From assembly GCA_019118585.1 (NCBI GenBank), contig DWYS01000058.1, positions 1-49,329 on the forward strand: a stretch of DNA of 49,329 nt, in the 5' to 3' direction. Below are positions 1 through 49,329 of the stretch, in pieces. Within the stretch, counting starts at the first letter, position 1; every line of letters starts with the position of its first letter. The stretch is from Candidatus Enterocloster faecavium. Its GTDB lineage: Bacteria > Bacillota > Clostridia > Lachnospirales > Lachnospiraceae. A program made the translations under genes and the position numbers. The notes under the pieces were generated by a model. That model saw nothing but the letters and a program-made list of their open reading frames with translations, searched no databases and was not told the origin of the DNA.

Positions 1-1
1 G

Positions 2-70
2 GATTGTTCCTTTCTGGAAGATCTTCTTCCATGGTCAGAAAAACTTCCGGCGGAAATCCGTAAAGCCTAA
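2..70 (+). CDS. C-terminal fragment of probable IS66-family transposase (partial, 5' end outside window)
   Basis: An open frame of 22 codons enters from the left edge and stops with TAA at 68-70. The tail DCSFLEDLLPWSEKLPAEIR has the acidic-Leu-Leu-Pro-Trp-Ser pattern I associate with the IS66 C-terminal element. It is too short for the ORF track. The other frames here are less protein-like. It could instead be the end of an unrelated gene; the nearby hairpin and terminal-repeat-like sequence favour the transposase reading. Confidence 0.5.
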   Translation, partial: DCSFLEDLLPWSEKLPAEIRKA

Positions 71-75
71 ATATT

Positions 76-96
76 GGTGGCTGCCAAGCAGCCGCC
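76..96. repeat. Hairpin inside the IS66 right end
   Basis: GGTGGCTGC and GCAGCCGCC form a 9-bp stem (one G-T pair) around a CAA loop, five bases after the transposase stop. There is no T-run after it on the + strand, so it is more likely a subterminal element of the insertion sequence than a standard terminator. Confidence 0.55.
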
Positions 97-131
97 TAAA
101 AATGTCAAGGTACTCGCTATTTGGCGTTTAC

Positions 132-507
132 ATTATGTCCGTCTGCATTTCAGGATACATAAATATGTGATACGGGGGATATTGGGAAATTATCTGAAGG
201 GAAAGAAAGGAACACGGGGGCATTCGGCTGGAAGATGGCCGGATGTTTTTTCATTTTACACGTTTTTACAGGAAACGGCAAAACAGCGAAATATTATCAA
301 AATTGGGATTAAAAGGGAATTGAAACGCACAGAAATATGCAAAAAAGCGCGAAAAATGGGCATTCTTCCCAAAGACTGCACGCATAAAAATCCAAAGTCT
401 GTCAGAGAAAGGTATTGAAAATATGAAGATATCGTGTTAGAATTCGTCTTGTAAATAAATGTGTTTTGGAAATTATGACTTGCTTCTAAGACATAATCGA
501 TATTATG
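132..507. other. AT-rich intergenic stretch without a convincing gene
   Basis: The ORF track offers 74..418 (+), but its start is a TTG without a ribosome site inside the IS66 end, and the product is basic and low in protein-like pattern, so I leave it out. The only structure seen is the palindrome at 490-509 and an extra copy of its arm (ATTATGTC) at 132-139, directly next to the IS66 end. Confidence 0.6.
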
Positions 508-509
508 TC
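490..509. repeat. 8-bp inverted repeat at the 3' end of the recombinase gene
   Basis: GACATAAT-CGAT-ATTATGTC is a perfect 8-bp inverted repeat with a 4-bp spacer. It overlaps the stop codon (508-510) of the tyrosine recombinase. It could be a weak transcription stop, a recombinase core site or a chance AT-rich palindrome. Its geometry is tighter than the usual 11-6-11 Xer core. Confidence 0.5.
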
Positions 510-1377
510 ACATATCCATTCTCATCCCCCATGTCTCCTTCCCCACCATCAGCCCCAGCTCCAGCTGTTTCAGGCAGACTTCCATGGTACTGAGCATGGT
601 GTACCTCCTGGTGGTTTCAATGCTGCTGTGGCCCAGAAAATCTGCCAGGCGCACCAGATCCTTTTCCTTCTCGTAATAGCACCTGGCAAAGAGGTGGCGG
701 AGATTATGGGGAAATACCTTGCTCTTCTTTACGCCTGCTGCAAAGCAGAGTTCCTTCATCTGAGCCCAGATGCTCCTCCGGTCCAGGGGACGTCCGGTTC
801 TGGCAATAAAAATACTCCCCTTCCGGATCTTCATGGCACTGCAGTATCGGCGCAGCAGTTCCCTGAGAGAGCCGGGCAGAAGGATCATCCGCGTTTTCCC
901 CTTGTTGCAGATCTGGACCGCCTTATTTTTCAGGGATTCCACGGTAATATATTTCAGCTCGCTCACACGGATTCCGGTCATCCCTATGGTCTGGATCAGG
1001 CAGGCCAGGCGCTTATTCCCCTGCTTCTCGGCCTCCAGCACCAATTTCCGGTACTCCTGGCGGGTCAGCTCCTTCTCCTCCTCCCGGAAAATCTGCCGCT
1101 GCAGCCGGCAGGTCCTGACACAGCATTCTCCCCTTCCCAGATACCTGAGATAGCAGTTCATGGCGATCACCATGGAATTGACGCTGCTGATCTTATAATG
1201 CTCCTTCAGGTATTCCTTGTAGCGGATGGCCGCTTCCGGGCTGATCGTCTCCCCTCCCAGGTACCCCAGAAAATGCCTGGCGTCCCTCATATACTTCTCC
1301 ACCGTGTTGCTGCTCTTCTCCTGCTTCTTCAGCCAGGCCCCAAAGGCCTCCAGCTGCTCCTTTTCATTCTCCATCAT
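508..1377 (-). CDS. Solitary tyrosine recombinase/integrase (XerC/D-like)
   Basis: This is a site-specific DNA strand-exchange enzyme of the phage-integrase family, about 289 residues. The N-terminal part is a SAM-like core-binding domain (KSSNTVEKYMRDARHFLGYL). The catalytic half shows the expected set: Arg in TGIRVSEL, Lys near NKGKTR, the HNLRH box, the second His in LGHSSIETT and the Tyr in RRYTML. The track start (1383) sits directly on the ribosome site AGAAGGAG, so Met3 (1377) or Met4 (1374) is a better start. It begins a few bases after TraX stops, so it looks like the last gene of that operon, which is unusual for an integrase. No phage genes or att sites are evident nearby. Its role could be a domesticated recombinase or a leftover of a mobile element. 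Confidence 0.88.
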   Translation of the reverse strand: MMENEKEQLEAFGAWLKKQEKSSNTVEKYMRDARHFLGYLGGETISPEAAIRYKEYLKEHYKISSVNSMVIAMNCYLRYLGRGECCVRTCRLQRQIFREEEKELTRQEYRKLVLEAEKQGNKRLACLIQTIGMTGIRVSELKYITVESLKNKAVQICNKGKTRMILLPGSLRELLRRYCSAMKIRKGSIFIARTGRPLDRRSIWAQMKELCFAAGVKKSKVFPHNLRHLFARCYYEKEKDLVRLADFLGHSSIETTRRYTMLSTMEVCLKQLELGLMVGKETWGMRMDM

Positions 1378-1389
1378 TTCCATCTCCTT

Positions 1390-2088
1390 CTACTTTAAAA
1401 TCATAAACCGGATTCCTGCAAGCACCGCCAGATGCACCGGATAAAACCAGTAGAAAAACATGGGATGAGGATTTCTCCCTCTCTGCCCGCTGTACATCCA
1501 AATGAAAACCAGGGACAGGGAGGTTGCCAAAAGCAGCTCCTGGCTGACAAACATCAGAAAAATGACCAGCGCTCCTGCCATCTGTCTGCCCCGGCTGTCT
1601 CTGGACCAGAAGAACCAGACAATCAGCAGCACTCCCATCACATCATAATCCGTGCGCAGTATCCATGCGATTATACTGCCCAGAAACGCGGCCCAGGCTA
1701 ATGCCATATCTTCCCAAAACTGCCCTTTCCCCCAGGCCATAGAGGAGAGCCACAGCACAGCCAGGCCGATGGCCAGCGTCCAGAATACATTTTGCCGGGG
1801 CATAAACACCGGGCTGCCCCAGAGAGCCAGGTCATAGGGGATCTCCGAAACCGCTCCCAGGAGCAGCAGACGCAGCAAATATCGCTTCCGGTCCCTGGTA
1901 TGGACAAATCCCTCAGCCAAAAGGAAACTGAAGATAATGAAAGCCGGCCTCCCCGCCTGGATCGCCATTTCCTCCAGGCGGGGAGCTTGTCCTGCCAGCG
2001 CAATTCCCATATGGTCCAGCGTCATAGAGAGGACGGCAAGCCACTTTAAAGCGGTTCCGTCAAGGCCTGAAAATGCTCTAGATTTCAA
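1390..2088 (-). CDS. TraX family membrane protein
   Basis: The 232-residue protein is almost entirely hydrophobic segments and starts with the family signature LKWLAVLSMTLDHMG. TraX is named after the F-plasmid protein that N-acetylates pilin, but chromosomal Bacillota members are widespread and of unknown role; they fall near the acyltransferase-3 type membrane enzymes. The start codon lies 11 bases inside the end of the upstream nitroreductase gene, so translation is probably coupled. The recombinase gene follows at once. There is no conjugation gene in the window, so a pilin-related function is not supported here. Confidence 0.85.
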   Translation of the reverse strand: MKSRAFSGLDGTALKWLAVLSMTLDHMGIALAGQAPRLEEMAIQAGRPAFIIFSFLLAEGFVHTRDRKRYLLRLLLLGAVSEIPYDLALWGSPVFMPRQNVFWTLAIGLAVLWLSSMAWGKGQFWEDMALAWAAFLGSIIAWILRTDYDVMGVLLIVWFFWSRDSRGRQMAGALVIFLMFVSQELLLATSLSLVFIWMYSGQRGRNPHPMFFYWFYPVHLAVLAGIRFMILK

Positions 2089-2938
2089 AGCTTCCCACCG
2101 CCCGGGCTCCCTCCGGCAGTCCGAGATCCTTCTGCTCCGGCTTCAGGTTCCAGGTACCGTGAAGCCCGCTCTGCCGGGTCATGACCATGGCGAAATGATG
2201 CATGACGATGCCTGTATTTAAAGCCCTGTTTTCCTCCGTAGTCATCTCGTCCTGCAGAATGATCAGATAAATCTCATGGCCGTCCATAATGAACCGGAAG
2301 GGCTGACGGTTCAGGGCCGTGGGAGCGCAGCAGGCCGCGATCAGGGCACGGTACAGGTTGGAATTTCTCGGCCACAGGTCAATCTGGGAGGGGATTCCCC
2401 ATTTCCCCTCGTAAACGGCATCCTCGATGTAAAGTTTGGGCGCGATCAGGCCGGAACGCTTTTTCATCTGAATATTGGATGGGCTCTTAATGTCAATCCG
2501 CATGGTACCCAGTTCTGCCTTCTCATATCCGTAGGCGATCAGCGCCGCTGGCTGTTTATCGGAAATGATTCCCAGCTGTTCCTTCAGCTTCGCCCCGTCC
2601 AGAATGGTGATCCAGCAGCTTCCAAGCCCCAGCTGGGTCAGCTTCAGGACCATATCCTCCCCCACAAATCCGGCATTTTCCAGGGCCAGCTCCTTCTCCT
2701 CCGTCAGAAGGATCATGTAGTAGGGCGCTTCCACCATAAAGCCGTGGTATCCCGCACAGCCGGAAAGCTGCTCCAGAACGTCGCCTTCAAAGTACCGCCA
2801 TTCCACAGCAGTGCCCGGCGTAAGGCATTCACAGTGCTTTCCATAGTCCTCGATCTCACTTTGTAGCTTGTCAGAAATCTTCTTCGCTGTAAAAGAGCGG
2901 ACCGATTTTCGGGCAATGGCCAAATCGTAATAGTTCAT
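2078..2938 (-). CDS. Nitroreductase family protein (tandem-domain type)
   Basis: An FMN-dependent nitroreductase-like protein of about 286 residues. The N-terminus DLAIARKSVRSF is the family's Arg-Ser-Val-Arg FMN-phosphate contact, and GLGSCWI marks the second half of the first domain. A second nitroreductase-like segment (CCAPTALNRQPFRF) follows near residue 210, as in the putative TM-nitroreductase family with two half-domains in one chain. I start at Met4 (2938): the first ATG is part of the AAGGATG ribosome site and the second has AAGGA eight bases upstream. Substrate is unknown. It leads the operon with TraX and the recombinase and has a clear promoter at 2994-3022. Confidence 0.85.
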   Translation of the reverse strand: MNYYDLAIARKSVRSFTAKKISDKLQSEIEDYGKHCECLTPGTAVEWRYFEGDVLEQLSGCAGYHGFMVEAPYYMILLTEEKELALENAGFVGEDMVLKLTQLGLGSCWITILDGAKLKEQLGIISDKQPAALIAYGYEKAELGTMRIDIKSPSNIQMKKRSGLIAPKLYIEDAVYEGKWGIPSQIDLWPRNSNLYRALIAACCAPTALNRQPFRFIMDGHEIYLIILQDEMTTEENRALNTGIVMHHFAMVMTRQSGLHGTWNLKPEQKDLGLPEGARAVGSFEI

Positions 2939-2993
2939 AAACACCATCCTTTCTTTATAAAAAATATGAAATCGTCAAACATTTTGTAATATA

Positions 2994-3022
2994 ATTTTAT
3001 TAAATTCACACAAAACAGTCAA
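2994..3022 (-). promoter_or_regulatory. Sigma-A promoter for nitroreductase-TraX-recombinase operon
   Basis: On the minus strand TTGACT, 17 bases, then TAAAAT. It lies about 60 bases upstream of the nitroreductase start in an AT-rich gap. No other promoter is visible before the TraX and recombinase genes. Confidence 0.7.
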
Positions 3023-3058
3023 GTGTATTTCACGGAAAGAATGCTGCACAGCGCCAAA

Positions 3059-3096
3059 GGCGCCCCGGCAGACCTTTTGCAGCCTGCCGGGGCGCC
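3059..3096 (-). terminator. Terminator of leuA
   Basis: A perfect 13-bp stem, GGCGCCCCGGCAG with CTGCCGGGGCGCC, around a 12-base loop, begins about 30 bases after the leuA stop. The following T-run on the minus strand is short (TTTGG), so the stem carries most of the stopping power. Confidence 0.75.
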
Positions 3097-3126
3097 CCCT
3101 GTATTCCTGATAGGATTTTTATACAA

Positions 3127-4794
3127 TTAGTAGAACAGACGGTTCACCGCGCTGAAGATGCCGCGGATGGACGCTCTGGTAATGTTGGAGCTGACTCCTA
3201 CGCCGTAGGTTACCCGGCCGGTGGCCTGATCCATCAGATGGATGTAGGAAGCAGCCTGGGCTCCGGAACCGGCCGTCAGCGCATGCTCGCTGTAATCCAG
3301 CACCTTGATCTGAATGCCAAGGGCATCTTCCATGCCTCTCTGCACCGCATCGATAGGTCCATTTCCAACACCGTCAAAGGTCTTCTCGATGCCGTGGTCG
3401 GTATAGGTAACGTGGGCCAGGGTGGAGAACTCTCCATCTCCTGTCTCGGTATCGGTGATGCGGCATCTGCGGAAATGAAGGGGTTCCTTCCGATCCAGAT
3501 ACTCTTTGCGGAATTCCTCCATGATCTGCTCAGGAGCCACCTCGCCCTGCTGCTCCGCAATCTTCTGGATCACATCCGCAAATTCCTTGTGCATGCCCTT
3601 AGGCAGCTTGAAGCCGTAGAAGGTATCCATCACAAAGGCTACGCCGCCCTTTCCGGACTGGCTGTTGATGCGGACCACAGGCTCGTACTTGCGGCCGATA
3701 TCTGCCGGGTCGATCGGAAGATAGGGAACTTCCCAGTAAGGATTCTTCCGCTCCTCCATGGCATGCATGCCCTTGTTGATGGCATCCTGGTGAGAGCCGG
3801 AGAATGCGGTAAACACCAGCTTGCCTGCATAGGGGTGTCTGGGCGGAATCTCCATCTTGGTGCAGCGCTCGTAAACCTCTGCGATCTCCCGCACATTTTC
3901 AATGTTTAACTCAGGGTTGATGCCCTGGGAGAACATATTGTAAGCAATGGTCAGCACATCTACATTTCCGGTGCGCTCGCCGTTTCCAAACAGCGTTCCC
4001 TCCACACGGTCCGCTCCTGCCAGAAGCGCCAGCTCCGTAGCAGCCACTCCTTCGCCTCTGTCATTGTGAGGATGCACACTCAAAATGATGCTCTCACGGT
4101 TCTTGAAGTGGGTATTCATCCACTCGATCTGATCTGCATACACGTTGGGCGTGGTCATCTCCACCGTGGAGGGCAGGTTGAGGATGATCGGATTCTCCTT
4201 GGTAGCGCCCCAGGTCTCCTGAACTGCGGTACAGATATCAAGGGCAAAATCCAGCTCCGTTCCGGTAAAGCTCTCCGGTGAATACTCCAGGATAATCTTG
4301 GTATCGCACTCTGCGGCATAGCGCTGTACCAGCTTCGTCCCTACAACCGCAATGTCTTTGATCTCCTCTTTGTCCTTATGGAATACCACATCTCTCTGAA
4401 GAGTGGAAGTGGAATTGTAAATATGAACGATCGCCCTGGGAAGACCTTTTATGGCCTCGAAGGTTCTCTTGATCAAATGCTCCCGGCACTGCACCAGCAC
4501 CTGAACGGTCACATCATCGGGGATCAGTTTCCGCTCGATCAAGGTTCTCAGAAAATCAAATTCGATCTGGGAAGCGGAAGGGAATCCCACCTCGATCTCC
4601 TTAAAGCCCAGTTTCACCAGAAGATTGAACATCTCAACCTTCTCCTCCACCACCATGGGCTCTACCAGCGCCTGGTTTCCATCCCGCAGATCCACGCTGC
4701 ACCAGATGGGAGCCTTCTGGATCTCCTTGTCCGGCCAGGTTCTCTCCGGAAAATGCACAACGGGAACACGTTTATATCTCTGATAATTTAACAT
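3127..4794 (-). CDS. leuA: 2-isopropylmalate synthase
   Basis: It condenses acetyl-CoA with 2-oxoisovalerate in the first committed step of leucine synthesis. The 555-residue chain has the TIM-barrel HMGL-like core with DLRDGNQAL near the N-terminus (metal and substrate contacts), HPHNDRGEG in the barrel (metal His pair) and GNGERTGNVD. The C-terminal 130 or so residues match the allosteric LeuA dimer domain that binds leucine. Length and N-terminus (NYQRYKRVPVV) fit the shorter-regulated type 2 group. I choose the second Met (4794), because GGAGG lies eight bases before it and overlaps the first ATG. No leuB, leuC or leuD is adjacent, so it stands alone. A promoter and long leader precede it. 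Confidence 0.95.
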   Translation of the reverse strand: MLNYQRYKRVPVVHFPERTWPDKEIQKAPIWCSVDLRDGNQALVEPMVVEEKVEMFNLLVKLGFKEIEVGFPSASQIEFDFLRTLIERKLIPDDVTVQVLVQCREHLIKRTFEAIKGLPRAIVHIYNSTSTLQRDVVFHKDKEEIKDIAVVGTKLVQRYAAECDTKIILEYSPESFTGTELDFALDICTAVQETWGATKENPIILNLPSTVEMTTPNVYADQIEWMNTHFKNRESIILSVHPHNDRGEGVAATELALLAGADRVEGTLFGNGERTGNVDVLTIAYNMFSQGINPELNIENVREIAEVYERCTKMEIPPRHPYAGKLVFTAFSGSHQDAINKGMHAMEERKNPYWEVPYLPIDPADIGRKYEPVVRINSQSGKGGVAFVMDTFYGFKLPKGMHKEFADVIQKIAEQQGEVAPEQIMEEFRKEYLDRKEPLHFRRCRITDTETGDGEFSTLAHVTYTDHGIEKTFDGVGNGPIDAVQRGMEDALGIQIKVLDYSEHALTAGSGAQAASYIHLMDQATGRVTYGVGVSSNITRASIRGIFSAVNRLFY

Positions 4795-5057
4795 AACTTT
4801 TTCCTCCATTCATCTTTCATCACAGCTCCTGTGGAGCCTTTCTTTCGGTTGTCTTCCGCTTGTCCTGCGTTTCTGCTTTTCTCGATCGTCCTCAGCCCAG
4901 GACGGGCAGTCGCTCCACTACACCGTAATGTCTGACGATGAACAGAACTACTTTTAATGGTTCAGCCCCATCTTTCATCATTCCTTTTCTCTGAATCTCA
5001 TCCCGCGGCAGCGTTTGGAAGGGGCAGCCCTCCCCCTGCTTTGGGTGCGTGATATTT
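4795..5057 (-). promoter_or_regulatory. Long leader of leuA (about 255 nt), candidate attenuator
   Basis: From the predicted start near 5051 to the leuA ATG there are roughly 255 bases. In order the leader RNA shows a GGGG...CCCC hairpin, a mini-ORF rich in Val and Leu, a hairpin CGTCCT-GGGCTG-AGGACG that straddles the mini-ORF stop codon, and a small GCTCC-ACA-GGAGC hairpin close to the leuA ribosome site. I looked for a T-box: the segment CGCTGCCGCGGG resembles only part of the GGGTGGNACCGCG motif and I do not accept it. Confidence 0.45.
4892..4981 (-). CDS. Putative leader peptide of leuA, 29 residues, branched-chain rich
   Basis: The reading frame from ATG 4981 encodes 29 residues, of which 11 are Leu, Val or Ile (KVVLFIVRHYGVVERLPVLG). 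It stops inside a hairpin about 100 bases before leuA. The track's longer version (64 residues from a TTG at 5086) is unlikely, because that TTG is the -35 box of the leuA promoter. The ribosome site (AAAAGGA) lies very close to the first ATG of the ATGATG pair, so translation is not assured. The amino-acid bias fits a ribosome-mediated attenuator, but this remains a hypothesis. Confidence 0.4.
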   Translation of the reverse strand: MMKDGAEPLKVVLFIVRHYGVVERLPVLG

Positions 5058-5086
5058 ATTATAACACAGGCTTCAAAATCCGGCAA
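5058..5086 (-). promoter_or_regulatory. Sigma-A promoter for leuA
   Basis: Minus strand TTGCCG, 17 bases, TATAAT (perfect -10). Predicted start near 5051. Confidence 0.75.
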
Positions 5087-5195
5087 GGCGGAGGCATCCT
5101 TCCCGGTATTCCCAATAGTTATAGGAGCTATGACTTGCTAGGGGCGGAAGGGACTCTGATAAGTATTTGCTTATATGTATAATCTGAAACCTAAT

Positions 5196-5224
5196 TAGAC
5201 GTTTTTCCTTACATAATTTATACT
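5196..5224 (+). promoter_or_regulatory. Candidate promoter for the SLC13 permease-esterase pair
   Basis: TAGACG, 17 bases, TATACT, about 65 bases before the permease ATG. A short inverted repeat TTATA-TG-TATAA lies 25 bases upstream near 5171-5182 and could be part of a LysR-type site. Confidence 0.5.
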
Positions 5225-5289
5225 ATTATTACAATTTAATCTTCCGGCCGGAAGCAGGAACCATCATTTTTAATAATAGGAGATTCATT

Positions 5290-6582
5290 ATGAATGTACA
5301 ATTTACCATCTGCATTATAATCTTTATCTTAATGATTTTGGGCTATATGCAGTCTAAGGTCTCTAAAACTGTAGTGGCTCTGACCGCTATGGTGGCCCTT
5401 GTCCTGACCGGCTGTCTGTCGGAGGAGGCGGCGCTGTCCGGATTCTCCAATTCCAATACCATTGTCATGGCAACCATGTTCATCGTATCCGAAGGACTCT
5501 CCAGAACCCAGGCGGTCCACAAGATATCCTCCATGGTAAACAAGATCAGCAATGGCTCTTTTACCAAGATCCTGATGGGCTATGTGGTAATCACCATGCT
5601 GCTGTCTCAGATTGCCGGCAGCTCTTCCGCTGCCTTCGCCATCATGTTCCCCATCGTCTGCGCTATGTGCGACAATATGGGCTTCTGCCGCTCCAAAATG
5701 CTGTTTGCCGTGGGCATGGTATCCATCAATACCTGCGCAATTCTTCCCATCGGAGGGAGCGCCGCCACCTTTTCCCAGTACAATGGTTTTCTGGAATCCT
5801 ACGGCGCTGCCGCTCAGTACCGTCTCGGATTCTGGGACCCCATGATTGCAAGACTGCCCAACCTGATTGCCATCTGTCTCTACTCTGCATTTCTGGCCCC
5901 CAAATTCAGTCCGGAACTGCCCAATGTAGACATTTCAGGCAAACAGAAAGGCAAGGAGCAGCAGGTTCTGGATCCATTCCGGGAATTTATGGGCTATGGA
6001 ACTTTCATTTTTGTAATCATCGGCCTTCTGCTTTCTGATACCCTGGGAGTTCCCTCCTGGATTTTCACCTTAATCGGAGCCCTGCTGCTGTGCGCCACCA
6101 AGGTTCTTTCCGCAAAAGATGCATATGCCGCTGCATCTCTGGGAGGAATCGTGATGATGTATGTCGGCGTTCTGGCAATGGGAAATGCCCTGACTGCTAC
6201 CGGTGCAGGCGAAGCCGTGGGAAATGCTGTAGCAAAGCTGGTAGGCAATACCAAGAACGGCTATGTGATCGGCCTGGTATTCTTTATAGCACCCTTTATT
6301 TTGACACAGTTCATGAACAACCGGGCGGTAAGCACCATCTTTGCCCCCATTTCCATCCTTACCTGCAATGCCATCGGATGTGATCCCATCGGCCCGCTTA
6401 TGCTGACGCTCTGCGGTTCCCTGGCTTCCTTTATGACTCCCATGGCTACTGCTACTGTAAATATGGTAATGGGATTGGCCGGATACAGCCAGAAGGACCT
6501 GATCAAAATGAGTATCCTTCCTTCCATCATTCTCATTATTGTAAATGTCCTGTGGATTATGACCATATATCCTGCATTTTAA
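5290..6582 (+). CDS. SLC13/DASS-type anion permease (ArsB/NhaD superfamily)
   Basis: A 430-residue integral membrane transporter with about ten or more hydrophobic segments. The second repeat carries the superfamily loop TQFMNNRAVSTIFAPI and the first has QIAGSSSAAFAIMFP at the equivalent place, as in Na+-coupled dicarboxylate and related carriers. The ribosome site AGGAG precedes ATG by seven bases. It is followed 18 bases later by a cytosolic esterase and then by a LysR regulator, so it probably imports the compound, likely an organic anion, that the esterase cleaves. Substrate cannot be read from sequence. A second member of the superfamily is at 30504-31826, but the two are only distantly alike. 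Confidence 0.85.
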   Translation: MNVQFTICIIIFILMILGYMQSKVSKTVVALTAMVALVLTGCLSEEAALSGFSNSNTIVMATMFIVSEGLSRTQAVHKISSMVNKISNGSFTKILMGYVVITMLLSQIAGSSSAAFAIMFPIVCAMCDNMGFCRSKMLFAVGMVSINTCAILPIGGSAATFSQYNGFLESYGAAAQYRLGFWDPMIARLPNLIAICLYSAFLAPKFSPELPNVDISGKQKGKEQQVLDPFREFMGYGTFIFVIIGLLLSDTLGVPSWIFTLIGALLLCATKVLSAKDAYAAASLGGIVMMYVGVLAMGNALTATGAGEAVGNAVAKLVGNTKNGYVIGLVFFIAPFILTQFMNNRAVSTIFAPISILTCNAIGCDPIGPLMLTLCGSLASFMTPMATATVNMVMGLAGYSQKDLIKMSILPSIILIIVNVLWIMTIYPAF

Positions 6583-6600
6583 TACGAGGAGGAGAGAAGA

Positions 6601-8334
6601 ATGAATCCATTTTGCTGGGCAGAGCTGCCCGAAAAACAGTCGGATGTTCCGGTCGATCTTCTAAATCCGGGAAAATGCCAGATCCACGGTGCCTTTTTCC
6701 TGAACTGTCCCGTGGGAGACAGCGTTCGGAAGCTCCTGATCTATATTCCTGAATCCTGGGGAAACAACGATGAAGTTTTAGTAATAGCTCCTCCTTCCTG
6801 TCTGCCGGCAGAAAAATTTCTCGCCGACAGCGGGCTGGTAGAATTTACCCGGCAGCGGGGCGTTCTGGCAGCCATTCTGGTTCGGGAGCCGCATAAAAGC
6901 ACAGAGGAAGAAGCCCATTTTATGAATACCGCCTACAAAAAGCTTCAGGGACGGGAATATTTTGTCGCCATGCAGGACTGCTTTTACGCCATGGGCGTTG
7001 GTGATGGAAGCCCGGTAGCGCTGAAAGCCATGCTGTCGATGGGCAACGACTGGTCCGGCGCAGCTCTTCTGGGAGGAATACGGGATGTAACGGAAGAACC
7101 CGTCATCGATGAGGCTGATAAAGGGATTCAGACCGAAGAAATGTTCATTTCCGGGAAAAAATCCCAGCTTCCCATATGGCTGCTGGAGGAAAAGGAAACG
7201 CCGGATTTAGTCCGCGTAAGGGATTACTGGATACGTGAAAACCAGGATGTGACTGAACCGGTATTTGATCCCAGGGGAACCGCTGTCTATCTGCCCAAAC
7301 CCATTTCCCCCACCTCCTCCCTCAACGATGCCCCTATCGCTCAGGTCCGGGTTACCCTGGGCTTTCAGCCGGAAAGCCTTTCTGCCTCCCTGCTGAATCA
7401 AGTCTGGGACTATACAGGCGCTGCCAGACGCCATCGTTCTTATCATAAGAAGGTACTCCGCTACTTCCGAAATCCGGATATACCGGAAAACGGCGCCACC
7501 TATCACACCATGGTTGTGGACGGCATGAAGCGGGAATGGTACGAATACGTTCCGCGGCGTTTCCGGCAGTCAGACACTCCGCTCCCCCTGGTAGTGGCAT
7601 TTCACGGCCGCGGCGGCAATGGAAAGAGCTTTTTCGACATCTCTGACCTGAGCGTTGCTGCGGAGGAGAGGGGATTCATCGCTTTATTTCCCACGGCGGA
7701 TATTTACCAGATTCGGCCCGACGGGTACCGCGGCGTCCGGCTGTGGAACGGAAATTATAAGGGAGCCGACCTGGACAGCATGCCATTTGTCCGGGCAATG
7801 ATAGAGGATGTGAAAGGACGTCTTCCGGTGGATGAAAGCCGGATTTATGCCTGCGGTCAGTCCTCCGGCGGATATATGGCAGTCTGCTGTGCATTCCAGG
7901 CCCCGGATCTCTTCGCCGCTGTGGCTCCTTGGTCCGGTTTTGTATATCCGGGAATGAAAAGTATGCACCTTCCCCTTGGAGCTCCTCAGCAGCTGAAGGA
8001 TGTGCCGGTCTATCTGCTTATCGGAAAACAAGATACGCACTTTGGCGCTCCCTCCATCGACCTGTCCCATCCCTCCAGCACACTGGAAGAGTTTCTCCTC
8101 TTTGTGTTAGACAGCTACGGTTTATCCAGGGAATATGATTCCTATACCTGTTATCCTATCGATTACTATGTATGGAAACGAAACGGCATCCCCATGGTCA
8201 CTCTGGGCTTGATCGATGATATGCCCCACGCCAACTATGCCGAAGAGAGCCGGATTTCCTATGATGATTTTATGTGTCGTTTTTCCATGGACCCGGACGG
8301 CAGCCGCCGCTATATGGGAAAAAAAATAAAATAA
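6601..8334 (+). CDS. Large alpha/beta-hydrolase esterase (PHB-depolymerase/LpqC-like C-terminal domain)
   Basis: A 577-residue protein without signal peptide. From about residue 330 on it has a polyhydroxybutyrate-depolymerase/feruloyl-esterase-like fold: oxyanion loop AFHGRGGNG, nucleophile elbow GQSSGG (Ser near 421), likely acid in IGKQDTHFG and likely His in DDMPHANY. The first 300 residues form a separate region; it contains KAMLSMGNDWSGAALLGG, which may be a worn hydrolase-like domain. A strong AGGAGGAG site lies ahead of the ATG. It is co-transcribed with the permease. Inference: intracellular hydrolysis of an ester taken up by that permease. Deacetylase or peptidase activity on other conjugates is possible. 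Confidence 0.75.
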   Translation: MNPFCWAELPEKQSDVPVDLLNPGKCQIHGAFFLNCPVGDSVRKLLIYIPESWGNNDEVLVIAPPSCLPAEKFLADSGLVEFTRQRGVLAAILVREPHKSTEEEAHFMNTAYKKLQGREYFVAMQDCFYAMGVGDGSPVALKAMLSMGNDWSGAALLGGIRDVTEEPVIDEADKGIQTEEMFISGKKSQLPIWLLEEKETPDLVRVRDYWIRENQDVTEPVFDPRGTAVYLPKPISPTSSLNDAPIAQVRVTLGFQPESLSASLLNQVWDYTGAARRHRSYHKKVLRYFRNPDIPENGATYHTMVVDGMKREWYEYVPRRFRQSDTPLPLVVAFHGRGGNGKSFFDISDLSVAAEERGFIALFPTADIYQIRPDGYRGVRLWNGNYKGADLDSMPFVRAMIEDVKGRLPVDESRIYACGQSSGGYMAVCCAFQAPDLFAAVAPWSGFVYPGMKSMHLPLGAPQQLKDVPVYLLIGKQDTHFGAPSIDLSHPSSTLEEFLLFVLDSYGLSREYDSYTCYPIDYYVWKRNGIPMVTLGLIDDMPHANYAEESRISYDDFMCRFSMDPDGSRRYMGKKIK

Positions 8335-8345
8335 GGACTGCCTTG

Positions 8346-8373
8346 AAAAGATCTGGCCACAGTCAGGTCTTTT
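8346..8373 (+). terminator. Terminator after the esterase gene
   Basis: AAAAGATCTG and CAGGTCTTTT pair (one G-T) around an 8-base loop right after the esterase stop and before the LysR gene, with flanking A and T runs. Confidence 0.7.
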
Positions 8374-8402
8374 CTGCTATAATCAGAAGCGGGGGGAAGC
8401 TT

Positions 8403-9287
8403 ATGAAAATATCCGATTTGGAGTTGTTTCTGAAAATTGTCCAGGAGGGCAGTCTGAACAAAACAGCTGAAAAAAATTTTATAACAGAAGCGGCTGTCAG
8501 CCAGCAGTTAAGAAAGATCGAGGAGGAAGCCGGCTGCGCCCTCTTCTACCGCCGGAAAGGCAGGCGGCTGGAATTAACTGACAAGGGCACCTCTTTTCTG
8601 CAGATGGCCCAGGACATTGTCCAGCGTTATTCTGCCTGGGAATCGCTGGCGCGGCAGAAAAACGCGGTGAAAATCGGCGTTTCCATCCGTCAGTCCCAAA
8701 CAGCCATCGAAGCTCTGCGCCAGGAAGCCGCAGATTTTTCTCCTTCCCGCTATATTTTTGTTGAAACTACGCACCAGGAGAGAGAAAATATGGTAGAATC
8801 AGGGGAGCTGGATCTTGCCTTTACCAGCCTTCCTCTGGACAGCAGGCGGCTGAAATATGCGGTAGTAAACCGTTTCCCCATGGGAATCTATCTGAAAAAA
8901 GGCCATCCCATGGAGAAAAGAGCCTTCCGCAAAGAGGGAATCCGTTACCCTCTTCTCTCCCCTGGGATTTTGAAGGAGGAATCGTTTCTTCTTCCCGGAG
9001 AGTCTATGCCCCACCAGCATACTCTGGCGCTGGCAATTTTTAAAAAGTACCATATCGAGCCCAACATTTCCGGAACCTTCCAGTCCCTCTCCTACGGAGC
9101 CATGATGGCGGAAGGAGGAGTCTCCAGCTCCGTTTCCGTTGTGCTGCCGGAAAATGACAGCCGTTTTTATCTCATTGACGGCTGCGGTATTTTCTACGAA
9201 ATGGCTGTGGCCTATCAGGCCGTCCGGGAGCGGGATCCGGAAATTACAGAGATTATCAAAAGCTTCCGGAGGTATTTTCTTTCATAA
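8403..9287 (+). CDS. LysR family transcriptional regulator
   Basis: A 294-residue LysR protein. The N-terminal winged helix is complete (LELFLKIVQEGSLNKTAEKNFITEAAVSQQLRKIEEEAG), followed by the effector-binding domain (KIGVSIRQSQTAIEAL). I start at the ATG at 8403, preceded by GGGGGG; the track's longer ORF runs back into the esterase. It follows the permease-esterase pair in the same direction after a terminator, so it most likely controls those genes in response to the substrate. The recognition helix TEAAVSQQLRKIEEE carries Thr-Glu where most members have Ser-Gln-Pro. Confidence 0.9.
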   Translation: MKISDLELFLKIVQEGSLNKTAEKNFITEAAVSQQLRKIEEEAGCALFYRRKGRRLELTDKGTSFLQMAQDIVQRYSAWESLARQKNAVKIGVSIRQSQTAIEALRQEAADFSPSRYIFVETTHQERENMVESGELDLAFTSLPLDSRRLKYAVVNRFPMGIYLKKGHPMEKRAFRKEGIRYPLLSPGILKEESFLLPGESMPHQHTLALAIFKKYHIEPNISGTFQSLSYGAMMAEGGVSSSVSVVLPENDSRFYLIDGCGIFYEMAVAYQAVRERDPEITEIIKSFRRYFLS

Positions 9288-9323
9288 GCCATGGGGCTTC
9301 CCCTCAAATCATAAATCAAACAA

Positions 9324-9341
9324 GCCGCCTCACCAGGCGGC
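9324..9341 (+). repeat. Hairpin between LysR and small membrane protein genes
   Basis: GCCGCCT-CACC-AGGCGGC is a perfect 7-bp stem ending 16 bases before the next ATG. There is no T-run, so it is more likely a leader hairpin or weak stop. Confidence 0.5.
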
Positions 9342-9357
9342 GGAATGGAGATCCACA

Positions 9358-9570
9358 ATGAAAAAGTGGCTGGAACACAAACCCTACAAGCACAAGATCA
9401 CCTATTGGCTGATGGCTCTCTGGTTCCTCTTCCTGGCCGTTCTGTTTCTGGCTCTGGGAATCACTGCCAAAAAGGACCTGGCAGTCTACCTGGTCCTCTG
9501 CGTTCTCTGGGCAGCAGCTGCTCTCAGGGAGCTGTACTACTGCAAAAAGGACTTCTGCTCCGGCCCCTGA
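9358..9570 (+). CDS. Small membrane protein, 70 residues, unknown function
   Basis: I do not recognise a family. The protein has a basic N-terminus (MKKWLEHKPYKHKITYW), two hydrophobic segments at about residues 17-35 and 41-56, and a Cys-containing tail. Start: ATG 9358 with GGAG seven bases upstream; the track's 143-residue version overlaps the LysR gene and adds no sensible sequence. Its last codons and stop lie within the stem-loop of a strong bidirectional terminator, so the C-terminus is constrained by RNA structure. It could be expressed by readthrough from lysR. Confidence 0.6.
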   Translation: MKKWLEHKPYKHKITYWLMALWFLFLAVLFLALGITAKKDLAVYLVLCVLWAAAALRELYYCKKDFCSGP

Positions 9571-9592
9571 GGGGCTGGCAGAAGTCCTTTTT
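9544..9592. terminator. Strong bidirectional terminator between convergent genes
   Basis: AAAAAGGACTTCTGC and GCAGAAGTCCTTTTT form a perfect 15-bp outer stem, with an inner GCCCC-TGA-GGGGC hairpin. A-runs and T-runs at both sides suit termination in both directions. It covers the 3' end of the small membrane protein gene and abuts the stop codon of the ATPase gene on the other strand. Confidence 0.9.
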
Positions 9593-9593
9593 C

Positions 9594-10370
9594 TCAGCCT
9601 TCCATGGACAGCATCTGACCGTACCGTCCCAGAAAATTCTTTGTCCGTTCATTATCCGAGGCAAACACCTGCTTCGGCGTCCCCTCCTCCACAATGACAC
9701 CGTCCGCCATGAAGATCACCCGGTGGGAAATATCCCTGGCAAAGGCCATCTCGTGGGTAACGATGACCATGGCGATATCCAAATCCGCCAGGGAGCGGAT
9801 GACCTTCAACACCTCCCCCGTCAGCTCCGGGTCCAGAGCCGAAGTGGGCTCATCAAAGAACAGGATCTTGGGCTTCAGTGCCAGAGCCCTGGCAATGGCC
9901 ACCCGCTGGCACTGTCCGCCGGAAAGCTGGAAGGGGTAGGCGTCCTCCTTATCCTCCAGCCCCATCTTCCTCAACAGCTCCCTGGCCTCCTCAAATACCT
10001 CCTTCCAGTCCCGTTTCTGGACCCGGATGGGGGCATCTGTAATATTCTTCATCACCGAGTAATGGGGAAACAGATTGAAATTCTGGAATACCAGCCCGTA
10101 CTGGCTCTGGATCTCCTTTAAATCTTTTTTGCCTGCGTAGACTTCCCGGCCATCCTCTGTCATCCAGGCAGCCCGCTTTCCCAGATAGGACAGCTCTCCC
10201 CTGTCCATGGTCTCCAGCATGGTAGCGCAGCGCAGGAGGGTGGACTTTCCGGAACCGGACGGGCCGATAATGGAGAGGATCTCTCCCTCCTTCACCGACA
10301 GGGAGATATCCTTCAGCACCTGATTCCCGTCAAAGGACTTTTCCACCGATTTCAGCTCTAAGATGTTCAT
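9594..10370 (-). CDS. Polar amino-acid ABC importer, ATP-binding protein (GlnQ-like)
   Basis: A 258-residue ABC ATPase with Walker A GPSGSGKST, signature LSGGQCQRVAIARAL, Walker B ILFFDEPTSALD and H-loop VTHE. It powers uptake together with the permease and binding protein upstream. I start at ATG 10370 (MNILELKSVEKSFDG), with AGGA about ten bases before; the track's start would overlap the permease. It is the third and last gene of a binding protein-permease-ATPase operon and ends in the shared terminator. Family members carry glutamine, cystine, histidine or arginine; the exact substrate is not evident. Confidence 0.92.
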   Translation of the reverse strand: MNILELKSVEKSFDGNQVLKDISLSVKEGEILSIIGPSGSGKSTLLRCATMLETMDRGELSYLGKRAAWMTEDGREVYAGKKDLKEIQSQYGLVFQNFNLFPHYSVMKNITDAPIRVQKRDWKEVFEEARELLRKMGLEDKEDAYPFQLSGGQCQRVAIARALALKPKILFFDEPTSALDPELTGEVLKVIRSLADLDIAMVIVTHEMAFARDISHRVIFMADGVIVEEGTPKQVFASDNERTKNFLGRYGQMLSMEG

Positions 10371-10390
10371 TTTCCACAGTCCTCCCCTCT

Positions 10391-11050
10391 TTAACGGTAA
10401 TAATCCAGCTTCTTTTCCACCCATTCCATGAAAACAGCCACCAGCAGATTAAAAATGTAGTAAAACAGGCCGGCCGCAATAAAGGGCATCATGGTCGTCT
10501 GGGCCGCCGCAATGGCTTTGGCAATGGAGAACATTTCCATAACACTGAGGGTAAAGGCCAGAGAAGTGTCCTTCACCAGGGTAATAATCTCATTGGTCAC
10601 AGAGGGCAGAATGCGCTTGATCACCTGCGGCAGGATGATGAGAAAGAAGGTCTGCCCTCTGCCGTACCCCAGGATCCTGGCCGCTTCGTACTGCCCCTGG
10701 GGCATGGATTGTATGCCGCTTCGGTATATTTCCGCAAAATAGGCTGCATAGTTGATGACAAATCCGATAAAGGTAGCCCACAGCCGGTAGCCGGAGCCCA
10801 TCCGCAGCCCGAAGATATAATATGGGCCAAAATACACCACCATCAGCTGCAGCATCAGCGGAGTGCCCCGCATAATCGATATGTAAAGCTTTACCAGGTT
10901 CCGGACCACCGGATTTTTTGACATGCGCCCCACCGCCACCAGGAGACCCAGGGGAAGGGAAAAAATCAGGGTTACGCCAAAAATCTGTACACTGGTTGCC
11001 ATTCCTCCCGCCAGCTGCCCCAGCATCTGCGCCAATGTAATCTTGCCCAT
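10391..11050 (-). CDS. Polar amino-acid ABC importer, permease (HisM/GlnP-like)
   Basis: A 219-residue inner-membrane permease of the His/Glu/Gln/Arg class. It has several hydrophobic segments, the N-terminal TLIFSLPLGLLVAVGRMS and the cytoplasmic coupling loop YRSGIQSMPQGQYEAARILGYG, which docks on the ATPase. GGAG lies eight bases before ATG 11050. As only one permease gene is present, the transporter is probably a homodimer of this subunit. Confidence 0.92.
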   Translation of the reverse strand: MGKITLAQMLGQLAGGMATSVQIFGVTLIFSLPLGLLVAVGRMSKNPVVRNLVKLYISIMRGTPLMLQLMVVYFGPYYIFGLRMGSGYRLWATFIGFVINYAAYFAEIYRSGIQSMPQGQYEAARILGYGRGQTFFLIILPQVIKRILPSVTNEIITLVKDTSLAFTLSVMEMFSIAKAIAAAQTTMMPFIAAGLFYYIFNLLVAVFMEWVEKKLDYYR

Positions 11051-11066
11051 AGTGCAAACTCCATCC

Positions 11067-11978
11067 TTACTTTCCGATTACTGTTAAATCCTCTCCGAAC
11101 CACTTTTCAGAGATTTCCTTCATGGTGCCGTCGGCCGCCATCTCTTCCAGAGCACTCTGGACCTTGTCCCGAAGCTCCGTGTTTCCTTTCTTGAAGCCTA
11201 CTGCGTAAGCCTCGCTGGACAAGGTCTCGTCCAGTACTGCAAAATCCGCATCCCTCTGCTGGATCTGATATCTGGCTACCACCACATCCATGGCCACTGC
11301 ATCCACAGCGCCCTGCTCCAGATCCATCAGCGCGGAATTATAATCTGCGGTGGTCAAAAGCTGAGCAAACGTAGAAGTCAGTTCCGCATCCTCGTTGAGC
11401 GCTGCCAGGGCGGAAGAATCTGCCTGGCACTCTACAACCTTTCCTGCCAGATCATCCAGCGTCTCAATTCCGGAATCCCCGTTGACCACAAACACCTGGG
11501 CATTGTCCATATAGGGCTCCGTCCACTCGTAATCGTCCTCTCTTCCGGTGATGGTAAATCCATTCCAGATGCAGTCGATATTTCCAGAATCCAGTTCCAT
11601 ATCCTTGGAATCCCAGGCAATGGGCTGAGCCTTGTACTCCAGTCCCAGGCGTCTGGCCGCCTCCTGAGCCAGATCCAGGTCAAATCCCACATAGGAGCCG
11701 TCCTCCGCCATAAATCCCATGGGCGGGAACTCCTGGTCAAAACCTACGATCAGGGTTCCGCCTGTGCTTCCCCCTTCAGCCGTCTCCTCCTGGGCCGCAT
11801 CTTCTGCTGTCTCCCCGCTCTCCTCTGAGGCTTCCTGGGAATCGCTTTCCTCAGCCTGAGCAGTTGTCTCTGCCGCCTCGCTCTGAGTTTCCTGGGAATC
11901 ACTGCTGCCTGAAGAGCAGCCGCTCAGGGCTAAAGCAGCAGCCGCTGCCATTGTCAGCATCCATGCTCTCTTTTTCAT
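11067..11978 (-). CDS. Polar amino-acid ABC importer, substrate-binding lipoprotein
   Basis: A 303-residue extracellular solute-binding protein of family 3. The signal peptide ends in the lipobox LSGC (Cys near residue 21), so it is lipid-anchored. An unusually long Ser/Glu/Ala-rich acidic linker of about 50 residues precedes the binding domain, which starts at TLIVGFDQEFPPMGF and contains DLDLAQEAARRLG and the hinge-like WNGFTITGREDDY. GAGGAGG lies before the ATG. First gene of the importer operon, with its own promoter upstream. Fold is clear; ligand is not. Confidence 0.93.
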   Translation of the reverse strand: MKKRAWMLTMAAAAALALSGCSSGSSDSQETQSEAAETTAQAEESDSQEASEESGETAEDAAQEETAEGGSTGGTLIVGFDQEFPPMGFMAEDGSYVGFDLDLAQEAARRLGLEYKAQPIAWDSKDMELDSGNIDCIWNGFTITGREDDYEWTEPYMDNAQVFVVNGDSGIETLDDLAGKVVECQADSSALAALNEDAELTSTFAQLLTTADYNSALMDLEQGAVDAVAMDVVVARYQIQQRDADFAVLDETLSSEAYAVGFKKGNTELRDKVQSALEEMAADGTMKEISEKWFGEDLTVIGK

Positions 11979-12036
11979 AATTCAGATCCTCCTCTTGCCG
12001 GGCTCTTGCGAAGCCCGTTTGCTTTGTCATGATAGC

Positions 12037-12065
12037 ATGGTAGCATACTAAAGCGCTTTTGTAAA
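12037..12065 (-). promoter_or_regulatory. Promoter of the amino-acid ABC importer operon
   Basis: Minus strand TTTACA, 17 bases, TACCAT. The -10 region lies in a short direct repeat (TAGCATGG-TAGCATAC on the + strand, 12033-12048), possibly an operator. Downstream in the leader a small hairpin, CGGGCT...AGCCCG, precedes the ribosome site. Confidence 0.5.
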
Positions 12066-12105
12066 GAAAAAAATGCGCCCGGAAGCACATTTTTCTCTTT
12101 CTCCA

Positions 12106-12978
12106 TCAGTTCTCCTCGCTCAATGCCTTAAATCCGTCTCCCAGCACCTCGCTGGCCTCCGCTGCCATCAGAAATGCCCCCGGGTCCGCCTCGTAGACGA
12201 TCCTCCTCAGCCTCTGAAACTGGGATTTGCGCACCGTACACAAAAGAACACTGGTATTCTTTCCGCTGTATGCCCCGGTGGCCGGAATCAGCGTAGCGCT
12301 GCGGTCCAAATCTGCAATAACCCGCCGGGCAATTTCCTGGGGCTTTCTGGTCACCACCGTAGCCATGGTGCTGGCATCCCCTCCGTAAATCACGCTGTCG
12401 ATCACCTTGGTAGTGGCAAACAAGCTGACCAGGCCGAAAAGAGCGGCATCAATGTTGCCGAATACGTAGATGGACATCAGCAGGATCACCCCGTCCACCG
12501 CCATAAGGGCGCGGCCGATGGACAGCTGGGGCCTCTTTTTTTGAAGCACGTATCCCAGGATATCGCTGCCCCCGGTGGTCATCCCCGCCATAAAGATCAG
12601 ACCCATGCCTGCCCCGGAGAGGATCCCTCCGTAAAGGCTGCACAGGATCCGGTCTCCCGTATACACCGGGCAAATGGGGGCCACCGCAAAGTCCAGGATG
12701 AAGGAACAGACCGCTGTGGCAAAGGCCGTGGACACCGCAAAACGGTGGCTCAATGAAAACCAGGCCAGCACCAGAAGCGGGATATTGATAGCCAGGGTCA
12801 CCATTCCGATGGGCAGCTCCACAAAATGGTTCACCATCAGGGCGATTCCCAGAGCGCCTCCCGGAGCAATGTGGGCCGGCTCTACAAAGGCGTGAGTGCC
12901 AACGCCGTAAATCAGTGCGCCTGCCAGGAGCAGCGCCATATTTTTTCCTTCCTGCTTCCACTGTATGTTCATATTCAT
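12106..12978 (-). CDS. YitT family membrane protein, paralogue 1
   Basis: A 290-residue protein with a six-segment YitT membrane domain (motifs GTHAFVEPAHIAPGG and TTGGSDILGY) and a C-terminal cytosolic DUF2179 domain (TVRKSQFQRLRRIVYEADPGAF). The family is common in Bacillota; its transport or signalling role is unsettled. By eye it is about 70% identical to the protein at 17925-18791, which implies a fairly recent duplication. GAGGAGG lies seven bases before ATG. It is transcribed away from the Crp/Fnr gene and has a small terminator-like hairpin with six T just before its ribosome site. Confidence 0.9.
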   Translation of the reverse strand: MNMNIQWKQEGKNMALLLAGALIYGVGTHAFVEPAHIAPGGALGIALMVNHFVELPIGMVTLAINIPLLVLAWFSLSHRFAVSTAFATAVCSFILDFAVAPICPVYTGDRILCSLYGGILSGAGMGLIFMAGMTTGGSDILGYVLQKKRPQLSIGRALMAVDGVILLMSIYVFGNIDAALFGLVSLFATTKVIDSVIYGGDASTMATVVTRKPQEIARRVIADLDRSATLIPATGAYSGKNTSVLLCTVRKSQFQRLRRIVYEADPGAFLMAAEASEVLGDGFKALSEEN

Positions 12979-12993
12979 ATCCCTGCCTCCTCA

Positions 12994-13019
12994 AAAAACG
13001 CCCGGCAGATACCGGAACG
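12994..13019 (-). terminator. Terminator-like hairpin in the yitT1 leader (candidate attenuator)
   Basis: On the minus strand CGTTCCGG-TATCTG-CCGGGCG (7 pairs, one bulged T) is followed at once by TTTTTT and then the GAGGAGG ribosome site of yitT1. An intrinsic stop placed directly before a ribosome site suggests transcript or translation control. A similar CCGGGCG-T-run-AGGAGG arrangement precedes the second yitT gene. Confidence 0.4.
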
Positions 13020-13059
13020 GACCTGTCAGGCGAAATAGACCTTTCTGAAATTCAGCTTT

Positions 13060-13087
13060 ATTATAAGCAGTTTGCGGGGCGGGCAAC
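13060..13087 (-). promoter_or_regulatory. Candidate promoter of yitT1
   Basis: Perfect -10 TATAAT on the minus strand with a weak -35 (GTTGCC) 16 bases upstream; predicted leader about 75 bases. Confidence 0.45.
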
Positions 13088-13242
13088 CGACAAATCGTGC
13101 CGGGATTTTCGTATTTTAACGGCGGTTTTTGATTGTGAGGCGGATTTTTGGCTGTCCATTTTTCTATGGATCTGCGGCTGTTTTCTGTCCTGTGATAGGC
13201 CGATTTTCCCGTTTTAAGTGCTTTGCGGGAAATTAAAATACA

Positions 13243-13278
13243 AGAAAAAGAGGCGGGATTTGTCCGTGGGCTCCTCTT
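13243..13278 (-). terminator. Weak candidate terminator of the Crp/Fnr gene
   Basis: AAGAGG and CCTCTT pair around a long loop, followed by TTTTTC on the minus strand, about 15-50 bases after the regulator's stop. Confidence 0.4.
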
Positions 13279-13293
13279 CCCTGCGCTCAAATC

Positions 13294-13950
13294 CTACCCC
13301 TCCAGCAGCGTCACATCATTCTTCTCATACCGGATCAGCCCGTCCCTCTGCATTTTGGACAGCTCATTGCACATGGCGCTGCGGTCAATCCCCAGGTAAT
13401 CCGCCAGCTGCTGGCGGTTGTAGGGGATCCGGAAGGAGTAGCTTCCCTCTTTCTTGGCGCACTCGGAAAAATAGGATAAAAGCCTCCCCCTGATGGACTT
13501 GGAGCTGGTGTGGAGGATCCGCATGGAAAGCTGCAGGCTCTTATGGGCGCACACCGTCAGCAGATTCCGCACCAGTTTTGTGTGGAAGGCGCAGGCATTG
13601 GTACAGGTGGTCAGCACCTTGCCCACGTTCAAAAACAGCACCTCTGTCTTTTCCGCCGCGGACACGGAAACCTGGAGGGGTTCTCCCGGGATACAGGCGT
13701 AGGCCTCCGCGAAAACCGCTCCCGGGGCGGCGTTTCCCAGAATCGTGTGGTTTCCCCAGACATCGCTGTATTCCACCATCGCCATCCCGGACAGAACGAT
13801 TCCCACAAACTCCGTAGGCTCCCCCTCCGCCAGGATGATCTCTCCTTTATGATAAGTTTTCTTCACAGCCCCGAGGCAGTGGAGCAGGGCCTCAATCTCC
13901 GTCTCCTCGATTCCCCTAAACATCTGGGTGTTGGACAGTAAAATTTTCAT
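13294..13950 (-). CDS. Crp/Fnr family regulator, probable regulator of hcp (HcpR-like)
   Basis: A 218-residue regulator: N-terminal cyclic-nucleotide-like beta-roll (MFRGIEETEIEALLHCLGAV, GEIILAEGEPTEFVGIVLSG), dimer helix, then a C-terminal winged helix (YNRQQLADYLGIDRSAMCNELSKMQRDGLI). It lacks the N-terminal four-Cys cluster motif of Fnr. I start at ATG 13950, with AAAGGAG upstream. It is divergent from the ferredoxin-hcp operon, and a perfect 16-bp palindrome sits between them. In other bacteria HcpR proteins of this family activate hcp in response to nitric oxide or nitrite; that role here is inferred from context and operator geometry. Confidence 0.88.
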   Translation of the reverse strand: MKILLSNTQMFRGIEETEIEALLHCLGAVKKTYHKGEIILAEGEPTEFVGIVLSGMAMVEYSDVWGNHTILGNAAPGAVFAEAYACIPGEPLQVSVSAAEKTEVLFLNVGKVLTTCTNACAFHTKLVRNLLTVCAHKSLQLSMRILHTSSKSIRGRLLSYFSECAKKEGSYSFRIPYNRQQLADYLGIDRSAMCNELSKMQRDGLIRYEKNDVTLLEG

Positions 13951-13964
13951 GAAACGTTCTCCTT

Positions 13965-13980
13965 TGTTGTTATAACAACA
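13965..13980. promoter_or_regulatory. Perfect 16-bp palindromic operator in the hcp divergon
   Basis: TGTTGTTATAACAACA equals its own reverse complement. Its centre (13972.5) is 41.5 bases upstream of the start predicted for the ferredoxin-hcp transcript, the classical class II position for Crp/Fnr activators, and covers about +9 to +24 of the regulator's own transcript, where binding would repress. Confidence 0.8.
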
Positions 13981-13994
13981 GACTTTCATCCAAA

Positions 13995-14023
13995 ATTATA
14001 TTATACTGCATTCACAACGTCAA
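13995..14023 (-). promoter_or_regulatory. Promoter of the Crp/Fnr regulator gene
   Basis: Minus strand TTGACG, 17 bases, TATAAT. Strong by consensus; predicted start near 13988, just upstream of the palindrome. Confidence 0.75.
14002..14007 (+). promoter_or_regulatory. -10 element of the ferredoxin-hcp operon
   Basis: TATACT on the + strand without a recognisable -35 (CAGACT at the right distance), as expected for an activator-dependent promoter. Predicted start 14014. TATATT a few bases earlier is an alternative. Confidence 0.6.
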
Positions 14024-14047
14024 GGATGCACCGAAAGGAGAACTACC

Positions 14048-14773
14048 GTGATTCGAAGGATTATAGAAATTAATGAAGAAAAATGCAACGGCTGCGGCGC
14101 CTGTGCCGCCGCCTGCCACGAAGGAGCCATCGCCATGGTGGACGGAAAGGCCAGACTCATGCGGGATGATTACTGCGACGGGCTGGGAGACTGTCTGCCC
14201 GCCTGCCCCACCGGAGCCATCACCTTTGTAGAGCGGGAAGCCGCTGCTTATGATGAGCAGGCCGTTCTGGCAAACAAGCAGAAAAAGGGAGCTGCCGCTC
14301 CTCATGCCGGCTGTCCCGGCCATCAGATGCGCCGTCTGAATCCCGCCAATGCAGAAGACAGCAGGCAGGAAGGCAGCCGCGTTCCGGCTTCTCCGTCTGC
14401 CCCTGCCGCCTCCCAGCTGGGCCAGTGGCCCTGCCAGATCAAGCTGGTGCCGGTAAACGCCCCCTATTTCCAGGGCGCAAAGCTTTTGATCGCCGCGGAC
14501 TGCACCGCCTTTGCCTGCGCCAGCCTGCACCAGGACTTTATGAGAGGGAAAATCACCCTCATCGGATGTCCCAAGCTGGACTCTGTGGACTACAGCGAAA
14601 AGCTGACGGAGATCATCAAAAACAATGATATCCAGAGCGTTACCATTGTACGCATGGAGGTCCCCTGCTGCGGCGGACTGGAAAATGCCGCCAAAAAGGC
14701 CATTCAGGCCAGCAAAAAATTCCTTCCCTGGCAGGTGGTCACCATTTCCATTGACGGCCGGGTCCTGGACTAA
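14048..14773 (+). CDS. 4Fe-4S ferredoxin-like protein linked to Hcp
   Basis: A 241-residue iron-sulfur protein. The first 65 residues hold two cluster motifs, CNGCGACAAAC and CDGLGDCLPACP. A Pro/Ala/Ser-rich linker follows, then a C-terminal domain with more Cys (AADCTAFAC, GCPKL, VPCCGG). Start is GTG 14048 with AAAGGAG nine bases before. It lies 53 bases upstream of hcp under the same operator. Inference: electron donor or cluster-loading partner of Hcp. Many Clostridia carry a similar protein before hcp. Confidence 0.85.
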   Translation: MIRRIIEINEEKCNGCGACAAACHEGAIAMVDGKARLMRDDYCDGLGDCLPACPTGAITFVEREAAAYDEQAVLANKQKKGAAAPHAGCPGHQMRRLNPANAEDSRQEGSRVPASPSAPAASQLGQWPCQIKLVPVNAPYFQGAKLLIAADCTAFACASLHQDFMRGKITLIGCPKLDSVDYSEKLTEIIKNNDIQSVTIVRMEVPCCGGLENAAKKAIQASKKFLPWQVVTISIDGRVLD

Positions 14774-14826
14774 AAAGCCGTCCAAAACCCCTGACATTGA
14801 CCAAATATAGACGAGGAGAAATCAAT

Positions 14827-16455
14827 ATGGAAAGACAGATGTTTTGTTTTCAGTGTGAACAGACCGCCGGATGTACCGGCTGCACCGGAAAGGCCGGAGT
14901 CTGCGGAAAGACCGCCCCGACGGCCGCTCTCCAGGATGAACTGACCGGCGCTCTCATCGGTCTGGCCCGGGCCTCGGCGGACAGCTCCCTTCCTGCCGGA
15001 TCCATTGACCAGCTTCTGATCCAGGGCCTTTTTACCACGGTAACCAACGTCAATTTCAACGAGGAGACCATCCGGAACCTGATCCGCCTGGTTCATGAGG
15101 AAAAAGAACGGCTGGTGCCGGATTGTTCCGTCTGCGGCTCTCCCTGCGGCAGAACGGAGGACTATGATCTATCCCTGCTGTGGAATGCCCCTGAAGATAT
15201 CCGCAGCCTGAAATCCCTGATCCTCTTTGGCATCCGGGGTGTTGGAGCCTACGCCTACCATGCTATGGTGCTGGGATACACCGATGAAGAGCTGAACCGT
15301 TTTATCCGCAAAGCCCTGTTCGCCGTAGGGGAGGACTGGGGAATGGAGGAGCTGCTCCCTGTGGTCCTGGAGGTTGGAAAATACAACCTGGCCTGCATGG
15401 AACTCCTGGACAGAGCCAATACGGAGACCTTCGGAACCCCGGCCCCCACGGAGGTTTCCATGAAGGTGGAGAAAGGTCCCTTCATCGTGGTCACCGGCCA
15501 CGATCTTCTGGATCTGAAGCTGCTTCTTGAGCAGACGGAAGGAAAAGGCATCAACATCTACACCCACGGGGAGATGCTGCCTGCCCACGGATATCCGGAG
15601 CTGAAAAAATACCCCCACCTAAAAGGCAACTTCGGGACCGCCTGGCAGAACCAGCAGAAAGAATTTGACGATCTGCCCGCCCCCATCCTCTTTACCACCA
15701 ACTGCCTGATGCCCCCCAAAGCCAGCTACGCGGACCGGGTTTTCACCACTGAGGTGGTCTCCTACCCGGAGATCGTCCACATCGGACCTGTACCTGGAAC
15801 GGAGGTACTGGGAGAGCATGGAGCAAAGAAGGATTTTACCCCGGTGATCGAGAAAGCCCTGGCCCTTGGCGGATATCCCGAAGACCGGCAGTTTACCGGG
15901 ATCAACGGCGGCGAGACCCTGACCACCGGCTTTGGACATGGTGCGGTTTTAAGCGCGGCTCCCCAGGTGGTGGAGGCCGTCAAGTCCGGCGCCATCCGCC
16001 ATTTCTTCCTGGTAGGCGGCTGCGACGGTGCCAGACCGGGACGCAATTATTACACGGAATTCGTAAAGCTGACTCCCCCTGATACCCTTGTCCTCACCCT
16101 GGCCTGCGGCAAGTACCGGTTCAACGATCTGGACCTGGGGACCATCGGCGGACTGCCCAGACTGATGGACATCGGCCAGTGCAATGACGCTTACAGCGCC
16201 ATCAGGATCGCTTTGGCCCTGGCGGAGGCCTTCGGCTGCGGCGTAAACGACCTGCCTTTGTCCCTGGTACTGTCCTGGTACGAGCAGAAGGCCGTCTGCA
16301 TCCTGCTGACCCTCCTGCATTTGGGGATCAAGAATATCCGGCTGGGCCCCACCCTCCCCGCCTTCCTGTCCCCCAATGTGCTGGACTACCTGGTGGAGCA
16401 CTACAACATCGCGCCGATCACCACTCCGGAGGAGGATTTGAAGGCGATGCTGTAA
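14827..16455 (+). CDS. hcp: Hydroxylamine reductase / hybrid-cluster protein
   Basis: A 542-residue hybrid-cluster protein. The N-terminal Cys motif (MFCFQCEQTAGCTGCTGKAGVCGK) binds the cubane cluster; later segments VGGCDGARPGRNYYTEF, LACGKYRFN and LGPTLPAF contain ligands of the Fe-S-O hybrid cluster. The protein reduces hydroxylamine in vitro and acts as an NO reductase or S-nitrosylase in other bacteria. ATG 14827 has GAGGAG ten bases upstream; the ten extra track residues are not family-like. Transcribed with the ferredoxin-like gene under the Crp/Fnr operator and closed by a strong terminator. Confidence 0.95.
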   Translation: MERQMFCFQCEQTAGCTGCTGKAGVCGKTAPTAALQDELTGALIGLARASADSSLPAGSIDQLLIQGLFTTVTNVNFNEETIRNLIRLVHEEKERLVPDCSVCGSPCGRTEDYDLSLLWNAPEDIRSLKSLILFGIRGVGAYAYHAMVLGYTDEELNRFIRKALFAVGEDWGMEELLPVVLEVGKYNLACMELLDRANTETFGTPAPTEVSMKVEKGPFIVVTGHDLLDLKLLLEQTEGKGINIYTHGEMLPAHGYPELKKYPHLKGNFGTAWQNQQKEFDDLPAPILFTTNCLMPPKASYADRVFTTEVVSYPEIVHIGPVPGTEVLGEHGAKKDFTPVIEKALALGGYPEDRQFTGINGGETLTTGFGHGAVLSAAPQVVEAVKSGAIRHFFLVGGCDGARPGRNYYTEFVKLTPPDTLVLTLACGKYRFNDLDLGTIGGLPRLMDIGQCNDAYSAIRIALALAEAFGCGVNDLPLSLVLSWYEQKAVCILLTLLHLGIKNIRLGPTLPAFLSPNVLDYLVEHYNIAPITTPEEDLKAML

Positions 16456-16481
16456 AACTTTCGCCTGCCTAAAGAAAATAT

Positions 16482-16530
16482 AAAACGCTTCCGGTTCCCG
16501 GCAGGATCTGCCTGGTCGGAAGCGTTTTTT
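16482..16530. terminator. Terminator after hcp, probably bidirectional
   Basis: AAAACGCTTCCG and CGGAAGCGTTTT form a 12-bp stem with a small GGCAG..CTGCC hairpin in the loop. T-run on the + strand and A-run mirrored for the convergent phosphatase gene. Confidence 0.85.
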
Positions 16531-16537
16531 CTTCTGT

Positions 16538-17224
16538 CTACAAAAATGTTTCCAGCTCCGCAAGCGCCCGGATCTCATAATCCGGCCGGATATCCTCCCT
16601 CCCCGGAAGTCCCCCCGGATTATACCAGCAGGTATCGGTCCCCGCCTGCTTTCCTCCCAGAATGTCCGACTGAAGGGAATCCCCCACCAGCAGCATCTGT
16701 CCGGGACTGATCCCCGGAATCCTGGAAAAGCAGTAGTCGAAATACTCCTTCTGCGGCTTCTGGCTTCCCGCATCCTCAGACACAAAGATATCCTTCATAA
16801 ACCGGTCCAGGCCCGAGGCGGCCAGCCGCTTATACTGGGTGGAGGAGGTTCCGTTTGTGACGATGTAGAGGTCGTATTTTTTATGAAGAGATTCACAGAC
16901 ATCCAGAGCCCCTTCAATGAGAATGGCAGACCGATCCAGCTGGCTGCGGTAAAGCTTCTCCGCCTCCCAGCCGTCCACCTCTTTCCCAAGGGCCCCGAAA
17001 AAGTCCACAAACCTCTGGCACACCAGTTGTTCCTTGGTCACCTCTCCCCGCTCAAAAGCCGCCCAGGCCCGCTCGTTCATTTCATGATACAGGCTCAAAC
17101 GCTCCTGGGTGGGCTCAAATCCATAAGTTCTCAGCACAACCTTCATGCCGTCCGCCTCCGCCTGGTTAAAATCCAGGAGGGTTCCGTCCACATCCAGAAG
17201 GATGGCCTGATATTGTTTCTTCAT
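16538..17224 (-). CDS. HAD-superfamily nucleotidase, YjjG-like
   Basis: A 228-residue HAD phosphatase. Motif I is DVDGTLLDF (residues about 11-19), motif II IVTNGTSS, motif III Lys in GSQKPQKEYF, motif IV GDSLQSDI. The pattern and length fit the YjjG group of noncanonical pyrimidine nucleotidases, which remove phosphate from dUMP/dTMP and damaged or analogue nucleotides. Its ATG overlaps the stop of the MBL-fold gene by four bases. Third gene of the yitT2-MBL-HAD operon. Confidence 0.87.
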   Translation of the reverse strand: MKKQYQAILLDVDGTLLDFNQAEADGMKVVLRTYGFEPTQERLSLYHEMNERAWAAFERGEVTKEQLVCQRFVDFFGALGKEVDGWEAEKLYRSQLDRSAILIEGALDVCESLHKKYDLYIVTNGTSSTQYKRLAASGLDRFMKDIFVSEDAGSQKPQKEYFDYCFSRIPGISPGQMLLVGDSLQSDILGGKQAGTDTCWYNPGGLPGREDIRPDYEIRALAELETFL

Positions 17225-17922
17225 ACAATAAACACCTGCCCATCTTTCTCCACATCCGCAACCCGTTCCCGGTAGTCCCTGGACTCTTCCATCTCCTTCA
17301 GCCTGGAAATTACGGAAAAATGCCCCCAGCAGTGCATGGGGAATACATGGCGGGCGCCCACGGTTTTCATAAAATCGTCCATTCCCCTAAAAAAGTCCTT
17401 CCCCTGGCGTGGGTCCAGAGGCACGAAAGCCACATCGATCTTCTCGCCCTTCATGGCCTCCAGCTGCCGGTGGTAATTCACCTCCATGTTCCGGTTCCAG
17501 TCCTTCGGCTCTCCCTCCCACTGCCAGTTGTTTAAGTCCCCGGCATGGTAAATGACGCCATCCGGGGTGTGGATCAGGAACGCCACCCCTTCATCGGTGG
17601 ATTTGAAGGTCCGCACGGAAAAGCCGGAAAGCCAGGGCAGAGAAAACTCCTGCCCCGGCCCTGCAAACAGAATCCGGTCTCCAAGCTCGGACGGCGTCCT
17701 CTTTTTCCAGATATCGTCCGAAATCACATAATATACATCCTGGCGCTCCTTTGCCAGTTCAAAAATGACCGGCGAAAAGTGGTCCCCGTGCCGGTGGCTG
17801 ACAAAGACTGCAACAGGCTTCTTCTCCGGCAGAGAAAGGCTGCCCTCAAAATAGTCAAACAGCAGGGCCGCTCCTTTCAGCTCAGCCAAAAAGGAACTGT
17901 GGTGAATGTAAGTAATCTTCAT
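17221..17922 (-). CDS. MBL-fold metallo-hydrolase
   Basis: A 233-residue metallo-beta-lactamase-fold protein of the UlaG-like/ZnDP type. It shows the metal motif SHRHGDHF (near residue 43), a downstream His in YHAGDLNNWQ and a late His in FPMHCWGHF. The track start is a TTG that overlaps the yitT2 stop; ATG 17922 with GGAGG ten bases upstream is preferred. It could act on a small lactone, nucleotide or phosphodiester. Its operon partners (a YitT protein and a nucleotidase) suggest a salvage or housecleaning role, but that is a guess. Confidence 0.85.
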   Translation of the reverse strand: MKITYIHHSSFLAELKGAALLFDYFEGSLSLPEKKPVAVFVSHRHGDHFSPVIFELAKERQDVYYVISDDIWKKRTPSELGDRILFAGPGQEFSLPWLSGFSVRTFKSTDEGVAFLIHTPDGVIYHAGDLNNWQWEGEPKDWNRNMEVNYHRQLEAMKGEKIDVAFVPLDPRQGKDFFRGMDDFMKTVGARHVFPMHCWGHFSVISRLKEMEESRDYRERVADVEKDGQVFIV

Positions 17923-17924
17923 CG

Positions 17925-18791
17925 TCAATTTCCCTCCTTCAGTTCTTTAAATCCAAAGCCCAGCACCTCGCTGGTCTCCGTTGCCATCATGAAGGCATCC
18001 GGGTCCGTCTCATAGATGATCCGCTTCAGACGGGGAAACTGGGACTTGCGCACCGTACACAAAAGCATGGTGGTATCCTCTTTGCTGTATGCTCCCTGAG
18101 CCTTTAAAAGGGTAGCGCTGCGGTCCAGGTCCACGATCACCCGATGTGCAATTTCTTCCGGCCGCTTGGTGATCACGGTAGCCATAGTGCTCACCTCTCC
18201 GCCGTAGATGATGCTGTCAATGACCTTGGTCTGGGCAAAGAGGGTTACCAGTCCAAAAAGGGCCGCGTCCACATTCCCGAATACGAAGATAGAGATGACC
18301 AGCACCACTCCGTCCACCAAAAGCAGCGCCCGGCCAATGGACATCTGGGGCCGCTTCTTCTGCAGCAGATACCCCAAAATATCCGAACCTCCCGTAGTAG
18401 TTCCCGCCAGGAAAATGAGAGCCATTCCCACTCCGATCACCACGCCTCCGTACAGGCTGCACAGAAAACGGTCCCCGATATACACCGGGCAGACCGGTGC
18501 GACCGCCAGGTCAAGAACCGCTGAGGAAAGAGCCGTGGTCACTGCCGTTGTCACCGCAAACCGCCGGCTCAAATAAAACCAGGCCAAGATCAGCAGCGGG
18601 ATATTGGTTGCCATTGTCAGCATACCGATGGGCAGGTTGGTGAGATGGTTGATCAACAGGGCTACGCCGATGGCGCCTCCCGGTGCTACCTGGGCCGGCT
18701 CCACAAAGGCGTGGGTGCCGATGTCGTAAATCAAAATTCCCACCACCAGCAAAATCAGATTTTTTCCTTCCTCTTTCAGCAGCGTTCTCAA
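17925..18791 (-). CDS. YitT family membrane protein, paralogue 2
   Basis: A 288-residue YitT protein with the same layout as paralogue 1: membrane domain (GTHAFVEPAQVAPGG, TTGGSDILGY) and DUF2179 tail (TVRKSQFPRLKRIIYETDPDAF). The start appears to be TTG 18791, with AAGGAGG nine bases before and alignment to paralogue 1 from EGKN. A closer ATG is out of frame and would make only Met-Asp-stop, whose TGA overlaps the TTG. It leads an overlapping three-gene operon. It has diverged by about 30% from its neighbour copy, mostly conservative changes. Confidence 0.88.
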   Translation of the reverse strand: MRTLLKEEGKNLILLVVGILIYDIGTHAFVEPAQVAPGGAIGVALLINHLTNLPIGMLTMATNIPLLILAWFYLSRRFAVTTAVTTALSSAVLDLAVAPVCPVYIGDRFLCSLYGGVVIGVGMALIFLAGTTTGGSDILGYLLQKKRPQMSIGRALLLVDGVVLVISIFVFGNVDAALFGLVTLFAQTKVIDSIIYGGEVSTMATVITKRPEEIAHRVIVDLDRSATLLKAQGAYSKEDTTMLLCTVRKSQFPRLKRIIYETDPDAFMMATETSEVLGFGFKELKEGN

Positions 18792-18798
18792 TCCATTT

Positions 18799-18852
18799 TA
18801 CCTCCTTAAAATCCGCCCGGAAGGCCTAAATTCGGTCCGCCGGGCGGGTATT
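18799..18852 (-). terminator. GC-rich hairpin in the yitT2 leader
   Basis: CCGCCCGG and CCGGGCGG (perfect 8 bp) enclose a roughly 19-base loop and are followed by ATTTT and then the AAGGAGG site of yitT2. It may terminate readthrough from the M20 gene or act as an attenuator. A second hairpin, GCGCCGC...GCGGCGC, lies just upstream near 18858-18892. Confidence 0.5.
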
Positions 18853-18913
18853 TTTCAGCAGCGCCGCCGGATCGTTTCCAGCGCGGCGCCTTTTATGTTC
18901 TTTTCATTCGTCT

Positions 18914-20137
18914 TTAGCCGAAGGTTTTCCGATTCTCCTCAAACTCCTTCTCAATGGCCGGAAGCAGGGAGGAGTCCGTAATCAAATCCCATGAAGTCCC
19001 GGCCAGGGCCTTTGCCCCGTAGATCACGCAGTTGTGCGCATCCTCCGTCTTTCCTGCCTGGATGTACTCCTGGGAGTGGGAAGCCGTACCGGAGGGTACG
19101 AACCGGACTCTCAGACAGCAGCCGGGAAGCCGGTGCATCACATTTCCGAAGTCCGTGGAGCCGGTCTTCTCTCTGGGGGGACGCAAATCCGGTATGCCAG
19201 CCTCCGCCGCATTCTTCATCACCAGATCGTTAAGGGCAAAGACGGGAACCTTGTTGTCCAGAGACTGTGTTTCCGTAATCTGGGCCGTAACGCCGGACAT
19301 CATTGCCGCCCCGTTAATAATATTATAAAAGCGTTCCTTCAAACTGTCCAGATAATCCCGTGAAAAAGAACGGAGAGCAAATTTTCCCACTGCCCGTCCC
19401 GGCACCACGTTCTCCGGTCCGGGAAGTTCCTTGACGGTGTAGTGCATCCGCACATCATCCCGCACATGCTCCCGCAGAAACTCGATGCCTTGGAAGGCCA
19501 GAAGCAGCGCATCGAAGGCGCTGCGCCCCTGCTCCGGGGCAATGGCCGCATGAGCCTTTTTGCCGGTGTACACAACCTCATAGGTTGACAGGGCCAGGCA
19601 CTTTTTATCCGTACAGGTATCAGGTGCTCCGTGCATCATCAGGGCTACATCGATATCCTGGAAGCATCCGGCCTTCAGCATGTTGATCTTTCCGCCGAAG
19701 GTTTCCTCTGCCGGTGTCCCGTAAACCACTAAGTCATAGGGAACGCTCTTTAAAACCTCTTTTACTGCAACTGCCGCGCCCAGGCAAGACGGTCCCTGCA
19801 TATGGTGCCCGCAGCCATGTCCCAGATTTTCCAGGGCATCGTACTCACAGAGAATGCCGATCCTGGGGATCCGGCCGGAAGTTTCCGCCCCGCCAGTCTC
19901 CTGGGGCCGGTTCTGGTAAACGCAGCGGAAGGCAGTCTTCAATCCCCCGCAGTCCATTTCTACGGAAAATCCGTTGTCTTTCAGGAAGCCGGTCAGCAGC
20001 GCTGCCGCCTGAACCTCGTTTCCATCCGTTTCCGGATGGTCAAAAATAAAATCCGCCATTTGGGTCAGCTGTCCTGCCATGGAATCGATTGTTTCATACA
20101 GCTGTTTTTTCTGTTCACATACTACATTCTCGTTCAT
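18914..20137 (-). CDS. M20 family amidohydrolase (AbgB-like)
   Basis: A 407-residue zinc-dependent M20 hydrolase. Metal ligands are visible in LGHGCGHHMQG and TPAEETFGGK, the dimerisation-domain His in KKAHAAIAPEQGRSA, and a C-terminal metal-ligand region around FVPSGTASHSQEY. It resembles p-aminobenzoyl-glutamate hydrolase subunit B and other intracellular amide/dipeptide hydrolases, and has no signal peptide. AAGGAGG lies before the ATG, 18 bases after the YfcC gene. Inference: cleaves an N-acyl amino acid, dipeptide or aryl-amide taken up by the YfcC partner. Confidence 0.87.
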   Translation of the reverse strand: MNENVVCEQKKQLYETIDSMAGQLTQMADFIFDHPETDGNEVQAAALLTGFLKDNGFSVEMDCGGLKTAFRCVYQNRPQETGGAETSGRIPRIGILCEYDALENLGHGCGHHMQGPSCLGAAVAVKEVLKSVPYDLVVYGTPAEETFGGKINMLKAGCFQDIDVALMMHGAPDTCTDKKCLALSTYEVVYTGKKAHAAIAPEQGRSAFDALLLAFQGIEFLREHVRDDVRMHYTVKELPGPENVVPGRAVGKFALRSFSRDYLDSLKERFYNIINGAAMMSGVTAQITETQSLDNKVPVFALNDLVMKNAAEAGIPDLRPPREKTGSTDFGNVMHRLPGCCLRVRFVPSGTASHSQEYIQAGKTEDAHNCVIYGAKALAGTSWDLITDSSLLPAIEKEFEENRKTFG

Positions 20138-20155
20138 TATTTCCGCCTCCTTCTT

Positions 20156-21553
20156 TTACATTGGCCCGTACTTCATCAGCTGGGCGATCACAACCAGGAT
20201 GCAGCCTACCACTGTCCACATGGCAAAGCATTTCCACATAAACCTTACCCATCTGTCATAGGGAATATTCACCGCGCCCAGAATTCCCATAAGAGCGCCG
20301 GAGGTAGGCAGAATATAGTTTACAAATCCATCACCAAAGTTAAATGCCAGCACTGCAGTCTGACGGGTCACTCCTAACAGGTCTGCCAGCGGAACCATGA
20401 TGGGCATCGTGACAGAGGCCTGTCCGGAACCGGAGCTGATGAACAGGGAAACAATGATATTGGCGATCAGCATTCCCGGTCCCTGAATGATATAGGGAAC
20501 ATGGTCCAAAACGCTTGCCAGGCTGTGAACAACTGTGTCGATAATGGTTCCATCGGCCATGATAGAGCCAATGCTCTTGGCCAGTCCGATGGTAATAGCC
20601 GCGCTCATCATGCCCTTGCAGCCGTCCACAAATTCCTTGGAAATCCGGTTGGGGCTGAAGCCCGCCACCGCACCGCTGATGATTGCCAGCACCAGAAATA
20701 CTGCGGAGTACTCCGGCAGATCCCATCCAAGGGCAACGCTTCCGTAGATGATCACTACCAGGGAAACCACCAGACATCCGATCACCAGCCATTTTCTTAA
20801 ATCCATGGTCCCGAAATCTTCCAGGCTGATCTTTCCCGTCATTTCATTTTCCTGGTCCAAATCGTACATGGGAGATTTCTCCGGATGCTTCTTCACCTTA
20901 TTGGCATAGCGGATCAAGAAAATATTGGTCACCACATAGAATACACCGAAGCAGACGAAACGGTATCCGATTCCGGAAAAAGGCGGAAGTTCCGCAATCT
21001 GCTGGCTTACCAGGGTGGTGCTGGCGTTTAAGGTACCGGTAGAAAATCCAATGGCTCCGCCCAGAATGATGATGGCCGTTCCGGTTAGGGAGTCTAACCC
21101 CAAAGCCAGGGAAAGCATCACCATCACCGGGGCAAATGCGATAAACATATTCACTGCCTGGGTGGTACAGATCAAACCGAAGATCAGAGTCAAAATAGGG
21201 ATAAAAATTGCGATCTTTCCGGAAAACTTCATGGCTACCTTGGCTACAATAGCCTGGAGTGCGCCTGACTTCGTCAGCATATGGAAGGCGCCACCGGAAA
21301 ACAGAATGACCAGGAGCAGGTCAATATTATCCATAAAGCCGTTTACAATATACATGGGAATCAGTCCGGGATTTACCGGGGTCCTGGTCACGTAAGAGAA
21401 CTGCTGGGGGTCAATGACTTCCACTCCCCTGGCATCTTCAAACCGGACGTACTCACCTGCGGGAATAATCCAGGTCAAAATCACCGCCACTATAATAATG
21501 GCCAGGATGATTACAAAGGTATGGGGCATTTCAAATTTTCGCTTTTCCTTCAT
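20156..21553 (-). CDS. YfcC family (DcuC/C4-dicarboxylate-type) permease
   Basis: A roughly 465-residue membrane transporter with 11-13 hydrophobic segments. The N-terminus PHTFVIILAIIIVAVILTWI-PAGEY is characteristic of YfcC, and it has GSGQASVTMPIMVPLADLLG and FGDGFVNYILPTSGALMG at the C-terminal half. Related carriers move dicarboxylates, basic amino acids or peptide-like conjugates. Start could be GTG 21559 (AAGGA five bases before) or ATG 21553; both give the same mature protein. It precedes the M20 hydrolase and is divergent from a LysR gene. Confidence 0.87.
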   Translation of the reverse strand: MKEKRKFEMPHTFVIILAIIIVAVILTWIIPAGEYVRFEDARGVEVIDPQQFSYVTRTPVNPGLIPMYIVNGFMDNIDLLLVILFSGGAFHMLTKSGALQAIVAKVAMKFSGKIAIFIPILTLIFGLICTTQAVNMFIAFAPVMVMLSLALGLDSLTGTAIIILGGAIGFSTGTLNASTTLVSQQIAELPPFSGIGYRFVCFGVFYVVTNIFLIRYANKVKKHPEKSPMYDLDQENEMTGKISLEDFGTMDLRKWLVIGCLVVSLVVIIYGSVALGWDLPEYSAVFLVLAIISGAVAGFSPNRISKEFVDGCKGMMSAAITIGLAKSIGSIMADGTIIDTVVHSLASVLDHVPYIIQGPGMLIANIIVSLFISSGSGQASVTMPIMVPLADLLGVTRQTAVLAFNFGDGFVNYILPTSGALMGILGAVNIPYDRWVRFMWKCFAMWTVVGCILVVIAQLMKYGPM

Positions 21554-21655
21554 ATACACTTCATTCCTTTCTTCTTCTGGCTTTGGTTCTCCATGGGACC
21601 AAAACCGCCGTAACTTTGTGCCGCGGCTGTGCCAGAAGACAGGGCCCTTGCCTTC

Positions 21656-21684
21656 TTGACCATCGGCGATAAATCCAGTATAAT
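21656..21684 (+). promoter_or_regulatory. Promoter of the LysR gene at 21800
   Basis: TTGACC, 17 bases, TATAAT. Predicted start near 21691; leader about 110 bases, very AT-rich. Confidence 0.7.
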
Positions 21685-21705
21685 CCTCTTATATACATAA
21701 ATCAA
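21677..21705 (-). promoter_or_regulatory. Promoter of the YfcC-M20 operon
   Basis: Minus strand TTGATT, 17 bases, TATACT. Its -10 hexamer (21677-21682) overlaps the -10 of the opposing LysR promoter (21679-21684) by four bases, so both cannot be occupied at once. Confidence 0.6.
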
Positions 21706-21799
21706 ATTTAAAATTTTTAGGTTTTATATAGTCTTTAGCTATGATTTTTGAATTTTTTTCTCAATAGGCCCGTTTAAGGCAGCCAAAAAGGAGGCAGTG

Positions 21800-22714
21800 A
21801 TGGATTTAAAAGAACAGGAATATGTAGTAGCTCTGGCAGAGCACGGCAGCATCACCCGGGCGGCGGAGTCCCTCTTCATCTCCCAGCCCACCTTGAGTAT
21901 CTTTTTAAGCCGGCTGGAAAAACGGCTGGGTACCCCTCTTTTTAATAAAATCGGAAAAAAGCTGGTTCCTACCCTGGCGGGAGAGCTCTATGTCCGCCGG
22001 GCGAAAGAGCTTCTTATGATCCAGAGTCAGTTTCAGGGAGAGCTGTCGGACCTGATTTCCGGCTCCTACGGACGGCTGCGGCTGGGAATCCACAGCCGCA
22101 GAAGCTCCTATCTGCTTCCCAAGGTGATGGCCCAGTTCCGCTCTCAATATCCCAATGTAGATTTATCTCTGTGTGAAACCGGAAGCGCCGATATGGAGCA
22201 GAAGCTTCTGGAGGGCAGTCTGGACCTGATTCTTTCCAACCGTTTTCTGCAGCCGGAAAAGCTTTCCTTCTTCCCCATTTACCAGGATACCCTGGTGGCC
22301 GCCCTTCCATTCGGACATCCGGCCTGCCAAAAGGCTGTCATGCTTCCGGGCCACACGCGGCCCTGGCTGGATCTGCGGGAGCTGAAGGAAGAATTTTTCA
22401 TTCTGCAGTATCCCCATCAGTCCACCCGGCTCTTTACCGAACAGGCCCTGCGCTACAGCGGCGTTGTTCCCAAGAAGATCCTCTATATCCAGAACATGGA
22501 AACGGCCGCCCAGATGGCGGCCGAAGGGGTGGGCGCAGCTTTCACCATGGACAGCTACGCCAAACATTTTACTTATGAAAAACCTGTGTATTTCTTTGAG
22601 GTGGGGGACCCGGATTTCTCCGTCCAGATTGCCCTGGCCCACCGGAAGGAGGCCCATGTGCCCAAATACATGGAGCTCTTCATCCGGCTGGTGAGGGAGA
22701 ACTTCAACCGGTGA
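21800..22714 (+). CDS. LysR family transcriptional regulator
   Basis: A 304-residue LysR protein: helix-turn-helix EHGSITRAAESLFISQPTLSIFLSRLEKRLG, effector domain from RLRLGIHSRRSSYLLPKVM. AAGGAGG precedes ATG 21800 by five bases; the GTG at 21797 is an in-frame alternative. It is divergent from YfcC-M20 and shares overlapping promoters with it, so it is the likely regulator of that cassette. Confidence 0.92.
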   Translation: MDLKEQEYVVALAEHGSITRAAESLFISQPTLSIFLSRLEKRLGTPLFNKIGKKLVPTLAGELYVRRAKELLMIQSQFQGELSDLISGSYGRLRLGIHSRRSSYLLPKVMAQFRSQYPNVDLSLCETGSADMEQKLLEGSLDLILSNRFLQPEKLSFFPIYQDTLVAALPFGHPACQKAVMLPGHTRPWLDLRELKEEFFILQYPHQSTRLFTEQALRYSGVVPKKILYIQNMETAAQMAAEGVGAAFTMDSYAKHFTYEKPVYFFEVGDPDFSVQIALAHRKEAHVPKYMELFIRLVRENFNR

Positions 22715-22746
22715 CCAAAACAGCCGATGACCGAACGTTCCCGTTA

Positions 22747-24630
22747 TCAGGCTGCGAAATTTCCTGTGTACAGCTGATAGTATTTGCCTTTTGCGGCAAT
22801 GAGCTCGTCGTGGGTTCCCCTCTCGATGATCCGTCCCTGCTCCATGACCATGATGCAGTCGGAGTTCTTTACGGTGGAAAGCCGGTGTGCGATGACGAAA
22901 GTCGTCCGCCCCATCATCAGGGCGTCCATGCCTGCCTGCACCAGCTTCTCCGTCCGGGTGTCGATGGAGGAGGTAGCCTCGTCCAGGATCAGAGCCGGCG
23001 GGTCGGCTACCGCAGCCCGGGCGATAGCCAGAAGCTGTCTCTGGCCCTGGCTTAAATTGGCTCCGTCTCCGGTGAGCATGGTGTTGTAGCCATCGGGCAG
23101 CCGGCGGATAAAGGCATCGGCATTGGCCAGCTTGGCCGCTGCTATGCACTCCTCATCTGTGGCATCCAGTTTTCCGTACCGGATGTTTTCCATCACCGTG
23201 CCGGTAAACAGGTGGGTATCCTGAAGCACCATACCCAGTGAACGGCGCAGGTCTCCCTTTTTAATCTTGTTGATGTTGATGCCATCGTAGCGGATTTTTC
23301 CATCAGCAATGTCGTAAAACCGGTTAATCAGGTTGGTGATGGTGGTCTTTCCAGCTCCCGTAGCGCCTACAAAGGCAATTTTCTGGCCCGGCTTTGCCCA
23401 CAGGCTGATGTTGTGCAGCACAATCTTATCCTTGGTATATCCAAAATCCACATCATCCAGAACCACGCCTCCTTCCAGCTTGGTATAGGTCACGGTTCCG
23501 TTCTGATGTGGGTGCTTCCAGGCCCACAGGTTGGTCTGTGCAGGCGACTCCGACAACTGTCCCTTCTCATCCTCCACCGCATTGACCAATTCCACATAGC
23601 CTTCATCTGTCTCAGATTCCTGGTCCATCAAATCGAAGACACGGCCGGCACCGGCTGCGGCGTTGACCACAAAGTTAATCTGCTGGCTTACCTGGGTAAT
23701 GGGGTTGGTGAAGCTCTTGTTCAATCCTACAAAGGTGATCACCGTACCTACGGTTACTCCCGCCATGCCGTTGATGCCCAGAACCGCTCCGATCATAGCC
23801 ACCAAGGCGTAGCTGATCCATCCGATATTGGCGTTTACAGGCATCAGCAGGTTTGCATAGCCATTGGCCTTGTCGGCGCTGTTTCGCAGGGCCTCGTTGA
23901 CCTTGTGGAAATCATCGATAGCGGCCTGTTCGTGGCAGAATACCTTTACCACCTTCTGGCCGTCCATCATTTCCTCAATGAAGCCGTCCACAGCGCCCAA
24001 ATCCTGCTGCTGGCGGACATAATATTTACCGGACAGCTTGGAAAAATTGGCGGTAACCGTCAGCATCACCGCAGCAGTGAGAATGGAGATAATGGTCAGC
24101 GCGGGATTCAAAATCAGCATGGTCACCAGGGTAGCCGCCATGGTCAAGACCGAGTTGATAATCTGCGGAATGCTCTGGCTGAGCATCTGCCTTAATGTAT
24201 CCACATCGTTGGTATAAACGGACATGATATCGCCGTGGGCGTGGGTATCAAAATAGGAGATCGGCAGGGACTCCATTTTGTGAAACAGGTCGTCCCTCAA
24301 ACGCAGCATGGTTCCCTGGCTGACATTGACCATGATCCGGTTGTAGGAAAACGCGGCGATGACGCCGATCCCCATCACACAGGCCAGCTGGATCAGATCC
24401 GAGCGCAGGCTGCTGAAATCGTCAGACCCCTGGGAAAGCATTGGCATAATGTAATTGTCCACCAGTTTCTGGGGAAAACTGGCCCCAACCACCGTGGCCA
24501 CCGCGTTGATCAGGATACAGGCCACCACGATCAAAAAAGGATATTTATAATAGTGGAGCATATACTGGACCACCCGCTTAATGGGGGCTACAACAGCAGA
24601 TACTCCTGTTCTGGCATGTTTGTCACTCAT
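22747..24630 (-). CDS. ABC exporter half-transporter, catalytically complete subunit
   Basis: A 627-residue membrane-domain plus ATPase fusion of the multidrug exporter type. Six membrane segments occupy about the first 330 residues. An approximately 50-residue insert (AVEDEKGQLSESPAQ and on) separates the halves. The nucleotide domain has Walker A GATGAGKTT, signature NLSQGQRQL, Walker B ALILDEATSSID with the catalytic Glu, and H-loop IAHRLST. GGAGG lies eight bases before the ATG. It pairs with the subunit upstream, whose Walker B is degenerate, giving a heterodimer like BmrCD or TM287/288. Controlled by the MarR gene at the head of the operon. Confidence 0.92.
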   Translation of the reverse strand: MSDKHARTGVSAVVAPIKRVVQYMLHYYKYPFLIVVACILINAVATVVGASFPQKLVDNYIMPMLSQGSDDFSSLRSDLIQLACVMGIGVIAAFSYNRIMVNVSQGTMLRLRDDLFHKMESLPISYFDTHAHGDIMSVYTNDVDTLRQMLSQSIPQIINSVLTMAATLVTMLILNPALTIISILTAAVMLTVTANFSKLSGKYYVRQQQDLGAVDGFIEEMMDGQKVVKVFCHEQAAIDDFHKVNEALRNSADKANGYANLLMPVNANIGWISYALVAMIGAVLGINGMAGVTVGTVITFVGLNKSFTNPITQVSQQINFVVNAAAGAGRVFDLMDQESETDEGYVELVNAVEDEKGQLSESPAQTNLWAWKHPHQNGTVTYTKLEGGVVLDDVDFGYTKDKIVLHNISLWAKPGQKIAFVGATGAGKTTITNLINRFYDIADGKIRYDGININKIKKGDLRRSLGMVLQDTHLFTGTVMENIRYGKLDATDEECIAAAKLANADAFIRRLPDGYNTMLTGDGANLSQGQRQLLAIARAAVADPPALILDEATSSIDTRTEKLVQAGMDALMMGRTTFVIAHRLSTVKNSDCIMVMEQGRIIERGTHDELIAAKGKYYQLYTGNFAA

Positions 24631-24651
24631 AGCATTCTCCTCCTTTCTCTT

Positions 24652-26391
24652 TTAAGCCGGCTGGTCGAAGTCGCCGCTACCTTCCAGCTGTGAGTTATAA
24701 ATCTCCTGGTAAATGGCATTGTTCTTCAGCAGGTTGTCATGGGTGTCAAAGGCATTGATCCGGCCATCCTCCAGTACCAGGATCCGGTCCGCATGCTCGA
24801 CACTGGAAATACGCTGGGCAATGATGATCTTGGTCGTGCCCGGGATCTCCTTGGCCAGGGCCGTCCGGATCTTGGCATCCGTAGCCGTATCCACCGCGCT
24901 GGTGGAATCGTCCAGGATCAGGATCTTCGGTTTTTTCAGCAGGGCCCTTGCGATGCACAGACGCTGCTTTTGTCCGCCGGATACATTGGAGCCGCCTCGG
25001 GTAATAACCGTATGGTATCCATCCGGCATCCGGTCAATGAACTCATCGGCGCAGGCCGCCTCACAGGCCTTTTTGCACTCCTCCTCGCTGGCATCGGGAT
25101 TGCCCCAGCGCAGGTTATCCAGAATGGTTCCGGAAAACAGGGTATTCTTCTGCAGGACCACGGAAACCTGGTTCCGCAGCACCTCCGTATCGTAATTACG
25201 GACATCCACTCCGCCTACACAGACCGAGCCCTCATCCACATCGTAAAGCCGGCAGATCAAATTTACCAAGCTGCTCTTTCCGCTGCCGGTCCCGCCGATG
25301 ACGCCGATGGTCTCTCCGCTCTTAATGTGCAGGTCAATATCGGACAGGGCATTCTTTCCGCTGCCATGCTTATAGGAAAAGTTTACATGGTTGAAATCGA
25401 TCCTGCCGTCTGCCACTTCCATTACCGGCTGTTCGGGGTCCTTCAAATCCGGTGTTTCATCCAGCACTTCGCTGATCCGGCGGATGCTGGCTAAAGACAT
25501 GCTGATCATGACAATGACCATGGACAGCATCATCAGGCTCATCAGAAGGGACATAATGTAGCTGAACAGGCTGGTCAGGTCACCGGTGGTCATATCTCCC
25601 GCCACGATAAATTTGGCTCCAAACCAGGATACGGAGATGATGCAGAAGTAAACTGCCACCATCATGGCCGGGTTGTTGAAAGCCAGAAGGCCCTCCGCCT
25701 TAACGGAAAGGCCGTAAAGCATTTTGGAAGCCTTGGAGAACTTTTTGTTCTCATAGTCCTCCCGGACAAAAGCCTTTACCACCCGGATGGCAGTTACATT
25801 CTCCTGGACGCTGGCGTTCAGGTCATCATATTTCTGGAACACCTGGCGGAAGATCCTCAGGGTCACGGACATGATGATCCCCAGCACGATAACCAGGAAC
25901 ACCACCGCGATCAGGAACATGCTGCTGAGCTTAGGACTGATGATCAGGCACATGGCAAAGCTGAACACCAGGTTCAGGGGCGCTCTCACCGCCACGCGGA
26001 TCAGCATCATAAAAGCGTTCTGTACATTGGTGATATCGGTGGTCATACGGGTCACCAGTCCCGGAACGCTGAATTTGTCAATATTGGAAAATGAAAAAGT
26101 CTGGATATTTTGATAGATAGCCTCTCTCAGATTGGCGCTGAAACCGGCGGATGCGCTGGCTGCATTCTTTCCTGCCAGAGCGCCGAAGCACAGGCTTAAA
26201 AAAGCCATCAGCACCATCAGAGCCCCGTAGCGGTACACCACGGAAAGATTGCTGACCTCCAGTCCCTGGTCAATAATAATAGCCGTTACAAAGGGCATCA
26301 AGATCTCCATTACCACCTCAAGGGCGGTAAAGCCAATACATCGAAAGGTATTGCCTTTATACTGCTTTAACTGCCGTATTACATTTTTCAC
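24652..26391 (-). CDS. ABC exporter half-transporter with degenerate Walker B
   Basis: A roughly 579-residue exporter half. Membrane domain first, then Walker A GGTGSGKSS, signature NVSGGQKQR and Walker B LILDDSTSAVD, where the catalytic Glu is Asp, the mark of the inactive site in heterodimeric exporters. The track's ATG (26424) lies inside the MarR gene; AGGAGG upstream supports GTG 26391 or TTG 26397 (VKNVIRQLKQYKGN). The start overlaps the MarR coding end by about 35 bases, so translation is probably coupled. Exports drugs, lipids or peptides; substrate unknown. Confidence 0.9.
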   Translation of the reverse strand: MKNVIRQLKQYKGNTFRCIGFTALEVVMEILMPFVTAIIIDQGLEVSNLSVVYRYGALMVLMAFLSLCFGALAGKNAASASAGFSANLREAIYQNIQTFSFSNIDKFSVPGLVTRMTTDITNVQNAFMMLIRVAVRAPLNLVFSFAMCLIISPKLSSMFLIAVVFLVIVLGIIMSVTLRIFRQVFQKYDDLNASVQENVTAIRVVKAFVREDYENKKFSKASKMLYGLSVKAEGLLAFNNPAMMVAVYFCIISVSWFGAKFIVAGDMTTGDLTSLFSYIMSLLMSLMMLSMVIVMISMSLASIRRISEVLDETPDLKDPEQPVMEVADGRIDFNHVNFSYKHGSGKNALSDIDLHIKSGETIGVIGGTGSGKSSLVNLICRLYDVDEGSVCVGGVDVRNYDTEVLRNQVSVVLQKNTLFSGTILDNLRWGNPDASEEECKKACEAACADEFIDRMPDGYHTVITRGGSNVSGGQKQRLCIARALLKKPKILILDDSTSAVDTATDAKIRTALAKEIPGTTKIIIAQRISSVEHADRILVLEDGRINAFDTHDNLLKNNAIYQEIYNSQLEGSGDFDQPA

Positions 26392-26869
26392 GTTCAAATA
26401 ACCTCCTGTCTGTCTTAGTTTCATCTGATTCCATCTGCTCCAGCCGGTCCAAAAGTTTCTTGCCCAGCCGTCTCAGCTGTTCTTTTTCCTCACTGTTCAG
26501 AGACTCGTTCAGCTCCTCCTCCATTTTTCCGGTTCTGCGAAGGAACTCCTCCTTCTCCTCCAGAAGCTTATCCGTCGGGCAGATCTGCTTGATCCGCACA
26601 TCCCCCGGAGTTTCCCGAACGCAGAGATAACCGCTTTTCCTCATCCGTTTTACCAGGGCGGAGAGGGTAGATTTGGACAGTCCGATTTCACGGGATAATT
26701 CCGTCAAATAGGTTCCCTGGAGATGGTGTCTTAAAATGTAAACCAGAAAGTATACCTGGGTTCCTCTGATTTCTTCATCCTTTAGCCGAAACTCCAGCTG
26801 CGAAGACAGATTCCAGCTGATCTTTTTGAACATCATAAATAAATCTTCTGTCTGAAATTTTTCCGACAT
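26357..26869 (-). CDS. MarR family transcriptional regulator
   Basis: A 170-residue MarR protein with the winged helix (YLTELSREIGLSKSTLSALVKRMRKSGYLCVRE) and a charged, helical C-terminal dimer region (KMEEELNESLNSEEKEQLRRLGKKL). AGGAGG lies about 12 bases upstream of the ATG. It heads the operon with two ABC exporter halves, the usual arrangement for a drug-responsive repressor of its own operon. Two inverted repeats upstream are candidate operators. Confidence 0.9.
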   Translation of the reverse strand: MSEKFQTEDLFMMFKKISWNLSSQLEFRLKDEEIRGTQVYFLVYILRHHLQGTYLTELSREIGLSKSTLSALVKRMRKSGYLCVRETPGDVRIKQICPTDKLLEEKEEFLRRTGKMEEELNESLNSEEKEQLRRLGKKLLDRLEQMESDETKTDRRLFEREKCNTAVKAV

Positions 26870-26913
26870 GCTGCATGAACACCTCCTGTCCCTTCCGTGT
26901 CAAATGTGAAAGA

Positions 26914-26960
26914 CGTCAAAAGGTATCTTGACGACAATGATTTCGGTACGAACTGTTCGT
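26914..26960. promoter_or_regulatory. Candidate MarR operator region
   Basis: Two inverted repeats: CGTCAA-8 bases-TTGACG (26914-26933) and the near-continuous palindrome ACGAAC-T-GTTCGT (26948-26960). They lie 45-90 bases upstream of the MarR start. No good -10/-35 pair could be assigned between them. Confidence 0.45.
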
Positions 26961-27063
26961 GTCCGTACTTCTTTCACAACAAAGAGTGTAGCGCAGATGC
27001 AGGCAAATGTGAAATCGAATATTTGTATAGGCAATAAAAATCTTTTATAACTGTGGGATTTAT

Positions 27064-27076
27064 ATCTTGATAAGAT
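27064..27076. promoter_or_regulatory. Candidate LysR binding site
   Basis: ATCTT-GAT-AAGAT is a perfect inverted repeat of the T-N11-A kind, centred about 51 bases upstream of the start predicted for the LysR gene at 27154. Confidence 0.4.
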
Positions 27077-27085
27077 CATTTTTTC

Positions 27086-27114
27086 TTGCCATAAGCCGGG
27101 GAATCCCTTATAAT
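27086..27114 (+). promoter_or_regulatory. Promoter of the LysR gene at 27154
   Basis: TTGCCA, 17 bases, TATAAT; predicted start near 27121. Confidence 0.7.
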
Positions 27115-27153
27115 CAATAGATATTCTTTATTTAATATGCAGGAGGCGTTGCG

Positions 27154-28023
27154 ATGAACACCACTCAGCTGGAATGTTTCGTTACAGTGGCGGAATGCCT
27201 GAATTTTTCAAAAGCGGCAGATATCTTAAAGCTGACCCAGCCGGCGGTCAGCCATCAGATCCGTTCCCTTGAGGAAGAGCTGGAGGTCAAGCTCTTCCAC
27301 CGGACCAGCAAGAATGTTTCCCTGACCCAGGAAGGCCTTCTCTTTCTGGCCGATGCCCATCTGATCCTGAAAACAGCCCTGTCCGCCAAGCGGCGGCTGG
27401 AAGACCACACGCCGATCATCCCCTTTGAACTCGGCTGCCACAACCATCTGGAAATGAATCTGCTGCCCCCCGTTCTGAAGATCCTCTCCCAGAACTTTCC
27501 CCTGCTCCGCCCCACCATCCATCTGGTCCCCTTCCCCTCTCTTCTGGATATGGTGGAAAACAGCCAGCTTAACGCTGCTCTAGGCATAAAAGAAGAGCAG
27601 AACAAGTCCTCTCTGTTTTTCAAGGATCTTGTTTCTGCTCCGATTTGCTGTATCTGTTCGCCCGACTATCCTCTGGCCAAGGCGGAAACCCTGACCAAGC
27701 GGCAGCTGTCCGGCACTTTAATCGCCTGCTCTCCACGCCACATTCCCGATTCTGTTTTTGCCGTACAGAACAGCATTCTGTTGAATCTGCCTCCTGAACA
27801 GCGCTTCCTGACCGGGAGCCTGGAAAGCGCCCTGACCCTGGCCAAGGCCGGACTGGGCTATATTCTGTATCCTCAGATTCCCGGCACCCAGGAACCGGGC
27901 CTGCGCTCCATTCCGGTCACCACCCTGCCGGCAGTTTCCTTTGGCGTGTACTGCTCCTCTTCTTTGGACCATCCTGTTTTAAAGACCTTTCTCAGACTCA
28001 TGGGGCAGACCTTTTCTTCTTGA
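27154..28023 (+). CDS. LysR family transcriptional regulator
   Basis: A 289-residue LysR protein (FVTVAECLNFSKAADILKLTQPAVSHQIRSLEEELEVKLFHR). GGAGG lies eight bases before the ATG. The effector domain begins at PFELGCHNHLEMNLLPPVL. Its 3' end overlaps the end of the convergent NhaC gene by 45 bases. It lies at the distal end of the SLC13-C45-NhaC operon, so it may regulate it together with the LysR at 32153, or regulate the MarR-exporter genes on its other side. Confidence 0.92.
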   Translation: MNTTQLECFVTVAECLNFSKAADILKLTQPAVSHQIRSLEEELEVKLFHRTSKNVSLTQEGLLFLADAHLILKTALSAKRRLEDHTPIIPFELGCHNHLEMNLLPPVLKILSQNFPLLRPTIHLVPFPSLLDMVENSQLNAALGIKEEQNKSSLFFKDLVSAPICCICSPDYPLAKAETLTKRQLSGTLIACSPRHIPDSVFAVQNSILLNLPPEQRFLTGSLESALTLAKAGLGYILYPQIPGTQEPGLRSIPVTTLPAVSFGVYCSSSLDHPVLKTFLRLMGQTFSS

Positions 28024-29391
28024 TACTGCTGCCAGAATGGTCAGTACCGGCAAAATCAGGTTATAGAAGGCATAGGGAGCGTAGGCGAAGGGCGAGATGC
28101 CAAGTACCCCGGTAATAAAGACCCCGCAGGTATTCCAGGGAATCAGGGAGGAAGTGGTAGTTCCCGCCGCAGACGCCGTATAGGCCAGCTCTTTTCGTGG
28201 AATCCCCCGCCTGTCGTAAGCGTCCAGGAACAATGCCCCCGGTATGGAGATGGAGATAAATTCCTCTGGCAGGCATACATTTACCAGAATACAGGAACCC
28301 ACTGTGGCGGCAATCAGTCCGCCAAAGCTTTTCACATGCTCCACAACCGGCCTCATCAGGGCCTCCATCTGACCCGTATGTTCCATGATTCCACTGAACA
28401 TCATAGCGCATAGAATCATGGATACGGAGTAAAGCATAGAATTAAATCCCCCTGCAGTCAGCAGGGTATCCAACAGTTCCACTCCGGTACTGCTCACATA
28501 ACCGTCCATGCAGATATCCAGGAGAGTTCCCATATCTGCCTCTCCGTGAAACATCCACTGAAGTGCCGCTGCCAGGATGGAGGCCACCAGACTGGGAATG
28601 GCCGGTACCCGGAGCAGCATCAGGACCACAAGCAGTACCAGCGGAAAGAAAGAAAAAGGCGTAACAGCAAAATGCTCTGCCAGAACCTGCTGCAGCTGCT
28701 CAATCTGGCTGTATACCTCTCCCCCGCCATGGTACTGCTGCCCGATGATAAAAAAGATAACGGCTGCTGCTCCAAGTGAAACCAACGGAAGAGCGATTTT
28801 GTACTTTACATTTTCAAAAATATCTACCTCTGTAATGGCGGAGGTCAGATTTGCAGTGTCCGACAAAGGGGAAATCTTATCCCCGACATAAGAGCCGGAT
28901 ACGATAGCTCCGGCGGCGATTGGCATGGGAATTCCCATAATCTGAGCCAGCCCTGCCATAGCCAGACCGATTGTACCGATGGTTCCCCAGGACCCCACCA
29001 GCATGGACAGCAGGGCACACAGGAACATAGCAGACGGCAGAAATAGCGCCGGAGAAATCAGATCCAAGCCATAATATACCATCGCCGGCACCACGCCGTC
29101 CAAAATCCATGTCCCTGTTAAGATACCGATCAGCAGCAGAATCGTCAGGGAGGACAGAGAACTGCTCATTCCCTTGACCATCCCTGCTTCCACCTCTTCC
29201 CAGGTATATCCGGAAATTAAGGCCATGGTCCCGGCCAGCACCGCCCCAAAAAGCATAGGAATATGGGGAGCCGAATCATAAACAACGACCCCCGCCAGCA
29301 TGACCGCCGCCAGGGCGGTCATGACAAACAGGGAACGAAGGAAGCCAACGGAGCCGGAAAACAGACGTTTTTTACAGCTCATATTGTTCAT
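27979..29391 (-). CDS. NhaC family Na+/H+ antiporter-like transporter
   Basis: About 470 residues with 10-12 membrane segments and the family motif GSYVGDKISPLSDTANLTSA in the middle. NhaC relatives exchange Na+ for protons, or malate for lactate (MleN-like). The track start lies deep in the upstream gene; ATG 29391 (MNNMSCKKRLF) lies 20 bases inside the end of the C45 gene and is the better choice, with translation probably coupled because no clear ribosome site is seen. Third gene of the SLC13-C45-NhaC operon. The C-terminal codons overlap the LysR gene on the other strand. Confidence 0.87.
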   Translation of the reverse strand: MNNMSCKKRLFSGSVGFLRSLFVMTALAAVMLAGVVVYDSAPHIPMLFGAVLAGTMALISGYTWEEVEAGMVKGMSSSLSSLTILLLIGILTGTWILDGVVPAMVYYGLDLISPALFLPSAMFLCALLSMLVGSWGTIGTIGLAMAGLAQIMGIPMPIAAGAIVSGSYVGDKISPLSDTANLTSAITEVDIFENVKYKIALPLVSLGAAAVIFFIIGQQYHGGGEVYSQIEQLQQVLAEHFAVTPFSFFPLVLLVVLMLLRVPAIPSLVASILAAALQWMFHGEADMGTLLDICMDGYVSSTGVELLDTLLTAGGFNSMLYSVSMILCAMMFSGIMEHTGQMEALMRPVVEHVKSFGGLIAATVGSCILVNVCLPEEFISISIPGALFLDAYDRRGIPRKELAYTASAAGTTTSSLIPWNTCGVFITGVLGISPFAYAPYAFYNLILPVLTILAAVSRRKGLPHESEKGL

Positions 29392-30442
29392 ATGAAGTCT
29401 CACAGGGATTTCCCCAGGCAATCCACGCATACCCCTCATCCACACAGAACAGCATAGAGGCGATGGTCTGAAGACTTTGGTCCCCTGCGTGGTTGCAGAT
29501 GGAGGCGGGATGGCCATGATGATCCTTCAGGCACTCTTTTATATAATCCTCTGTAATCTCTCCCTGCTTTTTCTGGAGAAGGTACTCCAGCCTCTGCCCT
29601 CTGAAATGGCGGGCATGATCCCGGTCCGCAGGAAGGAAACGGTCAATGTCCGGGGCAGCAGCCAGGTCATTTCCCTGGGTCAGAATACCTCTGGAAGGAT
29701 ACCTCTCAAAGTTTTCCACTGGTGTGGTCTCAAATACGAGGGCCTGATTTTCCGATGAAGCCACTACATAGTTAATGGAAACGCAGGGTTTAAACTCCAC
29801 CATCAGCTTTTTGACCTCCTCCATCCCTTTGGCCTGGAGGATTCTTCTTCTCATAAAGTTGGTGGGAACGGCCACCCCTCGTATGTCCTTGGTAGACAGC
29901 AGGGTGCTGCAGTTCAGAGAAAGTCCATAACTGTTCATGCCGTTGCGAATCAGCTGGGCCGGCTCGGAAAGGCCCACGATTTTTGTCCCATTTTCCTCAT
30001 CGATATGCAGTACATAGAGATTTTCACCGATGAACGGGGAGTTGTCCCAGTTCTGGCCGCCTATGACGGAATGATTTTGAGTCGCCTCCCGCAGGACGGT
30101 AAAGCAGGTACACTCATTGTGCTCAAAATTGTCCACTCCCTTTTTAAATTTCAGCAGCTCGTATCGGGTATTCAGGACCATCACTACCGCCAGCTCCACG
30201 CCGGCTCCCTCTGCGATGCCTTTCGCCTCTTCCATCAGCTCCGGCATATGCTCCTCCAGATAGGGGACATATTCCATCGCCATCTGTTTCGCCTCTTCCC
30301 AGGTATATCCCTTCCGCTCAAAGGATTTCCGATAGCCCTGGCATACCTTCTCAATCTCCTCCTTCACCTGGGAGCCATGCTGGCATCCCCGCTCAAAGGG
30401 GTCGGAGGACTTTACGTAAACTTCTTTTAATCTTCCATTCAT
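29372..30442 (-). CDS. C45 family autoproteolytic acyltransferase/hydrolase (penicillin acyltransferase-like)
   Basis: A 356-residue Ntn hydrolase of the acyl-CoA:6-aminopenicillanate acyltransferase family. The likely self-cleavage site is NECTCF; cleavage before the Cys (near residue 111) would free it as the N-terminal nucleophile. GGQNWD and GMNSYGLSLNCSTL match the downstream substrate-pocket strands. GAGAGGA precedes ATG 30442; a TTG at 30490 with a very good AAGGAG site would add 16 residues (see the mini-ORF). Bacterial members act as amide hydrolases or N-acyl transferases on acyl-amino acids and related amides. It lies between two ion-coupled transporters, suggesting uptake and cleavage of an N-acyl conjugate. 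No signal peptide is seen. Confidence 0.82.
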   Translation of the reverse strand: MNGRLKEVYVKSSDPFERGCQHGSQVKEEIEKVCQGYRKSFERKGYTWEEAKQMAMEYVPYLEEHMPELMEEAKGIAEGAGVELAVVMVLNTRYELLKFKKGVDNFEHNECTCFTVLREATQNHSVIGGQNWDNSPFIGENLYVLHIDEENGTKIVGLSEPAQLIRNGMNSYGLSLNCSTLLSTKDIRGVAVPTNFMRRRILQAKGMEEVKKLMVEFKPCVSINYVVASSENQALVFETTPVENFERYPSRGILTQGNDLAAAPDIDRFLPADRDHARHFRGQRLEYLLQKKQGEITEDYIKECLKDHHGHPASICNHAGDQSLQTIASMLFCVDEGYAWIAWGNPCETSYEQYEL

Positions 30443-30486
30443 GAATTTAAATCCTCTCTTTTCCTGTTTTTCGCTGCTGGTTTCAT
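30439..30486 (-). CDS. Possible 15-residue leader ORF coupled to the C45 gene
   Basis: ATG 30486 starts 15 codons (MKPAAKNRKREDLNS) and its TGA overlaps the C45 ATG as ATGA. AAGGAG lies nine bases before it. The same ribosome site could instead serve a TTG at 30490 that opens the longer C45 frame. Either way the strong site is used for something other than a simple start at 30442. Confidence 0.35.
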   Translation of the reverse strand: MKPAAKNRKREDLNS

Positions 30487-30503
30487 CCAAATCTTCTCCT
30501 TAT

Positions 30504-31826
30504 TTAGAAGAATGGGAATACCAGCGGCAGGATCACAATACAGCATATAAAGTTGATAATCAGCAACGGCCAACCGTATTTAAAGAAATCCTGGAACTTC
30601 AAATTCGTAAAAGGCATGATTAGCTGGTTGGTTCCAGATGCCATGGGAGTTAAATAAGAGCTGGTAGCTGCCATAGCGATTGCCATAACGATGGCCCTGG
30701 GGTCTGCGCCGATGTGTTCAGCCAAGGCAATACCTACTGGAGCCAGAACGCCTGCGCAAGCCATATTATTCATAAACTGGGTCATAACGGCGGTTCCCAA
30801 CCAGAGGATAGCGGTAATTACATACAGGTTGGTACTTCCGCCGATGGCATTCACAAAAATCTTGCTGAACACTTCGCCCAACGGCGTCTTGTCAATAATT
30901 GCGATAGCCAGGTTAATTCCTGCACAAAACAAGACCAGGGAAGAGCTCATGCTGGAAAGGAACTGCTTAGGCTTTGCCACCTTTAAGAAATACAGCACAA
31001 CCAGAATTGCATAACCCAAATAGTAGGGACTAAATGTTGGTAAAATTTCTCCTACAATTCCTATGCTGTCCAGTACCATTCCAATCAGGAAAACGATAAA
31101 GCCAACACAGACCATGTGCTGTTTGCGTTTCAGTTCCGGGCTAGCCGCAGTATCTACGTCCATTAATACGGTCGCATCTCCCGGAACCTTTTCCTCATAG
31201 GAAGGGCACATCTTGTTAAATACAATCAGATAAATACCTCCCAAAATCATCACTGGAACGCCCACCCAAGCAAAATCCAGCATACCAAAACCCTTGAGGC
31301 CGCTATCCAGTAAGGCTGTATTCGCATACACGTTGGATGTGGTTCCCACCAGCGTACAGGCTCCGCCTAATGTAGTGGCAAAAATAACAAACAGCAGCAT
31401 CTTGGAATAGCTGAATCCCGATCGTTTTGCGATGCCGTATACAACCGGCACAAGGGCCATAGCCACATGGTTATTAGCCAGGAAGAAAGAAAATGCGTTT
31501 CCGAATACGAACAGCACCAGCAGGAGCATCTTTTCTTCTTTAGCCCTATCTCCGCCCGCCACCTTATTGGCATATTTTACGGCGGTATTTCCGATGATAC
31601 TGTCCAGACCCGTTGCGGAGAACAACCCCATAAACATATTGATTACAAACATCAGCTGTAAGCCAGAACTTGCAAAGGGCTCCCTCACCTCAGAAGTGGT
31701 CATCACTCCCAAAAATACCATTACCGGAGCAACGGCTACATAGGTCAGCCAGTTAGGCAAACGGAAAGCCAGAATCAAGATAAACATCAAAATTCCGACA
31801 ATCGCCCCAAAAATCTCAAACGTCAT
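30504..31826 (-). CDS. SLC13/DASS-type permease
   Basis: A 440-residue transporter of the ArsB/NhaD superfamily with about 11 membrane segments. Repeat signatures are FFLANNHVAMALVPVV in the first half and TQFMNNMACAGVLAPVG in the second, plus SYLTPMASGTNQLIM near the end. GAGGAGG precedes the ATG. First gene of the operon with the C45 hydrolase and NhaC antiporter and divergent from a LysR gene. Inference: Na+-driven import of an organic anion or acyl conjugate, with NhaC restoring the gradient or exporting a product. Confidence 0.85.
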   Translation of the reverse strand: MTFEIFGAIVGILMFILILAFRLPNWLTYVAVAPVMVFLGVMTTSEVREPFASSGLQLMFVINMFMGLFSATGLDSIIGNTAVKYANKVAGGDRAKEEKMLLLVLFVFGNAFSFFLANNHVAMALVPVVYGIAKRSGFSYSKMLLFVIFATTLGGACTLVGTTSNVYANTALLDSGLKGFGMLDFAWVGVPVMILGGIYLIVFNKMCPSYEEKVPGDATVLMDVDTAASPELKRKQHMVCVGFIVFLIGMVLDSIGIVGEILPTFSPYYLGYAILVVLYFLKVAKPKQFLSSMSSSLVLFCAGINLAIAIIDKTPLGEVFSKIFVNAIGGSTNLYVITAILWLGTAVMTQFMNNMACAGVLAPVGIALAEHIGADPRAIVMAIAMAATSSYLTPMASGTNQLIMPFTNLKFQDFFKYGWPLLIINFICCIVILPLVFPFF

Positions 31827-31888
31827 ATGCTACCTCCTCATCTTCTCATCCCGCGCGCCGGCCGCGTTTGTAAATGTTTGATAATTTT

Positions 31889-31916
31889 ATTATAATTTTT
31901 TCCTCAAAATCGGCAA
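31889..31916 (-). promoter_or_regulatory. Promoter of the SLC13-C45-NhaC operon
   Basis: Minus strand TTGCCG, 16 bases, TATAAT. Confidence 0.6.
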
Positions 31917-32063
31917 ATACTCATATGATTAAATATTTATAAGCAGCTTCTTATGGGCTAAAATCCACGTTTTTGCGTTGTTTTTAAGGTATATAAGCGT
32001 TTTATTATGTCAAAATAGCTAAATTCCGATGAGACTTTTTGCTTTTCACCCGGCCCCTGCGGA

Positions 32064-32072
32064 TGTTATACT
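32064..32072 (+). promoter_or_regulatory. Extended -10 promoter of the LysR gene at 32153
   Basis: TGTTATACT is a TGn-extended -10; the -35 (TTTTCA/TTTCAC) is weak. Confidence 0.5.
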
Positions 32073-32085
32073 ATAAAAAATAAAT

Positions 32086-32112
32086 GCAGCCCTGGAATAT
32101 CTCCCGGGCTGC
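32086..32112 (+). repeat. Leader hairpin of the LysR gene at 32153
   Basis: GCAGCCC and GGGCTGC pair around a 13-base loop between the predicted start site and the ribosome site. No T-run follows, so it is not a plain terminator. Confidence 0.5.
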
Positions 32113-32152
32113 AGCCTGACACATTCTATATAATTGAGGGGAAGGATGCCAC

Positions 32153-33097
32153 ATGATAAACGACCGAAAAATGGACTATCTTCTGAAAATTGCTGAGACC
32201 CGCTCCATCACCAGCGCTGCCCGAGCACTCTATGTGTCCCAGCCGGCATTAAGCCAGTTCGTCTCCTCCCTGGAGAAGGAGTACGACACCAAAATTTTTG
32301 AATACGAAAGCGGAAAGCTGACCCCCACCTACACCGGGGAGCTGATCATTGAATCCTTTAAACAGCAGAAGCTGCTGGAGAGCAATCTGCAGAGAGCCTT
32401 AAACGACGCCCGCCAGTCCCGGTCCGGGCGCTTCTCCATAGGCATCTCCAATGGAAGAGCTCCTATGTTTCTCTCCATCGTCCTGCCGGATTTCAAGAAA
32501 GAATATCCCAACATCCAGCTGACCATCAATACCAAATCGGAAAACGGCTTTGAGAGCATGGTGGCGGCGGGAAACCTGGATATAGCCTTCGTTATGGACC
32601 GGGCCGATGTTCCGGCCAAAGTCAAAGAGGGGCTGATTTACGAACCCCTCTTTGACTACTATTGTCTTCTGGCGGCGCCGCCCACTCATCCAATCGCCCG
32701 GGAAGCGGAACGGATTCCCGACTGGAGGCTGCGGCCGCCGGTAAATTTAAATGATTTTAAAGATGAGCCCTTTATTCAGACCATCACCTCTGACCGGCAC
32801 AAGCACTGGGAGGAGGACATCTTAAAGCCCTACGACTTTCATCCCAAACAGACCATCCTGCTCACCGAGGAATCTGCCGTCTACAGCCTGGTACAGGCCG
32901 GCCTGGGCTTTGCACTGCTCCAGGACTATGTGGCCTTCTCCTACCGGAAAGGCGCCTTCTTCCGCCTGGACCGCGACAATTCCAAAGCCACATTGTGTAT
33001 CATCTACCGAAAAGGGTTCGTCCTGTCCAAAGCCATGCAGTATTTTATCGGCCTGGTAAAAGAGCATGCGAAAAAAGGGTCTTTCTTCCAGTTTTAA
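32153..33097 (+). CDS. LysR family transcriptional regulator
   Basis: A 314-residue LysR protein (LLKIAETRSITSAARALYVSQPALSQFVSSLEKEYDTKIFEY) with an effector domain from RFSIGISNGRAPMFLSIVL. GGGGAAGGA precedes the ATG. Divergent from the SLC13-C45-NhaC operon and therefore its most likely regulator. Its TAA overlaps the TAA of the convergent CPBP gene (shared TTAA at 33094-33097). Confidence 0.92.
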   Translation: MINDRKMDYLLKIAETRSITSAARALYVSQPALSQFVSSLEKEYDTKIFEYESGKLTPTYTGELIIESFKQQKLLESNLQRALNDARQSRSGRFSIGISNGRAPMFLSIVLPDFKKEYPNIQLTINTKSENGFESMVAAGNLDIAFVMDRADVPAKVKEGLIYEPLFDYYCLLAAPPTHPIAREAERIPDWRLRPPVNLNDFKDEPFIQTITSDRHKHWEEDILKPYDFHPKQTILLTEESAVYSLVQAGLGFALLQDYVAFSYRKGAFFRLDRDNSKATLCIIYRKGFVLSKAMQYFIGLVKEHAKKGSFFQF

Positions 33098-34026
33098 GTA
33101 TTATTTCCTTTCCAATACAGCCGGTATACTGCTGCCAGGGCCGCAACCAGCACCACCGTCGTCAGAACGCTCCCTTCCGCCCCAAATCCCCCGCCGGAGA
33201 GAAGGGCGTTCCCTGTACTCTCCATCACAAACAGGGACCTGGTCTCCATGCCGCTGACCGGGAAACCCGCGATGCAGCCCTGGGCGAAATTCCAGGCAAT
33301 ATGAAATCCAATGGACATCCACAGCCTTCCGGTTTTGAGAACCAGCAGAGCCAGCAAGATCCCAACCAGGGAAATGTTCACAAAGCCCATCATGCTGAAG
33401 CTGGAGTTGGCGCTGTGGGCCAGTCCGAAAATCAGACCTGTAAAGCAGCAGATGAGCGGCGGATTCTCCGTCTGGGCCATGGAAGCCATGGCGTAGCCGC
33501 GGAAGGCCGTCTCCTCTCCCAGCCCCACCAGCACGAACAGGGCCAGATATCCCAAGAGCCAGGAGCTTAAATTTTCCTGCCCGGAAACCTCTATCCTGGC
33601 TCCGCCGGAGAGGACAATGAGAACCGATGCTGTCAACAGCAGTCCGGCCCCCAGGCCCAACCCGATCCCCAATTCCTTCGCTCCCAGAACAAAGCCGCCC
33701 CGAAAGCCCAGCTGCCCGGGCTTTCTCTTTAACAGGAGCCGCCCGAACAGCAGACACAGCCCGGTCAGCAGGAGATTCTGGATACTCAGCAGGCAGATGG
33801 CCCACACTCCCTCTGCCGTTTCCCGGTACTCCTCCGCCAGGATGCCGGCGGCATCCACAATCCCCCTCTCACGCATGGCAGGCAGGGATAAGGCCAGCCC
33901 AAATCCGCTGACAAACACCAGCAGAACCGGCAGCAGCAGTTCCAGGATCAACACAAGAGTCAGAAACTTATATCCCCATCGGACCCTTCCCTCCTGGTCC
34001 AAAAAAATCATTCGGATCGTATTCAT
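33094..34026 (-). CDS. CPBP family intramembrane metalloprotease
   Basis: A 310-residue membrane protein with about eight hydrophobic segments. The abortive-infection/CAAX-protease motifs are present: EETAFRGY (Glu pair near 171-172, Arg 176), GLIFGLAHSAN and the late His in SIGFHIAWN. The family cleaves membrane-bound peptides; bacterial members serve in bacteriocin self-immunity or maturation. The ATG overlaps the stop of the MoxR gene by four bases. Last gene of the long operon; its substrate could be tied to the MoxR-VWA module or be unrelated. Confidence 0.87.
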   Translation of the reverse strand: MNTIRMIFLDQEGRVRWGYKFLTLVLILELLLPVLLVFVSGFGLALSLPAMRERGIVDAAGILAEEYRETAEGVWAICLLSIQNLLLTGLCLLFGRLLLKRKPGQLGFRGGFVLGAKELGIGLGLGAGLLLTASVLIVLSGGARIEVSGQENLSSWLLGYLALFVLVGLGEETAFRGYAMASMAQTENPPLICCFTGLIFGLAHSANSSFSMMGFVNISLVGILLALLVLKTGRLWMSIGFHIAWNFAQGCIAGFPVSGMETRSLFVMESTGNALLSGGGFGAEGSVLTTVVLVAALAAVYRLYWKGNNT

Positions 34027-35525
34027 CGCAGATTCCCTTTCAGCTGATCAATCTGTTCCCGCATCTGCTGCTCCTGGTCCTCAAACAGCAGGCTTTTATT
34101 GTACTGGAAATACCGGGGACAGTGATATTCTTTCAAAAAATGAAGGCAGGATGGACTGGCATTCAGCTCCGTCACAAATACAACCAGCTCCTGGCCGGTT
34201 CCGAAGGCAGCCTCCAGAAAATCGAACGCATGCTCCAGCTTCTGGCCGCACTCTTCCCGCATCTCTTCGTACCGGTCGCTGAGTCCGGAAAATTTCTCCC
34301 GCACAAACTCCCAGGGTTCCTGAACATCCTCCTTCTCCAGCCCTTCTGCAATCTCCTCCAGCACAGCGATCGCTCCCTGCCGGATTCGTTTTTCCCGGCG
34401 CTCCAAAAGGCCCTGAACCCGCTTCTGCTCCAGCTCCTGTTCCATCTGGCTCATCTCCTGTCTCAGTGCCCCTGCGCCCTTCTCCTGAATGGCCTCCTGG
34501 CATTCTCTCAGCCGCCTCATCATCAGCTCCAGCTGCTCTTCCAGGTCTTCCAGCCCTCTCATCAAACCTCTCACCCTGGTCAGAAGAAGCCCCACCAGAC
34601 TTAACCGCTCGTCAAAGGCAGCCCGGCCGGCCTGGTCACAGAGGGCCTCACTCCAGTTTCCTTTGAGGATTTCGTCTGCCTGGTAATCCTTCTGGTATTT
34701 CTGGTAAAGCTTCAGGTAATTGGCAAAATCCTTGGCGATGGCCGGAAACTGGATATACTGGGCCACCACCTCCCGGTCCGCCTCCTTTCCCAGCCGCTCA
34801 TAGACCTTTAAAAGGTCAGACAAATCCTCCCAGCCTCTTGGAGTGGCAAACCGTTTTCCATCTACCGTAGTTTCAATCCGGCAGAAATTCTCAGGCTTTA
34901 AATCCAGATAGGAGAGGATGGCCCCATGCAGCTCCTTTCCCAGGGCATACTCCTTCCATACGGAATAATCCGGCTCTACGTAGATCCGTTTCATCCGGTC
35001 CAGGGTCACAATATCGAATTCCCGGACGGATTTGTTATACTCCGGCGGATTTCCCGCCGCGACAATGAGCCATCCATCGGGAATCTTGTGGCTTCCGAAG
35101 GTCTTGTACTGCAGAAACTGGAGCATGGCCGGAGCCAGCGTCTCCGATACACAGTTGATTTCATCCAGAAAAAGGATACCCTCCTTCAGCCCCGTCTCCT
35201 CCATCTTCCGGTAGACCGCCGCCACGATCTCGCTCATGGTGTACTCCGTCACCGCGTATTTTTGTCCGTCAAATTCCCTGGTCTCGATGCGGGGCAGGCC
35301 CACCGCGCTCTGCCGGGTATGATGGGTAATGGTATAAGCAACCAGGCCGATGCCGCACTCCCTGGCTGCCTGCTCCATGATCTGTGTTTTCCCCACACCA
35401 GGCGGGCCGATCAACAGTACCGGCCGCTGGCGCATGGAAGGAATCGCATACTCTCCGTCCTCATCCTTCAGCAGATAGGCCGCAGCCGTATTTTTGATTT
35501 CTTCCTTGGCGCGTTTGATATTCAT
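34023..35525 (-). CDS. MoxR-type AAA+ ATPase with long coiled-coil C-terminus
   Basis: A 500-residue AAA+ protein. Walker A GPPGVGKT is at residues 40-47 and Walker B ILFLDEIN near 117-123. A region of about 70 residues after 310 (LEDLEEQLELMMRRLREC, MEQELEQKRVQGL) is strongly predicted coiled coil by its heptads and makes the protein longer than a typical 320-residue MoxR. MoxR ATPases act with VWA proteins in metal insertion or protein assembly. Overlaps both neighbours by four bases: VWA protein upstream and CPBP protease downstream. Confidence 0.88.
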   Translation of the reverse strand: MNIKRAKEEIKNTAAAYLLKDEDGEYAIPSMRQRPVLLIGPPGVGKTQIMEQAARECGIGLVAYTITHHTRQSAVGLPRIETREFDGQKYAVTEYTMSEIVAAVYRKMEETGLKEGILFLDEINCVSETLAPAMLQFLQYKTFGSHKIPDGWLIVAAGNPPEYNKSVREFDIVTLDRMKRIYVEPDYSVWKEYALGKELHGAILSYLDLKPENFCRIETTVDGKRFATPRGWEDLSDLLKVYERLGKEADREVVAQYIQFPAIAKDFANYLKLYQKYQKDYQADEILKGNWSEALCDQAGRAAFDERLSLVGLLLTRVRGLMRGLEDLEEQLELMMRRLRECQEAIQEKGAGALRQEMSQMEQELEQKRVQGLLERREKRIRQGAIAVLEEIAEGLEKEDVQEPWEFVREKFSGLSDRYEEMREECGQKLEHAFDFLEAAFGTGQELVVFVTELNASPSCLHFLKEYHCPRYFQYNKSLLFEDQEQQMREQIDQLKGNLR

Positions 35526-36904
35526 GTCAAAATCTCCTTCCGAAAGATTTCCTCCTCCACATCCCGCATCTCCCCATCCTCCAAAAGCTCCTCCGGCTCC
35601 AGAATCAGCTTCATGGCCCAGGCCGGAACGGATTCCTCCTGGTACTGGTCCCGTATGAATACAAAGGCCGTATCATAGGAAGGAGCCTGAATGGGATAAA
35701 TACCCTTTCCATCTGTAAAATAGATCAGCCCGCGAAGTCTGGTAAAGGCCCCGGACCTTCTCAATCCCTCCACATATTCAAAGGCCGGACGAAAATCGGT
35801 TCCCCCTCCGCCCTGAATCTGAAAATTCTCCAGAAAGCGCCGGAATTCCTCCGGGCTTTTCAGCACTGCATCCTGGCGCACCTGTTCATCACACTGAATG
35901 ACATGAAGATGGATGCTCCGGAAAAAATGTTCCTGCTCCGACAGAATGCTCCCCGTTTCCTCCAGAAAACGGCGCACCAGCTGGCCGGAACAGGACATGG
36001 AGGTGTCGATGACGATGACAAAATCCTCCACCCGGCATACCTCCCTGGTCTCCTGGGGCTCCAAAAGGGGCGTATTTCCGTAGAGGGAAAGGCCGTAGCT
36101 GTACAGGCCGTAATCGAAGGAATCCGCATCGATTTCCCTCTCTTCCCTCAGAACGGCAAAACGCCGCAGAAAGCGGCCGTAATCGTACCGCTCCCGGTTT
36201 TCCACCGCCAGCTCCTCCAGAAGGCTTTCATTGTCCTCCCTGCCCTGTTCTGCTCCCATCTCCAGGGCGGTCTGCATCTGCTCCCGTCTGTCCTTCCACC
36301 GATTTCTCCGCTCTGCGGCAGCCCTTGGCTGTTCCGGCTCCTCCCAGCGCTCATGGCTGTCCACCAGAAATTCCCCGGCCAGCTGTCTCCGCCGTTTTTC
36401 GCCCGGCTTCTCTGCGGCCAAAGCCCGGTATACCCCTCCCGCAGTCAGAGTCTTAAGCTTCAGCTCCTTGCGGATGCGCAGGTAGGTTTCCCTCCTGAAA
36501 GCCCCAGGCTGCAAGTGGGTGCAGGACTGGATCAGGCCATCGATGACCGACTCCGCCGCAATGTCGCAGGATATGTCCCACAGCTCCTTGTCCCGCTTTC
36601 CCCTGGTATCCATATGGTCAAACAGGCAGTGCAGCAGCATGTGAAGATAGCCCCGGTTAATCAGGACCCGGCCCTTCCGGTATCGGTCCAGCAGCAGATC
36701 CGGCTGGTAAAAAATAGTCCACCCGTCCGTGCGCAGTCCGCTTCCCCTCAAATCCCACTGGGCCTCAAACTGAAAGCTGCTTAAAGCCACATCCAGAAAG
36801 GGCATGCTCAGATACAGCTCATTTCTGGCCTGGGAAAGGATCCGGACGCACAGCCCTACCTGGGCCAGTTCCTGGAGCTGCCGTTCCTTCGCAGGGTCCG
36901 TCAT
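35522..36904 (-). CDS. VWA-like domain protein (DUF2201-type putative metallopeptidase)
   Basis: A 460-residue cytosolic protein. The N-terminal half resembles the putative metallopeptidase part of DUF2201, but the expected HExxH reads HMLLH (residues 88-92), so the usual Glu is missing. The C-terminal VWA-like domain begins near VEDFVIVIDTSMSCSG (MIDAS Asp 300, DxSxS) and has GGGGTDFRPAF and YFTDGKG as further metal-site segments. The middle is highly charged. Translation is linked to DUF3783 and MoxR genes by ATGA overlaps. It likely works as the VWA partner of the MoxR ATPase. Confidence 0.85.
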   Translation of the reverse strand: MTDPAKERQLQELAQVGLCVRILSQARNELYLSMPFLDVALSSFQFEAQWDLRGSGLRTDGWTIFYQPDLLLDRYRKGRVLINRGYLHMLLHCLFDHMDTRGKRDKELWDISCDIAAESVIDGLIQSCTHLQPGAFRRETYLRIRKELKLKTLTAGGVYRALAAEKPGEKRRRQLAGEFLVDSHERWEEPEQPRAAAERRNRWKDRREQMQTALEMGAEQGREDNESLLEELAVENRERYDYGRFLRRFAVLREEREIDADSFDYGLYSYGLSLYGNTPLLEPQETREVCRVEDFVIVIDTSMSCSGQLVRRFLEETGSILSEQEHFFRSIHLHVIQCDEQVRQDAVLKSPEEFRRFLENFQIQGGGGTDFRPAFEYVEGLRRSGAFTRLRGLIYFTDGKGIYPIQAPSYDTAFVFIRDQYQEESVPAWAMKLILEPEELLEDGEMRDVEEEIFRKEILT

Positions 36905-37347
36905 GAGGTCTTCTCCTCCGTCTGCCCTTCTGCCGCTTCCTCCTGAGCTGCGGAGATCCCATGCATGGCCTCGTGCTCTCTCCTCAGCTCCTGGTACAGC
37001 TTATAAAAAGGCCAGCCTGCATTCTGCTCCGTCAGCACCGCCTTGATGGCGATTCTGGGCACTCCCGCCTTTCTCAGATTCAGCAGCAGCTCGTCCAGCC
37101 GGTGGCCGGAAAAATGCTTCATCACCAGCATCTCTTCGGGAATCTCAGGCAGCTCTTCCTCAATCTCCCTCTCCTCAAATCCTTCTATCCCGGCCAGAAA
37201 TCCTACTGTCTGGCCCGTCTGTTCGGGATGGATGTTGCGGATGCGCACTCCCATCCGGACCAGGACGCTTTTCAGCTTCGCCACATGCTTCATGGATTCC
37301 GGCGTACCCGGATTATAATACAAAACAGATTCTGCCGTCTTTGCCAT
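36901..37347 (-). CDS. DUF3783 domain protein
   Basis: A 148-residue acidic protein. It starts with a short beta-alpha unit (SVLYYNPGTPESMKHVAKLKSVLVRMGVRIRNI) and contains EMLVMKHFSGHRLDELLLNLRKAGVPRIAIKAVLTEQNAGWPF, the DUF3783 core. The function of this family is unknown. The C-terminal tail is Glu/Ala-rich and low in complexity. AAAAAGGAG precedes the ATG; the stop overlaps the VWA start. Constant linkage with the VWA-MoxR pair suggests a small adaptor. Confidence 0.82.
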   Translation of the reverse strand: MAKTAESVLYYNPGTPESMKHVAKLKSVLVRMGVRIRNIHPEQTGQTVGFLAGIEGFEEREIEEELPEIPEEMLVMKHFSGHRLDELLLNLRKAGVPRIAIKAVLTEQNAGWPFYKLYQELRREHEAMHGISAAQEEAAEGQTEEKTS

Positions 37348-37371
37348 CTGCGCTCACTCCTTTTTCTTGTT

Positions 37372-37830
37372 CTACTGTTTTCCAAACAGCTCCTGGCTGT
37401 CCAGCATCAGGGTAAAGGGGCCGTCATTGACCAGCTCCACCTTCATATCCGCACCGAACTGTCCCCGCTCTACCACAGCTACGTGCTGCCGGCAGCAGTC
37501 CATAAAATACTCGTACAGCCGGTTCGCCTCCCCCGGCTCTCCGGCCTTGATAAAGCTGGGGCGGTTGCCCTTGCGGCAGTCGGCATACAGGGTAAACTGG
37601 CTGATCACCAGAAGCTCCCCGTTCACATCCCCCAGGGAGAGGTTCGTCTTTCCGTTCTCATCCTCGAAAATCCGCAGACGGCAGATTTTGTCCGCCATCC
37701 GTCTGGCTGTTTCTTCCGTATCCTCCCCGGATACGCCCAAAAGGATCATAAATCCCTTTCCAATTTGTCCGATGGTCTGTCCATCCACCGTTACCCCTGC
37801 TCTCAAAACTCTCTGTATGACTGCCCGCAT
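37372..37830 (-). CDS. dtd: D-aminoacyl-tRNA deacylase
   Basis: A 152-residue Dtd enzyme that removes D-amino acids (and Gly) wrongly attached to tRNA. Signature segments are MRAVIQRV at the N-terminus, the SQFTLYAD strand and the cross-subunit Gly-cisPro in [18 protein letters not shown] precedes ATG. The gene lies in the run with the RelQ-like synthetase; rel-type genes and dtd are often neighbours in Bacillota. Confidence 0.95.
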
Positions 37831-37848
37831 TCTGCGTTCTCCTTTCTT

Positions 37849-39648
37849 TTACCGCAGCATCAGCCGCAGATATTCCATCAGCCCTGCTGCCGTTTCCTCC
37901 CCGTAGAGCACCTCTCTGGCTCTGGCCGGGTCATCGGTAATGATATTGTCCACTCCCAGCAGACGCATCTGCTCCATCTCACTGCTCTGATTGACCGTCC
38001 ACACATGAACGCCTTTTCCCAGTTCATGAAGCCGCTCCACCAGCCTGGACGTTACAAAGCTGGAACGTATGCTGATAAAATCCAGCGCCGGGTTGTCGTA
38101 ATAATTTCCATAGGCGGCAGGAAGAATGTATCCCGTTTTCAGGTTCTGGCTGACGGCCTTTACCCGCTCCAGGTAACTCAGTTTCACCGAGGTGATCACA
38201 CACTGCTCCTCCATGCCCATATCCAGGATCATAGCGGCGGTCTGCTCCGGCAGGTCCGTATCATCTCCAATGTTCTTCAGTTCAATATTCAGCCGGATCC
38301 GGCCTCTGGCCGCCTCCAGCATCTCTTCCAGAGCAGGAATCCCCACGCCGGCAAATTCCGGACCAACCGAACTTCCCACATCCAGCTTTTTCACCTCATC
38401 CCAGGTCATCTCCCCCAGACGCCGGTTGACGCCGGACACCCGTTTGACATTTAAGTCATGGCAGACCACGATCACACCATCCAGTGTCATCTGCACATCG
38501 ATCTCACAGAAATCCGCCATCTCCTCCACCGCTGTTTCCAGAGCCGGAAGGGTATTTTCCGGCGCCCTTAACGAGCTCCCTCTGTGAGCGGTAATCTCCG
38601 TATCCGCCAAAAGAGCGGAGTCCAGGCCCACTCCGTTCCAGATCAGATCTGCCGTGAGGATGCCGCTGAGCACGATCCCGATCCCCAGAGCTGCAAGCCC
38701 CAGACGGCGTCCTCTTCCTGAAAGCCTGAGAACCGGTCCGTCCGAAGTCCCTGCCGGCTCCCGGCCGGCAAATCTGCCGTACATAACCGTCAGACCGCCA
38801 AAATCCACTGCTGTTGCCATGGAGCTTCCCAGAAAGAGAACCATCGCCTCGATCCTGCCGCTGACAGCTAAGAGCACCGCTGTGGCACGGTACCCCTCCT
38901 CAAATACGGCAGCCACCACAGCAGCACCGAGGTAGAGCACCACATGGAGAATCCCTATCCCTGCCACCACCATGCCGTTTAAGGCCAGGAGACGGAGGAG
39001 CGCACCCGGCCATCTCCCCTTGATCAGAACCCTGCTGCGGCGCAGCCCGTCCCGAAAGTTCTTCTGCTCCACCATGCAGGTAAAAAAGACCATCATAGTG
39101 GGAACTCCCACCAGAGCCAGCCCGACTACCAGCAGCACCAGAAACAGGCGGCCCGCCGGAAGATTCAGCAGTTCATCCAAAACGAAATTGATGGGCCGGA
39201 TCCGGGTAAATATGCGCAGCAGCACATAGCAGTTCATCATCAGATAGCTTGCCAGGGCCAAAAGAAAAAGCCGCCAGTTTCCCCTGCGCAGCTGCTCCCA
39301 TGTTTTCAAAAGCGCTCCTGAAGCCACAGCGCCAAGTCCTGCCCTCCTGGAATAGGAGGCCGCCTGATACAGCGTGATCAGTCCCGCCAGCTCTCCGGTC
39401 ATCGCTATGGATGTAAGCGCCGTAAGCAGCAGAAAGCTGAAAACCGCCGCCGGACTCACCAGCACCGGGAACAGATTGCTCATGGTCAGATAACTATAGC
39501 CTGCTGACCGCAGGGAAAACCGCAGCAGCAGGCCTGTTAATTTCCAGAGGCCTAAGCCTGCTGCCAGCCGCCAGCACATTGAAAAAACTGCCAGCCGCAG
39601 CAGGTTCAGCCGGATTGTCTGAAATGTTTCTCTAAAAAATCCTTTCAC
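37849..39648 (-). CDS. Membrane-anchored glycerophosphodiester phosphodiesterase
   Basis: A 599-residue protein. The first 340 residues form a membrane domain (about eight hydrophobic segments, GDPD membrane-domain type); the last 250 are a GDPD TIM barrel with ITAHRGSSLRAPENTLPAL, EIDVQMTLDGVIVVCHD and IRLNIELKN, carrying the expected metal and catalytic His/Glu/Asp residues. It hydrolyses glycerophosphodiesters, either from lipids or teichoic acid turnover. The start is GTG 39648, directly after the RelQ stop, without a gap; the next in-frame Met is 23 residues in. Confidence 0.9.
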   Translation of the reverse strand: MKGFFRETFQTIRLNLLRLAVFSMCWRLAAGLGLWKLTGLLLRFSLRSAGYSYLTMSNLFPVLVSPAAVFSFLLLTALTSIAMTGELAGLITLYQAASYSRRAGLGAVASGALLKTWEQLRRGNWRLFLLALASYLMMNCYVLLRIFTRIRPINFVLDELLNLPAGRLFLVLLVVGLALVGVPTMMVFFTCMVEQKNFRDGLRRSRVLIKGRWPGALLRLLALNGMVVAGIGILHVVLYLGAAVVAAVFEEGYRATAVLLAVSGRIEAMVLFLGSSMATAVDFGGLTVMYGRFAGREPAGTSDGPVLRLSGRGRRLGLAALGIGIVLSGILTADLIWNGVGLDSALLADTEITAHRGSSLRAPENTLPALETAVEEMADFCEIDVQMTLDGVIVVCHDLNVKRVSGVNRRLGEMTWDEVKKLDVGSSVGPEFAGVGIPALEEMLEAARGRIRLNIELKNIGDDTDLPEQTAAMILDMGMEEQCVITSVKLSYLERVKAVSQNLKTGYILPAAYGNYYDNPALDFISIRSSFVTSRLVERLHELGKGVHVWTVNQSSEMEQMRLLGVDNIITDDPARAREVLYGEETAAGLMEYLRLMLR

Positions 39649-40329
39649 CTAAAGTTCTTCTTCCGTCCTTTGCTTCTCTTCCTCTTCCTGCTTTCTCCTC
39701 GCCGCAAAAGCGGTGATGGCCTGGTTTAATGAAAACATCTTGGCATCCAGCACATCCACCATATCGGCGCAGGCCTTCAGCTCCAAAAGCAGGTTTTCAG
39801 GAGCATTCCCCTCGAATTTGTACGCGATCTTGTGTTCCAGGCTGGCCCAGAAATCCATGGCCACCGAGCGGATCTGGATTTCCACCTTGGTTTCCACCGG
39901 ACCGTCCGTCAGATACACGGGGACCGTCACCACCATGTGGTAGCTCTTGTAGCCGTTGGGCTTGGGATGCTTGATATAGTCCTTCACATGGAGGACCGTC
40001 ACATCATCCTGACGGGCAATAAACTCCGCGATCTGATAGATGTCCGAGGTAAAGGAGCAGATGATACGGATCCCCGCGATGTCGCTTAAATGCTCCATCA
40101 TGGTTTCAATGGTCACTTCATACCCGTCCTTCTTCAGCTTCTTGACAATGCTGTCCGCTGATTTCAGCCTGGATTTAATATGCTCGATGGGGTTATAGTC
40201 GTACCGGCTGTTAAACTCGTTGTTGAGGATTTCGATTTTCGTATTGACTTTCTTCAGGGCCGAATCATACAAAAACATGACCGAACGCCATTGGTCCACC
40301 TGACTGTCGTTTTTTGGGATATTCGTCAA
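39649..40329 (-). CDS. Small alarmone synthetase, RelQ/YjbM-like (GTP pyrophosphokinase)
   Basis: A 226-residue RelA/SpoT synthetase-domain protein without HD hydrolase, TGS or ACT domains. It has IKSRLKSADSIVKKL, the DIAGIRIIC strand, KHPKPNGYKSYHMVV and VEIQIRSVAMDFWASLEHKIAYK (Glu and metal/ATP contacts). It makes (p)ppGpp or related alarmones. The acidic C-terminal tail (EEEEKQRTEEEL) may aid tetramer contacts. Start appears to be TTG 40329 with GGGAGG seven bases before. It lies 22 bases after the S1 gene. Confidence 0.92.
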   Translation of the reverse strand: MTNIPKNDSQVDQWRSVMFLYDSALKKVNTKIEILNNEFNSRYDYNPIEHIKSRLKSADSIVKKLKKDGYEVTIETMMEHLSDIAGIRIICSFTSDIYQIAEFIARQDDVTVLHVKDYIKHPKPNGYKSYHMVVTVPVYLTDGPVETKVEIQIRSVAMDFWASLEHKIAYKFEGNAPENLLLELKACADMVDVLDAKMFSLNQAITAFAARRKQEEEEKQRTEEEL

Positions 40330-40351
40330 AACTATCCCTCCCTCTTCGTTC

Positions 40352-41125
40352 CTAGTTAAGCTTGAGGCCTTTCAGAAGTTCTCCCAGACCGGTGGTCACG
40401 GAAGCAGTCTCCTTGTAGTCGTAATGCTCATGAGCCTCCTCTTCCTCCTTGGCGGCTGCCAGGGCCTTCATGCTCAGGCTGATCCTTCCATCGCCCACGG
40501 ACAGGATCTTCACCTTCACGGTCTGTCCCTCCTTCAGCACAACACCGGGATGCTTGATCCTCTGGGTGCTGATCTGGGAAACATGAAGCAGTCCGTCCAC
40601 GCCGTCAGCCAGCTTGATGAAAGCGCCGTAATCTTTGATGCTGTCCACGGTTCCCTCTACGATGTCGCCGGCCTTAAACTGAGCCATGCGCTCCTTGCGG
40701 GCAGCTTCCTTCTTATCCTTCTCTACCTGGCGGGCAGAAAGAACCAGCTTCTTGTTCTCCGGATCTGCAGTGATGATAACAGCCTCCAGGGTCTTGCCCT
40801 TAAAGTCCTCCAGATTCTCCACATACTCGGTGGAAACATGGGAGCCGGGAATGAAGGCTCTCACATCGTCCAGGTAGCCCACTACGCCGCCTTTTACTGC
40901 CTCTACAATCTTTACCTTCACAACGGTGTGGTCCTCTTTCATCTGCACGAAGTTGTTCCACTTCTCCATCTCGCCGCTCTCGTCCTCGGCAGCCTCAATA
41001 TTTCTCTTGTTCAGAGTCTGATAGGAAGCTTCCAGCTCTGCAGCGTAATCCTCCATGGTCTCTTCCGGCATAGACGCCTCTTCCTTTACTTCCTGCTCCA
41101 TCTCTTTTTTCAGTTCTTCGCTCAT
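40352..41125 (-). CDS. S1 RNA-binding domain protein (ribosomal S1-like)
   Basis: A 257-residue protein with two S1/OB domains: MKEDHTVVKVKIVEAVKGGVVGYLDDVRAFIPGS (incomplete or divergent) and AGDIVEGTVDSIKDYGAFIKLADGVDGLLHVSQIS (canonical). An acidic helical stretch of about 60 residues precedes them, and an acidic linker sits before the C-terminal tail. AGGAG lies before ATG 41125; the track adds 22 upstream residues from the promoter region. It is shorter than full S1 (four to six repeats) and resembles the Bacillota YpfD type. It heads the eight-gene run. Confidence 0.88.
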   Translation of the reverse strand: MSEELKKEMEQEVKEEASMPEETMEDYAAELEASYQTLNKRNIEAAEDESGEMEKWNNFVQMKEDHTVVKVKIVEAVKGGVVGYLDDVRAFIPGSHVSTEYVENLEDFKGKTLEAVIITADPENKKLVLSARQVEKDKKEAARKERMAQFKAGDIVEGTVDSIKDYGAFIKLADGVDGLLHVSQISTQRIKHPGVVLKEGQTVKVKILSVGDGRISLSMKALAAAKEEEEAHEHYDYKETASVTTGLGELLKGLKLN

Positions 41126-41189
41126 AATTGTTCTCCTCGCCTTTCCTCGCATTTTGCTCCAGATTTTATCTTCCGGATAAGCTCCTTCC

Positions 41190-41198
41190 ATTATACCA
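41190..41198 (-). promoter_or_regulatory. Extended -10 promoter for the S1-RelQ-GDPD-Dtd-MoxR run
   Basis: Minus strand TGGTATAAT, perfect -10 with TGn extension and no clear -35. Predicted start about 60 bases before the S1 ATG. No other promoter is evident before 33094, so this may serve all eight genes. Confidence 0.6.
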
Positions 41199-41265
41199 AC
41201 AACAGGGCGGTTTTTTCCATACTTTTCTTATAAAAATTATGCCGTTTTTCAAAAAAAACATGCTC

Positions 41266-41289
41266 TTTTCGCGAAAAATATGCTATGAT
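41266..41289 (+). promoter_or_regulatory. Palindrome and -10 upstream of the LysR gene at 41371
   Basis: The 12-bp perfect palindrome TTTTCGCGAAAA (41266-41277) lies just after the -35 position of a TATGAT -10 box (41284-41289), a placement suited to a repressor or LysR autoregulation. Confidence 0.45.
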
Positions 41290-41370
41290 TTTTTCAGAGC
41301 CGTGCCAAATCGCCGCGTGCCTGTTACAGAATCCTATTTTATTATAGAAAGAAAGGACCGCCGTATTGCA

Positions 41371-42330
41371 ATGATCAATTTTCTGAATCTGGAATACTTT
41401 CTGGTAGCTGCAGAAGAGCTGAATTTTACCAAGGCAGCCAAACGGCTGTATATCTCCCAGCAGTCTCTCAGCAACCATATTTCCAATATGGAGAAGGAAT
41501 TCGACATCATTCTTTTCAACCGGACCTCCCCCCTGACTTTGACCTATGCCGGCCAGGTATTAAAGGAACGTGCCCGGGAAATGCTGGATTTGCGGGATGA
41601 AACTTACCGGGAAATCCGGGACATCAAGGATTTCTCCACCGGCCAGCTGTCCATCGGTGTCTCCCACACCAGAGGACGGGTCATTCTCCCGGAAATCCTG
41701 CCCTACTATCAGGCCCTCTATCCCGGCATCGAGCTGAAGCTGGTGGAGGGCAATTCCCAGGAGCTGGCCGCTGACCTCCTCCACGGGGATATTGACCTGA
41801 TTATCGATCTGCTGCCCCTGTCGGTAGAAAATGTGGAAACCGTTCCCATCTGTAAGGAAGAAATCCTTCTGGTGGTTCCGGACCAGGTCCTGGAAACCGC
41901 TTTTCCCGGACGCCTGGAAGAAATCCACAAGCGCCTGTCCCAGTCCGTGGACTTAAAGCTTTTAGAGCACTGCCCGTTTATCCTGCTGAAACCCGGCAAC
42001 CGGGTCCGCTCCATCGCCGATGAGATCCTCACCGACGTCCAGATCGACCCCAATATCGTGCTGGAGACAGAAAATATTGAAACTGCCCTGGCTTTAAGCC
42101 GCCGCGGCATGGGCATTACCTTTTATCCCAAAATGTTCATGAAGGAGGAGCTTCCCACTGCCGACCAGAAGGAAACCTTCCTGAAAAAATACCATTTGAA
42201 TCTGTATTCCCTGAATTATGACCGGGCCCACGGAGTTCTGGGAATCGGCTATCACAAAAGCCACTATATCTCCAGAGCCACCAAGGAATTTATCCGCATC
42301 GCAAAGGAGAAGATCCATTACAATGAATAA
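41371..42330 (+). CDS. LysR family transcriptional regulator
   Basis: A 319-residue LysR protein (NLEYFLVAAEELNFTKAAKRLYISQQSLSNHISNMEKEF). The first ATG in family register is 41371; the only ribosome site (AAAGGA) is about 14 bases away, so an ATT codon two residues earlier, better spaced, cannot be dismissed. The track's long N-terminus runs into the promoter. It is divergent from the S1 operon and upstream of the Fur gene; its target is unclear since no transporter is adjacent. Confidence 0.9.
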   Translation: MINFLNLEYFLVAAEELNFTKAAKRLYISQQSLSNHISNMEKEFDIILFNRTSPLTLTYAGQVLKERAREMLDLRDETYREIRDIKDFSTGQLSIGVSHTRGRVILPEILPYYQALYPGIELKLVEGNSQELAADLLHGDIDLIIDLLPLSVENVETVPICKEEILLVVPDQVLETAFPGRLEEIHKRLSQSVDLKLLEHCPFILLKPGNRVRSIADEILTDVQIDPNIVLETENIETALALSRRGMGITFYPKMFMKEELPTADQKETFLKKYHLNLYSLNYDRAHGVLGIGYHKSHYISRATKEFIRIAKEKIHYNE

Positions 42331-42334
42331 CGGG

Positions 42335-42362
42335 AAGAGGCCTTGACAAGGTCTCTTTTTTT
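42335..42362 (+). terminator. Terminator of the LysR gene, overlapping the Fur promoter
   Basis: AGAGGCCTT-GAC-AAGGTCTCT (9 bp with one G-T) is followed by seven T. The right arm and loop contain the -35 box TTGACA of the next gene. Confidence 0.8.
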
Positions 42363-42371
42363 CGCTATAAT
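42343..42371 (+). promoter_or_regulatory. Consensus sigma-A promoter of the Fur/PerR gene
   Basis: TTGACA, 17 bases, TATAAT: both boxes perfect. Predicted start near 42378. Confidence 0.85.
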
Positions 42372-42379
42372 ATTTAACA

Positions 42380-42401
42380 AATAGTAACTATTATCATTAT
42401 T
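42380..42401 (+). promoter_or_regulatory. Candidate Fur/PerR box at the regulator's own start site
   Basis: AATAGT-A-ACTATT is a perfect 6-1-6 repeat (42380-42392). The overlapping 19 bases 42383-42401 match the recalled Fur consensus GATAATGATAATCATTATC at 13 positions. Lies on the predicted start, so binding would repress. Confidence 0.55.
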
Positions 42402-42416
42402 AAGAAAGGAGCCGCT

Positions 42417-42848
42417 ATGAAAACGCTTAAGTATAGCCGTCAGCGGGAATCCATCAAAGCCTGTCTGATGAATCGTCATGACCATCCGACGGCAGACGCC
42501 CTATACGCCAGCATCCGTGAAGAATTTCCCAACATCAGCCTTGGCACGGTTTATCGGAACTTAAACCTCCTGGTGGAGACGGGAGAGATTCAGCGGCTGA
42601 CCTGCGGCGATGGGGCTGACCATTACGATGGAGTTCCTACTCCACATTACCATTTCATGTGCCGGGACTGCCGCCAGGTATACGATGTTCCCATGGACGT
42701 CATGGAATCACTGAACGAGACAGCCCAGGCCTTTGCACCGGGAGAGGTAGACAGTCACTCGATTTTGTTTTTCGGCCGATGCAGCTGCTGCCTGGAAAAA
42801 GAAGCCTCTGAAAAAAATGTGGAAAAAGGGGTTGACAAAACAGCCTGA
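42417..42848 (+). CDS. Fur family regulator, probably PerR-type
   Basis: A 143-residue ferric-uptake-family repressor. The DNA-binding part includes HPTADALYASIREEFPNISLGTVYRNLNLL. Two CxxC pairs (MCRDCRQ and RCSCC) form the structural zinc site, and DHYDGVPTPHYHF supplies regulatory metal ligands. The combination and the neighbours (two rubrerythrins) favour a peroxide sensor (PerR) over an iron regulator. AAAGGAG lies before ATG. Transcribed just ahead of the reverse rubrerythrin, with matching boxes at both start sites. Confidence 0.9.
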   Translation: MKTLKYSRQRESIKACLMNRHDHPTADALYASIREEFPNISLGTVYRNLNLLVETGEIQRLTCGDGADHYDGVPTPHYHFMCRDCRQVYDVPMDVMESLNETAQAFAPGEVDSHSILFFGRCSCCLEKEASEKNVEKGVDKTA

Positions 42849-42860
42849 TGGCTGTATAGT
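42832..42860 (+). promoter_or_regulatory. Promoter of the reverse rubrerythrin gene
   Basis: TTGACA, 17 bases, TATAGT. It starts inside the last codons of the Fur gene. The spacer is itself a perfect hairpin-type repeat, ACAGCC-TGAT-GGCTGT (42840-42855). Confidence 0.8.
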
Positions 42861-42879
42861 AATAACAGTAATCATTACT
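42861..42879 (+). promoter_or_regulatory. Candidate Fur/PerR box at the reverse rubrerythrin start site
   Basis: AATAACAGTAATCATTACT contains AGTAAT-C-ATTACT (6-1-6) and also matches the recalled Fur consensus at 13 of 19 positions. It covers the predicted start (about 42867). Confidence 0.6.
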
Positions 42880-42957
42880 ATTTTCTTTCCGAGATAGGAA
42901 ATGATTCTGATTCAGAACTGAACAAAATTCAAATAAAAGGAAAAGGAGAAAACAGCT

Positions 42958-43503
42958 ATGAAGAAATGGGTTTGTACTGTATGTGGTTATGTTTACGAGG
43001 GAGAGAATCCGCCGGAGAAATGTCCTCAGTGCGGCGTCCCCGCTTCCAAGTTCAAAGAGCAGAAGGCTGACGAGCTGGCTTGGGCCTGCGAGCATGAGGT
43101 AGGAGTTGCTCAGGGTTCTCCCGAGGATATCATGGCTGACCTGCGCGCAAACTTCGAGGGCGAGTGCTCTGAGGTTGGTATGTATCTGGCTATGTCCCGC
43201 GTTGCTTACAGAGAGGGATATCCCGAGATCGGCGAGTACTGGAAGACCGCCGCTTACGAGGAAGCAGAGCATGCCGCTAAGTTCGCTGAGCTGCTGGGCG
43301 AGGTTGTAACCGACAGCACCAAGAAGAACCTGGAGATGAGAGTTGCTGCTGAGAACGGCGCTACCGCCGGCAAGTTCGATCTGGCCAAGAGAGCAAAAGC
43401 TCTGAATCTCGATGCAATCCATGACACCGTTCATGAGATGGCTAAGGACGAGGCAAGACACGGCCGTGCATTTGAGGGTCTGCTGAAGCGGTATTTTGAT
43501 TAA
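42958..43503 (+). CDS. Reverse rubrerythrin (NADH peroxidase-type)
   Basis: A 181-residue protein with domain order inverted relative to rubrerythrin: N-terminal rubredoxin-like Fe-Cys4 domain ([21 protein letters not shown]) and then a diiron ferritin-like domain ([40 protein letters not shown]). In Clostridia such proteins form the terminal oxidase/peroxidase component of NAD(P)H-driven peroxide removal and are PerR-controlled. AAAGGAG lies before the ATG. Codon choice (GCT, GAG, AAG, GTT) differs visibly from neighbours, as expected for a highly expressed gene. Confidence 0.93.
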
Positions 43504-43537
43504 AATTTCAGTTGATTAAAATTTTCGAAAAATTTTA

Positions 43538-43566
43538 TTGAAATATACGAAATTTTCCGATACAAT
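43538..43566 (+). promoter_or_regulatory. Promoter of the rubrerythrin gene
   Basis: TTGAAA, 17 bases, TACAAT. Just upstream, AAAATTTTCGAAAAATTTT (43519-43537) is a near-perfect AT palindrome that may be an operator or UP-like element. Confidence 0.65.
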
Positions 43567-43589
43567 GGAAGCGCAAGGGAACTGTAACC

Positions 43590-43624
43590 TTCTGCCGGAC
43601 GCGCTCCACGCGTGTCTGGCAGAA
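43590..43624 (+). repeat. Large hairpin in the rubrerythrin leader
   Basis: TTCTGCC...GGCAGAA encloses a second paired segment (GGACGCG with CGCGTGTC, one bulge). It lies 15-50 bases after the predicted start and lacks a T-run, which suggests mRNA protection more than termination. Confidence 0.6.
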
Positions 43625-43655
43625 CGTATTACAAAAGAAAGGTGAGGTACATATT

Positions 43656-44204
43656 ATGGCATCAAAATACGCAGGAACAAAGACGGAAAAGAATCTTCAG
43701 GATGCATTCGCAGGCGAGTCCCAGGCCCGCAACAAGTATACCTACTATGCATCCGTAGCTAAGAAAGCTGGCTATGAGCAGATGGCATCTCTGTATCTGG
43801 AGACCGCTGACCAGGAAAAAGAGCACGCTAAGATGTGGTTCAAAGAACTTCACGGCGGCAAAGTCAGCAGCGACATCGAGGAAAACCTGAAAGATGCAGC
43901 CGCAGGCGAGAACTATGAGTGGACCGATATGTATGCCCGTATGGCCCGTGAAGCCAGGGAAGAAGGCTTTGAAGAGCTGGCTGTGAAGTTTGAGCTGGTT
44001 GCCAAGGTAGAGGCGGCCCACGAGAAGCGCTACAACAAACTTCTGGAAAGCCTCCAGAACGACAAGACCTTCAAGGGAGATGCTCCCCTTGGCTGGAAGT
44101 GCAGAAACTGCGGCTATATCCACGAAGGCCCCGACGCTCCCGAGGTATGTCCCTGCTGCGCACATCCCAAGGCTTACTTTGAGAGGAAGGTTGAGAATTA
44201 CTAA
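43656..44204 (+). CDS. rbr: Rubrerythrin
   Basis: A 182-residue classical rubrerythrin: diiron domain first ([38 protein letters not shown]) and C-terminal rubredoxin-like domain ([20 protein letters not shown]). It reduces hydrogen peroxide in anaerobes with electrons from rubredoxin or NADH systems. GAAAGGTGAGG precedes the ATG. It has its own promoter and a strong terminator, separate from the reverse rubrerythrin, and a similar highly expressed codon pattern. Confidence 0.95.
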
Positions 44205-44218
44205 GTTTAGACACAACT

Positions 44219-44280
44219 AAAAAGCGCTGCAAAATCCGCTCTTACTCACACAGCGAATTTTGCAGCGCTCCTTTTTCTTT
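44219..44280. terminator. Bidirectional terminator between rbr and rpiB
   Basis: AGCGCTGCAAAAT and ATTTTGCAGCGCT pair over 13 bases around a loop with a small CGC..GCG step, with A-run before and CCTTTTTCTTTTT after on the + strand. Confidence 0.88.
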
Positions 44281-44724
44281 TTATTCCCGATTCTCAATCT
44301 CCATTATCATATTCACCCGCCGCTCATGACGGCCGCCCTCAAAGCTGGCGTCCAGCCATGCCTCGGTGATCATCTTGGCCAGCTCACTGCCAACCACACG
44401 CGCTCCGAAAGCCAATACATTTGTGTTGTTGTGCTGTCTGGACAGCTTTGCCGTGTAGGGTTCGCTGCACACACAGGCCCGGATTCCCTTCACCTTGTTG
44501 GCCGCCAGGGAGATTCCCACCCCGGTTCCGCAGATAACGATTCCCAGATCCGCCTCCCCTCCGGCCACGGCCCGGCCGACCTTCTCCCCGTAAATCGGGT
44601 AGTCGCAGCTCTCCGTGGAGTTGGTTCCAAGATCGAGAACCTCATATCCCTTTCCCTCCACAAACTCCTTGATGATATTCTTTAATTCAATAGCGGTATG
44701 GTCATTTCCCATAGCGATTTTCAT
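44281..44724 (-). CDS. rpiB: Ribose-5-phosphate isomerase B
   Basis: A 147-residue RpiB/LacAB-family isomerase that interconverts ribose-5-phosphate and ribulose-5-phosphate. It has GNDHTAIELK at the N-terminus, the catalytic Cys loop ICGTGVGISLAANK, and SRQHNNTNVLAFGAR for phosphate contacts. AAAAGGAG precedes the ATG. It is downstream of chorismate synthase with a 72-base gap and may be in the same transcript. Allose-6-phosphate isomerase is a possible alternative. Confidence 0.93.
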   Translation of the reverse strand: MKIAMGNDHTAIELKNIIKEFVEGKGYEVLDLGTNSTESCDYPIYGEKVGRAVAGGEADLGIVICGTGVGISLAANKVKGIRACVCSEPYTAKLSRQHNNTNVLAFGARVVGSELAKMITEAWLDASFEGGRHERRVNMIMEIENRE

Positions 44725-44796
44725 TGTTTTGTGTCTCCTTTTCTGTTGTCCTTTCCGCCCAAATGAAAGGCACTATTCTATTATTCCGAATCAGCT

Positions 44797-45939
44797 TCAT
44801 CCCACCTGATCCCCACCAAAAAATGCCCGAATCCGATCCAGCCGGGAGGTCATGGAAAGCAGCAGCATATCCGCGGCGGTAAGCGCCGCCATCGCCTCCA
44901 CCACTACCACAGCCCGGGGAACGATGATCGGGTCATGTCTTCCCTTGATTACGATCTCCCGCTCTTTCCCGAACCGGTCCACGGTCTGCTGCGGACGGGC
45001 GATGGACGGCGTGGGCTTGAAGGCTGCGCGGAAGACAATGGGGCTTCCGTCACTCATTCCCCCCAGAGTTCCGCCGGAATGGTTCGTCTGCTTCACGGTA
45101 CGGGGCTGGAACGCCAGGCCGCCGTCCGGGGTCTTCTCTTCCAGGCAAAAGGCATCGTTGTTCTCCGATCCCCGCATGGAAGCTGCCTGAAACCCGGAGC
45201 CGATCTCGAATCCCTTCACCGCGCCGATGGAGAGTATGGCCTTTGCCAGATTGGCGTCCAGCTTCTCAAACACGGGCTCTCCGATACCGACCGGCATCCC
45301 CTCGATGACGCACTCCACCACGCCGCCTGAAGAGTCCTTCTCCGCCATAAGTGTTTCCAGATACGCCTCTGCCTCCAGGGCTGCCTGGGCATCCGGCATA
45401 TAGAGGCGGTTTTTATCCCGCTCCGCCAGATCCATCCGCTCCGGAGAAATCACAACCGGCCCGATGGAGCGGGTATAGGCGCGCACCTTCACTCCCAGGC
45501 TCTCCAGAAGCTTCGCCGCAACTGCCCCGGCTGCCACCCGGCCTGCCGTCTCCCTGCCGGAGGAACGGCCGCCTCCCCTGTAATCCCGAAACCCGTATTT
45601 CTGATCAAAGGTATAGTCCGCGTGGCCCGGCCGGTAGATATCCATGATCTCCCCATAGTCCTGGGATCTCTGATCTTTATTGCGTATCTCCAGGGCAATG
45701 GGCGTACCCGTTGTTTTTCCCTCAAATACACCGGAGAGGATCTCTGCCTGGTCTCCCTCCTGCCGTGCCGTAGTGAACCGGCTCTGTCCCGGCTTTCTCC
45801 GATCCAGGTAACGCTGGATATCCTCTTCGCTCAGAGGGAGGCCCGCCGGGCATCCGTCCACCACCACTCCGATTCCTTTTCCATGGGACTCTCCCCATGT
45901 AGTGATTCTGAAAATTGTCCCATAGCTGGAACCTGCCAT
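44797..45939 (-). CDS. aroC: Chorismate synthase
   Basis: A 380-residue enzyme for the last shikimate step, FMNH2-dependent conversion of EPSP to chorismate. Signatures are [16 protein letters not shown] near the N-terminus, [14 protein letters not shown] and [17 protein letters not shown] in the middle and [18 protein letters not shown] near the end. AGGAG lies about 12 bases before the ATG. It sits between a lactonase and rpiB instead of other aro genes. Confidence 0.96.
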
Positions 45940-45954
45940 ATTTTAACGCTCCTC

Positions 45955-47013
45955 TCAGCCTCCGATTTTCGCAATGGTGCAGCAGTTGGGCTCATTCACC
46001 TTCACGCTGCGTCCGCTCATAACCAGGAGGCCCTTCTCATAGTCCACCTTAAAGAAGGTGATGGTGCCGCTGTCATGGTTCAGGGACGCGATATGGCGCG
46101 AATCCGGGAACACCGCGATGTCCTTGGGATACTCCCCGCTGATCGGCAGACAGCAAAGCATGGTGAGAAGGCCCGTCTCCTCGTCCCTTCTGTATACACT
46201 GATGGTATTCTCCCCGGCGTTGGAGCAATAAATGTATTTCTGATCCCAGGAAAGGCGCATCGCACAGGCCGCCGTCATATTCCCCGGATTCTTGGTAGAC
46301 GTGGTGGAGATCGTCTGGATCTTCTCAATCACCGGCGCCCGGTCCCCGGTCTGATAGGTGTACACGTCAATGGCATTCTTCAGCTCATACATCAGATAAA
46401 TAAAGCGCCCGTCCGCGCTGAAGCGGAAATGCCGGGGAGCGGATTCCAGCTCGCAGCGGATTGCATCCACCTGAACCAGTTTTTTCTCTTTTTCATTGAA
46501 ACGGTATATTTTCACCTGGTCAATGCCGTTGTCCACGGAAAGCACATACTTCCCGTCCGGCATCCTCCGGGTGCAGGTCACATGGGGACGGAAGTTGCGC
46601 TCCGCCACACTGCCGTATCCCTTATCAAATACGCCGTCCACAATTTCCCCAACGGAGCCGTCCTTATTAAGGCTTAAAACCGTGGCCTTTCCGTCATGAT
46701 ATCCGGAGACAAACACATACTTGTCCTCGATATCCGTGCAGAGATGGCAGCCACGCATACCTCGGATGGACGCGCTGTTGAGCCTCGCCAGGCTCCCGTT
46801 CTCCAGAATACGGAAGGAGACAACCCCCTCGTCTGCGATGGAATACAGCGTTTTCCCGTCGCTTGAAGCGATCACGTAGGAGGAATTATCCACCTCCACC
46901 TCACAGCGCTCCTTAAAAATTCCTTTCTCCACATCTACGTCATAAACGGTGATCCCCTTTGCCTTGCCCGTGTAGGAATAGGATCCTACATATGCCATAT
47001 ATTTGCCTTTCAT
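45955..47013 (-). CDS. Lactonase family beta-propeller (6-phosphogluconolactonase type)
   Basis: A 352-residue seven-bladed propeller of the YbhE/Pgl group: repeated blade strands such as LYSIADEGVVSFRIL, KYVFVSGYHDGKATVLSL, KYVLSVDNGIDQVKIYRF and RFIYLMYELKNAIDVYTY, plus PRHFRFSADGRF and NPGNMTAACAMRLS, close to family motifs. It would hydrolyse 6-phosphogluconolactone in the pentose phosphate pathway. I start at ATG 47013; the 50 extra track residues fall in the promoter. AroC starts 15 bases after its stop. Confidence 0.85.
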   Translation of the reverse strand: MKGKYMAYVGSYSYTGKAKGITVYDVDVEKGIFKERCEVEVDNSSYVIASSDGKTLYSIADEGVVSFRILENGSLARLNSASIRGMRGCHLCTDIEDKYVFVSGYHDGKATVLSLNKDGSVGEIVDGVFDKGYGSVAERNFRPHVTCTRRMPDGKYVLSVDNGIDQVKIYRFNEKEKKLVQVDAIRCELESAPRHFRFSADGRFIYLMYELKNAIDVYTYQTGDRAPVIEKIQTISTTSTKNPGNMTAACAMRLSWDQKYIYCSNAGENTISVYRRDEETGLLTMLCCLPISGEYPKDIAVFPDSRHIASLNHDSGTITFFKVDYEKGLLVMSGRSVKVNEPNCCTIAKIGG

Positions 47014-47080
47014 GACCTTGTGTACCTCCCTGAATTTATGCCGCTGCCCGCTTAAGCCGCAGCGAATTAAGCTTAAGCAC

Positions 47081-47109
47081 ATCATATCATAATTTCCTAT
47101 ATTTGTTAA
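47081..47109 (-). promoter_or_regulatory. Promoter of the lactonase-aroC-rpiB genes
   Basis: Minus strand TTAACA, 17 bases, TATGAT. A 10-bp palindrome TTAAGCTTAA (47067-47076) lies near the predicted start. Confidence 0.6.
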
Positions 47110-47156
47110 GTATGAACATCTGGAACGTTCTGTCAGAAATAATTGCGCGAAAGGTA

Positions 47157-47184
47157 TTGACATATGCCCCGTATCATGTATAAT
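47157..47184 (+). promoter_or_regulatory. Promoter of the XRE-cupin/pot operon
   Basis: TTGACA, 16 bases, TATAAT; predicted start near 47191. Confidence 0.75.
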
Positions 47185-47208
47185 GTAAGGCGCCTTGTTT
47201 ATTATTAC

Positions 47209-47261
47209 TAAACTTTTTGCTTATTTTTACAATCAGTCAGTATAGGTAAACTTTTTGTTTA
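47209..47261 (+). promoter_or_regulatory. Two copies of a 15-bp operator-like element
   Basis: TAAACTTTTTGCTTA (47209-47223) and TAAACTTTTTGTTTA (47247-47261), 38 bases apart. The second is a perfect inverted repeat (TAAAC/GTTTA around TTTTT), the first differs at one base. Both lie in the leader between the predicted start and the regulator's ribosome site. Confidence 0.7.
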
Positions 47262-47278
47262 AAACCAGGAGGGATTTT

Positions 47279-47812
47279 ATGGATATCGGAAACCGGTTAA
47301 AAGAGCTGCGGGTCTTAAAGGGGCTGACCCAGGAGGAGCTGGCCGACCGTGCGGAGCTCTCCAAGGGATTTATTTCCCAGGTGGAGCGCAATCTCACCTC
47401 CCCTTCCATTGCCACCCTGACGGATATCCTCCAGTGCTTGGGATTTACCATCGGCGAATTTTTCAGCGAGGAGCCGGAGGAACAGATCGTCTTTGGACGG
47501 CAGGACTATTTCGAAAAGATTGACGCGGAACTTCTCAACGAAATAAAATGGATCATCCCCAATGCCCAAAAGAATGTGATGGAGCCCATCCTGCTGACCC
47601 TCCAGGCCGGAGGTTCTACCTATCCGGACACCCCCCACGAAGGCGAGGAGTTTGGCTACATCCTGTCCGGCTCTGTCTCCATTCACCTGGGAAGCCGGAC
47701 CTATAAAGCGAAAAAAGGAGAATCCTTTTATTTTACCCCGGACAAGAAGCACTTCCTCACCAGCAAAAACGGGGCCGTTGTCTTATGGGTCAGCTCGCCG
47801 CCAAGCTTTTAG
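47279..47812 (+). CDS. XRE-cupin regulator of the polyamine transporter
   Basis: A 177-residue regulator with an N-terminal lambda-repressor-type helix-turn-helix ([40 protein letters not shown]) and a C-terminal cupin barrel ([28 protein letters not shown]). Such regulators sense small ligands, polyamines in PuuR-like cases. AGGAGG precedes ATG 47279. It lies 31 bases upstream of potA in the same direction, the usual place of the pot operon's repressor in Clostridia. Confidence 0.9.
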
Positions 47813-47843
47813 AGCGCACCACACTACGATAAGGAGAAAACAT

Positions 47844-48920
47844 ATGAGCCAGCCACTTATTGATCTGCAGCATATATACAAGAGCTTTGACGGAGAGCTG
47901 GTCTTGGACGACCTGGATCTCTCCATTGAAGAAAACAGCTTTGTCACCCTTCTCGGGCCCAGCGGCTGCGGCAAGACAACCACCCTGCGCATTCTGGGCG
48001 GATTTACCGCCCCGGACAAAGGACAGGTTCTGTTTGAAGGTCAGGACATCACCCGCGTGCCGCCCAACAAGCGCCCTTTAAATACCGTATTCCAGAAATA
48101 CGCCCTCTTTCCTCACATGAATATTGCGGAAAATATTGCTTTCGGCCTCAAAATCAAAAATAAGCCCAAGGCCTACATTGAAGACAAAATCAAGTACGCG
48201 CTGAAACTGGTCAATCTCTCGGGATATGAGAACCGCACCGTGGATTCCCTCTCCGGCGGCCAGCAGCAGCGCATCGCCATTGCAAGGGCCATTGTAAATG
48301 AGCCCCGGGTCCTCCTTCTGGACGAGCCCCTGGGCGCCCTAGACTTAAAGCTGCGCCAGGATATGCAGTACGAGCTCATCCGCCTGAAAAATGAGCTGGG
48401 AATCACCTTCGTCTACGTAACCCACGACCAGGAGGAAGCGCTGACCATGTCCGACACCATTGTGGTCATGAACCAGGGATACATCCAGCAGATGGGCTCC
48501 CCGGAGCAGATCTACAATGAGCCGGAAAATGCCTTTGTGGCTGACTTCATCGGCGAAAGCAACATTGTGGAGGGCACCATGATCCGCGATGAGCTGGTGG
48601 AGATTTTCGGCGCCCGCTTTGCCTGTGTGGACAAGGGCTTCGGCACCAACCGGCCTGTGGACGTGGTCATCCGTCCGGAGGACATCGATCTGGTTGCTCC
48701 CGAGGACGGAACGCTTGTGGGAACCGTAACCCATCTGATCTTCAAGGGGGTTCATTATGAAATGGAGGTCACCACACCGGACGGTTTTGAATGGCTGGTC
48801 CATTCCACCGACATGTTCCCCGTCGGTCAGAAAGTCGGCATTCACGTGGAGCCCTTTGACATCCAGATCATGAACAAACCGACTTCCGAGGATGAAAAAG
48901 CGCTTGGCGTCGGAGAATAA
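47844..48920 (+). CDS. potA: Spermidine/putrescine ABC importer, ATP-binding protein
   Basis: A 358-residue ABC ATPase: Walker [11 protein letters not shown]-loop region [13 protein letters not shown], signature [14 protein letters not shown], Walker [13 protein letters not shown]-loop VTHDQEE, and a C-terminal TOBE-type domain ([19 protein letters not shown]). Closest in form to PotA. AAGGAG precedes ATG 47844; the track's 64 extra residues overlap the regulator in another frame. The following permease supports the pot assignment. Confidence 0.92.
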
Positions 48921-48937
48921 GAAGGAGGCTGCATCGT

Positions 48938-49329
48938 ATGAACCGTACAACAAAAACCGCTGCCCTGGGGCGGAGCCTTCTCGCGGGGCCCTACCTTTTG
49001 TGGATGACAGGTTTCATTCTGATTCCTCTGTGCCTCATCCTCTGGTACGGCCTTACGGACAGGGACGGCAGCCTGACCCTGGCAAATGTCCTCGCCATCG
49101 CGGATCCCGAGCACGCCAAGGCTCTCTGGCTCTCCCTGGGGCTCTCCCTTGTGAGCACCCTGATCTGCCTGGTGCTGGCCTATCCCCTGGCCATGATCCT
49201 GCGGGGCAAAAAAGCAGCGGCGGGAGGGTTTATTGTATTCATCTTCATCCTGCCCATGTGGATGAATTTCCTGCTGCGCACCCTGGCCTGGCAGACCCTG
49301 CTGGAGAAAAACGGCGTGATCAACGGCAT
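48938..49329 (+). CDS. potB: Spermidine/putrescine ABC importer, permease (partial, runs off the window)
   Basis: From ATG 48938, with AAGGAGG nine bases before, the frame stays open to the window end (130 codons) and is not in the ORF track. It begins MNRTTKTAALGRSLLAGPYLLWMTGF and has three membrane segments so far, ending in FILPMWMNFLLRTLAWQTLL, the PotB-typical stretch. The coupling loop is not reached. It is the third gene after the regulator and potA; potC and potD would be expected next. Confidence 0.85.
   Translation, partial: MNRTTKTAALGRSLLAGPYLLWMTGFILIPLCLILWYGLTDRDGSLTLANVLAIADPEHAKALWLSLGLSLVSTLICLVLAYPLAMILRGKKAAAGGFIVFIFILPMWMNFLLRTLAWQTLLEKNGVING

Follow-up and report, generated by a model that had tools for sequence, protein, structure and literature searches.

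What does a gene for a C45-family amidohydrolase contribute to a cell when it lies between the genes for two secondary carriers, with a LysR-type regulator gene on either side? This question is raised by a locus on a 49,329-nucleotide stretch of DNA (hereafter the window), contig C158 of the 2.84-Mb draft genome (G000) of an Enterocloster-like organism. The initial annotation had placed SLC13-like, C45 and NhaC-like genes between two LysR genes, referred to here as LysR2 and LysR1, and proposed import of an acyl conjugate, its cleavage within the cell and exchange of Na+ or product by NhaC. Our analysis agrees with it on the coordinates and the Pfam/NCBIfam families of all five genes (Table 1). 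We lean, by a modest degree, toward a reading in which the operon serves the LysR-controlled import of an anionic acyl conjugate, its intracellular hydrolysis by the C45 enzyme and the export of a product.

Table 1. Genes and candidate regulatory sites of the locus, in window coordinates.
Feature	Coordinates	Strand	Evidence or remark
LysR1 (HTH_1 + LysR_substrate)	27154..28023	+	profile match; role in the operon doubtful
NhaC-like carrier	27979..29391	-	PF03553 169.9 bits; TIGR00931 343.5 of 370 bits
C45-family Ntn amidohydrolase/acyltransferase proenzyme, 356 aa	29372..30442	-	NF040521 200 bits, cut-off 85
Nucleophile Cys codon (first Cys of NECTCF)	30110..30112	-	aligned with IAT Cys103
DASS/CitMHS-type (SLC13-like) secondary carrier, 440 aa, proposed importer	30504..31826	-	PF03600, PF00939
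Sigma-70-type promoter TTGCCG-16-TATAAT	31889..31916	-	consensus scan 10/12; aligned across six loci
Probable LysR box ATAAG-AAGCTG-CTTAT	31939..31954	-	60 nt upstream of TATAAT; centre ~-65 from predicted start site
Second, imperfect box copy ATAAGCGTTTTATTAT	31993..32008	+	similar copies in L006, L007
LysR2, divergent LysR-type regulator, probable operon regulator	32153..33097	+	PF03466 + PF00126

The genes had been described as locked together by overlaps. This is true of the C45 and NhaC-like genes, which overlap by 20 or 11 nt depending on whether the NhaC-like ATG is at 29391 or 29382, whereas 61 nt separate the SLC13-like and C45 genes. Neither junction had a predicted terminator-like site. 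The C45 gene starts at the ATG at 30442, which is preceded by a ribosome-binding-like sequence, GAGAGG. A start for the NhaC-like gene further upstream, at 29517, was rejected because homology to its orthologue begins only after ~57 residues, and the additional stretch falls within the C45 gene. At its other end the NhaC-like gene is convergent with LysR1, and the two overlap tail to tail by 45 nt.

The C45 protein exceeds the curated cut-offs of PF03417 (64.9 of 23.2 bits) and NF040521 (Table 1). An AlphaFold model of it, made with 11 sequences (pLDDT 82, pTM 0.87), matched the precursor of isopenicillin N acyltransferase (IAT, or acyl-CoA:6-APA acyltransferase; C45, PF03417; PDB 2x1c, 2x1d) over its full length, with a TM-score of 0.81 to 2x1c, and so has the Ntn-hydrolase fold; the next structural matches were acid ceramidase, NAAA and bile salt hydrolases. 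By profile and by model, then, the penicillin-acyltransferase-like character assigned to the protein is borne out. IAT cuts itself before Cys103 and both transfers and hydrolyzes (PMC2692852). The first Cys of the NECTCF site, which the initial annotation had pointed out, aligns with this nucleophile; it follows a pro-region of ~100-110 residues (~110 in the comparison with IAT). All 41 of 41 C45 relatives have this Cys, and equally invariant are Asp134, Arg200, Glu239 and Asn259 (numbered on the reference window:29372-30445:-, one more than counted from the ATG). The window protein differs from IAT in that the identity is only 23-24%, a Glu rather than a Gly precedes the Cys, and the gene lies in an operon with an anion carrier and a LysR gene and outside any penicillin biosynthesis context. 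The residue before the nucleophile is mostly Glu in the C45 clade of the window and Gly in several other clades. Autocleavage of the proenzyme is predicted to fall between this Glu and the Cys of NEC, and its modeled fold and aligned nucleophile are those expected of a self-processing Ntn-hydrolase. No signal peptide was apparent when the sequence was inspected by eye.

The proposed importer passes the Pfam cut-offs of PF03600 (CitMHS, 154.9 of 31.9 bits) and PF00939 (Na_sulph_symp, 37.4 of 27 bits) and is homologous over its whole length to CitMHS and to DASS/SLC13 carriers, with VcINDY (E 2e-9) and SLC13A5 (E 1e-5) as its relatives in the PDB. Unlike curated DASS members, it falls below the TIGR00785 cut-off (87.7 of 198.6 bits), and we name it DASS/CitMHS-like only. 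The second carrier resembles members of the NhaC/PF03553 superfamily, which also holds ArcD-type exchangers, in matching TIGR00931 over its whole length. It is far under the ArcD cut-off (319.8 of 650) and below that of the NhaC equivalog (343.5 of 370), for which reason it is called NhaC-like only. As both carriers score below curated NCBIfam thresholds, any direction of transport or ligand put forward for them is a guess. The earlier proposal of Na+ exchange by NhaC relies on a family name whose TIGR00931 cut-off the protein does not reach, and an antiporter of an organic product is equally possible.

The nearest relatives of the DASS-like carrier (48-50% identity; L010, L012, L075) have downstream genes for beta-lactamase-fold hydrolases that replace or accompany C45. 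In these three loci (L010 416-7065, L012 2034-8202, L075 6274-10104) the hydrolase that follows the carrier is conserved at 65-83% identity, and in the Solobacterium loci L010 and L012 it shares one cluster with a CitE-like gene and C45.

Close relatives of the C45 protein were found at nine loci. Five of these (L006, L007, L008, L009 and L014), which with the window make six loci, have a conserved core of a divergent LysR2 gene, a DASS gene and a C45 gene. The holders of this core are the window genome, a second Enterocloster species, Clostridium sp. MCC353, a Hungatella and two further clostridial genomes; L006 and G014 (the public MAG 'uncultured Enterocloster sp. BRZ_PI__bin16') are the same, as are L007 and G292, and each was counted once. 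Identity of the C45 protein to that of the window is 85% in L006 and 71-75% in L007, L008, L009 and L014, and the core proteins as a set are 69-92% identical across the six loci, so that the grouping is not due to chance. LysR2 is directly divergent from the DASS gene in L006, L007 and L009, whereas the two are separated by an inserted gene for a MATE exporter in L008 and L014 (the family scan covered L008). The core C45 proteins form one phylogenetic clade with a support of 1.0, Solobacterium members included; in Solobacterium-type genomes the C45 gene either has no DASS gene beside it (L011) or is separated from one by several genes (L010, L012). Members of the clade are rare. With a cut-off of E below 1e-60, 3 of 397 genomes of the family had a match, one of the two besides the window genome having a distant paralogue only, and among 399 genomes of the phylum only distant C45 members were found beyond the window genome. 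In Clostridium sp. MCC353 the DASS-C45 operon has in its vicinity what appears by eye to be a type I-C CRISPR-Cas operon (L081, G292:C75:60000-68000).

The NhaC-like and EamA genes are missing from four of the six core loci, which places the export step outside the conserved core, and the exporters at these loci differ (EamA, NhaC-like, MATE). The trio of SLC13, C45 and NhaC genes proposed as a unit is accordingly ruled out as a conserved cassette, as the NhaC-like gene occurs in two Enterocloster species only and in one of them EamA intervenes. A neighborhood search had been suggested to learn if the trio is found only here; that is nearly so for the trio (two species) but clearly false for the SLC13-C45 pair (six loci). 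Import of an acyl conjugate followed by intracellular cleavage is consistent with the conserved order of C45 and anion-carrier genes, whereas product exchange by NhaC is not part of the core.

LysR-type regulators usually have their recognition site near -65 of the target promoter. The LysR2 orthologues are 69-87% identical across the core loci, and upstream of the DASS gene in all six the motif ATAAG-N6/7-TTAT starts 60-61 nt before TATAAT, against the ~0.1-0.25 sites per locus expected from base composition. A T-N11-A type palindrome near -65 is thus kept with the gene pair at every core locus. This conservation of box and spacing at all six DASS promoters makes LysR2 the likely regulator, and we consider it probable on these sequence grounds that LysR2, not LysR1, regulates the operon. 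The window, L006 and L007 each have a second copy of the box at a similar spacing (54-58 nt), possibly for autoregulation of LysR2; in L008 and L014 another perfect palindrome precedes the inserted MATE gene. The Solobacterium-type loci L010-L013 gave no match to the box, and an extended scan for LysR boxes in 17 genomes returned background levels except at two DASS promoters.

An operon of the same plan is present elsewhere in the window (5159-9287, + strand), comprising genes for a CitMHS/DASS-type permease (5290-6582) and an alpha/beta esterase (6601-8334) and a LysR gene that extends to 9287. At 5159 it has the palindrome ATAAGTATTTGCTTAT, which lies 60 nt upstream of TATACT and so repeats the box and spacing of the DASS gene promoter, and this operon may share LysR2. 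Five paralogues of its permease (35-43% identity) are encoded in the window genome (C32, C62, C120, C146 and C154; L099-L103), and further loci in G014 (L104-L108) were grouped with them. Several adjoin enolase-superfamily (mandelate racemase-type) genes, as judged by eye, and one adjoins an esterase-like gene, which suggests an enlarged repertoire of operons for taking up sugar acids or conjugates.

The place of the NhaC-like gene in the operon is best judged from the second Enterocloster species (L006/G014), which has its only orthologue (81% identity); no other relative above 37% was found among 61 related genomes. In that species a gene for a 280-aa EamA exporter separates C45 from the NhaC-like gene, the gaps through EamA are ~25-30 nt and the NhaC-like gene has its own AGGAGG site. 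The window gene starts inside C45 and is without an AGGAGG site of its own, which, together with the EamA gene between the two in the sister species, suggests a deletion. The overlap is most likely a recent, species-specific junction produced by loss of EamA from the window lineage, although gain of EamA by the sister species is also conceivable; a tblastn search of the window junction gave no EamA remnant. A LysR1 orthologue (72%) is found in the same place only in L006/L065. It is feasible, if rather unlikely, that LysR2, DASS and C45 alone form the functional unit and that the NhaC-like gene, with LysR1, is an independent gene for ion homeostasis or for amino-acid/organic-acid exchange that is merely read through. 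The co-occurrence of NhaC-like and LysR1 orthologues in the two Enterocloster species only, with both missing at the four other core loci, and the promoter-like site of LysR1 itself would fit such an arrangement. However, the NhaC-like gene is tightly head-to-tail with C45 in both Enterocloster species, and this synteny has been kept despite divergence of the proteins to 72-81%.

To consider which conjugates might be involved, we turn to the other C45 genes; NF040521 had 33 matches in 11 of the 17 genomes of the genus (the families of neighboring genes were scanned for some members and assigned to others by similarity to a scanned one). A C45 gene of another, separately branching clade is directly paired with a DASS carrier gene (39-40% identity) in L055. 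C45 genes also adjoin citrate-type 2HCT carriers (L055, L061), an AspT-like exchanger (L045, L047, L048, L049), dipeptide ABC importers (L051, L053, L054, L059, L073, L074) and tartrate dehydrogenase (L044, L046, L052); L066 has C45 with EamA, amidases and an altronate-dehydratase-like gene, and EamA is immediately 3' of C45 in three contexts. Carrier genes are adjacent to 14 of 30 C45 genes and to 25 of 257 others, a comparison that is illustrative only, the carriers having been picked after inspection and the loci being related. What these neighborhoods share is a pairing of organic-anion or peptide uptake with hydrolysis. The recurrence of hydroxy-acid enzymes near C45 points to conjugates of hydroxy- or amino-polycarboxylic acids as substrates, which is a pointer and not proof.

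Two further arrangements of C45 genes were seen. In three species of the genus (G000:C126, L053 6945-9073; L054; L051) a tandem C45 pair directly follows a dipeptide ABC importer and is itself followed by a PrpF/4-oxalomesaconate-tautomerase-like gene; LeuB and IlvD genes beside one tandem pair were discarded as a clue to substrate, as they resemble standard genes of leucine/isoleucine biosynthesis. A conserved cluster in two further, more distant families of Bacillota (L111, 231-12493; L112) combines C45 with a TRAP importer, M20 and a nitrilase-type amidohydrolase, along with a nickel-pincer isomerase (group 22), GlcD and a DapA-like gene, and this cluster looks like a pathway for the degradation of a hydroxy-acid amide.

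In the import and hydrolysis pathway that we favor, LysR2 would sense the substrate or a product and activate the DASS-like gene from the box at ~-65. The DASS-like carrier, if it behaves as its family suggests, would use Na+ or H+ to import an organic anion bearing an acyl-amide bond or, with lower likelihood, an ester bond. The C45 precursor would cleave itself before the invariant Cys and then hydrolyze the conjugate in the cytoplasm, after which the acid part might be retained for catabolism, or the freed amine or amino acid exported or exchanged. The exit carrier would depend on lineage: the NhaC-like carrier in the window, EamA along with the NhaC-like carrier in the sister species, MATE in Hungatella-type loci and EamA in one Solobacterium locus. 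That the C45 enzyme is instead an esterase-like deconjugase of hydroxy-acid or aldarate esters appears improbable. Relatives of the carrier do adjoin genes for beta-lactamase-fold or alpha/beta hydrolases and HpcH/HpaI (CitE-like) proteins, and the second carrier and esterase operon (5290-8334) shares the palindrome and its spacing, but to our knowledge the C45/AAT enzymes characterized so far either hydrolyze amides or transfer acyl groups, and other C45 genes adjoin amidases, M20 and nitrilase-type amidohydrolases. There is similarly little to recommend an acyltransferase, or an enzyme of synthesis or resistance (e.g., to beta-lactams or other amide drugs) rather than catabolism, for although the closest solved C45 relative, isopenicillin N acyltransferase, transfers as well as hydrolyzes (PMC2692852), the operon has no acyl-CoA ligase or biosynthetic gene, C45 relatives occur in uptake and catabolic contexts, and a dedicated anion importer beside C45 would be unexpected for resistance.

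The operon is similar to LysR-regulated catabolic operons for an importer and an amidohydrolase in having a divergent LysR gene, a box near -65, the carrier gene first and the hydrolase gene second, and it differs from them in that the hydrolase is a C45 Ntn hydrolase and the carrier is of the DASS/CitMHS type. The literature searched yielded no description of a DASS-C45 or SLC13-C45-NhaC operon and no substrate assignment for the gut clostridial C45 enzymes of the genus. The general plan is thus a known one, and the combination of DASS and C45 is apparently rare and undescribed in that literature. We suggest, tentatively and as a decidedly less secure proposal than the pathway itself, that the C45 enzymes of gut Bacillota might together make up a broad and as yet undescribed group of deconjugases that act on anionic acyl conjugates (of hydroxy- or amino-polycarboxylic acids), every enzyme being paired with an importer and a regulator of its own. 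The window operon would be the DASS-fed version, with interchangeable exporters, and would act on a conjugate from the host or the diet that has yet to be recognized as a bacterial nutrient. In some gut clostridia C45 enzymes occur frequently, and the conserved importer, enzyme and LysR box offer a short path to the substrate. Should this substrate prove to be an acyl conjugate from the host or the diet, the operon would add a route of deconjugation beside that of the bile salt hydrolases, its kin in the wider fold.
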